From Rhodospirillaceae bacterium SYSU D60007 (GTDB taxonomy: Bacteria; Pseudomonadota; Alphaproteobacteria; Reyranellales; Reyranellaceae), in assembly GCA_003574685.1 (NCBI GenBank), contig QOCQ01000004.1, positions 124,001 to 188,000 of the forward strand: DNA of 64,000 nt. Reading direction: 5' to 3'. The notes under the pieces were generated by a model that saw nothing but the letters and a program-made list of their open reading frames with translations, was not told where the DNA came from and did no database searches. How positions within the stretch are numbered: position 1 is the stretch's first letter; each line of letters opens with the position of its first letter. Both the position numbers and the translations under genes were made by a program. This document shows, one piece after another, positions 1 through 64,000 of the stretch.

Positions 1-929
1 TCGAAGATCTGGCCGGCGATCATCAGCTCGTCCACGCCGGTTTCCTTGATGAAGGCCTCGATGCCGCACCGTACGGTTTCGGGCGAGCCGATTTGGGCGC
101 GGCGCATCGCACGCTGCACGCCAAGCTTCTCCATCGCCGACCAGCGGCCTTCCATGCTGTCGACCGGCGGCAGAAGGGGTGTGGGGGTGCCGCGCCGCAG
201 ATTGATGAATTGCTGCTGGAGCGAGGTGAACAGGCGCTGCGCCTCGGCGTCGGTGTCGGCCGCCACCACGCCGATGCACGCCAGGGCGTAGGGCCGTGCG
301 AGTTGCTCCGATGGCTTGAACTGGCTGCGGTAGATGTCCAGCGCCTCGATCAGGTCATCGGGCGCAAAGTGCGATGCGAAGCCGAACGGCAGGCCCAGAG
401 CGGCAGCGAGCTGCGCGCCAAAGAGACTTGAACCCAGGATCCAGATCGGCACGTTCAGTCCCGCGCCTGGCACAGCCCGCACGGCCTGGCCGGGTTTCGC
501 GGGCTGGAACCAGGCCATCAGCTCCAGCACATCCTGCGGAAAGCTGTCGGCGGCACTGAGGTAGCGGCGCAAGGCCTGGGCGGTGCGCATATCGGTGCCG
601 GGCGCACGCCCCAGCCCGAGGTCGATCCGGCCGGGATAGAGCGATTCCAGCGTGCCAAATTGTTCGGCGATGACCAGCGGTGCATGGTTTGGCAGCATGA
701 TGCCGCCCGAACCCACACGGATCGTGCGGGTTCCGCCTGCGACATGGCCGATCACCACCGACGTCGCTGCGCTGGCAATGCCGGGCATGTTGTGGTGCTC
801 GGCCAGCCAGTAGCGCTTGTAGCCCCAGCGCTCGGCATGCTGCGCGAGATCGAGGCTGTTGCGGAAGGCAAGGCCGGCATCGCCGCCGGCAATAATGGGC
901 GACAGATCAAGGACGGAAAACGGAATCAC
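1..929 (-). CDS. LLM class flavin-dependent oxidoreductase (MsnO8-like), C-terminus cut by window edge
   Basis: Luciferase-like monooxygenase superfamily protein, expected to be a cytoplasmic FMN- or F420-dependent TIM barrel; substrate unknown. The reverse strand reads open from position 929 to the window edge, about 309 residues. The N-terminus ([11 protein letters not shown]), the [10 protein letters not shown] motif near residues 41-50, the [14 protein letters not shown] strand and the LGRAPGT loop are typical of the MsnO8-like clade. The start is taken as GTG at 929, because it places the conserved N-terminal strand directly after the start codon, with an AGGCAGG stretch just upstream. 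The gene is divergent from the CoA-transferase pair across about 130 bp, in which I see no clear promoter. The stop codon lies outside the window. Confidence 0.85.
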
Positions 930-1058
930 GCGTGGCCTGCCTGCTGGAGAAACCCGGTTTCCGACATATGGGGCAGCCGGGCTCCCGGCGCCAGCGTCTT
1001 GCATCGGGGCACGGTGCTGGTCAGTCTTGGTGTCAGAACCACGAACGGCAGGATAAGC

Positions 1059-1733
1059 ATGGCAATCGACAAGAGGGTCGCGACGGCGGCAGACGCGATG
1101 GAAGGGGTCAAGGACGGTGCCACCGTGTTCATCACCGGCTTTGGCGGCGCCGGCTTCGCCAACGTGCTGTTGCGGGCGTTGCGCGAGCATGGCCCTCGGG
1201 ACCTGACGCTGGTGGTGAACTCCGCCACGCATCCGGCCTCGCTGACGCACGAGCTGATCGCGGCCGGCATGGTGCGCAAGGTGATCGCCAGCGCCGGACG
1301 CGGGCGAGAACCGGGCCTGTCGGTGTTCGAAGCGCTGCTGCGTGACGGCAGGATCGAGTTCGAGTGCGTGCCACAGGGGACGTTCGCGGAGCGCATCCGT
1401 GCCGGCGGCGCCGGCATTCCGGCCTTCTTCACGCCGGTGGGCTACGGCACCGACCTGACACGCGGCAAGGAAACACGCACGATTGCCGGCCGCGACTGCG
1501 TGCTGGAGACGGCGATCACCGGCGATCTCGCGCTGGTGCGCGCCGATGTGGCCGACCGCTACGGCAATCTCGTGTTCCGCCATGCGCAGATGAATTTCGG
1601 GCCGGCGATGGCGACCGCTGCGGCGCTTACGGTTGCCGAGGTGCGCGAGGCCGTTGCGGAACCAATCCCGCCCGAGCGGGTGCAGGTCCCCGGCGTGTTC
1701 GTTGATCGCGTGGTTGCGGTAGGAGCCTGGTGA
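1059..1733 (+). CDS. 3-oxoacid/3-oxoadipate-type CoA-transferase, subunit A
   Basis: Alpha subunit (224 aa) of a two-subunit class I CoA-transferase, which moves CoA from succinyl-CoA or another donor to a 3-oxo acid. It shows the glycine-rich GFGGAGFAN loop near the N-terminus and the [17 protein letters not shown] segment of the PcaI/CatI/ScoA family. The start is ATG 1059 (MAIDKR); the frame stays open further upstream but that extension matches nothing in the family. The stop overlaps the start of subunit B (TGATG), so the two are translationally coupled. The substrate cannot be assigned: 3-oxoadipate, acetoacetate and other acids are all possible. The neighbouring molybdenum hydroxylase suggests, but does not prove, a role in aromatic or heterocyclic degradation. 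Confidence 0.85.
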
Positions 1734-2410
1734 TGCCCGCACTCAACCGGAACCAGATGGCCTGGCGGGCCGCGCAGGACATTGCAGACGGGGCGGTGGT
1801 CAATCTCGGCATCGGCATGCCTGTACTGGTGTCGGATCATTTGCCGGCCGGGCGCGACGTCTTCTTCCAGTCCGAGAACGGCGTGATCGGCGTTGGCCCG
1901 GCGGCCAAGCCGGACGAGATCGAGCCGGACCTGGTCGATGCCGGCAGCCGCAAGATCACGCTGCGGCCCGGCGGCAGCATCATCGACTCGGTCTGGTCGT
2001 TCGCGATGATCCGGGGCGGGCATATCGACGTCACCATCCTCGGCGGCTTCGAGGTGGCGGCCAACGGCGACTTCGCCAACTGGGATTCGCGGGTGCCGAA
2101 CAAGGGGCCGCTGGTCGGCGGCGCGATGGACCTTGCGGTGGGCGCCAGAGCCACGTGGGTGATCATGGAGCACAACACGAAGGGCGGGGCGCCACGGCTG
2201 CTGGAGCGTTGCACCCTGCCGCTGACGGCGAAGGGCTGCGTGAAGCGGATCTATACGGACATCGCCGTCATCGATGTCACGACGGCAGGCTTCGTCGCAC
2301 GTGAATTGCTGGAAGGCGTCAGCAGCGATGAGTTACGCGCCCGCACCGGCGCACCGATTGCACTCGCCGCCGACTGCCGGCCGCTTGCGGCGCCGCCGCT
2401 GGCGGTCTGA
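1733..2410 (+). CDS. 3-oxoacid/3-oxoadipate-type CoA-transferase, subunit B
   Basis: Beta subunit (225 aa) carrying the active-site glutamate that forms the glutamyl-CoA thioester. The SENG motif places it at Glu48, followed by the GxGP loop (GVIGVGP). [10 protein letters not shown] near the N-terminus and [14 protein letters not shown] later are family hallmarks. The ATG at 1733 shares its A with the TGA stop of subunit A; a GTG at 1730 is the alternative start and adds one residue. The gene ends just before a long palindromic repeat that separates it from the convergent molybdenum hydroxylase genes. Together with subunit A it should form a heterotetramer in the cytoplasm. Confidence 0.87.
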
Positions 2411-2414
2411 CCGT

Positions 2415-2705
2415 CTTCCTTCTCCCCGCCCTGCGCGCTACGGCATGGACACATCTCTTCGTCGTTGCAAAGGCGCAGTGGACATTCGCAAAGAGGCCTG
2501 AAACTCCCTTCCCCCGGAGGGGGAAGGTGCCCAAAGGGCGGAAGGGGGATGGCGCAACACCTGCGGCTTCTCGCCTTTGAAGGCCGCGCTTGCGGAGGCA
2601 TCCCCCTTCCGGCGCTTCGCGCCACCTTCCCCCTCCGGGGGAAGGCGAGGCCAGACTCTCAAAAGATGTGTCCACGCCGTAGCGCCTTCGCGGGGAGAAG
2701 GGAAG
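2415..2705. repeat. Long nested inverted repeat, about 290 bp, between convergent genes
   Basis: The whole gap between the CoA-transferase and the molybdenum hydroxylase folds on itself. The outer arm 2415-2458 pairs imperfectly with 2661-2705 (a CTTCTCCCCGC block, then GCGCTACGGC and GGACACATCT). The inner arm at about 2507-2552 pairs with about 2599-2646 (CTTCCCCCGGAGGGGGAAGG, itself a palindrome, then GGAAGGGGGATG). It has no coding potential. It resembles a miniature palindromic (MITE or REP-like) element and could also terminate transcription from both sides. The CTTCTCCCCGC module recurs in the repeat at 43401-43591. Confidence 0.8.
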
Positions 2706-2712
2706 AGAGAGG

Positions 2713-4992
2713 CTACTCCGCGGCCATCCGCGGCGTGGCCGCGTCGAGGGCGGCGGAGAGCTTCGGCGGCGACATGGGCAGGTCGGTCATGCGCACGCCG
2801 GTGGCGCGGGCGATAGCGTTGCCCACAGTTGCCAGCGGCGGCACGATCGGCACCTCGCCCACCCCGCGCACGCCATAGGGATGGCTGGGGTTGGCGACCT
2901 CGACGAGGATGGTTTCGATCATCGGCAGGTCCGATGCGACCGGCATGCGGTAGTCGAGGAAGCCGGGGTTATCCAGCTTGCCCTTGCTGTTGTAGATGTA
3001 TTCCTCGTTCAGCGCCCAGCCGATGCCCTGCACGACGCCACCCTGGAGCTGGCCCTCGACATAGCTGGGATGGATCGCCGTGCCGACGTCCTGCGCGGCC
3101 GTGTAGCGATCGATGGTGACGATGCCCGTGTCGCGGTCAACCGCCAGATCGACGACGTGTACGCCGAAGCCGGGACCGGCGCCCTGCACGTTGAGCTGTG
3201 CGTGGCCGTTGATCGGGCCGCCGGTCTTGCCGGCCGATGCCGCGAGCTGCGCCAGCGACAGAGGATCGAACTCGCCGACATTGCTGCCGGCCGGGCGGGC
3301 CATGCCGTTCTCCCAGACGACGGCCTCCGGATCGACGCCCCAGGTCTTCGCGGCGCGTCCCTTCAGCTCGCGGATCATGTCCTTGACGGCGTTCACCACC
3401 GCCAGGCCCGTCGCAAAGGTCACGCGGCTGCCGCCGGTCACGAAGTTGAAGCCGATCGAGCTGGTGTCGGCGATCACCGGACGCACCTTCTCGTAGTCGA
3501 CGCCCAGCTCCTCGGCCGCCATCAGGGCCAGCGATGCGCGCGAGCCGCCGATGTCGGGATTGCCCGAGATCACGGTGACGGTGCCGTCCTCGGCGACGTG
3601 CGCCGCGGCGCTGGAATCGGCGCCGACATTGAACCAGAAGCCGGCCGCAACCCCGCGTGTGTAGCCTGGCTTCACGGGGCTTTTGTAGTGCGCGGAGTTC
3701 TTTGCGGCCTCCAGCGTCTCGACGAAACCGATCGTGTCGAAGGTCGGGCCGTAGCTGGTCTTGGTGCCCTTCTTCGCCGCGTTCTTCAGACGCAGGTCGA
3801 TCGGATCCATGCCCAGTTCCTGCGCCAGGATGTCGAGCGCGGACTCCACACCCCAGGCCGAGATCGGCGCACCCGGCGCGCGATAGGCCGCGACCTTGGG
3901 CCGGTTGCTGACCACGTCGTAGCCGATCACCTGGATGTTATCGATGTCGTAGCAGGCGAAGCTGGTCCAGCAGGCGGGGCCAATCGGCGAGCCCGGGAAG
4001 GCACCGGCCTGCAGGGCGATCGTGCATTCGGCCGCGACGATGCGGCCATCGCGCCGGGCGCCGATCTTCACCTTGACTGATCCGCCCGGTGCCGGCCCCG
4101 ACGCGCGGAACACTTCCTCGCGGCTCATCACCATCTTCACCGGCTTGCCGGTCTTCTGCGACAGGCGCACGGCCACCGGCTCGAGGTAGACGACCGTCTT
4201 GCCGCCGAAGCCGCCGCCGATCTCCGACGGCGTGACGCGGATCTGTGATGTCTCGATGTTCAGCAGCCGGCTGCAGAAGCCACGTACCTGGAAATGGCCC
4301 TGGGTGGTGGACCAGATCTGCACCTGGCCGTCCTCGGCGGCACTGGCGAGCGTTGCGTGCGGCTCGATGTAGCCCTGGTGCACGGGCTGCGTCGTGAAGC
4401 TGCGCTCGATCACGATTTCGGCCTGCTTGAACCCCGCCGCGACATCGCCCTTGATGTTCTCCATGCGCTTGGCGATGTTCGACGCCTTCTGCGGCTCCGG
4501 CTTGACGCCTTCCGTGCGGAGGTGATCGTGCAGGACGGGCGCGTCGTCGCGCATCGCCTCCTCGACATCGATCACATGCGGCAGCACCTCGTACTCGACC
4601 CGGATCAGGGACAGGGCCTCGCGCGCGATCGCCTCGGTGGTGGCGGCCACCGCGGCCACGGCATGGCCCTCATACAGCGCCTTCTCGCGCGCCATGATGT
4701 TGCGCGTGACGTCGCGCAAATTCACCTGCATCTCGCCCGTGGGCACGATCACGTTGGGCTGCTCGGGAAAATCCTTCGCTGTGACCACGGCCTTCACGCC
4801 GGGCAGGGCTTCCGCGGCGGACGTGTCGATCGACCGGATGACGGCGTGCGCATGCGGGCTGCGCAGCACCTTGCCGATGAGCTGACCGGGCATGTTGAAG
4901 TCCGCACCGAAGCGGGCGCGGCCGGTCACCTTGTCGGCGCCGTCAGGCCGGTTGGGCCGCGTGCCGATCCACTTGTAGGGCTGGCTGCTCAT
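2713..4992 (-). CDS. Xanthine dehydrogenase family protein, molybdopterin-binding (large) subunit
   Basis: Catalytic Mo subunit (759 aa) of a CoxMSL-type molybdenum hydroxylase. It has the N-terminal aldehyde oxidase hammerhead domain (GADFNMPGQLIGKVLRSPHA) and the Mo-cofactor domain with GGGFGGK. The active-site loop is AYRAPGAP and the C-terminal catalytic glutamate is Glu713 in GVRGVGEVP. The loop is neither AYRCSFR (form I CO dehydrogenase) nor AYRGAGR (form II), so a CO dehydrogenase role is unlikely. Hydroxylation of an aldehyde, heterocycle or acyl-CoA is more plausible. ATG 4992 overlaps the stop of the 2Fe-2S subunit by 4 bp, giving the transcription order FAD, 2Fe-2S, Mo. Confidence 0.9.
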   Translation of the reverse strand: MSSQPYKWIGTRPNRPDGADKVTGRARFGADFNMPGQLIGKVLRSPHAHAVIRSIDTSAAEALPGVKAVVTAKDFPEQPNVIVPTGEMQVNLRDVTRNIMAREKALYEGHAVAAVAATTEAIAREALSLIRVEYEVLPHVIDVEEAMRDDAPVLHDHLRTEGVKPEPQKASNIAKRMENIKGDVAAGFKQAEIVIERSFTTQPVHQGYIEPHATLASAAEDGQVQIWSTTQGHFQVRGFCSRLLNIETSQIRVTPSEIGGGFGGKTVVYLEPVAVRLSQKTGKPVKMVMSREEVFRASGPAPGGSVKVKIGARRDGRIVAAECTIALQAGAFPGSPIGPACWTSFACYDIDNIQVIGYDVVSNRPKVAAYRAPGAPISAWGVESALDILAQELGMDPIDLRLKNAAKKGTKTSYGPTFDTIGFVETLEAAKNSAHYKSPVKPGYTRGVAAGFWFNVGADSSAAAHVAEDGTVTVISGNPDIGGSRASLALMAAEELGVDYEKVRPVIADTSSIGFNFVTGGSRVTFATGLAVVNAVKDMIRELKGRAAKTWGVDPEAVVWENGMARPAGSNVGEFDPLSLAQLAASAGKTGGPINGHAQLNVQGAGPGFGVHVVDLAVDRDTGIVTIDRYTAAQDVGTAIHPSYVEGQLQGGVVQGIGWALNEEYIYNSKGKLDNPGFLDYRMPVASDLPMIETILVEVANPSHPYGVRGVGEVPIVPPLATVGNAIARATGVRMTDLPMSPPKLSAALDAATPRMAAE

Positions 4993-5471
4993 CGTGCCGT
5001 CTCCCTCATGTCGGCGGCGACTTCCATCACCGCGCGGATGATCTTGTCGTAACCGGTACAGCGGCAGAGATTGCCGGCCAGCCAGTAGCGCACTTCCGTC
5101 TCGGTCGGATTGGGGTTGCGGTCGAGCAGGGCCTTGGAGGCGACCAGAAAGCCTGGCGTGCAGATGCCGCATTGCAGCGCCGCCAGCTCGACGAACTTTT
5201 TCTGCAGCGGATGGAGCTGGTCGCCCCTGGCCATGCCCTCGATGGTTTCGAGCCGGTGGCCTTCGGCTTCGGCCGCCAGCATCAGGCAGCTACAGACGAG
5301 GCGGCCATCGACCGTGATGCTGCAGGCGCCGCAATCGCCCGAACCGCAGCCTTCCTTGCTGCCGGTGAGGCCGAGCTGGTCGCGCAGCACCTCGAGCATG
5401 GTCTGCGGCGGATCGCACAGGAACTCGATGGGCTCGCCGTTGATGGTCGTCGAAATATGAAGTTTAGCCAT
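4989..5471 (-). CDS. (2Fe-2S)-binding subunit of molybdenum hydroxylase (CoxS-like)
   Basis: Electron-transfer subunit (160 aa) with two 2Fe-2S clusters. The plant-type ferredoxin domain has CGSGDCGACSI followed by a fourth cysteine in LVCSCL. The helical domain has CGICTPG and CRCTGY. All eight expected cysteines are present. It should pass electrons from the Mo site in the large subunit to FAD in the medium subunit. The length is normal for the family. Its stop overlaps the large-subunit start and it lies 3 bp after the FAD subunit, so the three genes form a tight operon. Confidence 0.92.
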   Translation of the reverse strand: MAKLHISTTINGEPIEFLCDPPQTMLEVLRDQLGLTGSKEGCGSGDCGACSITVDGRLVCSCLMLAAEAEGHRLETIEGMARGDQLHPLQKKFVELAALQCGICTPGFLVASKALLDRNPNPTETEVRYWLAGNLCRCTGYDKIIRAVMEVAADMRETAR

Positions 5472-5474
5472 GTC

Positions 5475-6341
5475 TCACTTCCTCCCGGCGCGCTCGGCGG
5501 CGATTCCAGCGGCGCGCTTGAGCAGGACGCCGGCGATTTTCGTGCGATAGGCGATGGTGCCACGCTTGTCGTTGATGGGCTTGCAGGCGGCACGGCAGGC
5601 CGCCGCCGCGGCTTCAAGGGCCTTGTCGTCCAGGCGCGATCCGGCCAGCGCCTTTGCTGCATCCTCGACCAGCAGGACCGTAGGCGCGACCGCACCCAGG
5701 CCGACGCGCGCGGCGGTGCAGGTGCCGTTCTGTATCGTCAGGCTCACGCCGCAGCCGACCACGGCGATATCCATTTCCGTACGCGGGATCAGCCGCAGAT
5801 AGGCGTCGCTCGATCCCGCCGGACGTGCGGGCAGGGTGAAGCTGACCACGATTTCGCCGGGCTGCAGGGTCGTGCGGCCCGGACCGGCGTGGATTTTCTC
5901 CACCGGCACGTCGCGGCGTCCTTTGGGCCCCTGGACGGTGACGATCGCGCCAGCCGCCACCAGCGCCGGCACGCTGTCGGCCGCCGGCGAGGCGTTGCAC
6001 AGATTGCCGCCGGCCGACGCCCGGCCCTGGATCTGCTTGGAGCCGATCAGGTTGATGGCCTCGACCACGCCGGGCCACGCCTTCTTCAGTCGCGCATGCT
6101 CGCCGATCACCGCGCCGGATACGGCGGCGCCGATCCGGTAGCCGCCCGATGTCTCGTCGATCGTGGTCATTTCCACGATCTTCTTGACGTCCACGATGAT
6201 GCCGGGGCTCACCACACCGGCGCGCATCTGTATCAGCAGGTCGGTTCCGCCCGCCAGAACGCGCCCGGTGCCGTTGGCCGCAGCCATGGCCGCCACCGCC
6301 TCGTCGATCGATTGCGGTGCCACGTATTGGATGTTGTTCAT
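5475..6341 (-). CDS. FAD-binding subunit of molybdenum hydroxylase (CoxM-like)
   Basis: Medium subunit (288 aa) of the xanthine dehydrogenase family, passing electrons from the 2Fe-2S clusters to the acceptor. It shows both FAD-binding signatures: AGGTDLLIQMRAG near residues 31-43 and SAGGNLCNASPAAD in the middle of the PCMH-type domain. The CO dehydrogenase C-terminal domain follows (LPARPAGSSDAYLRLIPRTE). First gene of the FAD/2Fe-2S/Mo operon, with ATG at 6341. It is divergent from an LLM oxidoreductase; the 100-bp gap between them is the likely promoter region for both, but no convincing box is visible. Confidence 0.9.
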   Translation of the reverse strand: MNNIQYVAPQSIDEAVAAMAAANGTGRVLAGGTDLLIQMRAGVVSPGIIVDVKKIVEMTTIDETSGGYRIGAAVSGAVIGEHARLKKAWPGVVEAINLIGSKQIQGRASAGGNLCNASPAADSVPALVAAGAIVTVQGPKGRRDVPVEKIHAGPGRTTLQPGEIVVSFTLPARPAGSSDAYLRLIPRTEMDIAVVGCGVSLTIQNGTCTAARVGLGAVAPTVLLVEDAAKALAGSRLDDKALEAAAAACRAACKPINDKRGTIAYRTKIAGVLLKRAAGIAAERAGRK

Positions 6342-6441
6342 TGCCCCTTCCTGATAGCGTTTCCGTCTGTCCCGTCGGGACTATAGTGCCAGCCAGGCCG
6401 TCCGGCAGTCCAGATGTGCATCCGTTCAGGGGGAAGCAGCC

Positions 6442-7479
6442 ATGAAGCTTGGTCTTGCCATCGGCTATTCCCGGGCCCGGCTCGACGTGCCGGTGAAGCT
6501 GGTCCAGCGGGCCGAGGAGCTGGGGTACGATTCGGTCTGGACAGCCGAGGCCTACGGCTCCGACGCGGTGACGCCGCTGGCCTACCTGGCGGCGCTCACC
6601 AGCCGTATCAAGCTGGGGACGGGCATCATGCAGCTCGCGGCGCGTTCGCCGGCCAATGCGGCGATGTGCGCCGGCACGGTCGATGCGCTGGCCGGCGGCG
6701 GCCGGTTCATCGCCGGGCTGGGCGTTTCCGGGCCGCAAATTGTCGAGGGCTGGTACGGCGAGCCATGGGGCAAGCCTTACTACCGCACGCGCGACTACGT
6801 TGCGATCATGCGCAAGATCTTCCGCCGCGAGGCGCCGGTGACCCATGCCGGCAGGGAGATCAGCCTACCCTACACCGGTGAAGGCGCGCTGGGCGTGGGC
6901 AAGCCGCTGAAATCCATCCTCCACATGAATCCCGATATCCCGATCTATCTGGCGACCGCCACTGAATCGATGGTGAAGCTGACAGCCGAGGTCGCCGATG
7001 GCTGGCTGCCGCTGGGCTTCATTCCCGGTTCGCTGGCGGAGGCGAAGCCGTGGCTGGAGGAGGGCTTCCGGCGCGCCGGTGGCGGCAAGGGCATGAAGGA
7101 CTTTGCCATCCACGCCACCGTTCATGTCGAGGTTGAGGAGGACGTTGCGGCGGCGCTGGCGAGGCTGAAGCCCGAGGTGGCGCTATATGTCGGCGGCATG
7201 GGCCACCGCGACAAGAACTTCCACAAGGACATGATGGTTCGGCGCGGCTTCGGCGAGGCCGCCGCGCGCATCCAGGAGCTGTACCTCGCGGGCCGCAAGG
7301 ACGAGGCCATCGCTGCGGTCCCCGACGAATGGGTTGACATGAAATCGCTGGTCGGGCCACCGGCGCGCATCCGCCAGCGCTACCGTGCGTGGGAGGATAG
7401 CGGCGCCGACAGCCTCTCCGTGCGCTCGCGCCAACCGGCGGCAATCGAAGTGATGGCTGAGGCCGCGCGCCTCAACTGA
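6442..7479 (+). CDS. LLM class oxidoreductase, F420-dependent-type
   Basis: Luciferase-like TIM-barrel oxidoreductase (345 aa). The N-terminus (ELGYDSVWTAEAYGSDAVTP) and the block KLGTGIMQLAARSPA match the large actinobacterial and proteobacterial LLM group usually described as F420-dependent. Cofactor and substrate are unproven; FMN is possible. ATG 6442 is preceded by a strong GGGGGAAG ribosome-binding site. It is divergent from the molybdenum hydroxylase operon and overlaps the 3' end of the convergent nitroreductase by 8 bp. One of seven LLM genes in the first 25 kb. Confidence 0.87.
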   Translation: MKLGLAIGYSRARLDVPVKLVQRAEELGYDSVWTAEAYGSDAVTPLAYLAALTSRIKLGTGIMQLAARSPANAAMCAGTVDALAGGGRFIAGLGVSGPQIVEGWYGEPWGKPYYRTRDYVAIMRKIFRREAPVTHAGREISLPYTGEGALGVGKPLKSILHMNPDIPIYLATATESMVKLTAEVADGWLPLGFIPGSLAEAKPWLEEGFRRAGGGKGMKDFAIHATVHVEVEEDVAAALARLKPEVALYVGGMGHRDKNFHKDMMVRRGFGEAAARIQELYLAGRKDEAIAAVPDEWVDMKSLVGPPARIRQRYRAWEDSGADSLSVRSRQPAAIEVMAEAARLN

Positions 7480-8116
7480 CCGCCTCGCGCCAGGGTTCAC
7501 CCCATCGTTCCGAATAGACGACTTCCGACAGCGGGCCGCGCGACACAGGACCAAAATTCCCCATCGGATAGCCGATGGGGAGAATGGCGTATGAATGGAC
7601 CCCTTCCGGTAGCCCGAGCGCGGCCTCGGCCTCCTTCTCATGGAGCAGGTGGCGCGTGGTGAGGGTCGAGCCGAGGCCGAGCGCGCGGGCTGCCAGCAGC
7701 ATGTTCTGGACCGCGGGGTAGATCGAAGCACCGGCCCATCGATTGGGATTGGGACCGTCCTCCAGGCAGGCGACGATCCAGACCGGCGCTTCGTGGAAAT
7801 GCTCCGTGAGGTATTCCACAGCACGGTGCTGGCGCTGAAAGCGCTCCCGTGTCATGCCCGGCGGCGGCGCGCTGCTGGCATAGCGCGGTCCGACGACTTC
7901 GTCGAAGGCGCGCTTGTAGAAGACCTGCACGGCCTTCTTGACCGCCGGGTCCTTGATCACGAGGAAGCGCCACTTCTGGGCGTTGCCGCCATTGGCGGCC
8001 GCGATGCCAGCCCGCAGAATCTTGCCGATCAGTTCGTCCGGCACCGGATCCGGCCGCAGGCGCCGCATCGCCCGCGTGGTGTGAATGATGTCGAGCGCAT
8101 CAGTTGCTTCGGGCAT
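7472..8116 (-). CDS. Nitroreductase family protein
   Basis: FMN-dependent nitroreductase-fold protein (214 aa), normally a homodimer that reduces nitro groups, quinones, flavins or enones with NAD(P)H. The N-terminal TTRAMRRLRPDPVPDE carries the Arg-rich FMN phosphate site. GGNAQKWRFLVIKD is the second flavin contact, and AVQNMLLAARALGLGSTLTT with LPIGYPMG complete the family pattern. The start is ATG 8116 (MPEATDAL); the frame continues upstream without homology. The 3' end overlaps the convergent LLM gene by 8 bp. Its neighbours (LLM, MFS) suggest xenobiotic metabolism or detoxification, but no substrate can be read. Confidence 0.87.
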   Translation of the reverse strand: MPEATDALDIIHTTRAMRRLRPDPVPDELIGKILRAGIAAANGGNAQKWRFLVIKDPAVKKAVQVFYKRAFDEVVGPRYASSAPPPGMTRERFQRQHRAVEYLTEHFHEAPVWIVACLEDGPNPNRWAGASIYPAVQNMLLAARALGLGSTLTTRHLLHEKEAEAALGLPEGVHSYAILPIGYPMGNFGPVSRGPLSEVVYSERWGEPWREAVS

Positions 8117-8331
8117 CACAGTCTCCGTCGCATCTCCGGACAATCTCACATGCCGGCGCGCTGCTGTCGCTACACCGGCATTGCAGGGCAGCCGTGGAGA
8201 ATCCGCGCGCTGCTTGCGCTTGTGTGAATCTGCCAATGCGCCCAGGCTGAGGTATGCTGAGCGTCGTCGGCATCCCTGCATCTACCGATAGCGCCCATCG
8301 TGGCGGCGCCGCCGGCTGACGCCGTCTTGCG

Positions 8332-9840
8332 ATGAGCGGCGGTATTACCGGAAGGCAGTGGCTGATCCTGCTGTCGGTCCAGGTCACGACCATTCTCTTC
8401 GGGCTCACGGCAACCAGCGTCACGGTCATCCTGCCGCAGCTCCGGGGCACGCTGTCCGCTACGCAGGATCAGGTCTCCTGGATTCTGACGTTCAACCTGG
8501 TGGCGACGGCGGTGGCGACGCCGCTTACCGGCTGGCTGGCAAGGCGGCTGGGCTGGCGCCTGCTGATGCTCAGCTCTGTTACAGGGTTTACGCTTACATC
8601 GGCGCTCTGCGGCCTCGTCACCTCGCTCGAGGCGATGCTGCTGCTGCGCACCATCCAGGGCGCATTTGGCGCGCCGATCTTTCCCATGGGTCAGACGATC
8701 CTGCTGGCCAGCTTCGAGAAGCGCCAGCACCCCTTCATCATCATGATGTGGGGCGTCGGCGGGGTGATGGGGCCGATCCTCGGGCCCACCTTCGGCGGCA
8801 TGGTTTCCGAGCTGCTGAGCTGGCGCTGGACGTTCCTGCTGATCCTGCCGCTGGGCGCCGCGGCCTGTGCGCTGGTCATTGCCGCGCTGGGCGACCAGGA
8901 GAAGGGGACCGCGGGCACGTTCGACTACACCGGCTTTGTCTTTCTCGCCATTGCGCTGGCGTCGGTGCAGCTCATGTTCGACCGCGGCCATCGCAACGAC
9001 TGGTTCGACTCGCCGGAGATCGTCATCGAATGCACGCTGGCGGCGATTTTCTTCTGCATGTTCCTGATCCATGTCCGCACCACGCCCGCACCGCTGTTCG
9101 ATCTCTCGATGTTCGCGGATCGCAACTTCGCGGCCGGCTCGCTGGTGGTGATCGGCATGGGCATGCTGCAATACACGCCCATGGTGCTGTTTCCGCCTCT
9201 GCTGCAGGAGCTGCGCGGCTATCCGGAGGCAGTGATCGGCTATCTGGTGGCGACGCGCGGGATGGGCAACTTCCTCTCATTCCTGATTGTCGCGCAGCTC
9301 ACCCGGTACAGCCCCCGTCTGTGCCTCTTTGGCGGCCTCGCGATCCAGGCGGTTGCCGGCGCATGGATGGCGTCGCTCGACATCAACATGACCTCGCGCG
9401 ACGTGCTGCTGACCAACATGCTGCACGGGTTCGGCTTCGGGCTGACCTATACGCCGATGGCAGTGCTGGCCTTCTCGACTCTGCCGGCCCGGCTGCTGAC
9501 CCAGAGCAACGCCATCTTCGCCTTGCTGCGCATGATCGGCGGCAGCCTGTTCATCTCGATGATGCTGCTGGTCTTCGCCCATTCCGCGGCGGAATCGAGC
9601 GTGCATCTCTCCGGTTTCATCTCGGCGCTTCGTTTCGAGGCATGGGCGCCCTGGCTGAATGCCTATGGTGCCACTGACCGCGGGTTTGATCGCCTTGCGG
9701 CCGAGATCTATCGCCAGTCGAGCATGGTGGGCTACATCAACGCCTTCCATATGATGACGGCCGTCTCCATCATTGCCGCGCCGCTGGCATTCTTCTTCAG
9801 TGTGCGCGGCAGTCCGCAGCGGCAGGAGGGACCGGCATGA
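8332..9840 (+). CDS. MFS transporter, DHA2 (EmrB/QacA) family
   Basis: Drug:proton antiporter-like inner-membrane protein (502 aa) with the hydrophobic profile expected for about 14 membrane segments. Visible features are the TM1 start (LILLSVQVTTILFGLTA), the loop 2-3 motif GWLARRLGWR and the conserved GPILGPTFGGMV of the EmrB group, with long hydrophobic runs to the C-terminus. ATG 8332 fits the family N-terminus, but there is no recognisable Shine-Dalgarno sequence: the upstream bases are a GGCGGCGCCGCCGG hairpin, so initiation may be weak or structured. The stop overlaps the amidohydrolase start by 4 bp (ATGA). No EmrA-type membrane fusion partner is adjacent. Confidence 0.88.
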   Translation: MSGGITGRQWLILLSVQVTTILFGLTATSVTVILPQLRGTLSATQDQVSWILTFNLVATAVATPLTGWLARRLGWRLLMLSSVTGFTLTSALCGLVTSLEAMLLLRTIQGAFGAPIFPMGQTILLASFEKRQHPFIIMMWGVGGVMGPILGPTFGGMVSELLSWRWTFLLILPLGAAACALVIAALGDQEKGTAGTFDYTGFVFLAIALASVQLMFDRGHRNDWFDSPEIVIECTLAAIFFCMFLIHVRTTPAPLFDLSMFADRNFAAGSLVVIGMGMLQYTPMVLFPPLLQELRGYPEAVIGYLVATRGMGNFLSFLIVAQLTRYSPRLCLFGGLAIQAVAGAWMASLDINMTSRDVLLTNMLHGFGFGLTYTPMAVLAFSTLPARLLTQSNAIFALLRMIGGSLFISMMLLVFAHSAAESSVHLSGFISALRFEAWAPWLNAYGATDRGFDRLAAEIYRQSSMVGYINAFHMMTAVSIIAAPLAFFFSVRGSPQRQEGPA

Positions 9841-10670
9841 AGATCGTCGATGCCCAGGTGCATCTGTGGGCCACTGGCAAGCCCAGCCCGCATCACCGGC
9901 AGGTGCCGGCCTTCACGGCGGAAGACCTGTTGGAGGAAATGCGCGAGGCCGGCGTGGATGGCGTTCTGCTGCATCCGCACCTGCACTGGGATTCGAACGC
10001 GAATGCGCTGGCCGTGAATGCAGCACGGCGTTACCCGGAACGCTTCGCCGTATTGGGCGAGCTGCCGCCTGACCACGAGGAGAGCCGGGCGAAGATCGCG
10101 GGCTGGCGCGATCAGCCGGGCATGCTCGGACTGCGCTTCGCCCTGGTGCGCCCCGAGGAGCGGACATGGCATGAGGACGGCACGATGGACTGGGTGTGGC
10201 CGGCGGCGGAGCGGGCGGGCCTGCCCGTGGCGATCCTGGCGTGGCGCTTCCTGCCGACGGTCAGGGCGGTGGCGGAACGCCATCCCGGACTGAAGCTCAT
10301 TCTTGATCATTGCGGGCTTGTGAGGCCGGCGCAGGACGATGCCGCCTTCGCCAATCTCGACGAGCTTTTGTCGCTGGCAAAGCTGCCCAATGTCGCGGTG
10401 AAGGCGACAGGCGCGCCGGGCTATTCGACGCAGCCTTATCCCTTCCGCAACATCCATGACGGACTGCATCGCATCTACGATGCCTTCGGCCCGCAGCGCT
10501 TCTTCTGGGGCACCGATCTCACCCGCATGCCCTGCAGCTACCGGCAGTGCGTCACGATGTTCACCGAAGAATTGCCGTGGCTGTCCGGCGCGGAACTCGA
10601 GGCGGTCATGGGCCGCGCGCTATGCGACTGGATTGGCTGGACATTGATTCCCCGGGAGGATGCAGCATGA
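9837..10670 (+). CDS. Amidohydrolase family protein (PF04909-type)
   Basis: TIM-barrel hydrolase or decarboxylase (277 aa) of the amidohydrolase_2 group, which includes ACMSD, LigI and fuconolactonase-type lactonases. The N-terminal metal motif reads VDAQVHLW: the first histidine of the usual HxH is Gln, a variant seen in part of this family. LILDHCGL supplies a later histidine and WGTDLTR the catalytic aspartate. It is translationally coupled on both sides (4-bp overlaps) to the MFS transporter upstream and the LLM gene downstream, so export, hydrolysis and oxidation genes are co-transcribed. Substrate unknown; lactones or aromatic ring-cleavage products are reasonable guesses. Confidence 0.82.
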   Translation: MKIVDAQVHLWATGKPSPHHRQVPAFTAEDLLEEMREAGVDGVLLHPHLHWDSNANALAVNAARRYPERFAVLGELPPDHEESRAKIAGWRDQPGMLGLRFALVRPEERTWHEDGTMDWVWPAAERAGLPVAILAWRFLPTVRAVAERHPGLKLILDHCGLVRPAQDDAAFANLDELLSLAKLPNVAVKATGAPGYSTQPYPFRNIHDGLHRIYDAFGPQRFFWGTDLTRMPCSYRQCVTMFTEELPWLSGAELEAVMGRALCDWIGWTLIPREDAA

Positions 10671-11551
10671 AGTTCGCGCTGATGTTTGCCAATGCCACTG
10701 TCCCCGACGCCAAGGGTGCAGCCCGCCTGGGACGCCTCGCCGAAGACGCCGGCTTCGATGCCCTCATTACGGTCGAGCACGTGATCTGGCCCAGCGCCTA
10801 CAGCTCGGCCTATCCCTATGCGCCCAGCGGCAAGATTCCGGGCAATCCCTCCACGCCATTGCCGGACCCGCTGATCTGGATGGCCTGGGTCGCAGCCACC
10901 ACCAGCCGCATCAAGTTCATGACCGGGATCGTTATCCTGCCGCAGCGCAATCCGCTGGTGCTGGCCAAGGAGGTCGCGACACTGGACTCCATGAGCGGCG
11001 GGCGCATCGAGCTGGGTATCGGCGTCGGCTGGCTGAAGGAGGAGTTCGACGCGCTGGGCGTGCCGTGGGAGCGGCGCGGCAAGCGGGCCGACGAATACGT
11101 TGGTGCCATGCGCGCGCTCTGGGCGGGTGACGATGCCTGCTTCAGCGGCGAGTTCGTGAGCTTCAAGGGGGTGAGCAGCAATCCCAAGCCGCCGCGTGGC
11201 AGCGTGCCGATCGTGGTCGGGGGCCATTCGCCGGCCGCCGCCGAGCGCGCCGGACGGCTGGGCGACGGATTCTTTCCGCTCAATGCAGGGCAGGGCGAGA
11301 TCGGCACACTGATCCAGATGATGCGCCGTGCCGCCGACGCAGCAGGCCGCGACGCCGGCGCTATCACGGTCACCACCACCTGTGCCGGCCTTTCGCCCAA
11401 AGCGGGCGGTGATCTGCGGCCCGCGATCGAGGAACGTGCCAGGGAAGGTGTGACACGCGTGATCGTACCGGTATCGTCGTTCCTGCCGGATCTTGAGGAG
11501 AGCCTGGCGCGCTTCGGTGAGAAGGTAATCCGTCCCTTCGCCGATGCGTGA
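10667..11551 (+). CDS. LLM class oxidoreductase (TIGR03619-like), tandem copy 1
   Basis: Luciferase-like oxidoreductase (294 aa) resembling the predicted F420-dependent group. Motifs are TVEHVIWP near residue 30, ILPQRNPLVLAKEVATLD and the barrel-strand SGGRIELGIGVGWLKEEF, followed by VPIVVGGHS. ATG 10667 overlaps the amidohydrolase stop (ATGA). The next gene is a same-length paralogue 12 bp downstream, so this is a recent-looking tandem duplication. Substrate and cofactor are unknown. Co-transcription with the MFS transporter and amidohydrolase suggests one degradation or detoxification pathway. Confidence 0.87.
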   Translation: MKFALMFANATVPDAKGAARLGRLAEDAGFDALITVEHVIWPSAYSSAYPYAPSGKIPGNPSTPLPDPLIWMAWVAATTSRIKFMTGIVILPQRNPLVLAKEVATLDSMSGGRIELGIGVGWLKEEFDALGVPWERRGKRADEYVGAMRALWAGDDACFSGEFVSFKGVSSNPKPPRGSVPIVVGGHSPAAAERAGRLGDGFFPLNAGQGEIGTLIQMMRRAADAAGRDAGAITVTTTCAGLSPKAGGDLRPAIEERAREGVTRVIVPVSSFLPDLEESLARFGEKVIRPFADA

Positions 11552-11563
11552 CGGAGCAGGGCC

Positions 11564-12448
11564 ATGAAATTCGCGATCCACTTCGCCAGCAACACCTTCC
11601 CCGATCCCGCACGTGCCACCCGATTGGCGCGCCTCGCTGAAGCGTCGGGCTTCGATTCGATCTTCACGGTCGAGCACGTCGTGTGGCCTACCAACTACAC
11701 CTCGACCTATCCCTATGCGGCGAGCGGGCGATTGCCCGGCAACCCTTCGACGCCGCTGCCCGATCCGCTGATCTGGATGGCGTACGTCGCCGCTGTCACG
11801 ACAGGCCTGCGGCTGATGACGGCGGTGGTGATCCTGCCGCAGCGCAATCCCCTGGTGCTCGCCAAGGCGGTCGCGACGCTGGACTACATGAGCGGGGGGC
11901 GCATCGAGCTGGGCATTGGCGTGGGCTGGCTGAAAGAGGAATTCGCAGCGCTGGGCATTCCGTTCGAGCGCCGCGGCAAGCGCGCCGATGAATATGTCGC
12001 GGCGATGCGGGCCCTGTGGGCTGCGGATGACGTCAGCTTCAAGGGAGAGTTCGTGAACTTCTCGGGCGTCAACAGCAATCCCAAGCCGGTGCGCGGCAGC
12101 GTCCCGATCGTGGTCGGCGGCCACTCCGAGGCGGCGGCGAAGCGCGCCGGCCGGCTGGGCGACGGCTTCTTCCCGTCAATCGGTGCGCAGGTGGATATTC
12201 TGCCACTGCTCGACGTGGTGCGGCGCAGCGCCGAAGCGGCCGGACGCGATCCCAAAGCCGTGGAATTGATTACTGGCTGCCCGGGTGCTTCGCCCAAGTC
12301 CGGCACCGATCCGCGTCCGGCGATTGGGGAGCGCATCGCCCAGGGTGTCGGCCGCGTGGTCCTTCCGGTTTCCGCCTTCCTGCCCAACCTGGAAGAGACG
12401 CTGCCGCAGTTCGGCGAAAAGGTGATCCGTCAGTTCCGGGACGCGTAG
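11564..12448 (+). CDS. LLM class oxidoreductase (TIGR03619-like), tandem copy 2
   Basis: Second copy of the tandem pair, also 294 aa and aligning with copy 1 from end to end without an obvious gap; well over half of the residues look identical. SGGRIELGIGVGWLKEEF, ERRGKRADEYV and RGSVPIVVGGHS are fully conserved between copies. Divergence is concentrated around residues 195-235 (after GDGFFP), a region that often shapes the substrate pocket in this superfamily, so the copies may accept different substrates. GGAGCAGGGCC before ATG 11564 is the ribosome-binding site. It is the last gene of the operon and ends beside a perfect inverted repeat. Confidence 0.87.
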   Translation: MKFAIHFASNTFPDPARATRLARLAEASGFDSIFTVEHVVWPTNYTSTYPYAASGRLPGNPSTPLPDPLIWMAYVAAVTTGLRLMTAVVILPQRNPLVLAKAVATLDYMSGGRIELGIGVGWLKEEFAALGIPFERRGKRADEYVAAMRALWAADDVSFKGEFVNFSGVNSNPKPVRGSVPIVVGGHSEAAAKRAGRLGDGFFPSIGAQVDILPLLDVVRRSAEAAGRDPKAVELITGCPGASPKSGTDPRPAIGERIAQGVGRVVLPVSAFLPNLEETLPQFGEKVIRQFRDA

Positions 12449-12452
12449 CCCT

Positions 12453-12582
12453 GCCGGGAGCGCGCCACTCCAGTGGCGCCAGCGGCGTGCCAACGCCGCC
12501 ATCATACAAGCTTGCGCACACGAAGTTGGTCGCCCTCCGTTTCGCTGCGGGCGATGCGCCACTGGAGTGGCGCGCTCCCGGC
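12453..12582. repeat. Perfect 27-bp inverted repeat, 130-bp MITE- or terminator-like element
   Basis: Arms at 12453-12479 (GCCGGGAGCGCGCCACTCCA, then GTGGCGC) and 12556-12582 are exact reverse complements. They enclose 76 bp that contains no gene. Each arm also holds a smaller palindrome, GCGCCACTnnAGTGGCGC. The element lies 4 bp after the stop of the LLM pair, between convergent genes. It may serve as a bidirectional terminator or be a mobilised palindromic element. No flanking target duplication is apparent by eye. Confidence 0.85.
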
Positions 12583-12637
12583 GAGGAACGATGCGTCGCA
12601 GTTTGAGAAATACGGGCTCGACGATCAGGCCCTGTGA

Positions 12638-13114
12638 CTACTGCCGTGGCGCTTCGGGTTGCATCCCGACGCGCTGTCCGTAGGCCAGTTCGCCGCCCTT
12701 CCAGCCGGTGTAGAGCAGCAGCACGACGACAACGAGCGACAGCACCAGGCCCCACGGCAAAATGCCCGCCTCTGCTCCCTGGCTCGCGCGCAGCCAGAAG
12801 CTGGCGATCGACAGCAGCACGACGATGACGTTGCCGATCATGTGATGCCAGGCGTGGCTAATGACGCGGATGCGTGCGTTGCCGAGGAAATCCGTCAGCC
12901 CGGCCAGCGCCGCCAAAGCCGCCGTGGCGATACCCGCGCCCAGCGACCACATGGCGACAAGCGCCCAGAAGGGATCGCGCGTACCCCACCAGGCGAGGTC
13001 GCAGGCGAACGTTGCCACAAACAGTGCGATCGGGAACGGCACCAGCATCGGATGGAGGGGATGGCCGGCCAGCCTGGCGGTGGTGGCTATTCCTCTAAGA
13101 TCGGAGTCGGGCAT
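12638..13114 (-). CDS. DUF2231 domain-containing membrane protein
   Basis: Small inner-membrane protein (158 aa) with four predicted membrane segments: PIALFVATFACDLAWW, the ALVAMWSLGAGIATAALAALA region, MIGNVIVVLLSIASFW and LVLSLVVVVLLLYTGWKGG. The GHPLHPMLVPFPIALF N-terminal motif and TGWKGGELAY near the C-terminus are typical of DUF2231. Its conserved histidines (GHPLHPM, SHAWHHM) suggest heme or metal interaction, but the function is not established. ATG at 13114. It is convergent with the LLM operon across the 12453-12582 repeat and 76 bp from the next gene upstream. Confidence 0.85.
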   Translation of the reverse strand: MPDSDLRGIATTARLAGHPLHPMLVPFPIALFVATFACDLAWWGTRDPFWALVAMWSLGAGIATAALAALAGLTDFLGNARIRVISHAWHHMIGNVIVVLLSIASFWLRASQGAEAGILPWGLVLSLVVVVLLLYTGWKGGELAYGQRVGMQPEAPRQ

Positions 13115-13190
13115 GACTGCCTCGCGACGATTTTCCGCGTGCGGAAAACGTCCGAACGTCAGCCCTGTTCCGTCTCAGTTGGCCCTGTAA

Positions 13191-13922
13191 CTAGGCCTTG
13201 GCGGGCGGCGCCACGGAGAGGCCGCGCACCTTGTGCCGCTCGATAAGGCTGGCGACGAAGCCTGATGCCTTTGCCTCTTCGACGAATTTCGCGAGAAAGG
13301 CCGCGCCTGCCGTGTTGCCGCGAGCAGTACCGACGGCCTGCTGGACCGCGGCGAACTGGCCGTCGAGGATGCGCGCGCCGGGCAGCTTCTGCACGTCCGA
13401 CAGCAGGCGAGGGGTCAGCCCGGCCAGCGCATCGAGCTTCTCCGCAACGAACTGCTCGTAGGCGCCGTCGAGGCTGGTTGACCACACCAGCTCGGCCTGC
13501 TTGATGTTGCGTTCCAGCCACAGGCCATAGGCGCTGCGGGCGGTCACGGCGATGCGCACGCCCGGCCGGTCGACGTCGGCAATCGTCTGCAGCGGCGAGC
13601 CGGCCGGCACCAGGTAAGTGGCGGCGATCTCGACATACGCGGCCGTGAAGGCGATCGCCTGTGCGCGTTGCGGCTCCGCGCCGATCAGCCCTATATCCCA
13701 GGCGGCGCTACCGGCCGCGTCGGCGAGCTCGCCCGGCGTCTTGTAGGGTACGTACTTCACGGGCACGCCCAGTCGGTTCGCAATCTCGCGCGCCATGTCG
13801 GGTGACACCCCTTCGGGGTCCCCGGCGGCGCTCTTGCCGGTGACCAGCAGGAAGTTCGACAGGTTGATGCCGGCACGCAGTGTGCCCGTCGGGGCGAGCT
13901 GGGAAACGACTTCCGGTGACAT
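13191..13922 (-). CDS. Periplasmic-binding-protein-like (SBP_bac_3) protein without signal peptide
   Basis: Protein of 243 aa with the fold signature of amino-acid-type solute-binding proteins: GTLRAGINLSNFLLV at the N-terminus, GVSPDMAREIANRLGVPVKYVPY, AAWDIGLIGAEPQRAQAIAFT and GVRIAVTARSAYGLWLERN. The family normally starts with a secretion signal, but this frame begins MSPEVVSQLAPTGTLR and has no hydrophobic leader. No upstream in-frame start adds one, because the DUF2161 stop lies 6 bp away. No permease or ATPase gene is adjacent. It could be a cytoplasmic ligand-binding protein or a SBP that has lost export; ligand unknown. Confidence 0.75.
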   Translation of the reverse strand: MSPEVVSQLAPTGTLRAGINLSNFLLVTGKSAAGDPEGVSPDMAREIANRLGVPVKYVPYKTPGELADAAGSAAWDIGLIGAEPQRAQAIAFTAAYVEIAATYLVPAGSPLQTIADVDRPGVRIAVTARSAYGLWLERNIKQAELVWSTSLDGAYEQFVAEKLDALAGLTPRLLSDVQKLPGARILDGQFAAVQQAVGTARGNTAGAAFLAKFVEEAKASGFVASLIERHKVRGLSVAPPAKA

Positions 13923-13928
13923 GGGCGG

Positions 13929-14615
13929 CTATCCTGACATGTTGTCGTGATGCATCGTACGTTGAGGCGATGATACCCCGCAATCAGGTCTGAACTGCTC
14001 CAGCGCCTGTATTCCTTGCGGCGTCAGGGCATAGCGTGCACGGCCCTTGCGTTCGAACCAGCCGTAGACATCATCCAGCAGGATGCGCGCGGCCCTGGGC
14101 ACATTCGCGGCGCGCAGCTCGGCGGGGCTCATCGTGCCGTTCGCTGCCAGCAGCTCGGCACAGCGCAGTGCTTCCTGTCTGTAGGCGGTCATGATCGGTT
14201 GGCGCGTCGAGCCGCCGCGCGTGGGATCACCGACCCGGCGCGCATGCTCGCCCAGCAGGCGATGCGTTCGCGCCGGCGCCTTGCGCGGCCGGTAGGGCAC
14301 AGGGTCGAGCAGCACCTCGACATGCCCGGCGTGCACGACCATCAGGCCCAGGCCCAGCCGGCGGCAGAGCTTCTTCACATGCCGTTGCTGCTTGGGCCAG
14401 GTGCCCACCGCCAGATAGACGGAGTCGCTGAGGCCGAGGCGGTCCACACCCTGCAGCACCAGCGCCAGATTGAAGGCGCGCTTCAGCTCGACAATCACCG
14501 GCGGCTCGGCGCCACGCACGGCCACAAGATCGCAGCCGTTGATTTCGCCTTTGACGGTGTAGGCCTGGGATTCGAGGAACGCCTTGACCGGCGCATACAG
14601 GTCGGTCTCGGGCAT
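13929..14615 (-). CDS. DUF2161 family putative PD-(D/E)XK-type phosphodiesterase
   Basis: Protein of 228 aa matching DUF2161, predicted to have the PD-(D/E)XK nuclease fold. The candidate catalytic elements are NGCDLVAVRG (Asp) and PPVIVELKRAF (the E-x-K pair), spaced as in the fold. The middle (KLCRRLGLGLMVVHAGHVEVLLDPV) is also typical, and the C-terminal third looks like a winged-helix segment (YGWFERKGRARYALTPQGI). Biological role unknown. ATG at 14615 follows directly on the stop of the upstream LLM gene, and the binding-protein-like gene follows 6 bp downstream, so all share a transcript. Confidence 0.78.
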   Translation of the reverse strand: MPETDLYAPVKAFLESQAYTVKGEINGCDLVAVRGAEPPVIVELKRAFNLALVLQGVDRLGLSDSVYLAVGTWPKQQRHVKKLCRRLGLGLMVVHAGHVEVLLDPVPYRPRKAPARTHRLLGEHARRVGDPTRGGSTRQPIMTAYRQEALRCAELLAANGTMSPAELRAANVPRAARILLDDVYGWFERKGRARYALTPQGIQALEQFRPDCGVSSPQRTMHHDNMSG

Positions 14616-15563
14616 CTATGCGGCCGGCTTCGCGCCGCGTGGCCAGCGGTCAGCGACCAGCGGCAGCACCGTCTCGATCAGCTTGCGGGTCTGGACGAGA
14701 ACGTCCTCGCCGTCGGCACCCACGGGTCGCAGGATAAACTTCGACAGGCCCGCATCCACGTACTGGGCGATACGCTCCAGAATGGTTTCCGCGTTGCCGA
14801 TCGCGAAATAGCGCCGCGGGTCGCGTCCGGTACGCTTGACATAGGCCTCCATCGCGGCGGTCACGGCACTGTCCGTCGCGCTGCCGAAACGGAACGGGAA
14901 GGCGGCGCCGTAGTGGTCTGGGTCGATGCGGCGGCCGCTCTCGGCCGCGGCGGCCTTGATGGCGGCGACGACGCGGCCCGCTTCCTCCGGCAACTCGGCG
15001 CCGGCCTGCCAGCCTGTGCCGATGCGTGCGGTGCGGCGGATTGCGGCCTCGGAGGAGCCGCCGATCCACATCGGCAGATCCGGCTGCACCGGCCGCGGCG
15101 CGATGGCGGCGCCGGACAGGTGGTAGTACTTGCCTTCGAAATCGACGCTCTCCTCGCGCCACAGGCGGCGGATGATGTCGAGCCCCTCATCGGTACGTCG
15201 GCCGCGGGTTTTCGTGTCGATGCCCAGCGCCTTCCACTCGGGCGCCAGCGGACTGCCGATGCCGAAGCCCGGCAGCAGCCGGCCTTCCGACAGCACATCG
15301 ATGGTGGCGCACTGCTTGGCGACGAGCACGGGATCGCGCAGCGCGACCGAAATGACATTGACGCCGAACTTCAGGCGCCGCGTTCGCCCGGCCACGGCAG
15401 CGATAGCCGTCATGCATTCCAGGATCGGCTGACGGCTGACAACGCGGTCGGTTTGCCAGAAGGAGTCGATGCCGCCCTGCTCGCAGAGATCAATCCAGCG
15501 CCAGAACTCCGACGCCCTCGCGAAGGGAAACTCCATCAGCCCCAGCCCGACCGCGACGCTCAT
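14616..15563 (-). CDS. LLM class flavin-dependent oxidoreductase
   Basis: Luciferase-like oxidoreductase (315 aa). It has GGIDSFWQTDRVVSR in the first barrel strands, TRRLKFGVNVISVALRDPVL, the strand DVLSEGRLLPGFGIGSPL, WIGGSSEAAIRRTARIGTGW and a C-terminal ILERIAQYVDAGLSKFILRP. The clade differs from the other LLM genes here, so this is a separate family member and not a recent duplicate. ATG 15563. It lies 22 bp after the next LLM gene upstream and directly before the DUF2161 gene. Cofactor (FMN or F420) and substrate unknown. Confidence 0.86.
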   Translation of the reverse strand: MSVAVGLGLMEFPFARASEFWRWIDLCEQGGIDSFWQTDRVVSRQPILECMTAIAAVAGRTRRLKFGVNVISVALRDPVLVAKQCATIDVLSEGRLLPGFGIGSPLAPEWKALGIDTKTRGRRTDEGLDIIRRLWREESVDFEGKYYHLSGAAIAPRPVQPDLPMWIGGSSEAAIRRTARIGTGWQAGAELPEEAGRVVAAIKAAAAESGRRIDPDHYGAAFPFRFGSATDSAVTAAMEAYVKRTGRDPRRYFAIGNAETILERIAQYVDAGLSKFILRPVGADGEDVLVQTRKLIETVLPLVADRWPRGAKPAA

Positions 15564-15585
15564 AAAGCGCTCCCGTGACGGCCGG

Positions 15586-16431
15586 TTACGCCGCCTGCCT
15601 TCCCGCAGTCAGCGGGGCCCATTTGTCGAGCGTGCGCAGGATTTCGTCGCGGCTTTCATTCGGCACGCCCAGCAGCGTGCGCTGGAAGCCGAACCTGGCA
15701 TAGTTTTCCAGCGTGGCGGCGTCGGGGCGCGCACCGAAGATGTGAATCGACAGGGTTGACGGGTCCCGACCCCTGGATTGCGCCATGCGGTCGAGCCGCT
15801 CGCGCGCCTGCTGCGGATCGAAGCCGCGGTATCCACGCGGGAACCAGCCGTCGCAGTAATCGACGACGCGCCGCAGCGTGTGGTCGGACTCGCCGCCCAG
15901 CAGAATCGGCGGGACGCGCGCGGGCTTGGGCCACGACCAGATCGGGTCGAACTTAACCATGTCGCCGTGGAACGATGCTTCTTCCTGGGTCCAGATCGCC
16001 TTCATCGCCTTGACGTACTCCCCCATCTGCTTGAAGCGTGTTTCGTAGCGGACGCCGTGGTTCTCCATCTCGTCGACATTCCAGCCGCCGCCGATGCCGA
16101 ACTCGAAGCGGCCGCCCGACAGCAGGTCGAGGCTGGCGATGGTCTTGGCGAGTGCAATGGGCTCGTGCTGCGGCACGAGGCAGACACCGGTGCCGATGAC
16201 GAGCTTGCGTGTCGCCGCGGCTGCGAACGACAGCGCGATGAAGGGATCATGCGTGCGCTTGTAGTGCCGGGGCAACTCGCCGCCGCCGGGGAAGGGGGTG
16301 CGGCGGCTGACCGGAATATGCGTATGCTCCGGCACGAACAGGGATTCAAAGCCGCGGTCTTCCAGTGCCCGCGCCAGCTCGGTGACATTGATCCCGTCGT
16401 CTGTTGGGAAGTAGAAGACCCCGATCCGCAT
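15586..16431 (-). CDS. LLM class oxidoreductase (TIGR03619-like)
   Basis: Luciferase-like oxidoreductase (281 aa) of the predicted F420-dependent group. It begins MRIGVFYFPTDDGINVTELA, has FESLFVPEHTHIPVSRRTPF (the EHTHIP block is a strong clade marker), LVIGTGVCLVPQHEP, SGGRFEFGIGGGWN and PPILLGGES. ATG 16431. First gene of a four-gene reverse-strand run (LLM, LLM, DUF2161, binding-protein-like). It is divergent from the Liv importer across 192 bp that should hold both promoters, although no clear consensus boxes stand out. Confidence 0.87.
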   Translation of the reverse strand: MRIGVFYFPTDDGINVTELARALEDRGFESLFVPEHTHIPVSRRTPFPGGGELPRHYKRTHDPFIALSFAAAATRKLVIGTGVCLVPQHEPIALAKTIASLDLLSGGRFEFGIGGGWNVDEMENHGVRYETRFKQMGEYVKAMKAIWTQEEASFHGDMVKFDPIWSWPKPARVPPILLGGESDHTLRRVVDYCDGWFPRGYRGFDPQQARERLDRMAQSRGRDPSTLSIHIFGARPDAATLENYARFGFQRTLLGVPNESRDEILRTLDKWAPLTAGRQAA

Positions 16432-16623
16432 CGCTCTTGCTCCTCTTCAGCCCGGCAGGTGCGCCACAGTTGTACCGCCGTCCCGGCGATATCCAAAGGC
16501 AGCTTTGCATGCGCGAGGCATAGCACCCCGATATTTCGAATGGCGTCACTTGTAGTCGCATCATAAGGTTGATGTCACGAACGCCGGGCTTCAACAACGG
16601 CGTCGTGTGAAGGGACGGAAACG

Positions 16624-17565
16624 GTGGGCGAACTTGGCTGGTTCGCCATCGACTTCCTGCAGGCGCTGATAACCGGGCTGCTGGTCGGTGGCACGTATGC
16701 CCTGATGTGCGTGGGACTGGGCATGATCTTCGGGGTCATGCGGGTGGTGAACTTCGCCCAGGGCGATTTCCTGATGCTGGGCATGTACGCGGCCTACTAC
16801 GTCGCTACGGCGCTGGGCGTGATGGCGGTGCTGGGCCCCTATGTAGGCCCGGTCATGGCCGGTCTTCTCGCCGGGCCGGCTGTCTTCGTGGTGGGCTGGC
16901 TGCTGCATCGCTTCCTGATCGGACGCGTCACCGGCGTGGCGGCGGTCGGCGCCGAGGCGGAGGGGCACTACGCACAGATCATCCTGACGCTGGGCATCGC
17001 GCTGGTGCTGCAGAACGGTGGCCTCATCCTGTTCGGTTCCCTGCCGCTCTCCATTCCGACTCCGATGTCGCGCGAATCATGGGAGATCTGGGAGTTCCTG
17101 GTGAACCAGGCGCGCACCGTGAGCTTCGGTGTCGCGATCGTCGTGGCGCTGCTGCTCTATGCCTTCCTCAAGCGCACGCCATTGGGCAAGTCGATGCGGG
17201 CAGCGGCGGACAATCCCGAAGCGGCGCTCTACATGGGGATCGATGTCGACCGCTGCCATCGCACGGCCTTCGCGCTGGGCTGCGCCATCACCGCGATCGC
17301 CGGCGGGCTGATCGCCAGCACGCAGTCCTTCCAGCCTTATATCGGCTTCGACTTCGTCATCACCATGTATGCCGGCGTGGTGCTGGGCGGGCTGGGCAGC
17401 ATCCTGGGCGCCTTCTGGGGCGGCATGACCATCGGGCTGGTGCAGCAGCTCTCGGCGCTGATGCTGCCGTTTCAGCTACAGAACACGGCGATCTTCGTCG
17501 TCTTCCTGCTGATCATCTTTTTCCGGCCGCACGGCATGTTCGGCCGCTCCGCGGAGCGGACCTGA
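16624..17565 (+). CDS. Branched-chain amino acid-type ABC transporter permease (LivH family)
   Basis: Inner-membrane permease (313 aa) of the LivH family, with LLVGGTYALMCVGLGMIFG in TM1-2, VVNFAQGDFLMLGMYAAYYV (the NxxxG motif region) and YAGVVLGGLGSILGAFWGGM near the C-terminus. The start is GTG at 16624, preceded by AAGGGACGG, and places the first membrane helix correctly. The downstream LivM-LivG fusion starts 3 bp after the stop. Substrates of Liv-type importers range from leucine, isoleucine and valine to urea, amides and aromatic acids, so the ligand cannot be fixed from the permease. Confidence 0.9.
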   Translation: MGELGWFAIDFLQALITGLLVGGTYALMCVGLGMIFGVMRVVNFAQGDFLMLGMYAAYYVATALGVMAVLGPYVGPVMAGLLAGPAVFVVGWLLHRFLIGRVTGVAAVGAEAEGHYAQIILTLGIALVLQNGGLILFGSLPLSIPTPMSRESWEIWEFLVNQARTVSFGVAIVVALLLYAFLKRTPLGKSMRAAADNPEAALYMGIDVDRCHRTAFALGCAITAIAGGLIASTQSFQPYIGFDFVITMYAGVVLGGLGSILGAFWGGMTIGLVQQLSALMLPFQLQNTAIFVVFLLIIFFRPHGMFGRSAERT

Positions 17566-17568
17566 GCC

Positions 17569-19312
17569 GTGGGCCGCCGCAGCCTCCGTCGCGATCTCTT
17601 TGCCATTGCCGGCATTGCAGTTGCGTTCGTCGTGGCACTGCTGCTGGTGGAGAGTGCCTATTATCGGCTGATCCTGACGCTGGTCGTGATCTGGGCCACG
17701 ATGGGTCTGGCGTGGAATATGCTCTCCGGCTACGGCGGGCTGATCTCCTTCGGCCACGCCGCCTTCTTCGGCCTGGGCGCCTACACGGCCACGCTGGCGA
17801 TGGTCCAGTTCGATATCACGCCGTGGCTGGGCATTCCCATGGGCGTGCTCGTGGGCATGCTCGCCGGCGTGCTGATCGGCCTCGCCACATTCCGGCTGCG
17901 TGGCCATTATTTCGCGCTGTCGATGCTCGCCTATCCGCTGGCCATGCTCTACGTCTTCGAGTGGCTGGGCTATCAGGAAGTCGTGTTGCCGATGAAACGC
18001 GAGAACCCGGCGGCCTACATGCAGTTCAGCGATCCGCGCGTGCATGCACTGCTCGGTCTGGGGCTGATGGTACTGGCCTTGCTGGCATCGCTGGCCGTGG
18101 AACGGACGCGTTTCGGCATGGCGCTGCTGGCGATCAAGCAGAACGAAGCCGCCGCCGAGGCCGCCGGCATCGATACGTGGCGCTGGAAAATGCCGGCCAT
18201 CATCCTGTCGGCCGGCTTTGCCGCCGCGGCCGGGGGGCTCTACGCCGTGGTGCTGCTGGTGGTCACGCCGCCGACAGTGTTCGGCGTGCTGGTCTCGGCA
18301 CAGGCCCTGATTGTCTGTCTGTTCGGCGGCGTCGGCATCCTGTGGGGGCCTGTGATCGGCGCCGCCATCCTGGTGCCGCTGGCCGAGATCCTGCACGGCG
18401 AGCTGGGCCATGTGATCCCCGGCATCCAGGGCGTCGTTTACGGCGTGGCAATCATCGTCATCATCCTGCTGGCGCCGGAGGGTATCTACTGGCGGCTTCG
18501 GGATCGCTTCTTTCGCGCAGCGCCGATGGTCCCCGATGCTGTACCCGTCGCGACGGCCGAGGCAGCCGTGACGCCGATGCGCTCCCACCGGCCGCTGCTG
18601 GTGCTGGAGGGTGTCTCGCGCTCCTTCGGCGGCCTGCGCGCCGTAGACAACGTGTCGCTCACCGTGGAGGAGGGCGCGATCCACGGCATCATCGGCCCCA
18701 ATGGTGCGGGCAAGACGACGCTGTTCAACGTGATCAACGGGTTCCTGAAGCCGAATGGCGGCAGCATCCGGTTCGATGGCAAGGATATCGTCGGCTTGAA
18801 GCCCAACCGGGTTTGCCGTGCGGGCGTGGGGCGTACGTTCCAGATCGTGCGCGTCTTTCCCCGCATGACGGTGCTGGAGAACGTGGTGAGCGGCGCCTAT
18901 GTCGCCACAACGGACGATCGCGAGGCCGAGCGCCTGGCACTGCGCGCGATCGACACAGCAGGGCTGAGCCGTGCCGAGGCGGCGCAGGTCGCATCCGGAC
19001 TGACCATGCGCCAACTCCGGTTGCTGGAGCTGGCGCGCGCGCTGGCGGGACAGCCGAAGCTGCTGCTGCTGGACGAGATCCTGGCCGGGTTGGGGCATGC
19101 CGAGCTGGAGGAGGTGATCGAGGCCATCCGGCGCGTGGCGCGCGGCGGCACGACGGTGCTGATTATCGAGCACACCATGCATGCCATGGTGCGGCTGGCC
19201 GAGCGCTTCAGCGTGCTCGACCATGGGGCGCTGATCGCCGACGGCAAACCGCTGGACGTGACGCGCGATCCGGCGGTGATCGAGGCCTATCTCGGCAAGA
19301 AGTGGGTGCAGC

Positions 19313-19335
<23 letters not shown>
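17569..19335 (+). CDS. Fused ABC transporter permease (LivM) and ATP-binding protein (LivG)
   Basis: Single 588-aa polypeptide joining two subunits that are usually separate. Residues 1 to about 320 are a LivM permease (GLAWNMLSGYGGLISFGHAA; multiple membrane helices). Residues about 342-588 are a LivG ATPase with Walker A GPNGAGKTT at about 374, Walker B LLLLDE, and the switch histidine in LIIEHTMHAM. The usual LSGGQ signature is degenerate (ASGLTMRQLRLLELA), a drift seen in other LivG proteins. GTG at 17569. The fused ATPase should pair with LivF. The gene overlaps the next start by 23 bp, indicating coupled translation. Confidence 0.9.
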
Positions 19336-20020
<685 letters not shown>

Positions 20021-20067
20021 TTTCCTGCCCAATTCGTTGGGGAGGCATAACTGAAAGGGAGGAAGGC

Positions 20068-21309
20068 ATGTTGAAAGTCCGCTTGCGCAGCGTGCTGACG
20101 GCGGCGCTCGCCGCTGCGGTGCTCCTATCGGTCGTGACGGCAGCGCCGGCCGAGGCACAGCCCAAGGAGGTGAAGGTGGCGGTGATCGCGCCGCTGTCCG
20201 GTCCCTGGGCACGCCAGGGCCAGCTCATGCAGATGGGCGCCGAGATGGCCATCGACGAGATCAACGAGAAGGGCGGCATCAAGGCGCTGGGTGGCGCGAA
20301 GATGAAGCTCATCCTCGTGGATGCCGGTGACACGGCCGAGAAGGCCAAGAACGCCGCCCAGCGCGTGCTGGCGCAGGAACCTGATCTCGTCGGCGGCACC
20401 GGTGCCTGGCTCAGCTCCTTCACGCTGGCGGTGACGGAGATCACCGAACGCGCCGGCGTGCCGATGCTGACGCTCTCCTATTCGGATGCCATCACGGAGC
20501 GCGGCTTCAAGTACGTCTTCCAGACCTCGCCAACCGGCGGCACGCAGGCGCGGGCGGCATTGCCGACCATCCTGGAGATGGCGCAGAAGGCGACCGGCAA
20601 GAAGCCGAAGACGGTTGGCATCATCATGGACAACACCGCCGCACCGGTAAGCTTCGCCAAGCCGATGCGCGAGGGCGGTCTGCAGAAGCTGGGCCTGGAG
20701 CTGGTGGTGGACGAGGTCTTTACTCCACCGCTGGCCGACGCCACCGCGCTGGTGCAGAAGGTGCGGCGCGCGAAGCCCGACATCATGCTGCTGCTGCCCA
20801 CCAGCGTGCCGGACGACAAGCTGATCCTGGAGAAGTTCAACGAGTTCAAGCTGGGCCAGGGCAGGATACCGCTGATCGCCAATGGCGCCCATATCGGTTC
20901 GCCCGAACTGCTGAAGAATGTCGGCCCACAGCTCCTCGAAGGGCTGATGTTCATTGTCGCCAACTGGGGCGTGAAGGGCCAGGAGGCCATCATCGAGCGG
21001 TTCGTCAAGCGTACGGGCGAACCGTGGATCACCCAGGACAGCATGACGGCCTATGGCGACATGTGGATCCTCAAGGAGGCACTTGAGCGCGCCGGCGCGG
21101 CCGATTCGAAGAAGGTCGCCGAAGAGATCCGCAAGCTCGACCTGAAGGAGGGACCTGCCGCGCTGGCCTTTCCCGGCGGCGTGAAGTTCGAGCCCAATGG
21201 TCGTCGGGCCGGCGCGCATCTGGTGATTGTGCAGTGGCAGAAGGGCAAGGCCGTCACCGTCTATCCGGCCGAACTCGCGGTCGCCGAACCGATCTGGCCG
21301 AAGCAGTAG
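20068..21309 (+). CDS. ABC transporter substrate-binding protein (LivK/amide-urea family)
   Basis: Periplasmic receptor (413 aa) for the Liv-type importer. A signal peptide is clear: basic start MLKVRLR, hydrophobic core AALAAAVLLSVVTAAP and probable cleavage after AEA near residue 31. The mature part has VAVIAPLSGPWARQGQLMQMGAEMA and AAQRVLAQEPDLVGG of the Peripla_BP_6 group. ATG 20068 follows a strong GGGAGGAAGGC site, which could favour excess of the receptor over the membrane subunits. The stop is 3 bp from the stop of the convergent amidase. An amide or amino-acid-like ligand is an inference from that neighbour only. Confidence 0.9.
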   Translation: MLKVRLRSVLTAALAAAVLLSVVTAAPAEAQPKEVKVAVIAPLSGPWARQGQLMQMGAEMAIDEINEKGGIKALGGAKMKLILVDAGDTAEKAKNAAQRVLAQEPDLVGGTGAWLSSFTLAVTEITERAGVPMLTLSYSDAITERGFKYVFQTSPTGGTQARAALPTILEMAQKATGKKPKTVGIIMDNTAAPVSFAKPMREGGLQKLGLELVVDEVFTPPLADATALVQKVRRAKPDIMLLLPTSVPDDKLILEKFNEFKLGQGRIPLIANGAHIGSPELLKNVGPQLLEGLMFIVANWGVKGQEAIIERFVKRTGEPWITQDSMTAYGDMWILKEALERAGAADSKKVAEEIRKLDLKEGPAALAFPGGVKFEPNGRRAGAHLVIVQWQKGKAVTVYPAELAVAEPIWPKQ

Positions 21310-21312
21310 GGA

Positions 21313-22758
21313 TCAGCCCGGCGGCACCTCTCCCGGGCGGGGATCGATGGGCAGCAGCCGGTCGAGGCCGCTGATGCGCTCGAAGACAGCCGCGGCCTGC
21401 AGTGCGCGCGCCTCGCCACGCGGGGTCGCCACGATCTGCAGGCCGACCGGCCGGCCGAACCGGTCGAAACCGCAGGGCACCGACACGGCGGGGCAGGAGG
21501 TCAGCGTGATCGCGGAGGTCAGCGCGCTGCCGGCAATGTAGTTGTCGAGCTTCACGCCATCGATGATTTCGCGGGCGCGCAGGCGCACGTCCCAGGCCGG
21601 CGTTGCCGCGCCGGGCGTGACCAGCACGTCGTAGCGCTGGAAGAACGCGGCGAAGCGGCGGAAGAGGGCGGCGCGTTCGCGCTCGGCCCATGCGAGCTGG
21701 CCCGGCGTCTGTTGCAGGCCGCGCTCGGTGTTCCAGATGATGTCGGGTTTGATTTGCTCGCGATGGGTGCGGAGCTGCAATTCCCGCTCGACGACGAAAT
21801 GCTGTGAGCGCAGAGTCAGGAACACCTCATCGACAGGACCCAGTTCCGGGAACGCTTCCTCGACGACGTACCCTGCCTCCTCGAAGCCCTGAACGGCGCG
21901 GCTGCAGATGTCGCGCGTTTCGCGATCGACCGGCAGCGCGCCGCCATAGTTGGCGGTGAAGGCGATACGCAGGCGCTCCGGAGGCTCGGCGACGGCGTCG
22001 CTGAACGACGTGGCCGGCGCATCGAATGTCAGCGGATCAAGCGGACAGGGACCGGCCATGGCATCGAGCGCCAGTGCCAGATCGGGAATGTTGCGCGCCA
22101 TCGGGCCCTGCACCGAAAGCGGCGAAAAGAGGTTGTTGCTGGTGCCGCGTGTCACGCGCCCCGGCGAAGGACGGATGCCGACCACCGAGCAGAGGGTCGC
22201 CGGTCCGCGCAGCGAACCGCCATGGTCCGAACCCTGCGCCAGCCAGATCTCGCCTGTCGCCAGCGCTACGGCACCGCCGCCCGTCGAGCCGCCGCAGGTG
22301 AGCGAGGTGTTCCACGGGTTTAGCGTGCGGCCGAAGACTTCGTTGAAGGTATTGCCGCCAGCACCGAACTCGGGCGTGTTCGATTTGGCGATGACGATTC
22401 CGCCCTTGCGTTCCAGACGTTCGACCAACGGGTGCGACGTCGTCGGCACGTGATCCCTGAATATCGGCGATCCGTACGTCGTGCGCACGCCCGCAACATC
22501 CGCGAGATCCTTGATGGCAATTGGCAGGCCGGCCAGCCAGCCACGCTCGTTCTCGGCCTCGCGGCGCTCCCCGGCCATCAGGCGCTTCGCATGATCGCGT
22601 GCGCGGTCCAGGCACAAGGTCGGCAGCGCATTGACCTGCGGTTCGACCGCCGCGATGCGCTCGGCCGCCGCGTCGATCAGCTCAAAGGGCGAGACCTCAC
22701 GTTGCTTCAGCAGGGCCACGGCCTCGGTGGCCGTGAGCCGGATCAGGTCGGAGGTCAT
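21313..22758 (-). CDS. Amidase (amidase signature family)
   Basis: Amide hydrolase (481 aa) with the Ser-cisSer-Lys triad readable as Lys83 (AIKDLADV), Ser158 (CGGSTGGG) and Ser182 (DHGGSLRGPA). The 75- and 24-residue spacings equal those of fatty acid amide hydrolase (Lys142/Ser217/Ser241). The second Ser of the usual GGSSGG is Thr here, but the triad Ser is kept. The start is ATG 22758 (MTSDLIRLTATEAVALL), overlapping the previous gene by 4 bp; the longer open frame upstream is unsupported. Last gene of the TetR-headed run and convergent with the Liv importer. Substrate unknown: amides, carbamates and acyl-amino compounds are all possible. Confidence 0.9.
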   Translation of the reverse strand: MTSDLIRLTATEAVALLKQREVSPFELIDAAAERIAAVEPQVNALPTLCLDRARDHAKRLMAGERREAENERGWLAGLPIAIKDLADVAGVRTTYGSPIFRDHVPTTSHPLVERLERKGGIVIAKSNTPEFGAGGNTFNEVFGRTLNPWNTSLTCGGSTGGGAVALATGEIWLAQGSDHGGSLRGPATLCSVVGIRPSPGRVTRGTSNNLFSPLSVQGPMARNIPDLALALDAMAGPCPLDPLTFDAPATSFSDAVAEPPERLRIAFTANYGGALPVDRETRDICSRAVQGFEEAGYVVEEAFPELGPVDEVFLTLRSQHFVVERELQLRTHREQIKPDIIWNTERGLQQTPGQLAWAERERAALFRRFAAFFQRYDVLVTPGAATPAWDVRLRAREIIDGVKLDNYIAGSALTSAITLTSCPAVSVPCGFDRFGRPVGLQIVATPRGEARALQAAAVFERISGLDRLLPIDPRPGEVPPG

Positions 22759-23525
22759 TCGTCCGTGCGCGACTCGCGGATGCGGCGCGTGCCCTGGTAG
22801 ACGGGCTTGACCGGATCCATCACGAAGCGGATGCGCGGCAGGTCGGTATCGACCATGGCAATGGTGGCGACGATCGGATTGGTGGGGCGCAGCGGGCCTG
22901 CGTTCCATGCCGCAGCATCGAAGACGCGCACTTCGGGACGGCCTCGCTCGGCCTTGTGGAAGGTATATTTGGGATCGACCTGGATCAGCAGCGGCGCGGT
23001 CGTGCCGTCGAGCGGCGCGTTGGCCATGGTGACCCAGTTGATGAGCTGCACGTCGGAGCCCGAGATCGCTTCCGGGTTCACCAGCGCGCAATCCAGCACC
23101 GTGGCGCCCTCGCGGATCACCTCGCCGCTGATGCGGTCATGATGCCGCCTGAGCCGTACGGTTGCGGCCTGCGCCGGTATGCCCCAGCCGCGGCGCAGGC
23201 CATCGGCGGCCTCCTGCGTGCTGGCATAGGCGCCCAACACCAGGCCGCGCGGATGTGCGCCGGCGCGGCTGCCCAGGCGCACGGTCGCGAGTGTGAACGG
23301 CCCTACCGGGCTTTCCGGGCAGCGCAGGAAGCTGAACGCGAGGTAGGACGGCACGGCCGGGTGCATGGCCTTGGGCAACAAGGGGTCGGCGGCCGTGCGT
23401 GAAGTTTCCATTAGCAACTGCATGGTCTCCGCGCCGGGCAGCACCCAGGCGCGTGTATCCAGATCGGGCAGGGTGGGCAGCCGCGGCGCGATGGTGGCGA
23501 GATCGAGTTGTCCGAAAAGCGGCAT
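22755..23525 (-). CDS. Acetoacetate decarboxylase-like protein lacking the Schiff-base lysine
   Basis: Protein of 256 aa with the acetoacetate decarboxylase-like fold pattern: PAVPSYLAFSFLRCPESPVGPFTLATVRLG, then GLVLGAYASTQEAADGLRRGWGIPAQAATVRL. In true decarboxylases the equivalent stretch reads WGFPKKL or similar, with the catalytic Lys forming a Schiff base. Here both lysines are replaced (GIPAQAA), so acetoacetate decarboxylation by that mechanism is not expected. A lysine-free member may act as a hydratase, aldolase-like enzyme or binding protein. It is translationally coupled to the amidase (4-bp overlap) and 2 bp after the LLM gene. Confidence 0.72.
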   Translation of the reverse strand: MPLFGQLDLATIAPRLPTLPDLDTRAWVLPGAETMQLLMETSRTAADPLLPKAMHPAVPSYLAFSFLRCPESPVGPFTLATVRLGSRAGAHPRGLVLGAYASTQEAADGLRRGWGIPAQAATVRLRRHHDRISGEVIREGATVLDCALVNPEAISGSDVQLINWVTMANAPLDGTTAPLLIQVDPKYTFHKAERGRPEVRVFDAAAWNAGPLRPTNPIVATIAMVDTDLPRIRFVMDPVKPVYQGTRRIRESRTDE

Positions 23526-23527
23526 GT

Positions 23528-24649
23528 TCAGGCTCCTGCGGCAGCGGCGGGCGCCAGGGCCGCCTTCGCCGGTCCCTTGCCGAAAACCGGCATCACTTCT
23601 CGGGCGAACAGCTTCAGGCTGGCCAGCACCTGGTCCTGCGGCACAACCTCGTTGGCGTTCAGAATGAAGTTGATCTGGTCGACGCCAATCGACTCCCAGT
23701 GCTTGATCGCCTTGATGATGCGGCCGGGATCACCGAAGCACAGCCCCTCGGCCTGCTCGGGGCTGGCATCGGGCCCGGTGGCGGCGCGGCGCAACTGCGG
23801 CAGCAGACCCAGAGACTGGTAGGAGCGCGAGGCAAACACCTCTCGCGTCGAGATGAGCTGGGCCGCCAGATAGTTGAAGGTGTCGCCCAGCCGCTGGCCC
23901 ATGGCCATGCCGGTCTTGTTGTCCTCGTGGCAGAACAGGAAGTTCGTCGTGGCGACCTGCTCGTTCACGAAGGCGCCCACCGGCTCGCAGAGCTGGATGC
24001 GGCGGCGATACTCGCCGATCTTGCGCTCCTGCTCGGCGAAGCCGGCGAAGGTGAGCCCAAGGCTGCCCAGCCCCCGGTCAGCAGCGTCCAGCTCGGTGCC
24101 GGGGCTGGTGACGGCAACCCACATCGGCGGGTGCGGGCGCTGGTAGACTTTCGGCAGGATCGTGCGTTCCGGCATCGACCAGAACTCGCCCTGGTAGGCG
24201 AAGGACTCCTGCGTCCACATCTTCGGCAGGCAGCGTACGAACTCGTCCCACGACTTCTTCGTGTCGTCGGGATTGGCGCAAAAGCCGCCCAGCTCGGTCC
24301 AGGTGGCGGAGCGGCCGGTGCCCACCTCCAGCCGCCCACCCGAGAGGATGTCCAGCGTGGCCGTACGCTCGGCGATCTTGATGGGATGATTGAACTGCGG
24401 CACGCAGACCACGATGCCGTGACCGACGCGAATGTTCTTCGTGATCATGGCGCAGGCCGTGAGAAACAGCTCCGGCGCCGAGCAGTGCGAATATTCCTCG
24501 AGGAAATGGTGCTCGACCGCCCAGACGTGCTCGAACCCGAGCTCGTCCGCCAGCCTCACCTGCTCGAGACAGTTGTTATAGACCTCACGCTCGCGCTCAC
24601 GCGTCCACGGCCGCGGTACGGAGATTTCATAGAAGATCCCGAACTTCAT
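23528..24649 (-). CDS. LLM class flavin-dependent monooxygenase
   Basis: Luciferase-like protein (373 aa), longer than the others here and closer to classical bacterial luciferase or alkanal monooxygenase-type enzymes. Motifs are KFGIFYEISVPRPW, GFEHVWAVEHHFLEEYSHCSAPE, GHGIVVCVPQFNHPIKIAE and DILSGGRLEVGTGRSATW. ATG 24649 (MKFGIFYE); the frame is open further upstream but lacks homology. It sits in a tight cluster with the decarboxylase-like protein and amidase downstream and an FAD oxidoreductase 56 bp upstream, implying shared oxidation of one substrate. A flavin reductase partner is not encoded adjacently. Confidence 0.88.
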   Translation of the reverse strand: MKFGIFYEISVPRPWTREREREVYNNCLEQVRLADELGFEHVWAVEHHFLEEYSHCSAPELFLTACAMITKNIRVGHGIVVCVPQFNHPIKIAERTATLDILSGGRLEVGTGRSATWTELGGFCANPDDTKKSWDEFVRCLPKMWTQESFAYQGEFWSMPERTILPKVYQRPHPPMWVAVTSPGTELDAADRGLGSLGLTFAGFAEQERKIGEYRRRIQLCEPVGAFVNEQVATTNFLFCHEDNKTGMAMGQRLGDTFNYLAAQLISTREVFASRSYQSLGLLPQLRRAATGPDASPEQAEGLCFGDPGRIIKAIKHWESIGVDQINFILNANEVVPQDQVLASLKLFAREVMPVFGKGPAKAALAPAAAAGA

Positions 24650-24705
24650 GGCGTCCTCCGATACGTTCGCCAACGATAGGCGGCTGCGGCGAAGCGGGGC
24701 AAGGC

Positions 24706-25707
24706 TTACGTCGCGCCACACAGCGCCAGGCGGGTGGCGGGGTCTGGATGCCGTGCGTAGAGCGCGCGCAGGGCTGCAACATCGTTGCTGAACTGCTCAT
24801 GGACCCAGCGGCGATAGTTGTCCGCAGCGGCGTCCGCTGCCAGCAGGCCATGTTGACGGGCGGCGATCATGTGTGCGGCCAGCATGCCGCTCATCAGGGC
24901 CCGCAGCACGCCGTGCGAGGAGGCCGGGTCCAACAACGCAGCGGCATCGCCCAGCAGCATGTAGCCGGGGCCGGCGCAATCCTCGTACAGCCTCCAGCGG
25001 AAGCTTGCGGCCGCTTGCGACGGCGTATTGGCGCGCAATGACACCCACGCGACCCGGCCGCTGCCCAGCGGTGCGCGCCAGTCCCATCCGGCGGGCCGTG
25101 CATCGATCGCGGGTTCATCCGGATCGTCGTCCCGTCCGGCGTCTCGCCAGCCGAAGCGCAGTCGTAGCGGCGGCGAGAAATATGACGGCGCAAGGTTCAG
25201 CGCCCGCGCCAGCCACGCATGGCGTCCGGTCGCGTCCAGAACATCCGTCGCATTGATGGTCTTGTCCGCCGTTCGCACGCCGGCAACAGCCTGGCCACGA
25301 CGCAGGATGTCAGTGGGCACAGCCGGCCGCAGCAGTGTGGCGCCTGCCGCCTGCGCCGCGTCGATCAGGATGGCGTGCAGGCGGGCGCGGTCGGCCTGGA
25401 AGCCACGCCACGGACCATCGTCACCTGCCCCGTAGGCAATGAAGCGGCGCGGACCATCCCAGGCCGTCCATATGCCCTGGTGCCGGTGGAAGCCGGCCGC
25501 CAGAACGGCATCGCGCACGCCCAGGCGCGCCAACAGCGGCTCGACGCCGGGATGCAATGTCTCGCCCGGCACAGTGCCCGGCCGTGGCCGCGCCTCGAGC
25601 ATCAGCACGCGAAGTCCGCGTTGGCGCGCACTGATCGCTGCCGCGCAGCCGGCGGGGCCGGCGCCGAGAATCAGCACGTCCGTACTCATGTCGTCCACGG
25701 TCGTCAT
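24706..25707 (-). CDS. FAD-dependent oxidoreductase (halogenase/LodB-like)
   Basis: Flavoprotein of 333 aa with an N-terminal Rossmann FAD site (DVLILGAGPAGCAAAISARQRG), the PGETLHPGVEPLLARLGV block typical of tryptophan-halogenase- and LodB/GoxB-like proteins, and the C-terminal MLLGDAAALLDPASSHGV FAD motif. No WxWxIP halogenase motif is seen, so halogenation is unlikely. LodB-type proteins modify quinoprotein oxidases, but no LodA-like partner is in the window, so hydroxylation of a small molecule is as likely. ATG 25707 (an internal ATG at MSTDV is possible). It lies between the DUF1772 and LLM genes in the TetR-headed run. Confidence 0.8.
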   Translation of the reverse strand: MTTVDDMSTDVLILGAGPAGCAAAISARQRGLRVLMLEARPRPGTVPGETLHPGVEPLLARLGVRDAVLAAGFHRHQGIWTAWDGPRRFIAYGAGDDGPWRGFQADRARLHAILIDAAQAAGATLLRPAVPTDILRRGQAVAGVRTADKTINATDVLDATGRHAWLARALNLAPSYFSPPLRLRFGWRDAGRDDDPDEPAIDARPAGWDWRAPLGSGRVAWVSLRANTPSQAAASFRWRLYEDCAGPGYMLLGDAAALLDPASSHGVLRALMSGMLAAHMIAARQHGLLAADAAADNYRRWVHEQFSNDVAALRALYARHPDPATRLALCGAT

Positions 25708-25762
25708 GCGTCCCGTGCAAAGCGTGACAGATGCAAGCGGACGGCGGAGAGCTTCACGCGCG

Positions 25763-26266
25763 CTATGGCGCGCTCGCCTTCATTGCGTAGATGGCATAGC
25801 CGACCAGCGCCAGCGCAAGACCGCTCATGCACGCGCGGATGGTGTTCCAGAACTGCCATGGCGCCGAATAACCCTGCCAGATGCGCCGGGCGCCGGCGGC
25901 ATCCTCCGGAGTCGTGATCGCCGCCAGCGCCTCGTTCATCGGGACGTTGATGGCCAGGGTGAGAATCATCCCGCCCAGCAGATAGACGAGACCGCCTGCG
26001 GCAAATGCCAGCGCTGCCATGTTGAGCCCGCGCGTATAGGCAAGGCCAGCCGTGATCAGCAGCACGACGGGCGTGCCGAAGAATGCCGGTGCGAAGACAG
26101 CATTGCGCACGGACGCGTTCATGGCCTGCATAGCCTTGATCGCAACGCGGGGATCGGCCGCGTCGAGGCCCCACATGGTTGAGCATACCCATGCATAGAA
26201 AAAGCCGAATATGGCGCCGCTGAGCATGAGCGACAGAAAGGCAAACAGGCAGAGCAGCATGGACAT
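25763..26266 (-). CDS. DUF1772 (anthrone oxygenase-like) membrane protein
   Basis: Inner-membrane protein (167 aa) with four hydrophobic helices and the DUF1772 signatures: SGAIFGFFYAWVCSTMWGLD near the N-terminus, AVFAPAFFGTPVVLLITAG, LTLAINVPMNEALAAI and a C-terminal WNTIRACMSGLALAL. The domain is shared with fungal anthrone oxygenases and with many bacterial proteins of unknown role. The start at 26266 shares one base with the TetR stop (TGATG), so the two are coupled; the longer upstream frame is not used. The pairing suggests that the TetR ligand is the substrate of, or is made by, the enzymes of this run. Confidence 0.83.
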   Translation of the reverse strand: MSMLLCLFAFLSLMLSGAIFGFFYAWVCSTMWGLDAADPRVAIKAMQAMNASVRNAVFAPAFFGTPVVLLITAGLAYTRGLNMAALAFAAGGLVYLLGGMILTLAINVPMNEALAAITTPEDAAGARRIWQGYSAPWQFWNTIRACMSGLALALVGYAIYAMKASAP

Positions 26267-26907
26267 CAGCGTAAATCCTTCTGGCCATCGGGCGAATGGC
26301 AATCGGCGGCGTGGAGCCTGAGGAACAGGGCGAAGGCGCGTTGCGCCCGCCGGTTGATCTCCTGGACGGAGGGTTCATCAAGAACGCCGATGACCCGGCG
26401 AATCTGCAAGTCGCCGATCAGCAGGCTGAAGTAGATCTCCGCAGCTTCCGCCTGATCGTTGCAGGTGATTGCGCCCTTGCGCGCGGCGGCTGCCAGGAGG
26501 TCGCGGACAAGGGGCGCAATCACTTCCCGGCCAAACCGGGCGATCGCCTGTCCCAGGGTGCCGGTATCGCTAACATCGCCCGCCGCGGCGCGGTTCAGGG
26601 TAACAGCCTTCTCGCCGGTCACCAGTGCCAGCAGAATCGGCCCCAGCATTGCCAGCGTCGCGAGGGGGTCGTCGGATCGGCGAAGCGATTCTTCCAGGAG
26701 GACCTTTGCCTCACGTGCATTCGCCTCGACCAGTGCGCGGAACAGGCCCTGCTTGTTGCCGTACCATTTGTAGAGCGTCTCGTTGGAAGCCGCCGCGCGC
26801 CGGGCCACGGCGAGCAGCGACGTACTTCGGTAACCGGACTCACGGAGCACGGCATAAGCCGCGTCTTCTATTCTTGCTTGCCGCGCGGCCTGCTTCGTGG
26901 TGCTCAC
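26266..26907 (-). CDS. TetR/AcrR family transcriptional regulator
   Basis: DNA-binding repressor-type protein (213 aa). The N-terminal helix-turn-helix is clear (AAYAVLRESGYRSTSLLAVA, then RRAAASNETLYKWYGNKQGL), with a variable ligand domain after it. The start is taken as GTG at 26907 (VSTTKQAARQARIEDAAY), with GGGAG about 8 nt upstream. The open frame extends to 26991, but that would translate through the palindromic operator at 26929-26950. It heads a co-directional run (DUF1772, FAD oxidoreductase, LLM, decarboxylase-like, amidase) and is divergent from an adenylate cyclase, so it probably represses itself, the run and perhaps the cyclase. Confidence 0.87.
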   Translation of the reverse strand: MSTTKQAARQARIEDAAYAVLRESGYRSTSLLAVARRAAASNETLYKWYGNKQGLFRALVEANAREAKVLLEESLRRSDDPLATLAMLGPILLALVTGEKAVTLNRAAAGDVSDTGTLGQAIARFGREVIAPLVRDLLAAAARKGAITCNDQAEAAEIYFSLLIGDLQIRRVIGVLDEPSVQEINRRAQRAFALFLRLHAADCHSPDGQKDLR

Positions 26908-26928
26908 AGCCTTGCTCCCAGGCTGGAA

Positions 26929-26950
26929 AACCGTACACATTTGTACGGTT
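26929..26950. promoter_or_regulatory. 22-bp perfect palindrome, likely TetR operator
   Basis: AACCGTACA (26929-26937) and TGTACGGTT (26942-26950) are exact inverted arms around a 4-bp spacer. The site lies in the 83-bp gap between the divergent TetR gene (start 26907) and adenylate cyclase gene (start 26991). Position, symmetry and length are as expected for an autoregulatory TetR-family operator covering both promoters. Binding is inferred, not shown. Confidence 0.75.
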
Positions 26951-26990
26951 CTGGTCAAGCCCGGAGGAGCTTCTTTTCGACAGGGGCACA

Positions 26991-28250
26991 ATGACCGAAC
27001 TGCACGAATCCCCGGACGCTCTCAAGGAGTGGCTGGTGCGGCAGGCGTTACTGGCGCCACCGGTGGCACAGGTCGCCGAACGGTTTGCCGGCCGTCTCGC
27101 GGCGATGGGCCTGCCGATATGGCGCGCCCATGTCGGCTTCAGCACGCTGCACCCGCAGGTCGAATCGGTCGGCCTGACGTGGACGCGCGAAGGCAAGCGC
27201 GAGCGCGAGGAGTTCAGCCACGGCGCCTTTGCGAGCATTGCCAATACCAGCCCGTTCTACGATGCAGTGCCGGCGGCGCAGGAAATGGCCCGGAAGGCAG
27301 GCGTGGACATGCAGACCGCGCCAATCCCCATGACGCGCTATCGTCTTGAACGCGGCGAAGGGGTGGCGGCGTACCGGTTGTTGGCCGATTTTCGCGCTGC
27401 GGGCGGCACGGACTACCTGTGCTTTGTCATCATGTTCGGCAATGACGGCCGCTATGACGAATTCTCCTCGGGCGCAGCCGCCAGCTTCACGACCGACCGT
27501 GCCGGCGGATTCTCCGATGCCGAAATCGCCGCCCTGGCCGGGTTGATGCCGCATCTGGGCGTAGCCCTGCGCGCCGGCGCTCATGTGATCACCACCCGCA
27601 CCCTGCTGGAAACCTATCTCGGCGGCGACGTGGGGCGGCGCGTGCTGCGCGGCGAGATCCGGCGCGGATCGGTCGAAGCCATCTCCGCGGCGGTTCTGGT
27701 CGGCGATCTGCGCGGCTTCACGGCGCTCGCCGACCGCATGCCGCGCGAGCGGCTGGTCGGCATGCTGGACGATTATCTCGATTGTCTGGTGGGCCCGGTG
27801 GAAGGAGCGGGCGGCCAGGTGCTGAAATTCCTTGGCGACGGATTGCTCGCGACTTTCGCTTTCGATGATCGGGAGCCATCCACGGTGTGCACAAGCGCGT
27901 TCACCGCCGCGCGGACGGCGCTTGGACGGGTTGATGCGCTGAATGGCCGCCGCAGGCAGAAGCGCCAGCCGGTGACGACGTTCGACCTCGCGCTGCATGC
28001 GGGCGAAGTCCTTTACGGCAATGTCGGGTCACACCGGCGGCTGGATTTCACCGTCGTCGGTCCCGCCGTCAACGAGGCGGCAAGGCTCGAAGCGCTCTGT
28101 GCCGAGCTTGCGGTACCGATAATCGCCAGCCGGCGCTTCGTGGACCTGCTGGCAGCGCCCGGCCAGTTCACGAGTCTGGGCCCGCGCAGGCTGCGCGGTG
28201 TGCGCGATCCGGTGGAAGTCTTTGCTCCGGCAAGTGCAGTTGAGGGCTGA
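26991..28250 (+). CDS. Class III adenylate/guanylate cyclase with N-terminal sensor-like region
   Basis: Protein of 419 aa. Residues 1 to about 200 are an uncharacterised region without membrane segments. Residues about 220-415 are a class III cyclase domain: AAVLVGDLRGFTALADRMP (first metal Asp), GGQVLKFLGDGLLATF (second metal Asp) and FTVVGPAVNEAARLEALC with the transition-state Asn and Arg. It should make cAMP (less likely cGMP) in the cytoplasm. ATG 26991 has CAGGGG close upstream. It is divergent from the TetR gene and shares the 26929-26950 palindrome, so its expression may follow the same signal. The ligand of the N-terminal region is unknown. Confidence 0.87.
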   Translation: MTELHESPDALKEWLVRQALLAPPVAQVAERFAGRLAAMGLPIWRAHVGFSTLHPQVESVGLTWTREGKREREEFSHGAFASIANTSPFYDAVPAAQEMARKAGVDMQTAPIPMTRYRLERGEGVAAYRLLADFRAAGGTDYLCFVIMFGNDGRYDEFSSGAAASFTTDRAGGFSDAEIAALAGLMPHLGVALRAGAHVITTRTLLETYLGGDVGRRVLRGEIRRGSVEAISAAVLVGDLRGFTALADRMPRERLVGMLDDYLDCLVGPVEGAGGQVLKFLGDGLLATFAFDDREPSTVCTSAFTAARTALGRVDALNGRRRQKRQPVTTFDLALHAGEVLYGNVGSHRRLDFTVVGPAVNEAARLEALCAELAVPIIASRRFVDLLAAPGQFTSLGPRRLRGVRDPVEVFAPASAVEG

Positions 28251-28344
28251 GGGAACCTGCACCGGCCTGCCTCATTCTTTCCTCAACTCCAGTGTCCAGT
28301 TGCAGCGCCAAAGCTGTCCCAATGAACGTCATGGAGCTTGCCCC

Positions 28345-29721
28345 ATGCGATCCCGGCTCTATCTCCTTCTCGTCTGCATGGTGTCACTGACCCTCGTGCC
28401 GCTGGCGGCCCACGCCGAAACGCTCCTGCCGTCGCTGTCGCCGGTCCTCAAGCGCGTTTCGCCCGCGGTCGTGAACATCGCAACGACAGCACCGGCGGAG
28501 GCCAATCCGCTGTTTTCCGATCCGTTCTTTCGTCGCTTCTTCGATATCCCGCAGATGCCCATGCAGCGGGAGACGCACGCCGTCGGGTCTGGTGTGATCA
28601 TCGATGCCGACAAGGGTTACGTCATCACTAATGCGCATGTCGTGGAGAAGGCCCGGCGCATCAAGGTCGTGCTCAGCGACCGGCGTGAGCTGACGGCGGA
28701 AGTGGTCGGAACCGATTCCGAAACCGACATCGCCGTGTTGAAAGTGCCGGCGGAGAATCTCACGGAACTGGAGCTCGAAGGTGATACGACAGTCGGCGTT
28801 GGCGATTTCGTGATTGCCATCGGCAACCCGTTCGGCCTTGGGCAGACAGCGACGCTGGGCATCGTCAGCGCCGTGGGCCGCACGGGACTGGGGATCGAAG
28901 GCTACGAGGATTTCATCCAGACCGATGCCTCGATCAATCCCGGCAATTCCGGCGGCGCGCTGGTCAACATGGAGGGAGAGCTGGTGGGTATCAACACCGC
29001 CATCCTCAGCCGAAGCGGCGGCAACATTGGCATCGGGTTCGCCATCCCTGCGCGCATGGCACATCAGGTGGCAAGCCAGCTCATCGAGCATGGCGAGGTC
29101 CGGCGCGGCCAGCTCGGCGTGTCGATCCAGAATCTCACCCCCGACCTGGCGAAGGCGATGGGTCTTGAGCAGATGACAGGTGCCGTCGTTGCGCGCGTGG
29201 TACCGGGTTCGCCGGCCGAGAAGGCCGGCATCGAGTCGGGCGACGTGATCGTGAGCGTGAACGATCGTCCGATCAGGACCAGTGCGGAGCTGCGCAACAC
29301 CATCGGGCTGATGCAGCCGGGTACCGAGGTCGAGATCGGCCTCGTGCGCGACAAGGACCGCAAGACGGTATCGGCGCGCCTGCAGAGCCGTTCGCCACGC
29401 GACGAGTCGCGCCGCGGCCAGGGCAGCGGTACAGGTGAGGACCGTGGCGAGGCGTCGCTTGCCGGCGTGCAGCTTGCGCCGCTGCCGCCCGATCATCCGC
29501 TGGCAACCGAGGTTGAGGGCGGCGTGCTGGTCATCGACGTCTCGCGCGACAGCGAGGCGGCGGAAGACGGGTTGCGGCCCGGCGACGTGATCGTGAGCGT
29601 CAATCGCAAGCCGGTGAAGAGTCCCGGCGACGTACGCGACGCGGCGCGTGCTTCACGCAAAGGTCCGATCCTGCTGAACATCCGCCGCGGCGAGGGCGCC
29701 CTCTTCATCGCCGTCGGTTAG
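28345..29721 (+). CDS. DegQ/MucD-family periplasmic serine endoprotease (HtrA type)
   Basis: Envelope quality-control protease (458 aa) with a signal peptide (MRSRLYLLLVCMVSLTLVPL, cleavage after AHA near residue 23). The trypsin-like domain has the triad His98 (TNAHVV), Asp128 (ETDIAVL) and Ser202 (GNSGG), and two PDZ domains follow (about 245-345 and 375-455). The start is ATG 28345; the upstream extension would bury the signal peptide. A sequence resembling a sigma-E-type -35 (GGAACCT, 28252-28258) lies upstream, though the -10 is poor, so extracytoplasmic stress control is only a suggestion. It is convergent with a sugar dehydrogenase across a nested repeat. Confidence 0.92.
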   Translation: MRSRLYLLLVCMVSLTLVPLAAHAETLLPSLSPVLKRVSPAVVNIATTAPAEANPLFSDPFFRRFFDIPQMPMQRETHAVGSGVIIDADKGYVITNAHVVEKARRIKVVLSDRRELTAEVVGTDSETDIAVLKVPAENLTELELEGDTTVGVGDFVIAIGNPFGLGQTATLGIVSAVGRTGLGIEGYEDFIQTDASINPGNSGGALVNMEGELVGINTAILSRSGGNIGIGFAIPARMAHQVASQLIEHGEVRRGQLGVSIQNLTPDLAKAMGLEQMTGAVVARVVPGSPAEKAGIESGDVIVSVNDRPIRTSAELRNTIGLMQPGTEVEIGLVRDKDRKTVSARLQSRSPRDESRRGQGSGTGEDRGEASLAGVQLAPLPPDHPLATEVEGGVLVIDVSRDSEAAEDGLRPGDVIVSVNRKPVKSPGDVRDAARASRKGPILLNIRRGEGALFIAVG

Positions 29722-29733
29722 ATTCGAAATAGC

Positions 29734-29840
29734 CTTCATGGTGAGCTTGTCGAACCAGGAAGGCGTCGCACAGCGGCGGGGGCACCGCTTCATGGTTCGA
29801 CCCGGTGGATGCGGAGCATCCACCTGCGCTCACCATGAAG
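29734..29840. repeat. Nested inverted repeat (REP-like, 107 bp) between convergent genes
   Basis: Three stacked perfect pairings give a branched hairpin. CTTCATGGTGAGC (29734-29746) pairs with 29828-29840, GTCGAACCA (29749-29757) pairs with 29793-29801, and GGTGGATGC (29804-29812) pairs with 29816-29824 over a 3-nt loop. It lies just after the degQ-like stop and before the 3' end of the convergent sugar dehydrogenase, so it may terminate both. CATGGTTCGAC/GCTCACCATG palindromes are common dispersed repeats in alphaproteobacterial genomes. Confidence 0.82.
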
Positions 29841-29862
29841 CGATTCTCTACCGCCAAATGCG

Positions 29863-31212
29863 CTACTCTGCCGGTGTGACGCGCCAGACGATGTTGCCGA
29901 CATCGTCGGCGACCAGCAGGGCGCCGGCCCGGTCGATGACGACGCCGACGGGCCGGCCGAGCGCTTCACCGTCCTCGTTGAGGAAGCCGGTCAGGATGTC
30001 GAGGGGCTGGCCGACGGGGTGACCATCCCGGAAGGGCACGAAGATCACCTTGTAGCCGCTGGGCGGGTTGCGGTTCCACGATCCGTGCAGCCCGACGAAG
30101 GCGCCGCTGCGCAGCGCTTCGGGCAACTGCGTGCCTTCGGCGAAGGCCAGCCCGAGCGGCGCGGTGTGATTGCCAAGCGCGTAATCGGGCACGATGGCCG
30201 TGGCGACGAGCTCGCTCTTCTGCGGCAGGACACGCGTGTCCACATGCTTGCCCCAGTAGCTGTAGGGCCAGCCGTAAAAGCCGCCATCCTTCACCGAGGT
30301 GAGATAGTCGGGCACCAGGTCGCTGCCCAGCTCATCGCGCTCGTTCACCACCGTCCAGAGCGCGCCGGTCTGCGGCTGCCAGGCCATGCCGTTGGGATTG
30401 CGCAAGCCGGTGGCGAACACACGCGTGTTGCCGCTGGCCAGATCGATTTCCAGGATCGCAGCGCGCCGGTCTTCCTTCTCAAGCCCGTTCTCGCCGACAT
30501 TGCTGTTCGAGCCTACGGTGGCGTAGAGACGCGCGCCGTCCGGGCCGGCGATGATGTTCTTCGTCCAGTGGTGATTGAGTGGACCTGCCGGCAGATCGGC
30601 AACCTTCGTCCCTGGGCCGTCGACGTTGGTTTGGCCCGTCTTGTACGGGAAGTGCAGGACGGCGTCGGTGTTGGCTACGTAGAGGCTGTCGCCTATCAGC
30701 GCCATACCGAACGGCGAGTTCAGCCCTTCCAGGAAAGCCGTTTTCAACTCGGCCTTGCCGTCGCCGTCGGCGTCGCGCAGGAGAGTGATGCGGTTGGCAC
30801 TGGGGACACCCGCACCGGCGCGCTTCTGGGCCTGCTTGAAAAACCAGCCGCGAATGCCCTTGCCCTGCTCCGGACGCTCTGGCGCGTTGGTCTCGGCGAC
30901 CAGAACGTCGCCATTCGGCAGCACATAGAGCCAGCGCGGATGGTCGAGGCCCTGGGCGTAGCGCGTCACAGCGAGGCCGTCGGCAGGCTTGGGCGCGGCA
31001 TTGTCGGGCCATCCCTTTGCGGGCGCGATGTTGACGGTCGGGATGAGCGTTTCTGCGGATGGGGGCAGGGTGGGATCCGGCCCGAAACTCGCATGTGGCG
31101 GAAGCCTGGCCTTGTCCTCGGAAATGGCGAAACAGCCGGCCACCACTGCGATAGTTGCGAGGACCGCGACGGCTGCCGCCCCTCCGAGCACGGCCTTCAC
31201 TGCCCGCTTCAT
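29863..31212 (-). CDS. PQQ-dependent sugar dehydrogenase / sorbosone dehydrogenase family lipoprotein
   Basis: Periplasmic beta-propeller dehydrogenase (449 aa). The leader [20 protein letters not shown] ends in VVAGC, a likely lipobox, suggesting an outer- or inner-membrane lipoprotein. Propeller motifs of the GSDH/YliI/L-sorbosone dehydrogenase family follow: [68 protein letters not shown] and [18 protein letters not shown]. The start is ATG 31212 with GAGAGG upstream, not the longer frame. It oxidises an unknown sugar or alcohol and could feed electrons to the cytochrome c and oxidase genes upstream on the same strand. Confidence 0.85.
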
Positions 31213-31275
31213 GAGCGCCTCTCGCGGATGTTGCCGGTCTGGCGTCAACGGCGCCATTCCAGCCCGGTTCCGATG

Positions 31276-31581
31276 TCAGGGTGAGGTGCACACCGGAACG
31301 ATGAGGACCGTGATGCCGAGCCAGGCAACGGCAATGGCGGACAACACCGTCAGCAGGAGGGTGACATCGCGGCGGAACCGTACGGCGGTGCCCGGGGTCA
31401 TCCCGGCGAGCAGCAGGGTCAGCAAGGCGGCGAGGGTTGCTATCCCCACCGCCATGGCCACGGATGCTTCAGCGGTACCGGGCGGTCGAATGGCGCAGAG
31501 CGCTGTGTGTGCGCCGTAGACAACAGCGAAATGCGCGGCCCAGACGATGGGCCCCAGCACCAGTCGGATCAAGAGAGGCAT
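31276..31581 (-). CDS. Small membrane protein in oxidase cluster (hypothetical)
   Basis: Protein of 101 aa with three hydrophobic helices (PIVWAAHFAVVYGAHTAL, AMAVGIATLAALLTLLLAG and LLLTVLSAIAVAWLGITVL). No named family is recognised from sequence alone. Similar small proteins commonly follow alternative heme-copper oxidase genes, where they may act as accessory or assembly subunits. ATG 31581 lies 12 bp after the fused oxidase subunit gene and upstream of the sugar dehydrogenase, so it is very likely in the same transcript. The function is inferred from position only. Confidence 0.7.
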   Translation of the reverse strand: MPLLIRLVLGPIVWAAHFAVVYGAHTALCAIRPPGTAEASVAMAVGIATLAALLTLLLAGMTPGTAVRFRRDVTLLLTVLSAIAVAWLGITVLIVPVCTSP

Positions 31582-31593
31582 TGCGGGCGCCCA

Positions 31594-34128
31594 TCAGAGG
31601 AGGCGAGGGAAGCCATGCACGAGCACGAGCCCAACGAGCCCCTGGCCCGCGCCATACCAGCCGAGCAGGGCTGTATTGTCGAATGCCAGGCGGCGTACGT
31701 TGTCGAGCTTGCCGGCGGCGTAGCGGGCGATGGCGAACAGGCTCATGATCAGCACGGTGATCACGACCTGCCCCGTCAGGGTGGCGCCAAGGTAGACCAT
31801 GGCGGCATAGGCGCTGTCGGCTGGCCGCAAGCCGGCGGTCCAGTGGCCGAAGATCTCAACGATGGTGGCAGCCGTCAGGCAAAGGCTTGCGATGAGCGTC
31901 AGCGCGGGACTGACGTGCCGCAGCGGCCGCGTCCACGCCAGCCCGCGGCCAGCCACGACGAGCAGTCCCGTGCCGGCCAGCAGCAGCGCCCCTGACAGCA
32001 CCGGCCATTCGACGCCGGGCAGCAGCGGCGAGTCGCCGGTAGCCCAGACCTCAGGGGATACGGTCCAGAGGTAGAGGTAGGAGAACATCCAGGCGAGATA
32101 AAGTGAGGCGGCGACCAGCATCAGCACGACCATTGCCCACCACGAATGCGAGGTCGGGCCCGTCCTGTAGGTTGGCAGGCTGATTCCGGCGCCGATCGGG
32201 ACAGGACCCTTGCCGGGACCGAGATCGAGCTGCCAGACCCACACCAGGCACGACAGCACCGCGAGCACGCCGCAGGCGATGGCCGGCACCACCACCTTGA
32301 CCGTCAGCAACAGGAAACAGGCGGCGGTGAAGACGGCGGCGAAGAAATGCGCCCAGCCAGGCCCGGGCATGCGGATGACATACTCCGGGGTCGCGTCAAC
32401 GGGAGAAGTCACGATCGTTTCGCGGCCACCGGTCGGCGCGTTGGGCAGGTAGTACCGGCCCTGCTCGACGTCGCGGGCGAGACCGGGCTGCTCCCATAGC
32501 GGTTCGCGACTGGTGACGTGCGGAATGCTGCGGGTCGAGTAGACGTCGTTGGGCAGCCATTCCAGCGTACCGGCCTGCCAGGGATTGTCGGGGCCCTTGC
32601 CGCGGCGAAATCTCAGGCCAAGGTCAATCACGAACAGCAGAACGCCCGCAGCCAGGATGAAGGCGCCAATGGTTGAAACGAGGTTGGGCAGATCCCAGCC
32701 GATGTCCGCGGGATACGTCCACACGCGCCGTGGCATGCCCATCAGGCCAGCGATGTGCATGGGAAAGAACGTCACGTTGAAGCCGACGAACATCAGCCAG
32801 AACACCCAGCGCCCGAACCGCTCGGATAAGGCGCGCCGGCTGACCATCGGGGCCCAGTAGTAGAACGTCGCGAACAGGGGAAAGACCATGCCGCCGATCA
32901 GCACGTAGTGGAAATGCGCCACCACGAAATAGGTGTCGTGTGCCTGGAAGTCGAACGGCACCACGGCCACCATGACGCCGGTAAGCCCGCCGACCGTGAA
33001 GATGAACAGAAAACCCAGCACAAAAAGCGACGGCGTGGTGATCCGGAATCTTCCGCGGCCCGCGGCCATGGTGGCGATCCACGAGAAGACCTGGATTCCT
33101 GACGGCACCGCGACCGCCATGCTGGCGGCCGAGAAGAAGGCAAGGCTCAGGGCCGGAATGCCCGTCGTGAACATGTGGTGCACCCAGAGCCCGAAGCTGA
33201 AAAAGCCCGTGGCGATGAGTGCCACCACGATGAGCCGGTAACCGACCAGCGGTGTACGCGCCATGGTTGGCACGATCATCGAGACCAGCCCCGCGGCCGG
33301 CAGGAAGATGATGTAGACCTCGGGATGGCCGAAGAACCAGAACAGATGCTGCCACAGAAGGGAGTCTCCTCCCCTGGCGGCCGTGAAGAACGGCCAGCCG
33401 AACGACCGCTCGATCTCCAGCATCATCGTGGCGAGGATGACCGCGGGAAAGGCGAAGACGATCATCGCGGCGAAGATCAGCATCGACCACGCGAAGATCG
33501 GCATCTTGTCGAGCGACATCCCCGGCGGGCGTGTTCGCAGCACACCGACGATGATCTCGACGGCGCCGGCGATGGCCGAGATCTCGATGAAGCCGATGCC
33601 GAGCAGCCAGAAATCGGCGCTGTCGCCGGGAGAAAACTCGGTCAGCGTCAGCGGCGGGTACATGAACCAGCCGCCGCGCGGTGCAAGGTCGTAGAATATC
33701 GTCGAAAAAAACACCAGCCCGCCGATCACATAGGCCCAGATGGCAAAGGCGCTCAGCCGCGGGAAGGGCAGATCGCGCGCCGCCAGCATCTGCGGCAGCA
33801 GCATCACGCCCAGCGCCTCCATCGCCGGCACGGCGAAGAGGAACATCATGGTCGTGCCATGGACCGTGAAGAGCTGATTGTAGAGATCCTGGCTCAGCAG
33901 CGTGCTGTCGCCGGCCGCGAGCTGGGCGCGCATCAGCAGCCCCAGCAAACCGGCAAGAATGAAGAACAGGAACGCCATGCCGATATAGAAGATGCCGATC
34001 ACCGTGTTGTTGACCGCGGTGAGGCGGCGCCAGCCGCGCGGCGTTGCCCAGATGCGCAGCAGCTCCTCGCGCTCGCGCGCAGGACGCGGCAGCGGATTGG
34101 GCAGGTCGGCTGGCGGGCTCTCGTTCAT
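31594..34128 (-). CDS. Cytochrome c oxidase, fused subunit I + III
   Basis: Heme-copper oxidase core (844 aa). Residues 1 to about 545 are subunit I: CuB ligands His268 (GHPEVY, cross-linking Tyr272), His317 and His318 (WVHHMF), and heme ligands in HFHYVLIGG. Residues about 590-844 are subunit III with the typical membrane helices (GATLTGQVVITVLIMS near the end). Two proton-path positions are unusual: the K-channel Lys (Paracoccus Lys354) aligns with Gln346 (SGIQVFSW), and the D-channel Asn aligns with Ser126 after Asp119, while Glu270 of the D-channel is kept. It probably receives electrons from the heme c domain of subunit II. It resembles alternative rhizobial oxidases (CoxMNOP type). Confidence 0.92.
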   Translation of the reverse strand: MNESPPADLPNPLPRPAREREELLRIWATPRGWRRLTAVNNTVIGIFYIGMAFLFFILAGLLGLLMRAQLAAGDSTLLSQDLYNQLFTVHGTTMMFLFAVPAMEALGVMLLPQMLAARDLPFPRLSAFAIWAYVIGGLVFFSTIFYDLAPRGGWFMYPPLTLTEFSPGDSADFWLLGIGFIEISAIAGAVEIIVGVLRTRPPGMSLDKMPIFAWSMLIFAAMIVFAFPAVILATMMLEIERSFGWPFFTAARGGDSLLWQHLFWFFGHPEVYIIFLPAAGLVSMIVPTMARTPLVGYRLIVVALIATGFFSFGLWVHHMFTTGIPALSLAFFSAASMAVAVPSGIQVFSWIATMAAGRGRFRITTPSLFVLGFLFIFTVGGLTGVMVAVVPFDFQAHDTYFVVAHFHYVLIGGMVFPLFATFYYWAPMVSRRALSERFGRWVFWLMFVGFNVTFFPMHIAGLMGMPRRVWTYPADIGWDLPNLVSTIGAFILAAGVLLFVIDLGLRFRRGKGPDNPWQAGTLEWLPNDVYSTRSIPHVTSREPLWEQPGLARDVEQGRYYLPNAPTGGRETIVTSPVDATPEYVIRMPGPGWAHFFAAVFTAACFLLLTVKVVVPAIACGVLAVLSCLVWVWQLDLGPGKGPVPIGAGISLPTYRTGPTSHSWWAMVVLMLVAASLYLAWMFSYLYLWTVSPEVWATGDSPLLPGVEWPVLSGALLLAGTGLLVVAGRGLAWTRPLRHVSPALTLIASLCLTAATIVEIFGHWTAGLRPADSAYAAMVYLGATLTGQVVITVLIMSLFAIARYAAGKLDNVRRLAFDNTALLGWYGAGQGLVGLVLVHGFPRLL

Positions 34129-34135
34129 TGTTCGG

Positions 34136-35068
34136 CTATTTCAGGCCGGCGAGATAACGGGAAAGCGCGGCAAGCTGACGATCGTCGAAGATGGCGAACG
34201 GCGGCATGCGATTTTGCGGCTTGATGTGCTGGTTGTCGCGAATCCAGCGACCGATCGCGGCTGCATCGTTGCTCATGGTTGCGGCCGCCAGCGACAGGCG
34301 GCCGCCGACATGGGTGAGGTCCGGCCCGATGCGCCCGGCAGCGTCGGTGCCGCGAATCGTGTGGCAGGCGCCGCAACCGCTGGTGATGAACAGCGTCTGG
34401 CCCAGCCGGGTCTCGGCATCCGCAGGCGGGATTGCCGGCCCGGATTCGTGCGCAAGCCAGGATTCGAACTCGGTCGCGTTCAATGCGACAACGTGGAAAG
34501 ACATCAGGGCGTGGGCACCACCGCAGTATTCGGCGCATTGCCCGCGGCTGACTCCGGTCGCATTCGCAACCAGGCTCATCACGTTTGTACGGCCAGGTAT
34601 CATGTCGACCTTGCCGGCAAGGCTGGGGACCCAGAATGAATGGATCACGTCGGCCGTGCGCAGTTCGACGTTGACGGTGCGACCGACGGGGATGCGCAAT
34701 TCGTTGGCGCTCTCGAAACTGCGGCCGCCGGCTCCAGGGTAGATGACGCGCCACCACCAGCGTTCACCTACAACGGCAACGCGCAGGGCGTCTGGATCGC
34801 TGTGCACAGCGCCGGCGCGCAGCGCGAACAGTCCCCAGGCCAGCAAGGCAGTCAGCAGACAAACCGGCAGAACGATGCCGACCCAGACCACCAGCCGTTC
34901 CGATCTGAGCCAGCCTCGACCGGGCGAGTCTCCCTTCAGTGCCAAAGCCGTCAGCACGGCGACGGCAAGCATGATCAGCGTGCCCCCGCCCAGCATCGTC
35001 CAGAACAGTGTCGCGATGCGCTCGGCATCCTGCCCCCGCGGCGCCAGCACCGACTGCACGCCGTTCAT
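34136..35068 (-). CDS. Cytochrome c oxidase subunit II with fused heme c domain (caa3 type)
   Basis: Electron-entry subunit (310 aa). Two N-terminal membrane helices are followed by the cupredoxin domain with CuA ligands: His in VIHSFWVP near residue 143, then Cys178, Glu180, Cys182, His186 and Met189 (CAEYCGGAHALM). A C-terminal cytochrome c domain carries one heme site, Cys232-Cys235-His236 (CGACH), with a Met in NRMPPF as probable axial ligand. It is periplasmic, anchored in the inner membrane. It overlaps the tri-heme cytochrome by 4 bp and precedes subunit I+III by 7 bp. ATG 35068. Confidence 0.92.
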   Translation of the reverse strand: MNGVQSVLAPRGQDAERIATLFWTMLGGGTLIMLAVAVLTALALKGDSPGRGWLRSERLVVWVGIVLPVCLLTALLAWGLFALRAGAVHSDPDALRVAVVGERWWWRVIYPGAGGRSFESANELRIPVGRTVNVELRTADVIHSFWVPSLAGKVDMIPGRTNVMSLVANATGVSRGQCAEYCGGAHALMSFHVVALNATEFESWLAHESGPAIPPADAETRLGQTLFITSGCGACHTIRGTDAAGRIGPDLTHVGGRLSLAAATMSNDAAAIGRWIRDNQHIKPQNRMPPFAIFDDRQLAALSRYLAGLK

Positions 35069-36132
35069 GGCTCGACACTCGCGAACCAGGCGGCAACGTC
35101 TTCGATCTGCCGATCGGACAGGAGCCGCGCAATCGGCGTCATGATCGCGCCTTGCGGTGTGTCCGCGCGTATCCCTTTCTGCAATAGATGAAGCTGGCCG
35201 GCGATATAGGCTTCCGACTGCCCGGCAAGCTTCGGATACGTGGCAAGGGCGTGACCGCCATGGCAGGTCAGGCAGGGGGGAATGCCCCGCTCTTCGAATC
35301 CGCCGGTGGCGATGCCGCGCCCGCGCTCGATCTGACCGGCTTCGGCATCCGCGGGCGGAACGGATGCGGGTTTCAGCCCGGCGTAGTAACGGGCGACAAG
35401 CTCGATCGTACGGGAGTTCAGACGCGCGGCCTGCGGCTGCATGATGCCACTGGGCCGCTGGCCGTGGGCGTAATTGCGCAGCGCCAGCTCGAGATAGCGT
35501 TGCGACTGGCCATTGAGTCGGGGTACCAGGCGGCTGACCGGCGGCGAGGAACTATCGCCATGGCAGGCCACGCATGCGGCCACGGCGGGCGTATCAGCGG
35601 GCGGCAGACGTGTCAGCTCGCGATAGCGCGCGGCATCCATTTCCGGCAGTTGCAACAGGAAGGCGACCACCGCCCAGACCTCATCGCCGCGCCGTGGCGC
35701 GGGCCAGGCCGGCATGCCGGTGTATTTGAGCCCGTTGCGCACGATCCAGAAGAGTTCCTCGGCAGTCCAGGTCGGCGCGCGCACGGAAAGCGGCGGCGGC
35801 GCAGGCTGCATCGCCCTCACGATCGGGTTGGCCTGCTCCCCAGGTGCGCCGTGGCAGGAAGCGCAGCCGTCGCGGAAATGTCCGGCCCCGAGGCGCACCA
35901 GGTTGCGATCGTCCAGCGACGGCGGCGCCTGCACCGGCAGGCTGTAGGTGGCCACCGCGCGCCGCTTGCCGAACTCCAGGAACCACCGCGTGATCTCGAG
36001 ATGGCTGCGGCTGGCAGCGATGTCGTAGACGCCGGACAGCGCCACGAGAAAGCCCGCGACAGCCAGGCCGCAAAGCGTGAGCGCGGCAATGACGGCGTCG
36101 CGCCGCGTCGGCTGCCACCAGCGCCGGGCCAC
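35065..36132 (-). CDS. Membrane-anchored tri-heme cytochrome c
   Basis: Electron carrier of 355 aa with one N-terminal membrane helix (AALTLCGLAVAGFLVALSG) and three CxxCH heme sites: Cys90-Cys93-His94 (CASCH), Cys187-Cys190-His191 (CVACH) and Cys287-Cys290-His291 (CLTCH). The arrangement (a single cytochrome c domain, then a cytochrome c4-like pair) resembles the cytochrome subunits of membrane alcohol, aldehyde or gluconate dehydrogenases. It could therefore carry electrons from a periplasmic dehydrogenase to the caa3-type oxidase encoded next. It lies 2 bp after the CtaG-like gene and its stop overlaps subunit II. Confidence 0.88.
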   Translation of the reverse strand: MARRWWQPTRRDAVIAALTLCGLAVAGFLVALSGVYDIAASRSHLEITRWFLEFGKRRAVATYSLPVQAPPSLDDRNLVRLGAGHFRDGCASCHGAPGEQANPIVRAMQPAPPPLSVRAPTWTAEELFWIVRNGLKYTGMPAWPAPRRGDEVWAVVAFLLQLPEMDAARYRELTRLPPADTPAVAACVACHGDSSSPPVSRLVPRLNGQSQRYLELALRNYAHGQRPSGIMQPQAARLNSRTIELVARYYAGLKPASVPPADAEAGQIERGRGIATGGFEERGIPPCLTCHGGHALATYPKLAGQSEAYIAGQLHLLQKGIRADTPQGAIMTPIARLLSDRQIEDVAAWFASVEP

Positions 36133-36134
36133 TT

Positions 36135-36668
36135 CTAGACTGCCCGGATCCAGCGCGCCGCGATCACCACACCGGCCAGCACGTAGGTCAGCGGGCAGGC
36201 GACGATCATCATCAGTCCGGCGAGCTGCTGGTCCGCCAGCGCCGCCTCAGCGGCGAGGCCATGGCCGTGCGCTTCGCCGGCGAGCGGGTAGATCGCGCGC
36301 GGGGCCAGCGCGAGGAGGATGCCCAGCAGGCAGAAGAGCTTGCCCGTCACCAGCAGGGCGGCCATGGCGCGCCAGCCGCTGCGCCCGGCCTGGGCGAAGA
36401 CCGCGATCCAGAACCACAACGCCACGGCAAAGAGAACAACTTGCATCGCCAGATGAAGGGCTGGCGTCCGCAGCGCGGCCGTCACGACGCCGGGCGCATG
36501 CATCGCCCAAAGCACGATCGCCTGCGTGACGGTAGCGGCCAGCAGCGCCTTCGCCCGGCACGGCAGCAACGCGCGGCTGCCCGCAAACAGCGCCAGCAGC
36601 GGCGCACAGCCGTTCATGAGGAGAATATGCAGGCCCATGTGACTGGAGAGCGGCCCCATGCGGACCAT
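36135..36668 (-). CDS. CtaG-like cytochrome c oxidase assembly protein (caa3_CtaG family)
   Basis: Membrane protein of 177 aa with about five helices. The opening MGLHILLMNGCAPLLALFAG and the internal helix-histidine pattern (VLWAMHAPGV, LHLAMQVVLFAVALWFW, DQQLAGLMMIVACPLTYVLA) match the caa3_CtaG family, which differs from the copper chaperone CtaG/Cox11. It is probably needed for assembly of the caa3-type oxidase encoded immediately downstream. It is shorter than typical family members. Start options are ATG 36668 or the nearby in-frame MGPL; the choice does not affect the assignment. Confidence 0.8.
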   Translation of the reverse strand: MVRMGPLSSHMGLHILLMNGCAPLLALFAGSRALLPCRAKALLAATVTQAIVLWAMHAPGVVTAALRTPALHLAMQVVLFAVALWFWIAVFAQAGRSGWRAMAALLVTGKLFCLLGILLALAPRAIYPLAGEAHGHGLAAEAALADQQLAGLMMIVACPLTYVLAGVVIAARWIRAV

Positions 36669-36706
36669 AAGTCTGCCAGCGTGCGGATTGTTCCCTGCGG
36701 ATGCGG

Positions 36707-37672
36707 CTATTCGAGTGCAGCGCGACCGACGGGCATGACGCAGACATCGTGAACGCGCCAGTTGAAGGCGCGGGCCTGTGCCGCCAGCTCAGAGAGCCGG
36801 TCGATCAACTCGTCCGCCGACATGTCGTCGACCCTGGGGACAACAAAGATCTCGCCGAAGAAGACGCGGCCTTCCTCGCGCATCCTGACGTCGACCTTCT
36901 CGACCCAGTCCAGCTTCTCCAGATGTCTGGTCAGGTCGCCGGGCAACGGATCGAGTTCCTCCGGCGTGGTGATCTTCTTGGGCGTTTCGTCCATCAGGTC
37001 GGTTACCGCAGCCCGTACGTTGCGCGCGCCATCGCGAACAATCTCCATCGATACCAGACCCGCGGCGCCACCATCGGCCCACCAGAATCCCAACCCGGTA
37101 CCGATCACGCCGACCGCCGTCGCGGCCTCGGCCAGCCAGTCGGCCCGGTTCATCTCCGCATCGGCGTACAGGATCTTGTCCTGGATCACGGGCGCCGTCC
37201 GCAGCTTGGCACGACCCAGAACGAATGAGGGGATGCCGGTATAGGCCAGCGCTGCCAGCATGGGCCAGCCCGCCCACAGCGTCATACCCCAGATCTCGAC
37301 GGTGCCAATCGTCGTGCGCTCGCCGCTCGCCAGCTTGATCACGGCTTCGGTCAGCAGAAAGCCGCCCATCGCCAGAAGCGCCAGTGAGGCGGTGAGATAA
37401 CCGACCGAGACCGATGAATGCAGCCCGTAGGGGTACTTGGGAGTAGCCGCGCGGCGGGCAACTCGCGAGCAGACCAGAAACGCGATCGGCGGCACCAGGC
37501 TCATCATGTCCTCCAGCCAGCTCGTGCGCATGGCCTGCGAGGTGCCCATCACGAGGTAGAGAAACAGCGCCGCCGAGGCGATATAGAACACGCTGATCCA
37601 CTCGAGACGCCGGGCGCGTTCGAAGGCGCGCATCTGCGCCGGTGGAAACTCGATGAGATCGACGGGCTTCAT
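36707..37672 (-). CDS. Cation diffusion facilitator (CDF)-family protein with non-canonical metal site
   Basis: Inner-membrane protein of 321 aa with the CDF layout: six helices (WISVFYIASAALFLYLVMG first) and a cytoplasmic ferredoxin-like C-terminal domain (LEKLDWVEKVDVRMREEGRV). The usual transport-site pairs (Asp-x3-Asp in TM2, His-x3-Asp in TM5) are not present: TM2 reads SWLEDMMSLVPP and TM5 reads NRADWLAEAATA. Metal specificity, or metal transport at all, is therefore uncertain. The start is ATG 37672 (MKPVDLIEF) rather than the longer frame, which overlaps the neighbouring gene. It lies 38 bp upstream of the oxidase cluster and may be part of it, for example in copper handling. Confidence 0.78.
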   Translation of the reverse strand: MKPVDLIEFPPAQMRAFERARRLEWISVFYIASAALFLYLVMGTSQAMRTSWLEDMMSLVPPIAFLVCSRVARRAATPKYPYGLHSSVSVGYLTASLALLAMGGFLLTEAVIKLASGERTTIGTVEIWGMTLWAGWPMLAALAYTGIPSFVLGRAKLRTAPVIQDKILYADAEMNRADWLAEAATAVGVIGTGLGFWWADGGAAGLVSMEIVRDGARNVRAAVTDLMDETPKKITTPEELDPLPGDLTRHLEKLDWVEKVDVRMREEGRVFFGEIFVVPRVDDMSADELIDRLSELAAQARAFNWRVHDVCVMPVGRAALE

Positions 37673-37757
37673 CGGGAATGTCGCTGCCGCCGGCCCCGCA
37701 AGTGCCGCGAAGGAGTGCCGACGATGCCAGAACGAACCAATGCGCCGCAGGTTGCGG

Positions 37758-38873
37758 TCAGGCGGGGCGCGTGAACCTGGCGATGTCGAAAGGGGCAATC
37801 GGCAGGTTGGTGTGGCCGGTAGCGATCAGCTCGGCGATGATGGCGCCGACGATCGGGCCGAGTTGGAAGCCATGCGCGGAGAAGCCGAAGGCGTGCCAGG
37901 CATTCTCGCTGGTGCGACTAGGGCCGATCACCGGGATGTCGTCGGGCATGCGCGCCTCGATGCCCGCCCAGGCGCGTACGATCTGCGCATCGCGCATGGG
38001 CGGAAACAGATCCCACACGGTGCGCGCGCTCAGCGCCAGCCCCGCGAAATCGAGATCAGTCCAGTTGGTTGCCGGGTCAGGCCGGCCGCGATGGCCGCCG
38101 CCGATCAGTACCGTGCCGTTGGCGAACTGCTTGAACGAGAGCGGCCGGCCAGTCGCGCCGACGACCGGCTTCAGAAATGCCGGCAGCGGGGCGCTGATCA
38201 TCAGCATCGGCGCGATGATTTCCAGCGGCACGGGCTCGCCGAGCTGCGCTGCCACCGCGCCAGCCCATGCGCCTGCGGCATTCACGATGTGGAGCGCTTC
38301 GTGCGCGCCGCGATCGGTCTCGACCTGCCATCGCGCAGCCTGCCGGCGCAGACCTGTCACGCGTGTACCTTCAAGAAACCGCGCGCCCAGGCTCTCGGCC
38401 TTGCGTCTGAAAGCCAGCGTCGTGCGGTAGGGAAGGGCAGCGCCATCCTGCCGGCAGACGATGGCGCCGACGCAATGATCGGCGATAGCCGGCACTAGCG
38501 CGCGCAATTCGTCGCGGCCGACCAGCTCCTCATGCGTGAAGCCCAGCGCGCGCACTTCCTCGACGCGCCGGCGCAGCAGCTCGTACTCGGCCTCGTCCTC
38601 GGCGGCCTTCACCTGGCCGTGGCTCTGGAAGCCGCAATCGTCATCGACCAGATCGCGGATCGCGTGCCACAGCTCCATGGACGCGACCGATAGCGGAATC
38701 TCCGCCGGATGCCGCCCAAGGCGGCGCACCCCACCCGCGTTCACGCCTGACGCATGGCGGCCGACGTGATCCTTCTCGATCACCAGTGCGGCGATTCCGC
38801 GCCGCGCCAGATGCAGCGCCGTCGAGCAGCCATGCAGGCCTCCGCCGATCACGATGACATCAGGCGCAGCCAT
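37758..38873 (-). CDS. FAD-dependent amino acid/amine oxidoreductase (DadA/glycine oxidase-like)
   Basis: Flavoenzyme of 371 aa of the DAO family. The FAD-binding start is PDVIVIGGGLHGCSTALHLARRG, then HASGVNAGGVRRLGRHPAEI (the flavin-near loop) and a C-terminal NAFGFSAHGFQLGPIVG-type segment (read here as HAFGFSAHGFQLGPIVG). It should deaminate or demethylate an amino acid or amine and pass electrons to a carrier. It is the last gene of the reverse-strand operon of importer and oxidase genes, 12 bp after the FAD/BFD subunit. It could act on a product of the three-component dehydrogenase upstream. Substrate unknown. Confidence 0.85.
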   Translation of the reverse strand: MAAPDVIVIGGGLHGCSTALHLARRGIAALVIEKDHVGRHASGVNAGGVRRLGRHPAEIPLSVASMELWHAIRDLVDDDCGFQSHGQVKAAEDEAEYELLRRRVEEVRALGFTHEELVGRDELRALVPAIADHCVGAIVCRQDGAALPYRTTLAFRRKAESLGARFLEGTRVTGLRRQAARWQVETDRGAHEALHIVNAAGAWAGAVAAQLGEPVPLEIIAPMLMISAPLPAFLKPVVGATGRPLSFKQFANGTVLIGGGHRGRPDPATNWTDLDFAGLALSARTVWDLFPPMRDAQIVRAWAGIEARMPDDIPVIGPSRTSENAWHAFGFSAHGFQLGPIVGAIIAELIATGHTNLPIAPFDIARFTRPA

Positions 38874-38885
38874 CGGGCTCAGGCC

Positions 38886-40313
38886 TCATCCGCGCACGAC
38901 AGCCTTGATGGCGGCTTCATCCTTGGGCAGGGCGGCCAGCTCGCCAAGCGTGATCGGCTTCACCGGCGGCCGCAGACGGTAATGACCGATCTCGGCAGGC
39001 GGGACACCGCGCGTCTGCGCCATCAGCTCGGTCACCGTCAGGCCGCACAGGCGGCCCTGACAGGGGCCCATGCCGCAGCGCAGGAACGATTTCATCTGGT
39101 TGGGGCCGGTGCAACCCAGCGCCACCGTGTCGATGATCTGCTGTGCAGTGACCTCCTCGCAGCGGCAGACGATCGTGTCGCCGCGGGGAATGCGGAACGA
39201 GGCGGCCGGCTGGTAGTAGCGGTCGAGGAACAGACGGCCGCGCTCCACCTTTGCCAGCGCCAGCCTTATGTTGGCTTCATCAGGCAAGATGTCCTGGCGT
39301 GTATCGGGCTTCAGGGCGCGGATCGCTGCTAATGCCGCCAGCTTGCCGCGCTCCTCGGCCGCCCAGGCGCCGGCGATGCCGGCACCGTCGCCGGCAATCG
39401 CGACGCCATCCACCGATGTGCCGCCATAGCCGTCCACGACGGGCACCCAGCAAAGCTGATCGTCGTCCCAGCGGTGCTCGATGCCGACCGACATGGCGAG
39501 GTTGACATTGGGCACCACCCCCTGATGCAGCAGCAAGGTGTCGGCCGGGAGTCGGATTTCGGCGCCATCGGCGGTGCGATAGGCGACTTGCTGTAGCCTG
39601 CTGTTGCCTTCGGCGCGCAGACCGGTCACCCCGGCGATCACCTTCGTGCGGCGGCGCACGGACAGCATCAGGCGCAGGCCCTTGCGGAAGTAGGGGGAGA
39701 ACAGGAACGCCGGCGCATGCGGCCAGGCGGCCGACCGGCTCGCGCGCGCCGTGGTGTCGAGAATGGCGTCGATCTTCACGCCGGCGTTCAGGTATTGCCA
39801 GGCCAGCAACCACAGCAGCGGTCCGCATCCCGCCAGCAGCGTACGGCCCTGCGGCACCATGGCGCCAGATTTCAGCAGGATCTGCCCGGCGCCCGCCGTC
39901 ATCACACCGGGCAGGGTCCACCCGGGAATCGGGAAGGGCCGTTCCAGCGCGCCGGTAGCAATGATCACGCGCTTGGCCTGCGTGAGCCGCGCCGCGCCGC
40001 CCGTGGAGACGCCTATTTCGCGCTCGCGCGAGAGGCTCCAGACCGTGGCGCCCGGCACGTACTGGGCGCGGCTGGCCTGGAAGTCGCGTACCAGACGCGC
40101 ACCGTACCAGTAGTCGTTGCCGAGAATCGACGCGCGCTGCACCGGTGTTTGCGTGATCGCACGATAGATCTGCCCGCCGGGAGCAGGCTGCTCGTCGAAG
40201 AGCACCGTCGCCAGCCCTGCCGCGGCACAGGCTGTGGCCGCGGTCAGCCCCGCGGGGCCGGCACCGACGACCGCCACGTCATAACTGTCGCGCACCTCAT
40301 TCACGGCGCTCAT
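38886..40313 (-). CDS. FAD-dependent oxidoreductase with C-terminal [2Fe-2S] domain (HcnB/OoxA/LhpF-like)
   Basis: Subunit of 475 aa with an N-terminal dinucleotide fold (DVAVVGAGPAGLTAATACAA), the GGQIYR motif, VIIATGALERPFPIPGWTLPGV, and a second nucleotide-binding region. The C-terminal BFD-like domain binds 2Fe-2S through CRCEEVT and CGMGPCQGRLCG. This architecture is that of the alpha subunit in hydrogen cyanide synthase, opine oxidase and D-hydroxyproline dehydrogenase complexes. ATG 40313 overlaps the small 2Fe-2S gene by 4 bp; the longer upstream frame is unsupported. It works with the two preceding genes as a heterotrimeric membrane-associated dehydrogenase. Confidence 0.88.
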   Translation of the reverse strand: MSAVNEVRDSYDVAVVGAGPAGLTAATACAAAGLATVLFDEQPAPGGQIYRAITQTPVQRASILGNDYWYGARLVRDFQASRAQYVPGATVWSLSREREIGVSTGGAARLTQAKRVIIATGALERPFPIPGWTLPGVMTAGAGQILLKSGAMVPQGRTLLAGCGPLLWLLAWQYLNAGVKIDAILDTTARASRSAAWPHAPAFLFSPYFRKGLRLMLSVRRRTKVIAGVTGLRAEGNSRLQQVAYRTADGAEIRLPADTLLLHQGVVPNVNLAMSVGIEHRWDDDQLCWVPVVDGYGGTSVDGVAIAGDGAGIAGAWAAEERGKLAALAAIRALKPDTRQDILPDEANIRLALAKVERGRLFLDRYYQPAASFRIPRGDTIVCRCEEVTAQQIIDTVALGCTGPNQMKSFLRCGMGPCQGRLCGLTVTELMAQTRGVPPAEIGHYRLRPPVKPITLGELAALPKDEAAIKAVVRG

Positions 40314-40606
40314 CGGCCGATCTCCCGCTTGCCGCGCTGGGTTTCGACCGACATGCCTTCCTGTACGGGAACGAGGCAGGCCTGGCGGTTGCCAACGCCG
40401 TCGATGGTGACGAGGCACTCGAAGCACACGCCCATCATGCAATAGGGCGCCCGCGGCGTGCCGGACACCGGCGTGGTGCGGCAGTGATCGATGCCGGCGG
40501 CGAACAGGGCCGCGGCAACCGTGTCCCCGGCGCGCGCCTTCACGGGCTTGCCGTCGATGGTGATGGCAACAGCGAGATCGCCGGCATCAGGCAGCCGCTG
40601 GAACAT
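40310..40606 (-). CDS. Small (2Fe-2S) ferredoxin-like subunit (HcnA/LhpE-like)
   Basis: Protein of 98 aa with a single plant-type 2Fe-2S domain lying between two FAD subunits, as in HcnABC and LhpBEF-type complexes. It has the IDGKPVKARAGDTVAAALFAAG fold start and the cysteine set HCRTTP, CMMGVCFECLVTIDG and RQACLVP. The start is ATG 40606 (MFQRLPDAGD) with GGAGG 5 nt upstream; the gene overlaps the 3' end of the upstream FAD subunit by 20 bp, and the longer open frame is not needed. It should carry electrons between the two flavin subunits. Confidence 0.87.
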   Translation of the reverse strand: MFQRLPDAGDLAVAITIDGKPVKARAGDTVAAALFAAGIDHCRTTPVSGTPRAPYCMMGVCFECLVTIDGVGNRQACLVPVQEGMSVETQRGKREIGR

Positions 40607-41708
40607 CGAACCTCCGCGCACTGAAGACCTCGAACGTTTCGGGCGGCAGGCTGCCGCCGGCAATCAGCGGCGCCAGCACCAGGGCATGGTTGGCGGCCAG
40701 CGTCACGCCGCTGTGGCAAGTCGCGACGAAAGCACCGGGGCAGGTGGCCGACTGGTCGTAGATCGGAAAACCGTCCTGGGTCATCACGCGCAGCGCCGCC
40801 CAGGTGCGCACGACGTTGAGACGCGCCAGCACGGGGAACATGCGCACGGCGCGCTCGGCGATGGTCGAGATCACGCCGGTGCCCACCGTCGGATCGAAGC
40901 CGGTTTCCTCCAGCGAGTCGCCCAGCATCACGCCGCCTTCGTCTGTCTGACGCACCGTCACGACGGGATAGTTCAGGAAGGGCGCGGCCTTCTCCGTGAC
41001 CACGATCTGGCCGCGCTGCGGGCGTACGGGCACGTTCAGCCCCACCATCGGCCCCAGACGGGCGTTGCCGTTGCCCGCGGCCAGCACCAGCTTGCCGCTG
41101 CGCACCTCGCCGGCCGGCGTGTGCATGACGAACTGCCGGTCGCGGTAGGTGATCTGCTCGACCGGATGGTTCGGCAGATAGGTAACCCCCAATTGCTGCA
41201 TGCCGGCGTGCAGGGCTCGGAACAGGCGCGGCGAGTTCACATGCCCGTCCAGCGGGCAGTAGCTGCCGCCCACGACTTCGGGGCCGACTTGCGGCAGCAT
41301 GCGCTGTACGCGCGCGCGATCCATGATCTCCCACTCATAGCGCTGCATGGCGGGCTGGTTGTGCAGGCGTTTGAGGATCGACTCCCGGTTCGCGAGCTCA
41401 GCTTCGCTCAGCGCAAGGTGAAAGCCGCCGGGCCGCTGATGGCAGATGTCGAGCCCGGTCTGTTCCTTGAGCTCATCGGCGAAGCCACCCCACGCCTCCG
41501 ACGAGCGCACCGTCCAGCCGGCATACTCCGGCATGCCAAGGCCTTTGCTCTGCACCCAGACCAGCGCGAAATTGCCACGCGAGGCACGGAAGGCGATGTC
41601 ACCCTCGTCGAGCACCGCCACGCGCTGGCCGATCTTGCCCAGCCCCCAGGCAATGGCGGCGCCAACAAGACCGCCGCCGATCACCGCAATGTCGAACTCC
41701 CGGGCCAT
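40587..41708 (-). CDS. FAD-dependent oxidoreductase, catalytic subunit (HcnC/OoxB/LhpB-like)
   Basis: DAO-family subunit (373 aa), the likely substrate-oxidising component of the three-part dehydrogenase. The N-terminal FAD site is EFDIAVIGGGLVGAAIAWGL, followed by FRASRGNFALVWVQSKGLGM (flavin-proximal loop) and C-terminal FVATCHSGVTLAANHALVL. ATG 41708 shares one base with the permease stop (TGATG), so import and oxidation genes are translationally coupled. Candidate substrates by family precedent are opines (octopine, nopaline), D-hydroxyproline, glycine or other secondary amino acids; nothing here decides among them. Confidence 0.88.
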   Translation of the reverse strand: MAREFDIAVIGGGLVGAAIAWGLGKIGQRVAVLDEGDIAFRASRGNFALVWVQSKGLGMPEYAGWTVRSSEAWGGFADELKEQTGLDICHQRPGGFHLALSEAELANRESILKRLHNQPAMQRYEWEIMDRARVQRMLPQVGPEVVGGSYCPLDGHVNSPRLFRALHAGMQQLGVTYLPNHPVEQITYRDRQFVMHTPAGEVRSGKLVLAAGNGNARLGPMVGLNVPVRPQRGQIVVTEKAAPFLNYPVVTVRQTDEGGVMLGDSLEETGFDPTVGTGVISTIAERAVRMFPVLARLNVVRTWAALRVMTQDGFPIYDQSATCPGAFVATCHSGVTLAANHALVLAPLIAGGSLPPETFEVFSARRFDVPAAA

Positions 41709-42517
41709 CACGCGCCATCTCCGCTGCCGCGGCCGACCAGCAGCCGCTCCAGCCCATAGATCCGGTCGAGTACCACAAGGAAAACGACCGTGATGGCAAT
41801 CACGCAGGCGGATACCGAAGTGACCAGCGGATCGATATTGTCCTGGATGTAGAGGAACATGCGCACCGGCAGGGTCACGGTGCCCGGTGCGGCGATGAAC
41901 ACGGTCATCGTCACCTCGTCGAAGCTCTGGATGAAGGCGAGCGCCCATCCGCTCGCCAGGCCGGGCAGGATCAGCGGCAGCGTGACGCGACGGAAGACGG
42001 CGAAATCCGAGGCGCCGAGCGAAATCGCAGCATGCTCGATGGCGCGATCCATGCCCACAGCCGATGACAGCACCAGCCGCAACGCGAAGGGGAAGACGAT
42101 CACGATGTGGCTCAGCACCAGCCCGACGAAGGTCCCGCCCAACCCGATCTGGGTGAAGAACCGCAGGAAGGCGATACCGAGCACCACGTGCGGGACCATC
42201 AGCGGCGACAGGAACAGCGCCGTCAGCGCCTCCCGGCCGGTGAAGTCATAACGCGCAATCGCCAGCGCGGCCGGCACGGAGAAGCCGACGGCGATGGCCG
42301 ACGACGCGGCCGCCAGCCACACGCTGTTCCAGAAGGCGTCGATGAACTCGGGATAGTCGGCAATGGCGCGGAACCAGCGCAGCGAGACGCGATCGGTAGG
42401 GACGGACAGGTAGCCTTCGGGCGTGAACGCCACGACGCACACGACCAGGATCGGCGCCAGGATGAACGTCACGAAGAGCGTGTGAAAGGCCAGCGCCAGA
42501 GGACCGTTGCGGCTCAC
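41708..42517 (-). CDS. ABC transporter permease (PotC-type)
   Basis: Inner-membrane permease (269 aa), second of the pair, with about six helices and the conserved cytoplasmic EAA-type loop (EHAAISLGASDFAVFRRVTL, then PLILPGLASGW). The LALAFHTLFVTFILAPILVV first helix and VSLRWFRAIADYPEF are typical of polyamine/opine-type permeases. ATG 42517 overlaps the first permease gene by 4 bp and the stop overlaps the FAD subunit start by one base. It should form a heterodimeric channel with the 42514-43386 product. Confidence 0.9.
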   Translation of the reverse strand: MSRNGPLALAFHTLFVTFILAPILVVCVVAFTPEGYLSVPTDRVSLRWFRAIADYPEFIDAFWNSVWLAAASSAIAVGFSVPAALAIARYDFTGREALTALFLSPLMVPHVVLGIAFLRFFTQIGLGGTFVGLVLSHIVIVFPFALRLVLSSAVGMDRAIEHAAISLGASDFAVFRRVTLPLILPGLASGWALAFIQSFDEVTMTVFIAAPGTVTLPVRMFLYIQDNIDPLVTSVSACVIAITVVFLVVLDRIYGLERLLVGRGSGDGA

Positions 42518-43386
42518 TGGAATACCTGCGCGTAGCGGCGTTCGACCAGCCGGTTGCAGCCCACGATGATCACGATCAGGGCCACCAGCAGCAGCACGGC
42601 CACGGCGGCGCCCAGCGGCCAGTTGAGCGTGTTGAGGAACTCGTCATAGGCGAGCGTCGCGGCGACCTTCAGTCGGCGGCCGCCGATGATCGCCGGCGTG
42701 GCAAAGGCGCTGGCCGCCAGCGCGAACACGATGATGCCGCCCGACAGCACGCCGGGCATCACCTGCGGCAGCACGATGCGGCGCAGGACGGTGAAATGCG
42801 AGGCGCCCAGCGCCGTGGCAGCGTTCTCCACCTGGGGGTCCAGCCGCTGCAGGGCAGCCCAGACCGAGAGCACCATGAACGGCATCAGCACATGGCTCAG
42901 CGCGACGACGATGCCCGTTTCGGTGAACATGAACGGGAGCGGCGCCTCGATGACGCCCAGCTCCAGCAGCGCCTTGTTGACGACGCCGGTCTCGCCGCCG
43001 AACAGCAGCGCCCAGCCCAGGGTGCGGGCCACCACCGAGATCAGCAACGGGCCCAGGATGACCAGCAGGAAGATGCCCTTCCACGGGTTCTTCATCCGGT
43101 TGAGGATGTAGGCCTCGGGAGCGCCGAGCAGGGCGGCGATCAGCGTCACCAGGACCGAGATGCGCAGCGTGCGCGCGAACATCTCGTGGAAGTAGCTGTC
43201 GTCGATGATCTCGCGCCAGTTCTTCAGGATCAGCACCGGCTCGATGCCCTTGTATTGACCCCAGTCGTGAAACGACAGCAGCACCGTCATTGCCAGCGGC
43301 ACCAGCACGATGCCGACAAACAGCAGCAGCGCCGGCCCCGCCAGCAGCCACGGCGTCCAGCCCCGCGAAACTGCCACGGCCGTCAT
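42514..43386 (-). CDS. ABC transporter permease (PotB-type)
   Basis: Inner-membrane permease (290 aa) with about six helices (LLAGPALLLFVGIVLVPLAM first) and the EAA loop ENAATALGASHFTVLRRIVL-PQVMPGV that contacts the ATPase. GQYKGIEPVLILKNWREIIDD is a typical periplasmic segment of spermidine/putrescine/opine-type permeases. ATG 43386. It is separated from the upstream ATPase gene by a 220-bp gap filled by an inverted repeat, unusual inside an otherwise tightly packed operon. It is coupled to the second permease by a 4-bp overlap. Confidence 0.9.
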   Translation of the reverse strand: MTAVAVSRGWTPWLLAGPALLLFVGIVLVPLAMTVLLSFHDWGQYKGIEPVLILKNWREIIDDSYFHEMFARTLRISVLVTLIAALLGAPEAYILNRMKNPWKGIFLLVILGPLLISVVARTLGWALLFGGETGVVNKALLELGVIEAPLPFMFTETGIVVALSHVLMPFMVLSVWAALQRLDPQVENAATALGASHFTVLRRIVLPQVMPGVLSGGIIVFALAASAFATPAIIGGRRLKVAATLAYDEFLNTLNWPLGAAVAVLLLVALIVIIVGCNRLVERRYAQVFQ

Positions 43387-43400
43387 GGCAGACCGCCTTG

Positions 43401-43591
43401 CCTTCTCCCCGCGAAGGCGGGGAGAAGGTGGCGCGCAGCGCCGGATGAGGGGCTTCGCGACGCCTCAACAGACACGGCTACGCGGCTGGTGGCACACCAC
43501 CTACACGATCCATACGCATGGCTTGCCGCAGGGCTGCGAAGCCCCTCATCCGCCCTTCGGGCACCTTCTCCCCGCCTTCGCGGGGAGAAGG
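43401..43591. repeat. 190-bp inverted repeat inside the ABC-importer operon
   Basis: Two identical hairpins, CCTTCTCCCCGC with GCGGGGAGAAGG (43401-43412 with 43417-43428, and 43564-43575 with 43580-43591), each with a 4-nt loop, end the element. The intervening arms also pair (GGATGAGGGGCTTCGC near 43443 with its complement near 43537), so the whole element can form one long stem. It shares the CTTCTCCCCGC module with 2415-2705. It lies between the ATPase and permease genes and could alter subunit ratios by attenuating or protecting the transcript. Confidence 0.82.
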
Positions 43592-43606
43592 GAAGAACTG
43601 AGCCAG

Positions 43607-44665
43607 TCATATGCGGCCGTCCTGCCCTGCGGGGCTGACCGTCATGTCCTGGGGGCGCCAGGTCAGGCGCACGGCAGCGCCTTCGGCGGGCATCATCTCG
43701 CCGGCGTTTTGGCGGATGACAGTGACCAGACCGCAGGCCGTATCGATCTGGTAGAGCCAGTGGTTGCCCTGGAAGATGCGGGTGCGGACCGTGCCCGCGA
43801 GGCTGCAATCCGCCTGATCGATGAAGGCGATCTTCTCCGGCCGGACGGAGACGGTGACGCGGCCGCTCGCTTCTGCCGGCAGGGGCCAGCTTCCGTCGCC
43901 GATCGATGCCACCGCGGCGCCGTTCCTCTGCTCCACCGCAGCCGGCAGCACGTTGGTCTTGCCCAGGAAGCCGGCGACGAAGGCGCTTGCCGGCTTTTCA
44001 TAGGCCTCGTGCGGCCGGCCGATCTGTTCCACCCGTCCCTTGTTCATCACCACGATGCGGTCGGACAGCGCCATCGCCTCGGCCTGGTCGTGCGTCACCA
44101 GGATGGTGGTGGTGCCGACGGTGCGCTGGATCTGCCGCAGCTCGATCTGCATCTCCTCGCGCAGCTTGGCGTCGAGATTGGAGAGCGGCTCATCGAGCAG
44201 CAGGATGCGCGGGCGGATCACCAGCGCGCGGGCGAGCGCTACGCGCTGCTGCTGGCCGCCCGACATGCGCCGGGGATAGCGGTCGGCGAGAGCCGCCAGA
44301 CCGACCAGCGCCAGGGTTTCGCTGACCCGCTGGCTGCGCTCGGCGCGCGGCACGCCCTGCATCTCCAGCCCGAAGGCGACATTCTCCGCCGCCGTCATGT
44401 GCGGGAAGAGGGCGTAGCTCTGGAAGACGATCCCCAGTCCGCGCTGGCTGGGCTTGATGGCCAGCAGGTCGCGGCCATCGAGCAGGATGCTGCCGGAAGT
44501 CGGTTCGACAAAGCCGGCGATCATCTGCAAGGTCGTGGTCTTGCCGCAGCCAGAAGGGCCCAGCAGCGACACGAACTCGCCCTGCTCGACAACCAGGTCA
44601 AGCGAATCGACCGCCGCCTGATCGCCAAACCGTTTCGTCAGGCCTTCAAGGACGAGGAACGACAC
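43607..44665 (-). CDS. ABC transporter ATP-binding protein (PotA-type)
   Basis: ATPase of 352 aa with Walker A GPSGCGKTTTL, Q-loop FQSYALFPHMT, signature MSGGQQQRVALARAL, Walker B ILLLDEPLSNLD and the switch His in VTHDQAEAMAL. A C-terminal TOBE_2 regulatory domain follows (GRVTVSVRPEKIAFID). It energises import through the two permeases downstream. ATG 44665 follows directly on the stop of the binding-protein gene. Polyamine, opine or other cationic amine import is the family precedent; the ligand is unknown. Confidence 0.92.
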   Translation of the reverse strand: MSFLVLEGLTKRFGDQAAVDSLDLVVEQGEFVSLLGPSGCGKTTTLQMIAGFVEPTSGSILLDGRDLLAIKPSQRGLGIVFQSYALFPHMTAAENVAFGLEMQGVPRAERSQRVSETLALVGLAALADRYPRRMSGGQQQRVALARALVIRPRILLLDEPLSNLDAKLREEMQIELRQIQRTVGTTTILVTHDQAEAMALSDRIVVMNKGRVEQIGRPHEAYEKPASAFVAGFLGKTNVLPAAVEQRNGAAVASIGDGSWPLPAEASGRVTVSVRPEKIAFIDQADCSLAGTVRTRIFQGNHWLYQIDTACGLVTVIRQNAGEMMPAEGAAVRLTWRPQDMTVSPAGQDGRI

Positions 44666-45703
44666 CTACCGCTCAACCTCACGATTCCAGCGCTTGGTCC
44701 ACTCGTCGCGCTTGTCGTTCACGGTATCCCAATCGATAACCAGCAGCTTGCTGGCGCGGTCCCCGACCGGCGCCATGCGGGCCACCGCCGCATCGACCTG
44801 GGCCTTCTTGTTCACCGGGCCGTAGCCATACTCCTTGGCAAGGATCTCCTGGAGCTTGGGCGCAACCATCATCGCAATAAAGTCATGCGCCAGCGGTGAT
44901 GCATTGGCCTTGGCGACCGGGCAGGCCGAGGCGAGCAGGGCGACGGCACCCTCCTTGGGATAGACAAACTCCACCGGGAATCCCGTGGCGGCGAACGAGA
45001 AGACGCGAGCCGTGCCCCACACGGCGAGCGTCGCCTGGCCGCTCTGGAAAAGCTCGGTCATCTTGCCCGGCGAGGGCTCATAGGCCAGCACATTGGCGTT
45101 GACCTGCTCTTTCATCGCCTTGAAGCCGGGTTCGATCTTCTTCTCGCCGCCGCCGTTCATCCGCGCGAACATGACCAGCGTGTGCAGGCCGTAGGTGTTG
45201 TTGATCGGCGGGATGACGATCTGCTTTTTGAACTTGGGGTCCTTCAGGTCGTTCCACGACGTCGGTGCGGCCCAGCCTTTCTCCTTGAAGGCCTTGGCAT
45301 TGTACATCAGGCCGGTGCCGACCAGGCCGATGCCCACTGCCTTGTTGTCCTTGAACTTCGCGGCGTCGTAGATGTCGGCGGCCGGCAGGTCCTTGATCGG
45401 CGCACAGAAGCCAAGCTGGATGGCCTGGTACATCGGCCCGTCATCGACGATTGCCACGTCGATCTGCTGGTTGGCCTTCTGCGCCTGCAGCTTGGCCAGC
45501 GTATCGGTCGAATTGCCGGCGATATACTGGACCTTCACGCCGTGCCTGGCCTCGAAGGCGGGAATGATCTCCTTGCGCATCGTCTGTTCGAACGAGCCGC
45601 CATAGCCGGCCACGTAGAACGTCTTGTCTTGTGCCGATGCGGTGGCTGCGAACGCGGCAATCGCCGTGCCCGCCAGCGCGATCAAACGGACATGCCAGGA
45701 CAT
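44666..45703 (-). CDS. ABC transporter substrate-binding protein (PotD/spermidine-putrescine-type)
   Basis: Periplasmic receptor (345 aa). The signal peptide MSWHVRLIALAGTAIAAFAA is cleaved probably after ASA near residue 24. The mature protein begins KTFYVAGYGGSFEQTMRKEI and has FEARHGVKVQYIAGNSTDTL and ALLASACPVAKANASPLAHD, as in the extracellular solute-binding group that includes PotD and opine/iron(III)-like receptors. First gene of the operon, divergent from a LysR-type regulator across 121 bp. It defines what the operon imports; an amine or amino-acid-derived compound is likely given the oxidases encoded downstream. Confidence 0.88.
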   Translation of the reverse strand: MSWHVRLIALAGTAIAAFAATASAQDKTFYVAGYGGSFEQTMRKEIIPAFEARHGVKVQYIAGNSTDTLAKLQAQKANQQIDVAIVDDGPMYQAIQLGFCAPIKDLPAADIYDAAKFKDNKAVGIGLVGTGLMYNAKAFKEKGWAAPTSWNDLKDPKFKKQIVIPPINNTYGLHTLVMFARMNGGGEKKIEPGFKAMKEQVNANVLAYEPSPGKMTELFQSGQATLAVWGTARVFSFAATGFPVEFVYPKEGAVALLASACPVAKANASPLAHDFIAMMVAPKLQEILAKEYGYGPVNKKAQVDAAVARMAPVGDRASKLLVIDWDTVNDKRDEWTKRWNREVER

Positions 45704-45824
45704 GGAGGGCTCCCTCTCGACAGGCGGCAGTCAGTGTGACGCCTTCAGTCCGCACGCTCACACGGGTGACGGAGCGGCGTCAAATTCATTACGGCGGCCA
45801 ATCCATACAGGAATATTATGACCC

Positions 45825-46721
45825 ATGCCTCACCTGAACCCGCGGCAGATCGAGGCGTTCCGCGCCCTGATGCTGACCGGCAGCGCGACCAGCGCCGCGC
45901 GCATGATCTCGGTCACGCAGCCCGCCGTCAGCCGGCTGATCCGCGACCTGCAGCATGCCCTGGGTCTGACGTTGTTCGAGCGGCGCGGGGCGCGCCTGTT
46001 GCCCACAAGCGAGGCGCTATCGCTGTATGGCGAAGTGGAGCGATCGTTCGTCGGGCTGGATCGCATTCATCAGGCTGCCTCAGAGCTGCGCACCCGGCGG
46101 GCAGGCGTGCTGCGGATTGCAGCGCTGCCGGCGCTGGCCAATGGCTTCCTGCCGCGCTTCACGGGACGGTTCCTTGCCGACCGGCCCAAGCTGGATCTCG
46201 CGCTCTACGGGCTGGTGTCCCACATCGTCGTGGACTGGGTGGCGAGCGGCCAATGCGATGTGGGCTTTGCCGAGGCGGCGATCAGGCACGCCGGTGTTGA
46301 AAGCGAAGCGCTGCCGCCCGTGCGCATGGTGGCGGTGGTGCCGCAGGAGCACCGGCTGGCCCGTCGGCATATCCTGCGCCCCCGCGATTTCGAGAACGAA
46401 TCCTTCGTGTCGCTGGGCCATTCCGCCGTATCGCGCTTCCGCATCGACGCGATCTTTGCCGATCACGGCGTTAACCGGATCATGCGGGTCGAGACGCCGC
46501 TGTCGGAGATAGCCTGCGGACTGGTGGCGTCAGGCATCGGGCTGTCTATCTGCGATCCCTTCACCGCCGGCGAGTACGCCACGCGCGGCATCGTCGCGCG
46601 CCGCTTCGAGCCGTCCATTCCACTCGAAATCGCGGCCCTCTATTCAACCCAGCGTACCCTGCCCGCCGTAGCCCGCGAATTCATCGACGCCTTCGCCAAG
46701 CGCGTGGCGGCGCAGCAGTGA
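45825..46721 (+). CDS. LysR family transcriptional regulator
   Basis: Regulator of 298 aa. The N-terminal winged helix-turn-helix is clear (RQIEAFRALMLTGSATSAAR, then TQPAVSRLIRDLQHALGLTLFERRG), and a substrate-binding-like effector domain follows from about residue 90. It is divergent from the ABC-importer/amine-oxidase operon, the classical LysR arrangement, so it probably activates that operon in response to its substrate. ATG 45825 (MPHLNPRQIEAF). The 121-bp gap should hold a T-N11-A site, but I could not single one out with confidence. Confidence 0.9.
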   Translation: MPHLNPRQIEAFRALMLTGSATSAARMISVTQPAVSRLIRDLQHALGLTLFERRGARLLPTSEALSLYGEVERSFVGLDRIHQAASELRTRRAGVLRIAALPALANGFLPRFTGRFLADRPKLDLALYGLVSHIVVDWVASGQCDVGFAEAAIRHAGVESEALPPVRMVAVVPQEHRLARRHILRPRDFENESFVSLGHSAVSRFRIDAIFADHGVNRIMRVETPLSEIACGLVASGIGLSICDPFTAGEYATRGIVARRFEPSIPLEIAALYSTQRTLPAVAREFIDAFAKRVAAQQ

Positions 46722-46819
46722 GTCCGCGCCCAGCGATGGATCGCTCTGCATCATGATTGCTCGCGGGCGACTCGACTCCTACACTACTGGCATTCCGGTG
46801 CCCACTGGGGAGTGAAGCA

Positions 46820-48580
46820 GTGCCCCGGGAACAGCGACGCCTCGCCGCCATCGTTTCTGCCGACGTCGCGGGCTACTCCCGTCTCATGAGTCGTGACGAG
46901 AGCGGTACGCTGGCCGCGCTGAAAGGTCACCGGCAAGAGCTGGTCGATCCGCTGGTTACGGAACACGGTGGCCGTGTCGTCAAGTCCATGGGCGACGGCC
47001 TGCTACTCGAATTTCCGAGCGTCGTGGACGCCGTGCGCTGCGCTGTGGCTGTCCAGGAAGGCATGGCGAAGCGGAGCGCCGGCATGGCGGACGAGGGCCG
47101 GATCCTCTTCCGGGTTGGCATCAACGTCGGCGATATCATCGTCGAAGGCGACGACATCTATGGCGACGGCGTGAACGTTGCCGCCCGACTCGAGCAGCTA
47201 GCGGAGCCGGGTGGGATTTGCGTATCGGATCGGGCCTACAGGGACGTTCGGGGCCGCCTCAACGCGAGCTTCGCCGACAGCGGAGAAAATGTTCTCAAGA
47301 ACATCGCCGAGCCCGTGCGAGTGTGGCGATGGACCGGCGCCGCAGGTCCGGCGGTATCAGTTGCTTCTCGGATTGAACTTGCCTTGCCCGACAAGCCGTC
47401 GATCGCCGTGCTGCCGTTCCAGAATATGAGCGGCGATCCCAGCCAGGATTACTTCGCCGACGGCATGGTGGACGACATCACGACAGCCCTGAGCCGGATC
47501 CGGAGTTTTTTCGTCATCGCCCGCAACAGCGCATTCGCCTACAAGGGAAAGACGGTTGATGCCCGGCAAATTGGCCGCGAGCTCGGGGTGCGCTATCTCC
47601 TTGAGGGCAGCGTGCGCAAGGCCGGTAGTCGACTGCGTATCACCGGCCAGCTCATCCACACCGGGACCGGCGCTCATCTCTGGGCCGACAGGTTTGAAGG
47701 TACTCTCGAAGACGTCTTCGACCTGCAGGACCGCGTAACGGTAAGCGTGGCAGGCGCTATCGAGCCGTCGGTGACGCACGCGGAGGTCGAGCGTGCGTGG
47801 CGCGTGCCCACCGCAAACCTGGACGCCTATGACCTTCTACTGAGGGCCATTGGCGAGGCGGAGCTCTATTCCCGGGAAGGTCACGACCGAGCGCTACACC
47901 TCGCGCGGCAAGCGGTCCAGCTGGATGCGCGCTATGCCCTGGCCCACGCCCACATCGCGAGCTGGCTCGGTCGGAGCAAGCTCTACGGCTGGGTGACCAA
48001 CGAAGCCGAAGAAACGGCGGAGGGTGCACGATTGGCGCACCTGGCGGTGCAGCTCGATCCAAACCATCCGACCGTACTGGCGGAAGCCGCCTTCGGGTTG
48101 GCTCACCTCACACTCGATACAGCCACTGCCATCCCCTGGTTCGACCGGGCCATCGCGCTCAATCCCAACTCGGCTATGGCACTCGGCAGGGGCGCAATCG
48201 TGCGGAATTTTGCGGGAGACTACGCCACTGCCGCCGAGCATGCTGATCGCGCCATGCGTCTCAGTCCGTTCGACCCGTTTATGTTCGCGTTCAGCCTGGC
48301 GCGGGCGACCAGCCATCTGTGCCGACGCGAGCTGACGGACGCCGTGAATTGGGCGCGCAAGGCCGCCCAGGAGAACCCTCGGCACGCGCCAACGTTCCGG
48401 GTTCTCGGGGCTGCTCTGGCGCACTCGGAACGCTTGGATGAGGCTCGTGCCGTCATCAAGCGATTGTTGGAGCTGCAACCAGCAATGAGTGCCGCATGGC
48501 TGCGGCAGCATCGTTTGCTTCTGGCCGACGCCGCCGAATATCTCATTGAGGGAGCGCGCAAGGCCGGTCTGCCGGAGTGA
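46820..48580 (+). CDS. Class III adenylate cyclase with TolB-like and TPR regions
   Basis: Signalling protein of 586 aa. Residues 1 to about 180 are a class III cyclase domain: RRLAAIVSADVAGYSRLM (first metal Asp), GRVVKSMGDGLLLEF (second Asp) and GDGVNVAARLEQLAEPGG (Asn/Arg). Residues about 190-310 contain a TolB N-terminal-like block (PSIAVLPFQNMSGDPSQDYF, GVRYLLEGSVRKAGSRLRIT). Residues about 340-580 look like TPR helices (AVQLDPNHPTVLAEAAFGLA, AIALNPNSAMALGRG). No membrane segment is seen. The start is GTG 46820 with GGGGAG 8 nt upstream. The architecture is frequent in rhizobia; the input signal is unknown. Confidence 0.88.
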   Translation: MPREQRRLAAIVSADVAGYSRLMSRDESGTLAALKGHRQELVDPLVTEHGGRVVKSMGDGLLLEFPSVVDAVRCAVAVQEGMAKRSAGMADEGRILFRVGINVGDIIVEGDDIYGDGVNVAARLEQLAEPGGICVSDRAYRDVRGRLNASFADSGENVLKNIAEPVRVWRWTGAAGPAVSVASRIELALPDKPSIAVLPFQNMSGDPSQDYFADGMVDDITTALSRIRSFFVIARNSAFAYKGKTVDARQIGRELGVRYLLEGSVRKAGSRLRITGQLIHTGTGAHLWADRFEGTLEDVFDLQDRVTVSVAGAIEPSVTHAEVERAWRVPTANLDAYDLLLRAIGEAELYSREGHDRALHLARQAVQLDARYALAHAHIASWLGRSKLYGWVTNEAEETAEGARLAHLAVQLDPNHPTVLAEAAFGLAHLTLDTATAIPWFDRAIALNPNSAMALGRGAIVRNFAGDYATAAEHADRAMRLSPFDPFMFAFSLARATSHLCRRELTDAVNWARKAAQENPRHAPTFRVLGAALAHSERLDEARAVIKRLLELQPAMSAAWLRQHRLLLADAAEYLIEGARKAGLPE

Positions 48581-48867
48581 CACCAGCGGCTACGTCGTTG
48601 GGACATCCGAGCCCGTCTTCCGGCCGTAGCGTCGGTGGCGGCTTTTGGCCAGCCGAATGTCGTGAGAAGAACTCGACAATGTCTGCGCTCAGCGCGCCGG
48701 CGATCCGCTCCAAGACAGCGACTGTCGAATTCTCCAGGCCGCGTTCAAGTCGGCTTGCGTAGGTCGTCCGCGGTAATTCGCGAAACTCCGACGACCGAGG
48801 CCGTAGGGCCGATCGGCCACGGGACTTCCGAACTGCCAAAGAGCGCAAGCAGGAACCCGGCATCCAT
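48543..48867 (-). pseudogene. Decayed XRE-family (helix-turn-helix) regulator remnant
   Basis: The reverse strand keeps a clear XRE helix 4-5 signature, YASRLERGLENSTVAVLERI, then AGALSADIVEFF, in one frame, with the start region in another. A good N-terminus (MDAGFLLALFG, from 48867) runs into a stop and must shift by one frame to join ELPRTTYASRLERG. The recognition-helix region (LRPRSSEFRELPRT) is shorter than in intact homologues. The reading frame is therefore broken and probably non-functional. It fills most of the 325-bp gap between the TPR cyclase and the site-2 protease gene and overlaps the cyclase 3' end. Confidence 0.6.
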
Positions 48868-48905
48868 TGGCACGTTTCGTTTCCTAACAGTCGAAGGGGG
48901 TGCTG

Positions 48906-50066
48906 ATGTTTGGACGGCGTCGCCCGCTGATGCGGTTGCTCGGGTTCGAGATCCGGTTCGACCTGACGTGGCTGATCATCGTGGCGCTGATCGTGTTCTC
49001 CCTGAGCGCCGGCTACTTTCCGGCTGCGTACGAGGATCTGCCGACCTCCACGTATATCTGGATGGGCGTTCTGGGTGCCTCGGGCCTCTTCATCTCGATC
49101 ATCCTGCATGAGCTCGCACACTCCGTGGTCGGCCGCCACATGGGCATGACCTTTCACGGCATCACCCTGTTTGCCTTCGGCGGGGCAGCGGAGCTGGAGG
49201 AAGAGCCGCCCACACCCCGCGTCGAGTTCTGGATGACGATTGCCGGCCCGGCCACCAGCATCGTCCTTGCCATCCTCTTCTACGTGGCGGGCATGTTGCT
49301 GGTCTGGATGGGTACGCCCGCGCCGATCGTGGCGGTGATCAGCTATCTGGTCGTGATCAACGTACTGCTGGCCGCCTTCAATCTGCTGCCGGCCTTCCCG
49401 CTGGATGGTGGACGGATCCTGCGCGCGGCGCTGTGGGCCTGGCGCGGCGATGTGCTGTGGGCGACCCGGATCGCGACCTTCGTGGGCGGCGGACTGGGAC
49501 TTGCCCTGGTGCTGCTGGGCATCGTCAGCGCTTTCTACGGCAATCTCATCGGCGGCATGTGGTGGTTCCTCATCGGCCTTTTCATCCGGGCGGGCGCCTC
49601 GATGTCGTATCAGCGCCTGCTGGCGCGCCACTTGCTGGCGGGCGTACCGGTGCGGCGGCTGATGAAGGGCGAGCCGCTAAGCGTTTCGCCTTCCCTGACC
49701 GTCGCTGATCTCGTCGAGGACTATCTCCTTGGCCGCTCGATGAAGTATGTGCCGGTCGTGGCGGAGGGTAGCTTTGTCGGGCAGGTCGGCGTGGAAGAGG
49801 TCAGGCGTATCCCGGCCGGCGAGCGCTCCAGCCGTCTGGTGGGCGATATCCTGACGCCGGCGGACGCGCTCAATACTGTATCGCCTGATGCGGAGGCAGG
49901 TGCGGCGCTGGAGCAGATGGAGCGGGCAGGGCGCAACTGCCTGTTCGTTGTTGCGGCGGGCAGGCTCGTGGGCGTGGTAACGCGCAAGGACGTGCTGCAG
50001 TACCTCAGCGTGGCGCGCGAGCTTCAACCGCCCTCGGGCCGCGCCGCGGCGCATCCGGCAGAATAG
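48906..50066 (+). CDS. Site-2 protease family (M50) zinc metalloprotease with CBS pair
   Basis: Intramembrane protease of 386 aa. The zinc site is His68-Glu69-x2-His72 (LHELAH) in the second helix and Asp167 in NLLPAFPLDGGR. About six membrane segments are visible. Two C-terminal CBS domains (about 245-300 and 305-370; LTVADLVEDYLLGRSMKYVP and GRLVGVVTRKDVLQYL) suggest control by adenine nucleotides. The start is ATG 48906, 5 nt after GAAGGGGG; GTG 48900 is an alternative. It lies 89 bp upstream of ftsH on the same strand. It probably acts in regulated proteolysis or membrane quality control. Confidence 0.9.
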   Translation: MFGRRRPLMRLLGFEIRFDLTWLIIVALIVFSLSAGYFPAAYEDLPTSTYIWMGVLGASGLFISIILHELAHSVVGRHMGMTFHGITLFAFGGAAELEEEPPTPRVEFWMTIAGPATSIVLAILFYVAGMLLVWMGTPAPIVAVISYLVVINVLLAAFNLLPAFPLDGGRILRAALWAWRGDVLWATRIATFVGGGLGLALVLLGIVSAFYGNLIGGMWWFLIGLFIRAGASMSYQRLLARHLLAGVPVRRLMKGEPLSVSPSLTVADLVEDYLLGRSMKYVPVVAEGSFVGQVGVEEVRRIPAGERSSRLVGDILTPADALNTVSPDAEAGAALEQMERAGRNCLFVVAAGRLVGVVTRKDVLQYLSVARELQPPSGRAAAHPAE

Positions 50067-50155
50067 GCAGCCTGACGTCGTTCTGCGTCGTTGAAAGAGG
50101 GTGGCGGCAGGCCCATGTTTGACACGCGCCGAAGCACGTTCGTCGGGGAATGCCC

Positions 50156-51997
50156 GTGAACAAGCACTTCCGCTTCAACGTCTGGTACTGGGTCGCGGCG
50201 ATCGCCGGGCTCCTGATCCTGCAATACGTGCTCGCCGCCACGCAGCAGGTGGCGCATATCCCCTACAGCGATTTCGAGCGCTATCTGAGCGAAGGCAAGG
50301 TTGCGGAGGTGGCTGTCTCCGACCGGTTCATCGAGGGCAAGCTGAAGGAAGCCCTCCCTGGCGGGCAGACGCGGTTCATGACCACGCGCGTGGAGCCTGA
50401 TTTTGCTGCCCAGCTCCAGCGCCACGGCGTTCGCTTCACCGGAGAGATCGAAAGCACCTTCCTGCGCGACCTGCTGTCGTGGCTGCTGCCGATGGCCCTG
50501 TTCATCGGCGTCTGGATATTCCTGCTGCGCCGTGCCGGTGCCGGCATGGGCGGCGGGCTGATGCAGATCGGCAAGAGCAAGGCCAAGATCTACGTCGAGG
50601 CGAATACCGGCGTCACGTTCGACGACGTGGCCGGGGTCGATGAAGCCAAGGCCGAGCTGCAGGAGATCGTCGACTTTCTGAAGGACCGCGAGCGCTACGG
50701 CCGGCTTGGCGGACGGCTGCCCAAGGGCGTCCTGCTGGTCGGTCCGCCGGGTACCGGCAAGACGCTGCTGGCCAAGGCCGTGGCGGGTGAAGCGAAGGTG
50801 CCGTTCTTCTCGATTTCGGGCTCCGAGTTCGTCGAGATGTTCGTGGGCGTCGGCGCGGCACGTGTGCGCGACCTGTTCGAGCAGGCTCGTGCCAAGGCGC
50901 CGGCGATCATCTTCATCGACGAGCTCGATGCGCTGGGGCGGGTGCGCGGTATGGGCCCGTTCGGCGGCGGCCATGACGAGAAGGAGCAAACGCTGAACCA
51001 GTTGCTGGTCGAGCTGGACGGCTTTGACTCGAGCGCCGGCCTGGTTCTGCTGGCGGCGACCAACCGGCCGGAGATACTCGATCCGGCGCTATTGCGCGCA
51101 GGCCGCTTCGATCGCCAGGTCCTGGTCGACCGCCCGGACAAGCAGGGCCGCATCCAGATCCTGAAAGTGCATCTGAAGAAGGCCAAGCTGGCGACCGACG
51201 TCGATCCCGAGAAGGTAGCGGCGCTGACGCCGGGCTTCACGGGCGCCGACCTCGCCAATCTGGTGAACGAGGCCACGCTATTGGCGACGCGCCGCCACGC
51301 CGACGCGGTGACGATGGAGGATTTCAACAACGCCATCGAGCGTATTATCGCGGGACTGGAGAAGCGCAACCGCCTGCTCAATCCGCGTGAGCGCGAGATC
51401 GTGGCCCACCACGAGATGGGGCATGCGCTGGTCGCCATGGCCTTGCCCGGAGTCGATCCCGTACACAAGGTGTCGATCATCCCGCGCGGTATCGGCGCGC
51501 TGGGCTATACCATCCAGCGGCCGACGGAAGATCGCTTCCTGATGACCCGCGAAGAGCTCCAGGACAAAATGGCCGTGCTGCTCGGCGGCCGCGCGGCGGA
51601 ATGGATCATCTTCCGCCATCTCTCGACGGGTGCCGCCGACGATCTCGCCAAGGTGACGGACATCGCGCGTGCGATGGTAACGCGCTACGGGATGTCGGAA
51701 AAGCTGGGCAATGTGGCGCTGGAGAAGGATCAGCGCTCCTACCTCACGCCAAACCCGCTGATGGGCGGACCGCGGGAACGGGAGTTTTCCGACGAGACGG
51801 CCGCGACGATCGATGCAGAGGTGCAGCACATCGTGGATGGGGCGTTCGACCGGACGGTGGCGATTCTCACCGACCGGCGGCAACTGCTGGAGCGTGCCGC
51901 GCGTGTGCTGCTGGAGAAGGAAACGCTGGACGAATCCGAGCTCAGGGCGCTGGCCGCGTCGGAAGGGAAGCCGGTCGCAGCCGAAGCCGCTTCATGA
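50156..51997 (+). CDS. ftsH: ATP-dependent zinc metalloprotease FtsH
   Basis: Membrane AAA+ protease of 613 aa. Two N-terminal membrane helices flank a periplasmic domain (helix 1 [18 protein letters not shown]). The AAA module has Walker A GPPGTGKT at residues 196-203, Walker [12 protein letters not shown] and the second region of homology ([20 protein letters not shown]). The protease site is His419-Glu420-x2-His423 (HEMGH, a variant of the usual HEAGH). GTG 50156 ([12 protein letters not shown]) is preferred because GGGGA lies 6 nt upstream; ATG 50150 has no spacing to that site. It degrades misfolded membrane proteins and short-lived regulators. Possibly an accessory FtsH copy. Confidence 0.93.
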
Positions 51998-52462
51998 GGT
52001 GAGGCGCCGCTGCAGGCGCGGTCCGATCTCGACAAAGCCGTTGGCCTTGTAGAAGTCGATGGTGCGCTGCCATCGCGTGGCCGACGGCGCGCCGACTTCA
52101 ACCCGGTTCCAGCCCTCGCGACGGGCCGTCTCCAGAACGGCGTCCAGCAGCATCTGCCCGATGCCAGCCGAGCGATGCGGTGGCAAGACATACAGCTCCT
52201 GGATTGTGCCGAGTGTCCCGCCGGCATAAATGGCCGTGCCGGCGGAGGCGGTGATCACACCGACAACACTCTCGTCCGCATCGATGGCCAGCCAGGCGAA
52301 AAATGACGCTTGCTGTTCGAGCCGCGCCCGGGCAACCGGCAGCAGATCAGCGGTCTGGAGCTGCTGCGCACCGCCAGACAACTCCTTCAACAGTGCGGCC
52401 ACCATGGTCGCCACGGTTTCAGCCTGTCCGGGCACTGCACGTTCAATGCGATAGCGCGTCAT
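51992..52462 (-). CDS. GNAT family N-acetyltransferase
   Basis: Acetyltransferase of 156 aa. The acetyl-CoA site is visible as TIQELYVLPPHRSAGIGQML, then LDAVLETARREGWNRVEVGA, the V/I-x-x-x-Q/R-x-x-G-I/L-G-x pattern of GNAT motif A. A C-terminal FYKANGFVEIGPRL is motif B. Substrate unknown. ATG 52462 (MTRYRIERA); a much longer open frame upstream is antisense to the aminotransferase gene. Its 3' end overlaps the ftsH 3' end by 6 bp (convergent), and it is divergent from the aminotransferase gene across 90 bp. Confidence 0.87.
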   Translation of the reverse strand: MTRYRIERAVPGQAETVATMVAALLKELSGGAQQLQTADLLPVARARLEQQASFFAWLAIDADESVVGVITASAGTAIYAGGTLGTIQELYVLPPHRSAGIGQMLLDAVLETARREGWNRVEVGAPSATRWQRTIDFYKANGFVEIGPRLQRRLTS

Positions 52463-52552
52463 GTCGTGCCTCGCGGCCCGCAATGCATCTTGGTGTGCAG
52501 AGCGGGCTGGGTTACCCTTCGCACCTTCATACCATAGAGCCAGGGGCGCATC

Positions 52553-53836
52553 GTGACACTCCGCTATAGCGACAGCGAAACCGCGATCGTCGAAACCGCG
52601 CGCCGCGTTCTGCCAGCCGGCGGCTTCGGCAATACCTCGAGCGAGATCGTGATCCGCGAGGGCAAGGGCGGACGGGTGTGGGACGTCAGCGGCAACGAGT
52701 ACGTTGACTTCCTGCTGGGATCCGGACCGATGCTGGTGGGTCATGCCCACCCGGATGTCACCAAGGCCGTGCTGGAGCAGGTGCCACGTGGCACGACGTT
52801 CTTCGCCAATAACGAGCATGGCATCCGGCTGGCCGAGGCCATCGTCGAGGCCGTGCCCTGCGCCGAGAAAGTGCGCTTCGTGTCGAGCGGGTCGGAGGCC
52901 GACCTCTACGCCATGCGGCTGGCGCGCGCCTTCCGCGGTCGCGACAAAATCCTGAAATTCGAGGGCGGCTATCACGGGATGAGCGACTACGGGCTGATGA
53001 GCCTGTGGCCCAAGCGTCCGGGGAATTTCCCGCAGGCGGCGCCGGACTCGGCGGGCATTCCGGCATCCCTGCGGCAGGAGATGCTGATCGCGCCGTTCAA
53101 CGACCTTGAGGCTGCCGGCACGCTGATTGCCGAGCACCGTGACGAGCTGGCGGGTGTCATCGTCGAGCCGTTCCAGCGCTCCATCCCGCCCAAGCCCGGC
53201 TTCCTGCAAGGCTTGCGCGACCTCACGCGGCGTCACGGCATTCCGCTGATCTTCGACGAGGTGGTGACCGGATTCCGCCTCGCCTATGGTGGCGCGCAGG
53301 ATTACTACGGTGTCGTGCCTGACGTGTGCACGCTGGGCAAGGTGGTCGGCGGCGGCTTTCCGCTGGCGGCGATCGCCGGTCGGGCCGACATCATGGCGCA
53401 TTTCGACCGGGGCACGGTTGGCGACGATCGCTTCCTGCCGCAGATCGGCACGCTAAGCGGCAATCCCGTGGCGGCGGTTGCGGGTCTGGCATCGCTGGAG
53501 GTGCTGCGCCGGCCCGGCACCTACGAGCGCCTGTTCGCCACGGGCAAGACGCTGATGGAGGGCTTGCAGGCCAGCATGGACAAGGCCGGTGTGACCGCGC
53601 GGGTCACCGGCCTGCCGCCGCTGTTCGACATTGTCTTCGCCGACGGGCCGATGAATGACTACCGCGACACCGCGCGCGGCGATGCCGCCATGATGCGGCG
53701 CTTCAACCAGGTGCTGCGCGAGAACGGCGTCATGAAGGGCGACAACAAGTTCTACGTCTCCCTTGCGCACGACGAGCGCGATGTCGCCACCGCACTCGCC
53801 GCGTTCGACGCTGCCGCGAGGGCGCTGTCAAAATAG
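52553..53836 (+). CDS. Class III aminotransferase (glutamate-1-semialdehyde aminomutase-like)
   Basis: PLP enzyme of 427 aa. The PLP lysine is Lys263 in TLGKVVGGGFPLAAI, preceded by the FDEVVTGFR aspartate motif; SSGSEADLYAMRLARAFRGR is the phosphate site and FEGGYHGMSDY is typical. It is closer to the catabolic GSAM-like group than to HemL: no heme biosynthesis gene is adjacent. The start is GTG 52553 (TLRYSDSETAIVETARR follows). It transfers or moves an amino group on an unknown substrate. Its stop TAG and the stop of the convergent downstream gene form the palindrome TAGCTA. Confidence 0.88.
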   Translation: MTLRYSDSETAIVETARRVLPAGGFGNTSSEIVIREGKGGRVWDVSGNEYVDFLLGSGPMLVGHAHPDVTKAVLEQVPRGTTFFANNEHGIRLAEAIVEAVPCAEKVRFVSSGSEADLYAMRLARAFRGRDKILKFEGGYHGMSDYGLMSLWPKRPGNFPQAAPDSAGIPASLRQEMLIAPFNDLEAAGTLIAEHRDELAGVIVEPFQRSIPPKPGFLQGLRDLTRRHGIPLIFDEVVTGFRLAYGGAQDYYGVVPDVCTLGKVVGGGFPLAAIAGRADIMAHFDRGTVGDDRFLPQIGTLSGNPVAAVAGLASLEVLRRPGTYERLFATGKTLMEGLQASMDKAGVTARVTGLPPLFDIVFADGPMNDYRDTARGDAAMMRRFNQVLRENGVMKGDNKFYVSLAHDERDVATALAAFDAAARALSK

Positions 53837-54178
53837 CTAGATCGCCTTGCGCAGGATGTGGCGGCGGTTCTTTGTGTAGGGGCGCACCTGCGTCGCCCAG
53901 CGGCCGGCCTCGACCGCGTCCTGCCAGGCCTTGCTGAGCAGAATGTCGGGGCTGTCGAGCTCATAGATGGCGGTGTAGGCCGGCTCGCCCTCGCCAGTGA
54001 GCGGCTTCTTCTCGCCGCCGATCACGACGGCCGCCGGCTCGGTTTTGGCCCGCGTGCAGCCCCGTACGCCCGGCACCTTCAGGACATACCCGATGTGCTC
54101 GGCGTAGACCTCGTTGAACAGCGCCTCCTTGTCGGGCTCGACGTCCATTGAGACGATGAACAGATATTTCGTCGCCAT
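53837..54178 (-). CDS. Hypothetical protein with dimeric alpha-beta barrel-like pattern
   Basis: Small soluble protein of 113 aa. Beginning MATKYLFIVSMDVEPDKEAL and containing FNEVYAEHIGYVLKVPGVRG, it follows the pattern of ferredoxin-like dimeric barrel proteins (EthD, DUF4286 and similar), with a later AYTAIYELDSPDILLSKAW strand-helix. No catalytic residues are evident. Function unknown. ATG 54178. It lies upstream of no partner with a clear link, downstream of the lipoprotein-like gene by 16 bp on the same strand, and abuts the aminotransferase stop. Confidence 0.72.
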   Translation of the reverse strand: MATKYLFIVSMDVEPDKEALFNEVYAEHIGYVLKVPGVRGCTRAKTEPAAVVIGGEKKPLTGEGEPAYTAIYELDSPDILLSKAWQDAVEAGRWATQVRPYTKNRRHILRKAI

Positions 54179-54194
54179 GCGTTCCTCCCCTGCA

Positions 54195-54686
54195 CTAGCT
54201 GCGCGCGTGCTGCCCGGCACGTTGCAGCCAGTAGTGAGCCTGCATCGGATAGTCATTCTCGGCCAGGGCGTCGGCCATGCGGCCGGGCGAGCCATGGCGA
54301 GGGTAGACCGCGCTGCCGCGGCGCACCAGCGTGGCCGAGGCGAGATGGAAATAGAGATAGTCGCCCTGCCGGCGGTGGAAGATGAACTCGGTGCGGCCGC
54401 GCAGGCTCGTGGCGCTGAGCACGAGGCGGCCGTTGGGCGTGTCCGCGGCAACCTGCTTCACGGGAATGTCGCGCTGGCCGTTGTCGAAGCCCATGATGCG
54501 CGGCGCCGCCGGGTCGAGCACCGAATTGCGGCCTTCATCACGCAGCAAGTGCGCAAGTTTCTGCGCCTGCGGCGAGAGCTGCTCGCGGGACGGGCGGCCA
54601 CCCAGCCAGGATGGCCTGTTCTGACAGCCGGCAAGGCCTGCCGGCAACATCGTCAGCAACAGCCGGCGGGAGACGAGTGGGTTCAT
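54195..54686 (-). CDS. Hypothetical lipoprotein
   Basis: Protein of 163 aa with a short signal peptide ending in a lipobox: SRRLLLTMLPAGLAGC, so it should be lipidated at Cys21 and exported. The body (KLAHLLRDEGRNSVLDPAAPRIMGFD, then VLSATSLRGRTEFIFHRRQG) resembles no family that I can name. ATG 54686. It is followed on the same strand by the 113-aa hypothetical protein. Upstream, hisI ends 49 bp away. Possible envelope function; no partner identified. Confidence 0.72.
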   Translation of the reverse strand: MNPLVSRRLLLTMLPAGLAGCQNRPSWLGGRPSREQLSPQAQKLAHLLRDEGRNSVLDPAAPRIMGFDNGQRDIPVKQVAADTPNGRLVLSATSLRGRTEFIFHRRQGDYLYFHLASATLVRRGSAVYPRHGSPGRMADALAENDYPMQAHYWLQRAGQHARS

Positions 54687-54735
54687 CTTTCTTTCCTGCG
54701 CCAGAGGGGGCAAGCGCTGTCCTTGGACGGACGAA

Positions 54736-55143
54736 TCAACCATACATCTGCTTCGGGTCAACCAGAACCGGTGCGATCTCGCTGAGTTTTTCCCCGCGCA
54801 ACGCCCGGAAGAAGCAGTTGTGGCGGCCCGTGTGGCAGGCGACGCCCGTTTGGTCGACCAGCACGAGCAGCGTGTCGCCGTCGCAATCGATCCGCAGGTC
54901 AATCAGCTTCTGCAGGTGGCCCGAGGTTTCGCCCTTGCGCCACAGAGCCTGCCGCGAACGCGACCAGTAGCACACCCGGCCCGTGCGCAGCGTTTCCGCC
55001 ACCGCCTCGCGGGTCATCCAGGCCATCATCAGTACTTCGCCGCTGTCGTGCTGCTGTGCGATGCAGGGCACCAGCCCGGCTGCGTCGAAAGCGATCGCGG
55101 CCAAAGCCTGCTCGATGGCCTCGGCAGAATAGGCAGATGTCAT
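54736..55143 (-). CDS. hisI: Phosphoribosyl-AMP cyclohydrolase
   Basis: Third step of histidine biosynthesis: opens the adenine ring of phosphoribosyl-AMP (135 aa, cytoplasmic dimer). Family motifs are [27 protein letters not shown] and the metal ligands DCDGD, with the three zinc cysteines in DCDGD, ACHTG and RHNC. All are present, so this is a zinc-type enzyme and not the cysteine-poor variant. The start is ATG 55143 ([12 protein letters not shown]); the longer upstream frame is unsupported. It stands away from other his genes and is divergent from a Zur-like regulator across 74 bp. Confidence 0.92.
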
Positions 55144-55217
55144 CGCGGGGCTCCGGGCTGGCGGGGGCGACCAGCGGGGCGTATAGTTTTTCGCGCGATG
55201 AAAGACAACCGCTGCTG

Positions 55218-55721
55218 ATGGCTTCGCACACCCATGCCGCCCTGGCGCGGCTTCAGCCCGGTGCCCAGCACGACCACGCACATTGCATCGAGGATGCGCT
55301 GGCGCTGGCGGAAGAGGTTTGCCGCACCCGCGGCGCGCGCTTTACCGAGCTGCGGCGGCGGGTCTTCGAGCTGGTCTGGGCCAGCCACAAGCCGGTCGGC
55401 GCCTATACCATCCTTGAATCACTGCGGACCGAGGGTCTGGGCTCGGCACCGCCCACGGTCTACCGCGCGCTCGACTTCCTGCTGGAGCACGGGCTGGTTC
55501 ACCGCATCGAATCGCTCAACGCCTTCGTGGGCTGTGCCCAGCCGGGCGAGAGCCATCGCGGGTTTTTCCTGATCTGCCAGCGCTGCGGCAATGCCGACGA
55601 GCTGGAGGATCCGGCCTTGGCGGAGAACATCTCTCACAGCGCCGGCCAGCGCGGATTCAGTGCCCGCCATATGACGCTTGAGGTAAGCGGCACCTGCGCG
55701 GTCTGTGCCGGCCGCCGCTGA
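55218..55721 (+). CDS. Fur family transcriptional regulator, Zur-like
   Basis: Metal-responsive regulator of 167 aa. A winged helix ([20 protein letters not shown], ...[20 protein letters not shown]) with the DNA-recognition YRAL segment is followed by the metal domain. Structural zinc is bound by CQRCG and CAVCAGRR, as in Zur and Fur. The His-rich start ([17 protein letters not shown]) and [20 protein letters not shown] favour Zur over Fur. ATG 55218; the longer upstream frame is antisense to hisI. TATAGT at 55182-55187 could be a -10 element, but I see no clear Zur box. Confidence 0.85.
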
Positions 55722-55729
55722 GCGGCAGG

Positions 55730-56587
55730 CTACGGCCCGGTCACGATGGGCGTGTCCTCGCGGCTGCCCCATTCCGCCCAGGAGCCGTCATAGACCGCCG
55801 CTTCCCGCGCCCCTGTGAGATAAAGCCCCAGCGCCAGCACGCATGCGCTTACACCCGAGCCGCAACTGGCGGTGACTTTTTTGCCTGGTTCAATGCCGGC
55901 CGCCGATAGCCGCTGTTTCAATGCCGCCTGCGGCAGCATGGTGCCGGTCTGCGGATCGATGAGGTCGGTGTAGGGCAGGTTCAGGGCGCCCGGCATGTGG
56001 CCCAGGCGCAGGCCCGGCCGCGGCTCGGGAGCTTCGCCACGGAAGCGTGGCCTGGCGCGTACATCGATGACGTGCTCTGCGCCATTCGTCAGCAGCCGTT
56101 TCACCTGTTCAACATCGCGGATCAGCGTGGAGTCCAGGCGCGCGGTAAAGTGCCGCTCGCGCGGCATGGTCGGTTCGTCGGTGACCGGCCGCCCTTCGCG
56201 CAGCCATTTCGGCAGGCCGCCGTCGAGGACGGCCACGTCCTTGTGGCCGAAGGCGCGGAACATCCACCACACCCGGCAGGCACCCATCATCGGATTGCCG
56301 TCGTACACCACGATCCGCACGCCGTCGCCCAACCCCAGCCGGCGGACCCGCGAGGAGAACTTTTCCGGCGACGGCATCATGTGCGGCAGCGGGTTGTCGC
56401 TGTCGGCGATCTCCTCGATGTCGAAGAACACCGCACCGGGGATGTGCCGGGCAGCGTACTCGGCCTTCGCGTCGCGCTTTTGGGCCGGCAGGTAGAACGA
56501 GCCATCGACCACGCGCACGTCAGGCGCCTCGAGGTGTGCAGCGAGCCACTCGGTGCTCACAAGCGCATCGGGACGGGCGTAGGCCAT
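55730..56587 (-). CDS. sseA: 3-mercaptopyruvate sulfurtransferase (SseA-like, double rhodanese)
   Basis: Two rhodanese domains in 285 aa. The inactive N-terminal domain has VRVVDGSFYLPAQKRDAKAE and the interdomain signature YDGNPMMGACRVWWMF. The active domain has the catalytic Cys242 in CGSGVSAC, the CGSGV loop of mercaptopyruvate-type enzymes, with AVYDGSWAEWGS at the end. It transfers sulfur from 3-mercaptopyruvate to cyanide or a thiol. ATG 56587 (MAYARPDAL); ATG 56593 is also possible. Last gene of the cysK-alaX-sseA run, and 8 bp from the stop of the convergent Zur-like gene. Confidence 0.9.
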   Translation of the reverse strand: MAYARPDALVSTEWLAAHLEAPDVRVVDGSFYLPAQKRDAKAEYAARHIPGAVFFDIEEIADSDNPLPHMMPSPEKFSSRVRRLGLGDGVRIVVYDGNPMMGACRVWWMFRAFGHKDVAVLDGGLPKWLREGRPVTDEPTMPRERHFTARLDSTLIRDVEQVKRLLTNGAEHVIDVRARPRFRGEAPEPRPGLRLGHMPGALNLPYTDLIDPQTGTMLPQAALKQRLSAAGIEPGKKVTASCGSGVSACVLALGLYLTGAREAAVYDGSWAEWGSREDTPIVTGP

Positions 56588-56597
56588 GGTCATTTCC

Positions 56598-57302
56598 TCA
56601 ATCAGCCAGCGCAATCACGAAGCGGCGGTTCATCTTGCCCTTGTTCTCGACCTTCACGCATTCGACGCGGCCGATCTCGCCGGTGCGGGCAACATGCGTG
56701 CCGCCGCACGCCTGCAGGTCGATGCCATCGATCTCGAGCAGCCGCACCTGGCCGGCGCCGCTGGGCGGCCGCACGCTCATGGTCTTCACCAGTTCCGGCC
56801 GCGCCGCCAGCTCCTCATCCGTGATCCAGCGCGGCGTCACGCTGCGATCGAGCGCGATCAGCCGGTTGATCTCCTCGGTCACGGTTTCTTTGGTGGGGAC
56901 CTCACCGCTGAGATTGAAATCGAGCCGGCTCTTGTCGGCGTTGACCTGCCCACCGGTGACGTCGCCCTTGATGACCGCCGACATGACATGCAGCGCCGTA
57001 TGCATGCGCATGTGGCGATAGCGGCGGTCCCAATCGACTGTCGCAACGACCCTGTTGCCGACAGCCGGCAGCGGCGCATCGGCGGCTGGCACGTGGGCAA
57101 TGTCATCGTCCACCTTCACGGTGTCCCGGATGGCAACGGATCGGCCATCGGGCAGCGCCAGCGTTCCGCAATCGCCCGGCTGGCCGCCGCCGGTGGGGTA
57201 GAACACCGTGCGGTCGAGGCGGATGCCCTTCTCGTCAACACCGGTAACGATCGCCTCGCAGCTCTTCAGGTACGAATCCTGACGAAACAGTTCCTCGGCC
57301 AT
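56598..57302 (-). CDS. Alanyl-tRNA editing protein (AlaX-type)
   Basis: Free-standing editing domain of 234 aa that clears mischarged Ser-tRNA(Ala) or Gly-tRNA(Ala). Zinc ligands are His101 and His105 (MHTALHV) and the CGGTH motif near the C-terminus. VFYPTGGGQPGDCG is the conserved N-terminal strand. The length fits AlaX-M. ATG 57302 lies 3 bp after the cysteine synthase stop and the gene ends 10 bp before sseA, so cysteine metabolism and a tRNA proofreader share a transcript. The link may be serine or O-acetylserine levels, but that is conjecture. Confidence 0.9.
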   Translation of the reverse strand: MAEELFRQDSYLKSCEAIVTGVDEKGIRLDRTVFYPTGGGQPGDCGTLALPDGRSVAIRDTVKVDDDIAHVPAADAPLPAVGNRVVATVDWDRRYRHMRMHTALHVMSAVIKGDVTGGQVNADKSRLDFNLSGEVPTKETVTEEINRLIALDRSVTPRWITDEELAARPELVKTMSVRPPSGAGQVRLLEIDGIDLQACGGTHVARTGEIGRVECVKVENKGKMNRRFVIALAD

Positions 57303-57305
57303 CGG

Positions 57306-58307
57306 TTACGCCATCCATTTTGGTACGGGCAGCCTCTTCTCTCGCAGGAAGGCCGGGTTGAACAGCTTGGACTGATAGCGCTGGCCGCCGTCGGCAAGGA
57401 TCGTGACGATCGTCTTGCCGGGCCCGAGCTCCTTCGCCAGCCGGTACGCACCGGCGATGTTGATGGCCGATGAGCCGCCCAGCACCAGCCCCTCATGCTG
57501 GATGAGGTCGAACAGGAAGGGCAGAGCCTCCTCGTCGGTCACCTGATACGCGATATCCACTTCCACGCCTTCGAGGTTCGCGGTGACGCGGCCCTGGCCG
57601 ATGCCTTCGGTGATCGATGTCCCTTCGGCCTTAAGCTCCTTGCGCGTGTACCAGCTATAGAGCGCTGCACCCATCGGGTCGGCGATGGCAATCTTCACGT
57701 TGCGGTTGCGCTCCTTCAGCGCCATGGAAACGCCACCCAGTGTTCCGCCACTGCCCACCGAGCAGGTGAAGCCGTCGATCCTGCCGTCGGTCTGCTGCCA
57801 GATTTCCGGCCCGGTGGTGCGGTAGTGGCCGTCGCGGTTGGCGACGTTGTCGAACTGGTTGGCCCAGATCGCGCCGTTTGGTTCGCTCTTCGCCAGCTCT
57901 TCCGCAAGTCTGCCGGAGTATTTCACGTAGTTGTTGGGATCCTTGTACGGCACGGCGGGCACCAGCCGCAGGTCGGCGCCGCACAACAGCAGCATGTCCT
58001 TCTTTTCCTGGCTCTGCGTCTCCGGCATCACGATGACGGTGCGGTAGCCCTTGGCATTACCGACCAGCGCCAGGCCGATCCCGGTATTGCCGGCCGTGCC
58101 CTCGACGATGGTACCGCCGGGCCGCAGCAGGCCCTTGCGCTCGGCATCCTCGACGATGGCCAGCGCAGCGCGGTCTTTCACCGAACCACCCGGATTGAGG
58201 AACTCGGCCTTGCCGTAGACCTCGCAGCCCGTGGCCTCCGAGATGGCCTTCAGGCGGATCAGCGGCGTGTTGCCGATCGCCTCAAGAAACCCCGACCGCA
58301 CGTCCAT
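57306..58307 (-). CDS. Cysteine synthase family PLP protein (CysK-like)
   Basis: Fold-type II PLP enzyme of 333 aa. The PLP lysine is Lys44 (NPGGSVKDR), the substrate loop is GTAGNTGIG, and CSVGSGGTLGGV binds PLP phosphate. It makes cysteine from O-acetylserine and sulfide, or acts as a cysteine desulfhydrase: the TAGNTGIG loop and the C-terminal RYQSKLFNPAFL also occur in Cds1-type desulfhydrases, so cysteine breakdown is a real alternative. ATG 58307 (MDVRSGFLEAIGNTP). First gene of a run with alaX and sseA, suggesting control of cysteine and sulfur flux. Confidence 0.87.
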   Translation of the reverse strand: MDVRSGFLEAIGNTPLIRLKAISEATGCEVYGKAEFLNPGGSVKDRAALAIVEDAERKGLLRPGGTIVEGTAGNTGIGLALVGNAKGYRTVIVMPETQSQEKKDMLLLCGADLRLVPAVPYKDPNNYVKYSGRLAEELAKSEPNGAIWANQFDNVANRDGHYRTTGPEIWQQTDGRIDGFTCSVGSGGTLGGVSMALKERNRNVKIAIADPMGAALYSWYTRKELKAEGTSITEGIGQGRVTANLEGVEVDIAYQVTDEEALPFLFDLIQHEGLVLGGSSAINIAGAYRLAKELGPGKTIVTILADGGQRYQSKLFNPAFLREKRLPVPKWMA

Positions 58308-58376
58308 GAGATGTCCCTCACACAATCTCTCAAGCTGGTCTCACCCTAGGCGAGGGCAGCCACCCGCCGCAACGGC

Positions 58377-59297
58377 TCAGTCCGCGCACAAGCCGCTTTG
58401 CCGCAGCTCGGCGGCAGTCGGCATCGATGGTGCGGCACCGGGCCGCTGCACGGAAAGCGCGGCTGCGGCGTTCGCTTGTGCCAGGGCGAGTTTGGCACTG
58501 GCATCGGCAACCAGCGCCGCAGCCAGGACGCCCACGAAACAGTCTCCGGCACCCGTCGTGTCGACGACGGCGGATACGCGATGGCCGGGGACGGCATCGA
58601 GCCCCGTGCGGTTAACGGCAAGCGCGCCGCGACTGCCCAGTGTGATGATGACCATCCGCTCGTTCTCGACCAGCGGCCGTGCGGCGGCAGCGATATCGGC
58701 CGTGGCACTGTCTTCGCCGAGGTCGTGCCCGGAGAGAGCCGCCAGCTCCACCTCGTTGACCACCAGGATGTCCACCAGTTCAAGCAGCGTGCGGGGCAGC
58801 GCACATGCCGGCGCCGCATTGAGGAGGGTCCGCGCGCCGGCGTCGCGCGCACGGCGGAAGGCGGTCGCTGTTGTCTCCAGCGGGACTTCGAGCTGGCCGA
58901 GGCAGATGTCGCCTGGCGCCAGCGGCAAGCCGTCTACGTCCTCGGGCTGCAGCCGCATATTGGCGCCGGACGCGACGATGATGGCATTGTCTCCCGCTGC
59001 CAGTGTGATGACAGCCACGCCGGTAGCGATCCCGGGTGTAACGGCCACGCGGCTGCGGTCTATGCGATCCTGATCGAGAAGGGCGAGCAGCTGGCGCCCG
59101 AAATCATCGTCCCCGACCCGGCCGGCCATATGCGTCTCTGCGCCCATGCGCGCCGCCGCGATCGCCTGGTTGAGGCCCTTGCCGCCCGGCAGCGCGCGAA
59201 AGTCGTCGCCCAGCACAGTCTCGCCCGTGGCCGGCCGCCTCGGCGTGCGCACGATGAGGTCCATGTTGAGACTGCCGGCGACGACAACCCTGGGCAT
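58377..59297 (-). CDS. rbsK: Ribokinase family sugar kinase
   Basis: PfkB-family kinase of 306 aa. The first signature GGKGLNQAIAAARMGA (residues 38-53) and the second signature with the catalytic Asp252 in DTTGAGDCFVG are both intact. The N-terminal strand VVVAGSLNMDLIVRTPRRP also fits ribokinase. It phosphorylates ribose or deoxyribose at O5; related substrates such as nucleosides are possible. No ribose transporter gene is adjacent. ATG 59297. It lies 7 bp after the NUDIX gene on the same strand, so salvage of ADP-ribose-derived ribose 5-phosphate is a possible link. Confidence 0.88.
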   Translation of the reverse strand: MPRVVVAGSLNMDLIVRTPRRPATGETVLGDDFRALPGGKGLNQAIAAARMGAETHMAGRVGDDDFGRQLLALLDQDRIDRSRVAVTPGIATGVAVITLAAGDNAIIVASGANMRLQPEDVDGLPLAPGDICLGQLEVPLETTATAFRRARDAGARTLLNAAPACALPRTLLELVDILVVNEVELAALSGHDLGEDSATADIAAAARPLVENERMVIITLGSRGALAVNRTGLDAVPGHRVSAVVDTTGAGDCFVGVLAAALVADASAKLALAQANAAAALSVQRPGAAPSMPTAAELRQSGLCAD

Positions 59298-59304
59298 CGG
59301 AGCA

Positions 59305-59916
59305 TCAACTCCAGCGGGCGCGCACGGCGTTGCGGTTCAACAGCAGCCATTGCAGGGTAATGACGCCTGAGGCACTGCCGATCTCGCCACTGTCGAGCAG
59401 CGCCCGCGCTTCGTCGAGCGTGAAGGTTCGCACCAGTATGTCCTCGCCTTCATCGACCAGACCGTAGATGCCGCCGGCGCCACGGGAATCGACGCGGCCG
59501 CAGAAGGTGCGGGTGGTTTCCGACGAGCCGCCCGGGCTGCAGAAATAGGTGTGGATCGGGATCAGCTCGCCGAGCGTGAGCCCGGCCTCCTCCTGCGCCT
59601 CGCGGTGCACGAGGTCTTCGGCGGACTCGCCTTCTTCGATGATGCCCGCGACCGTTTCCCAGAGCCACGCGTGGCGGCCGGCGACGTGAGCGCCCGGCCT
59701 GAACTGGCGGATCAGCACGACGCAGTCCCGCTGCGGATCGTAGGGCAGCACGGCCGCGGCGTGCCCCCGCTCCAGCACTTCGCGGGTGATCTCGGGGCTG
59801 ACGCCGCCACCGAACAGCGTGTGGCGGATGCGATGTTCGCTGATCCGGAAGTAGCCCTGAAAGGCAGTGCGTTGCGTGGCGGAAACCACCTTTTCCTGCG
59901 GCAAGTGCTCGGTCAT
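59305..59916 (-). CDS. NUDIX hydrolase, ADP-ribose pyrophosphatase type
   Basis: Hydrolase of 203 aa with an exact Nudix box (GIIEEGESAEDLVHREAQEE-AGL). The N-terminal RHTLFGGGVSPEITREVLER and VLIRQFRPGAHVAGR match ADP-ribose and related nucleoside-diphosphate pyrophosphatases. It should cleave ADP-ribose to AMP and ribose 5-phosphate. ATG 59916; the longer upstream frame is antisense-like and unsupported. It is followed by the ribokinase gene after 7 bp and preceded by an SDR gene 34 bp away, all on the reverse strand. Confidence 0.88.
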   Translation of the reverse strand: MTEHLPQEKVVSATQRTAFQGYFRISEHRIRHTLFGGGVSPEITREVLERGHAAAVLPYDPQRDCVVLIRQFRPGAHVAGRHAWLWETVAGIIEEGESAEDLVHREAQEEAGLTLGELIPIHTYFCSPGGSSETTRTFCGRVDSRGAGGIYGLVDEGEDILVRTFTLDEARALLDSGEIGSASGVITLQWLLLNRNAVRARWS

Positions 59917-59950
59917 GGCGCCTCTGGCATGGGCTGTCAGGCAGGCATCG

Positions 59951-60652
59951 TTAGAACGTTTCCACCCATGGCCGCAACTCGACCTCCCATGTCCAGGCGC
60001 TGCGGGGCTGGCGCAGCACGTGAAGATAGGTGGCGGCGATTGCATCGGGATCCAGCATCGAATCGGGCTTGTCGGCAGGCTCGCTCCGGCCCGGATTGTG
60101 GATGCCGCCATCGATCACGAAATGGGCGACATGGATGCCTTGGGGAGCAAGCTCGCGGGCCATGCTCTGGGCGAGGCCACGCAAGGCGAACTTGCCCATC
60201 GCGAAGGGGGCTGATTGCGGATAACCCTTCACGCTCGCCGAGGCGCCTGTCAGCAGGATGGCGCCGTGCCGTTTCGGCAGCATGCGCCGTGCAGCCTGCT
60301 GCGCCACGAGGAAGCCGGCGAAGGCGCTGACGGTGAGCGCACGTTCCACCTCTGCGGGAACCAGATCGACCAGCGGACCGCGCGCACGGGCGCTGGCGTT
60401 GAACACCACCACGTCCGGCATCCCGATCGCCCGCTCGGCGTCGCTGAAGAGGCGCTCCACCTCGTCCGGCCTTGCGGCATCGCAGGTGAAGGCCTGCGCA
60501 CCGGTTTCACGGCACAGCGTATCGAGCTTGGCTACATTGCGCGCGGCCAGCGCCACGCGCATGCCTTCGCGAGCGAACAGCCGCGCAAGGGATGCGCTGA
60601 GGCCTGAACCGGCGCCGACGATGAGGGCCGATTGATATTGCGGTGTCGGCAT
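59951..60652 (-). CDS. SDR family oxidoreductase-like protein lacking the catalytic tyrosine
   Basis: Rossmann-fold short-chain dehydrogenase-like protein of 233 aa. The nucleotide site reads VGAGSGLSASLARLF, followed by LAARNVAKLD and VVFNASARARG. In the active-site segment (GASASVKGYPQSAPFAMGKF) the Ser is kept and the Lys is kept, but the Tyr of YxxxK is Phe. The same FAMGK or FAAAK variant occurs in a recognised SDR subgroup, so this is not a sequencing error. Reductase activity by the classical mechanism is doubtful. ATG 60652. Function unknown; neighbours are lipid and nucleotide genes. Confidence 0.82.
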   Translation of the reverse strand: MPTPQYQSALIVGAGSGLSASLARLFAREGMRVALAARNVAKLDTLCRETGAQAFTCDAARPDEVERLFSDAERAIGMPDVVVFNASARARGPLVDLVPAEVERALTVSAFAGFLVAQQAARRMLPKRHGAILLTGASASVKGYPQSAPFAMGKFALRGLAQSMARELAPQGIHVAHFVIDGGIHNPGRSEPADKPDSMLDPDAIAATYLHVLRQPRSAWTWEVELRPWVETF

Positions 60653-60762
60653 GGTGGCTGCTCCGTGTGTTCGGGGGACAGACGCGGTGCCTAGCATGGG
60701 CAAGCTTCAGGGCGGTCGGAGATTTTCTCATCGCGCCCCGAGATTTACGGCCGACCCGCTCA

Positions 60763-61926
60763 TCAGCCCGGCAGGCGCTTGGCGACTTCTTCCAGCATGA
60801 CTTCCGTGGCACCGCCGCCGATCGACTGCACCCGCGCATCGCGCGTCATGCGTTCAATGGCCGTTTCGCGAACATAGCCCATGCCGCCATGAAACTGCTG
60901 GCAGGTGTACATCACCTCGTTCACCAGCTCTCCGCATAGCGCCTTGACCATGGACACCTCGCGCACGCATTCGATGCCCTGCGAGTCCAGCCAGCCTGTG
61001 TGATGCACGAGCTGCCGTGCAGCCGCGACGCGCGCCGCCAGCAGCGACAGGCGTTGCCGGATCGTCTGCTTGTCCCACAGCGGTGCACCGAAGGCCTGGC
61101 GGTCCATCACATACCGCAGGGTCATTTCCAGGGCGGTGTCCGCTTCGGCAGTGGCCTGCGCTCCCAGCACCAGCCGTTCGTTCTGGAAGTTCTTCATCAC
61201 CGCGTAGAAGCCGCGGTTCTCTTCGCCCAGCAGGTTTTCGGCCGGCACGCGCACATCCTGGAACACCAGCTCGGCGGTGTCCGATGACAACCAGCCGGTC
61301 TTCTTCAGCGCCCGGCCCACGGTGAAACCGGGCGTTCCCTTCTCGACGATGAAGATCGAAATTCCGCCCGAGCCGCGCGCCGCCGCGCTGGTTTTTGCGG
61401 CCACGAAATAGATGTCGGCCAGCACGCCGTTGGTGATGAACATCTTGGCGCCGTTGAGCACGTAGTGGGTGCCCTCGCGCCGTGCGGTGGTGCGGATGCC
61501 CTTCACGTCCGAGCCGGCACCTGGTTCGGTGACGGCCACGGCGCAGATTTTCCGGCCCGCCACGATATCCGGCATGTAGCGTGCGATCTGCTCCGGCGTG
61601 CCGGCGTTCATCAGATGCGGCGAGGCCATATCGGTGTGCACCAGCACCGTGATACCGAAGCCGCCGAAGGTCGAGCGGCCCATCTCCTCAGCCAGCACCA
61701 CGCTGCCCAGCGAATCCATGGCGCTTCCGCCATAGGCTTCCGGGTAGCGGATGCCGAGAAAGCCCAGCTCGCCCATGCGGCGCAGCATCGGCCGTGGAAC
61801 GCTGCCCGCCTCTTCCCAGGCCTCGGCATGCGGTTTGACCTCCTGCTCGACAAAGCGGCGCAACTGGTCGCGCAGCATCTCGTGCTCTTCGCGGAAGTAG
61901 GGGGAGGGCAGGGTATTGCTGGGCAT
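60763..61926 (-). CDS. Acyl-CoA dehydrogenase family protein
   Basis: Flavoenzyme of 387 aa, expected to introduce the alpha-beta double bond in an acyl-CoA. It has the three-domain pattern: EEHEMLRDQLRRFVEQEV, ICAVAVTEPGAGSDVKGIRT (FAD site, acyl-CoA binding), NGAKMFITNGVLADIYFV and CQQFHGGMGYVRETAIERMT. In place of the usual YEGTxxIQ near the C-terminus it has QSIGGGATEVMLEEV, so the base glutamate of MCAD is absent there; as in isovaleryl-CoA dehydrogenase, the base is probably elsewhere. ATG 61926. It is divergent from a MaoC hydratase, a typical pairing for acyl-CoA breakdown. Confidence 0.88.
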   Translation of the reverse strand: MPSNTLPSPYFREEHEMLRDQLRRFVEQEVKPHAEAWEEAGSVPRPMLRRMGELGFLGIRYPEAYGGSAMDSLGSVVLAEEMGRSTFGGFGITVLVHTDMASPHLMNAGTPEQIARYMPDIVAGRKICAVAVTEPGAGSDVKGIRTTARREGTHYVLNGAKMFITNGVLADIYFVAAKTSAAARGSGGISIFIVEKGTPGFTVGRALKKTGWLSSDTAELVFQDVRVPAENLLGEENRGFYAVMKNFQNERLVLGAQATAEADTALEMTLRYVMDRQAFGAPLWDKQTIRQRLSLLAARVAAARQLVHHTGWLDSQGIECVREVSMVKALCGELVNEVMYTCQQFHGGMGYVRETAIERMTRDARVQSIGGGATEVMLEEVAKRLPG

Positions 61927-62034
61927 TGACGTTTCTCTGGTCGAACCTTGTCTGTGGCGCATCTTGACGGCAGGCGCCGGAAGCCGCCAGCCTCCTGCCA
62001 GCTTTCATTGCCGGCGGCACCCGAGGAGGATCAC

Positions 62035-62487
62035 GTGGCAGGCTTGTGGTTCGAGGAGTTCAGGGAAGGCATGGTGTTCGAGCATCCCTGGACGCGCACC
62101 GTCACGGAAATGGACAACGTGCTCTTCAGCACGCTCACCATGAACGTCCAGCCGCTGCATCTGGACGAGGAGTTCGCCTCCAAGACCGAGTTCGGCCAGC
62201 GCATCGTCAACAGCCTGTTCACGCTGGGCCTGATGATCGGCATTTCGGTAAACGACACCACGCTCGGTACCACCGTGGCCAATCTCGGCATGACGGACAC
62301 GCGCTTCCCGCGGCCGGTGTTTCATGGCGACACGCTGCGCGCGCAAACGACCGTGGTGTCGGTGCGCGAAAGCAGGTCGCGGCCCAACGCCGGCATCGTT
62401 GAATTCGAGCACCGCGCATTCAACCAGCGGGGCGAGGAGGTTGCCTTCTGCCGCCGCCAGGCCCTCATGCGCAGGAAGCCGGCGTAG
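62035..62487 (+). CDS. MaoC family (hot-dog) hydratase
   Basis: Hot-dog fold enzyme of 150 aa acting on unsaturated acyl-CoA. The conserved segment is [20 protein letters not shown]; in classical members this reads GDxNPxHxD, so the catalytic Asp is Asn here while the His is retained. Related TMNxQPLHxD proteins occur in mesaconyl-CoA and itaconyl-CoA hydratase-like groups, and this one is probably such a member. The start is GTG 62035 with GAGGAGGA 4 nt upstream. It is divergent from the acyl-CoA dehydrogenase (108-bp gap). Confidence 0.85.
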
Positions 62488-62493
62488 CCACGT

Positions 62494-62595
62494 TTCCCGT
62501 CATCCCTCGCTGCGGCACGCGGAGGCGAGGCACAGCGCGGAAATGGCCTTCACATCGCTTAGCGGTGCCAGCCGGCGTGTTCGGGGTGACGGGAA
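62494..62595. repeat. 102-bp inverted repeat between convergent genes
   Basis: TTCCCGTCATCCC (62494-62506) pairs with GGGGTGACGGGAA (62583-62595) with one mismatch. A smaller imperfect pairing (CCTCGC near 62505 with GCGAGG near 62526) lies within. It begins 7 bp after the MaoC stop and ends 6 bp before the stop of the convergent phosphotransferase gene. It probably forms a transcript-ending or -stabilising hairpin. The element resembles other short dispersed palindromes of alphaproteobacteria. Confidence 0.7.
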
Positions 62596-62601
62596 TATCT
62601 G

Positions 62602-63666
62602 CTACGCGCGGTGCTTCACCAGATCCCAGGCCATGTCGGCCATGCCGCGGGCGCGGTTGCCGTATTTCGTGGCTGTCGTTGAGGATGCATTGCCGTCAAT
62701 GCCGCGCTTGTAGACGCCTTGCACGATGCCTGCCAGGCGGAAGAGCGAGAAGGCCATGTAGAAGTCCCAGTCCGGGATTTCCTTGCGGCCGGTACGCCGT
62801 GCGTAGGCGGCGAGATACTCCTGCTCGCCGGGGATGCCCAGCACCTTGAGGTCCTTGCCGGCATAGCCGCTGGCCGCGCCGTAGCCCTCGCCGAAATGAT
62901 AGGTCATGCAGTTGTAGGCGAGGTCGGCCAGCGGATGGCCCAGCGTGCTCAGCTCCCAGTCCAGAACCGCGATGATGCGCGGTTCGGTCGGATGCACGAT
63001 GGTGTTTCCCAGACGGTAGTCGCCGTGGCTGACGCGCGTCTCGTCGCCGGGCGGAATGTTGGCCGGCATCCACTTCTTCAGCAGCTCCATCGATTCGATA
63101 TGCTCGGTCTGCGCGAGATCATACTGGCTGGTCCAGCGCGCGATCTGTCGCTGGATGTACTGGCCCTCGCGGCCGAAATCGCCCAGCCCCACGGCCTTGT
63201 GGTCGACGTTGTGCAGCCGCGCCAGCACGTCGTTCATGGAGTCGACGATCCTGCCACGGTCAGCGGGAGAAATGCCCGGCATCAGCGGATCGGCAAGGAT
63301 TCGTCCGGGCAGGAACTCCATGATGTAGAAATCGACGCCGACGACAGCCGGATCCTGGCAGAGCGCATAGGCCTTGGGCACGGGCACATCGGTATGATCC
63401 CCCAGCGCCTTGATGACCCGATACTCGCGGTCGACCTGATGGGCCGAGGGCAGCAGCTTGCCGGGCGGCTTCTTGCGCATGACGTAGCGGCGTCCGTCGC
63501 CATCGGTCAGCAGGAAGGTGGGATTGGATTGTCCTCCCTCGAACTGCAGGACCTGCAGCGGGTCCTTGTAGCCTTCGACCTTCTCTTTCATGAAGGCGGC
63601 AAGCTTCGCTTCGTCGAACACGTGCGCAGGGCGCACGGGCGTAAGGTTGTCGGGGAGATCGTTCAT
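62602..63666 (-). CDS. Aminoglycoside phosphotransferase-like kinase (ACAD10/11 kinase-type)
   Basis: Kinase-fold protein of 354 aa. Lobe motifs are QFEGGQSNPTFLLTDGDGRR and YVMRKKPPG (ATP Lys). The Brenner-like HGDYRLGNTIVHP catalytic loop (Asp, Asn) is followed by AVLDWELSTLGHPLADLAY (metal Asp). Such proteins are commonly encoded beside acyl-CoA dehydrogenases and resemble the kinase domain of mammalian ACAD10/ACAD11, which phosphorylates 4-hydroxyacyl-CoA. A role in hydroxyacyl-CoA degradation therefore fits the acyl-CoA dehydrogenase and MaoC neighbours. ATG 63666. Confidence 0.87.
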   Translation of the reverse strand: MNDLPDNLTPVRPAHVFDEAKLAAFMKEKVEGYKDPLQVLQFEGGQSNPTFLLTDGDGRRYVMRKKPPGKLLPSAHQVDREYRVIKALGDHTDVPVPKAYALCQDPAVVGVDFYIMEFLPGRILADPLMPGISPADRGRIVDSMNDVLARLHNVDHKAVGLGDFGREGQYIQRQIARWTSQYDLAQTEHIESMELLKKWMPANIPPGDETRVSHGDYRLGNTIVHPTEPRIIAVLDWELSTLGHPLADLAYNCMTYHFGEGYGAASGYAGKDLKVLGIPGEQEYLAAYARRTGRKEIPDWDFYMAFSLFRLAGIVQGVYKRGIDGNASSTTATKYGNRARGMADMAWDLVKHRA

Positions 63667-63820
63667 GGCGCGCTTCCGTGACTGATGCTGAACGCCTGTT
63701 TACCGCCCGTTGCCGGCCGCGTCGATGCTCCGCTGCAAAAGTTCCGGTGTGCGGCAAGGGCTTGATCCGGGTGGTTTGCGGAGCGAGCATGAGAGCATCC
63801 GCTCCAGCCCGGAGGAAGCC

Positions 63821-64000
63821 ATGACCAAACCCGACGGCGTGCACCATCTGGCCATCGCCACGGCCGATATAAAGGCCCAGATCGCATTCTTTACCGATGT
63901 GCTGGGGACGGAGCTGGTCGCGCTCTACTGGATGCACGGCGTGAAGGGCGCGTGGCACGGCTTCGTAAAGTTGAACGATCACTGCTCGATTGCCTTCGTG
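63821..64000 (+). CDS. VOC/glyoxalase family protein, N-terminal part only
   Basis: Begins at ATG 63821 after a strong GGAGGAAG site and runs off the window. The first 60 residues, including GVHHLAIATADIKAQIAFFT and DVLGTELVAL, show the beta-alpha-beta start and first metal His of the vicinal oxygen chelate fold. Substrate and final length are unknown; lyases, dioxygenases and resistance proteins all share the fold. It is divergent from the phosphotransferase gene across 154 bp, which contains no evident feature. Confidence 0.75.
   Translation, partial: MTKPDGVHHLAIATADIKAQIAFFTDVLGTELVALYWMHGVKGAWHGFVKLNDHCSIAFV

Follow-up and report, generated by a model that had tools for sequence, protein, structure and literature searches.

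An A-family oxidase without the K-channel lysine and with a remodelled D-channel in Rhodospirillaceae bacterium SYSU D60007 and its relatives

The oxidase gene cluster and its class

The window (the whole stretch of 64,000 nucleotides that was analysed) carries a compact cluster of oxidase genes on its reverse strand. These genes and the ones that follow them are:

36135..36668, reverse strand: Caa3_CtaG assembly factor (PF09678, 58.6 bits, cut-off 27.7)
35065..36132, reverse strand: multi-haem cytochrome c with three CxxCH motifs in its translation; its gene overlaps the beginning of the next one, for subunit II
34136..35068, reverse strand: subunit II with a CuA site and a fused C-terminal cytochrome c (PF00116 and PF00034)
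31594..34128, reverse strand: subunit I+III fusion oxidase of 844 aa, A1-type, with a Lys-less K-channel (open reading frame, family profile, alignment and model)
31276..31581, reverse strand: small hydrophobic protein of 101 aa, just downstream of the fusion gene
29863-31257, reverse strand: glucose/sorbosone dehydrogenase-like gene, 18 bases beyond the gene for the 101-aa protein

The 101-aa protein is possibly an extra oxidase subunit. It had zero Pfam or NCBIfam matches, and weak homologues were seen at 12 of the 80 named loci (the best 80 of 588 candidates).

The fusion scores 688.7 bits against NCBIfam TIGR02891 (CtaD_CoxA), over the curated cut-off of 670.75, and AlphaFold models it confidently (mean pLDDT 87.5, pTM 0.90). 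The first Foldseek match to this model was the Thermus caa3 structure 2yev, which aligned with a Z of 41.6 over 760 residues, nearly the whole fusion. Among the matches listed, the top Z was that of the mycobacterial aa3 6adq_F (44.1), with the R. sphaeroides chains slightly lower; the matches listed, whether by sequence or by Foldseek and Z, name no K-less bacterial enzyme with a solved structure.

For class, we used the A-type (A1) fingerprint residues of PMC3084760, Table 2. Alignment to R. sphaeroides 1m56, for which the reference stretch began at residue 91, shows that the haem and CuB ligands H90, H268, H317, H318, H405, and H407 are retained, as is the active-site tyrosine (Y288, here Y272), which is the Tyr280 (Tyr-I) of the fingerprint; the original prediction had assigned His268, Tyr272, and His317/318 to the CuB site, and rightly so. 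The A1 mark Glu278 (GHPEV) is present as Glu270. An A2-type oxidase was rejected, given the Glu in WFFGHPEV and no Tyr at the Glu278 site, and a B-type oxidase was rejected given Asp119 and Glu270, with Gln346 and Ser283 at K positions. By descent, fold, and active site, then, the fusion is an A-family oxidase; it departs from the published fingerprint (PMC3084760) at the K-channel and at some of the D-channel positions.

Subunit II, with CuA ligands and a fused cytochrome c, has the features of a caa3 enzyme. Thermus thermophilus caa3 (2yev) likewise has a cytochrome c fused to subunit II, but its subunit II keeps the K-channel entry Glu (RLEVVW), and that of the window does not. We take the Thermus enzyme to be A2-type with an intact K-channel. 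The aa3 oxidases of R. sphaeroides and P. denitrificans share with the query the fold (Z 40.3 to 44.1 among the matches listed), the active site, the D entrance, and the terminal Glu, whereas K362, E101 of subunit II, N121, N139, and N207 are replaced in the query, and Glu104 and Glu182 are added. In gene content, the cluster recalls the A1 subtype a operon of Degli Esposti and colleagues, with its fused COX1-3 (PMC4013037); the subtype is also named in PMC6431628, where Caa3_CtaG is described as often adjacent in Alphaproteobacteria. The window shares fused COX1-3 and Caa3_CtaG with this operon class, an assignment from gene content only. The accessible sections of these two papers make no mention of channel residues in subtype a.

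Proton-channel residues in the enzyme and its clade

The loci come from named genomes and from the order, class, and phylum to which the window's genome belongs. From them 169 rows were aligned; these are enriched for relatives and are not independent, and two of them (L048 and L145) are the same stretch. The 80 named loci, the best 80 of 588 candidates, came from a search with two clade peptide patterns. Copies of the window itself (L002, L005, and L144) and loci with no match (L003 and L004) were excluded from the counts. Grouping rows by signature residues was dropped as circular, and clades from trait-free trees were used instead. The core clade comprises 97 rows, the query included. The channel residues of the query, placed by alignment, are encoded as follows (counterparts in R. 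sphaeroides in brackets):

33817..33819, reverse strand: Glu104, new, on the same helix as the Asn121 position (model helix 80-114)
33805..33807, reverse strand: Val108 (D-channel Asn121)
33772..33774, reverse strand: Asp119, retained (D-channel entrance Asp132)
33751..33753, reverse strand: Ser126 (D-channel Asn139)
33583..33585, reverse strand: Glu182, new (Gly198; model helix 169-198)
33556..33558, reverse strand: Glu191 (D-channel Asn207)
33319..33321, reverse strand: Glu270, retained (Glu286, D-channel inner end)
33100..33102, reverse strand: Ser343 (K-channel Thr359)
33091..33093, reverse strand: Gln346 (Lys362; Lys354 in Paracoccus)

The replacement of the K-channel lysine by Gln346, as claimed in the original prediction, is borne out by two solved oxidases: PTGVKIFNW in 6koc is paired with PSGIQVFSW in the query, and 1m56 pairs K362 with Q346 and T359 with S343. 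The A1 fingerprint residues Lys354 and Thr351 are accordingly Gln346 and Ser343 here, and Ser291 is kept as Ser283. Misalignment was considered and rejected; the K and helix IV stretches are gap-free, and the sole nearby gap is of one residue, before the Asn121 position. A lysine shifted into the K region was also rejected, with zero core-clade rows having Lys there. The possibility of another lysine at the K position, which the prediction itself had raised, was examined across R. sphaeroides positions 286-299, 345-366, and 388-403, and a substitute lysine was absent in every core-clade row. Gln occupies the K-channel Lys site in 97/97 core rows, and therefore Gln346 is not a sequencing error or chance. 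The rest of the K-channel ladder is loose in the core clade; S299 is Ala in 23/97 rows, and S365 is kept in 11/97 and lost in 86/97. When rows were grouped by the signature residues themselves, Ser311 was found in 75/79 Glu-bearing rows versus 3/33 Lys rows and Ser336 in 78/79 versus 4/33.

In subunit II, the K-channel begins at a Glu residue (E78 in Paracoccus, E101 in R. sphaeroides). This entry Glu is present in 27/27 Lys loci versus 0/120 Lys-less loci, with further loci (1 Lys and 4 Lys-less) gapped at the site; these counts follow a CuA-motif filter passed by 154 of 163 matched loci (9 dropped), after which 3 copies of the window's own gene were excluded. By alignment pairing, the subunit II of the window has Leu59 in this place and, two residues before it, Glu57, which corresponds to Paracoccus position 76; several close relatives also have an acid at the Glu57 place. 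The CuA ligands, read from the translation, are intact. Among the named core loci L064-L101 (38 of the best 80 of 588), subunit II adjoins subunit I in 33; some of the 38 are cut contigs. Judged from these sequences, the K-channel is gone in both subunits, with loss of the Lys of subunit I and of the entry Glu of subunit II.

In the D-channel, both ends are kept (D132 as D119 and E286 as E270 in the 1m56 pairing), and Asn is lost at three sites (N121 to V108, N139 to S126, and N207 to E191). The original prediction had Asp119 present at the entrance and Ser126 in place of the Asn, as we find; the constant Paracoccus offset of 8 by which it was reached holds for the CuB and K residues but not at Asp119, where the offset is 5. 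It did not include N121 to V108, N207 to E191, S142 to A129, S201 to A185, or the new Glu182 and Glu104. In terms of the A1 fingerprint, Asp124 is present as Asp119; Asn113, Asn131, and Asn199 are replaced by Val108, Ser126, and Glu191; and Ser134 and Ser193 (S142 and S201 of 1m56, by our own numbering shift of 8) are replaced by Ala129 and Ala185. Residues lining the D-channel include N121, N139, S142, S197, S200, S201, and N207 (PMC10341450). Whether E104 is paired with Gly117 hinges on where MAFFT puts a one-residue gap, which varied between alignments; under either placement, E104 lies four residues ahead of the Asn121 position. In the model, E104 and V108 share helix 80-114, and E182 and E191 share helix 169-198. 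By helical-wheel reasoning, E182 seems to be directed off the channel face.

These features are largely fixed in the core clade, counting rows that cover each site: E182 in 96/96, E191 in 96/96, and E104 in 94/94. Position 132 is D in 89 and E in 6 of 95 rows, and position 286 is E in 93 and D in 4 of 97. Asn is found in 0/95 rows at the Asn121 site, where all 95 have Ile, Val, Met, or Leu, and in 0/95 at the Asn139 site, where there is Ser in 62, Thr in 18, Gly in 14, and Ala in 1. Thus, in the comparison of homologues, Gln346 was invariant but Ser126 was shared by only 62/95 rows, the others having Thr, Gly, or Ala. The metal-ligand histidines (284, 333, 334, 411, 419, and 421) and the equivalents of Tyr288 and Arg481/482 are present in 97/97 rows and H102 in 94/94. 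The residues named in the original prediction are thus right, and its interpretation is partly supported, because the two substitutions belong to a wider change: throughout the clade, both subunits have lost the K-channel and the D-channel is remodelled.

Relatives and the order of changes

The main tree was built from 431 columns and 169 rows, with 19 trait columns removed. All 135 Lys-less rows fall under one branch without any Lys row (SH-aLRT 100). A site-mixture tree, made from 33 thinned rows, likewise has a single change of the Lys state, with support of 100/100. The 33-row tree also has one change each for E198, for Glu or Gln at position 117, for the loss of N121, and for the loss of Asp/Glu132, and three changes for E207. 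The Glu-bearing branch (117 rows) has moderate support only (SH-aLRT 96 in the 169-row tree, 85/76 in the 33-row tree). Given the single Lys change and the nested Glu branch, loss of the Lys preceded the new Glu residues, which arose on one branch.

Beyond the core clade, a sister subclade of 20 rows also lacks the Lys. It has lost Asp132 in 16/20 rows and keeps E286 in 20/20 and E198 in 20/20. The classical D entrance is thus dispensable in relatives, and either the new Glu residues form an entrance of their own there or a picture of D-only proton uptake is incomplete. Another 11 Lys-less rows have Trp at Glu286, a group that fits no simple picture.

Relatives of the Lys-less oxidase are not rare. 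In the phylum sample, 41 of 398 genomes, the window's own included, had a profile match at E <= 1e-170, and 28 further loci from the phylum profile search all have the Gln and E182.

Proton supply and genomic setting

In A-type enzymes, the D path takes up the protons that are pumped and some of those used in the chemistry, and the K path takes up the remainder (PMC6934443, PMC8079940); all pumped protons go through the D-channel (PMC8079940). Here the K path is missing yet the enzyme is conserved, and so another proton route must serve; the conserved D entrance and D end, together with the new Glu residues, point to the remodelled D path. A loose K ladder with kept D ends is also what would be expected if the K path were idle and the D path active. 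We propose a working caa3-type oxidase in which c-type haems would pass electrons to CuA, then to haem a, and then to the haem a3/CuB/Tyr272 site, and in which all cytoplasmic protons would enter via the remodelled D path. Pumping, less certainly, would be reduced or absent, given the Ser/Thr at the Ser126 site. One can envision a fast, low-yield electron outlet that would still separate charge, with the chemical protons drawn from inside.

Work on laboratory enzymes bears on both halves of this picture. Substitutions N98S and N98T at the Asn139 site (N98 in the bovine enzyme) keep O2 reduction and lose pumping (PMC12901375, a 2026 review). Without the K Lys, haem a3 is essentially no longer reduced, and N98D or N98T added to a K-channel Lys mutant restores a blocked step (PMC12901375). 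A Ser/Thr at the Asn gate with the K Lys missing is the pairing that the clade bears naturally. The block on haem a3 reduction counts against the D-only reading, because such an enzyme would have to pass a proton over the active site to reach Tyr272. We think pumping below 1 H+/e- likelier than full pumping, because Ser/Thr at the Asn139 site uncouples laboratory enzymes. The literature search found no activity or pumping data for any clade member, and the accessible sections of the papers searched name no oxidase with the same residues that is known to pump normally. Overall, we consider it an even call that this oxidase is D-only, with one proton input, and probably pumps less than 1 H+/e-, with route and stoichiometry both deduced from residues. 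The suggestion in the original prediction that mechanism or stoichiometry may differ is well founded for mechanism, as the residues are fixed in a large clade; stoichiometry is not readable from sequence.

A D-only oxidase might still pump at about 1 H+/e-, with the new Glu residues rebuilding the Asn gate. The uncoupling by Ser/Thr was measured in enzymes without extra Glu, and so these residues may restore the gate; on the 33-row tree a single change apiece accounts for E182, for E104 (taken as Glu or Gln), and for the disappearance of N121, all nearly invariant from then on, and E191 sits directly at the N207 site. However, E191 needs three changes on the same tree and so is replaceable in relatives, and it is the Ser/Thr at the Asn139 site that uncouples laboratory enzymes (PMC12901375); a rebuilt gate seems to us somewhat unlikely. 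The persistence of a Lys-free K path, running through Gln346, Ser343, Ser336, Ser311, and waters as in the B-family, we regard as unlikely. Ser311 and Ser336 are kept by nearly all Glu-bearing rows but by few Lys rows, Thr takes the place of the Lys in the T. thermophilus B-type enzyme (PMC12901375, Table 2), and, with Glu57 of subunit II near the old entry and an acid there in relatives, a displaced K-like entry is possible in the query's subclade. Still, the entry Glu is in none of the 120 Lys-less loci, S299 and S365 are often lost in core rows, and Gln is not the B-type fingerprint (PMC3084760).

Protons might instead take some other route, from outside as in cNOR or by a haem a side path, making the enzyme weakly electrogenic or nonelectrogenic. 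The sister subclade without Lys and mostly without Asp132, and the 11 rows with Trp at Glu286, would fit such a route, but D/E132 and E/D286 were never lost in the 97-row clade where covered, and we find it very improbable for the query. That the protein is decayed, or not an oxidase, is hardly credible: residues held essential in A-type enzymes are lost, but the metal-ligand His, Tyr288, and Arg481/482 equivalents are invariant in core rows, the CuA ligands are intact, and subunit II is adjacent in most named core loci.

Within the D-only reading, we tentatively entertain, as possible though doubtful, that once the K-channel was lost a carboxylate path (E104, E182, and E191, on helices II and IV) took over its work. 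If so, this would be a third way for oxygen reductases to obtain their protons, one in which even Asp132 could be dropped in the sister subclade (16/20), and the query's clade would be a natural D-only oxidase, possibly naturally uncoupled within a family that is generally credited with pumping 1 H+/e-.

The role of the K input and the need for the D-channel Asn gate have been argued mainly from point mutants in few enzymes. B- and C-family oxidases have a single proton input path (PMC6934443, PMC8079940). Theirs is a K-like path only, whereas that of the query, on the proposed reading, would be a D path only; the Lys-less clade looks like the natural opposite of these natural K-only enzymes, a mirror image as a single-input oxidase, and it bears at a key D-channel site the Ser/Thr that uncouples laboratory enzymes. 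It has been argued that the A family owes its full pumping to a D-channel in addition to the K-channel, and that this requires a barrier between the D end and the tyrosine (PMC8079940); a D-only enzyme would be a direct test of that argument.

Parts of this combination may already have been described. The operon class (A1 subtype a, COX1-3) is in print, as is K-channel loss in archaeal family A oxidases, with seven independent losses on one scenario discussed (PMC8239418); the K-channel loss there is alike, in other lineages. The Shewanella aa3 retains the D and K residues (PMC3899249), and the accessible sections of a paper on Pseudomonas caa3/ccaa3 in cyanide and starvation physiology do not give channel residues (PMC5492768). 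In the literature searched, supplements and Degli Esposti 2020 aside, there is no description of a bacterial clade with the two-subunit loss, the fixed Glu residues, and a natural Ser/Thr gate.

A canonical, Lys-bearing aa3 is also encoded in 24/24 genomes examined, chosen among carriers of clade members, and likewise in the window's genome (copy C3); the Lys-less enzyme is therefore an additional oxidase beside a normal aa3. Annotation does not set its genes apart from the usual cytochrome c oxidase subunit I, so that a growth-yield model would assume full pumping for them. Plasmid records contain many copies from Sinorhizobium with about 75% identity, and the copy on S. meliloti Rm41 pSYMB (L173), in a record whose surrounding annotation is empty, has the same residues (Q362, E198, E207, V121, and S139 in R. 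sphaeroides numbering). The cluster in Rhizobium sp. Q54 has a sodium/calcium exchanger-like gene between those for subunit II and subunit I; the genes for the assembly protein and cytochrome c come before subunit II, in that order, and that for the small protein follows subunit I.

D-channel variation among oxidases lacking the K-channel lysine

The normal Asn gate and Asp132 (residue numbers here are those of R. sphaeroides aa3 subunit I) are both retained in seven of the aligned subunit I sequences that lack the K-channel Lys, namely those of the relatives' oxidase loci L106, L111, L118, L124, L129, L137 and L142. Where the record is named, these sequences are actinobacterial. Given that these seven keep these D-channel features, the loss of the K-channel seems to have come earlier than the D-channel change.

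A different pattern was seen in the sister subclade (20 sequences, for example, L054, L102, L105, L108, L112, L114 and L130), in which Asp132 is replaced in 16 of the 20, by Asn in 13, Ser in 2 and Ile in 1. The K-channel Lys is absent from all 20, and Glu198 and Glu286 are each present in 20/20. This residue pattern may represent a third way of proton entry.

In a separate Lys-less group of 11 sequences within the 169-row subunit I alignment (L016, L055, L056, L057, L109, L115, L116, L117, L119, L120 and L125), Glu286 is replaced by Trp (GHPWV). Asp132 is retained and the K-channel Lys site is occupied by Ala, Ser, Gly or Gln, so that the group is without both the K-channel Lys and the Glu at the D-channel end. 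The oxidase gene of L116 has neighbouring genes for COX3 and for a multi-haem cytochrome c.

Genes beside the oxidase

Two genes lie downstream of the subunit I+III fusion gene:

31276-31581, hydrophobic protein of 101 amino acids
29863-31257, same strand, 18 bases past the preceding gene, glucose/sorbosone dehydrogenase-like

No family match to the 101-amino-acid protein was found in Pfam or NCBIfam. Weak homologues adjoin the oxidase in 12 of the 80 named loci (the best 80 of 588 candidates), and the protein is possibly an unnamed small subunit. The dehydrogenase-like gene, which might represent an electron donor system, also has a homologue at three oxidase loci of relatives (L070, L097, L117).

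Subunit II

Among 124 subunit II sequences of Lys-less loci, the CuA Met ligand is replaced by His in 4 and by Asn in 1. In Rhizobium sp. Q54 (locus L174), the genes for subunits II and I are separated by a sodium/calcium exchanger-like gene (6874-7944).
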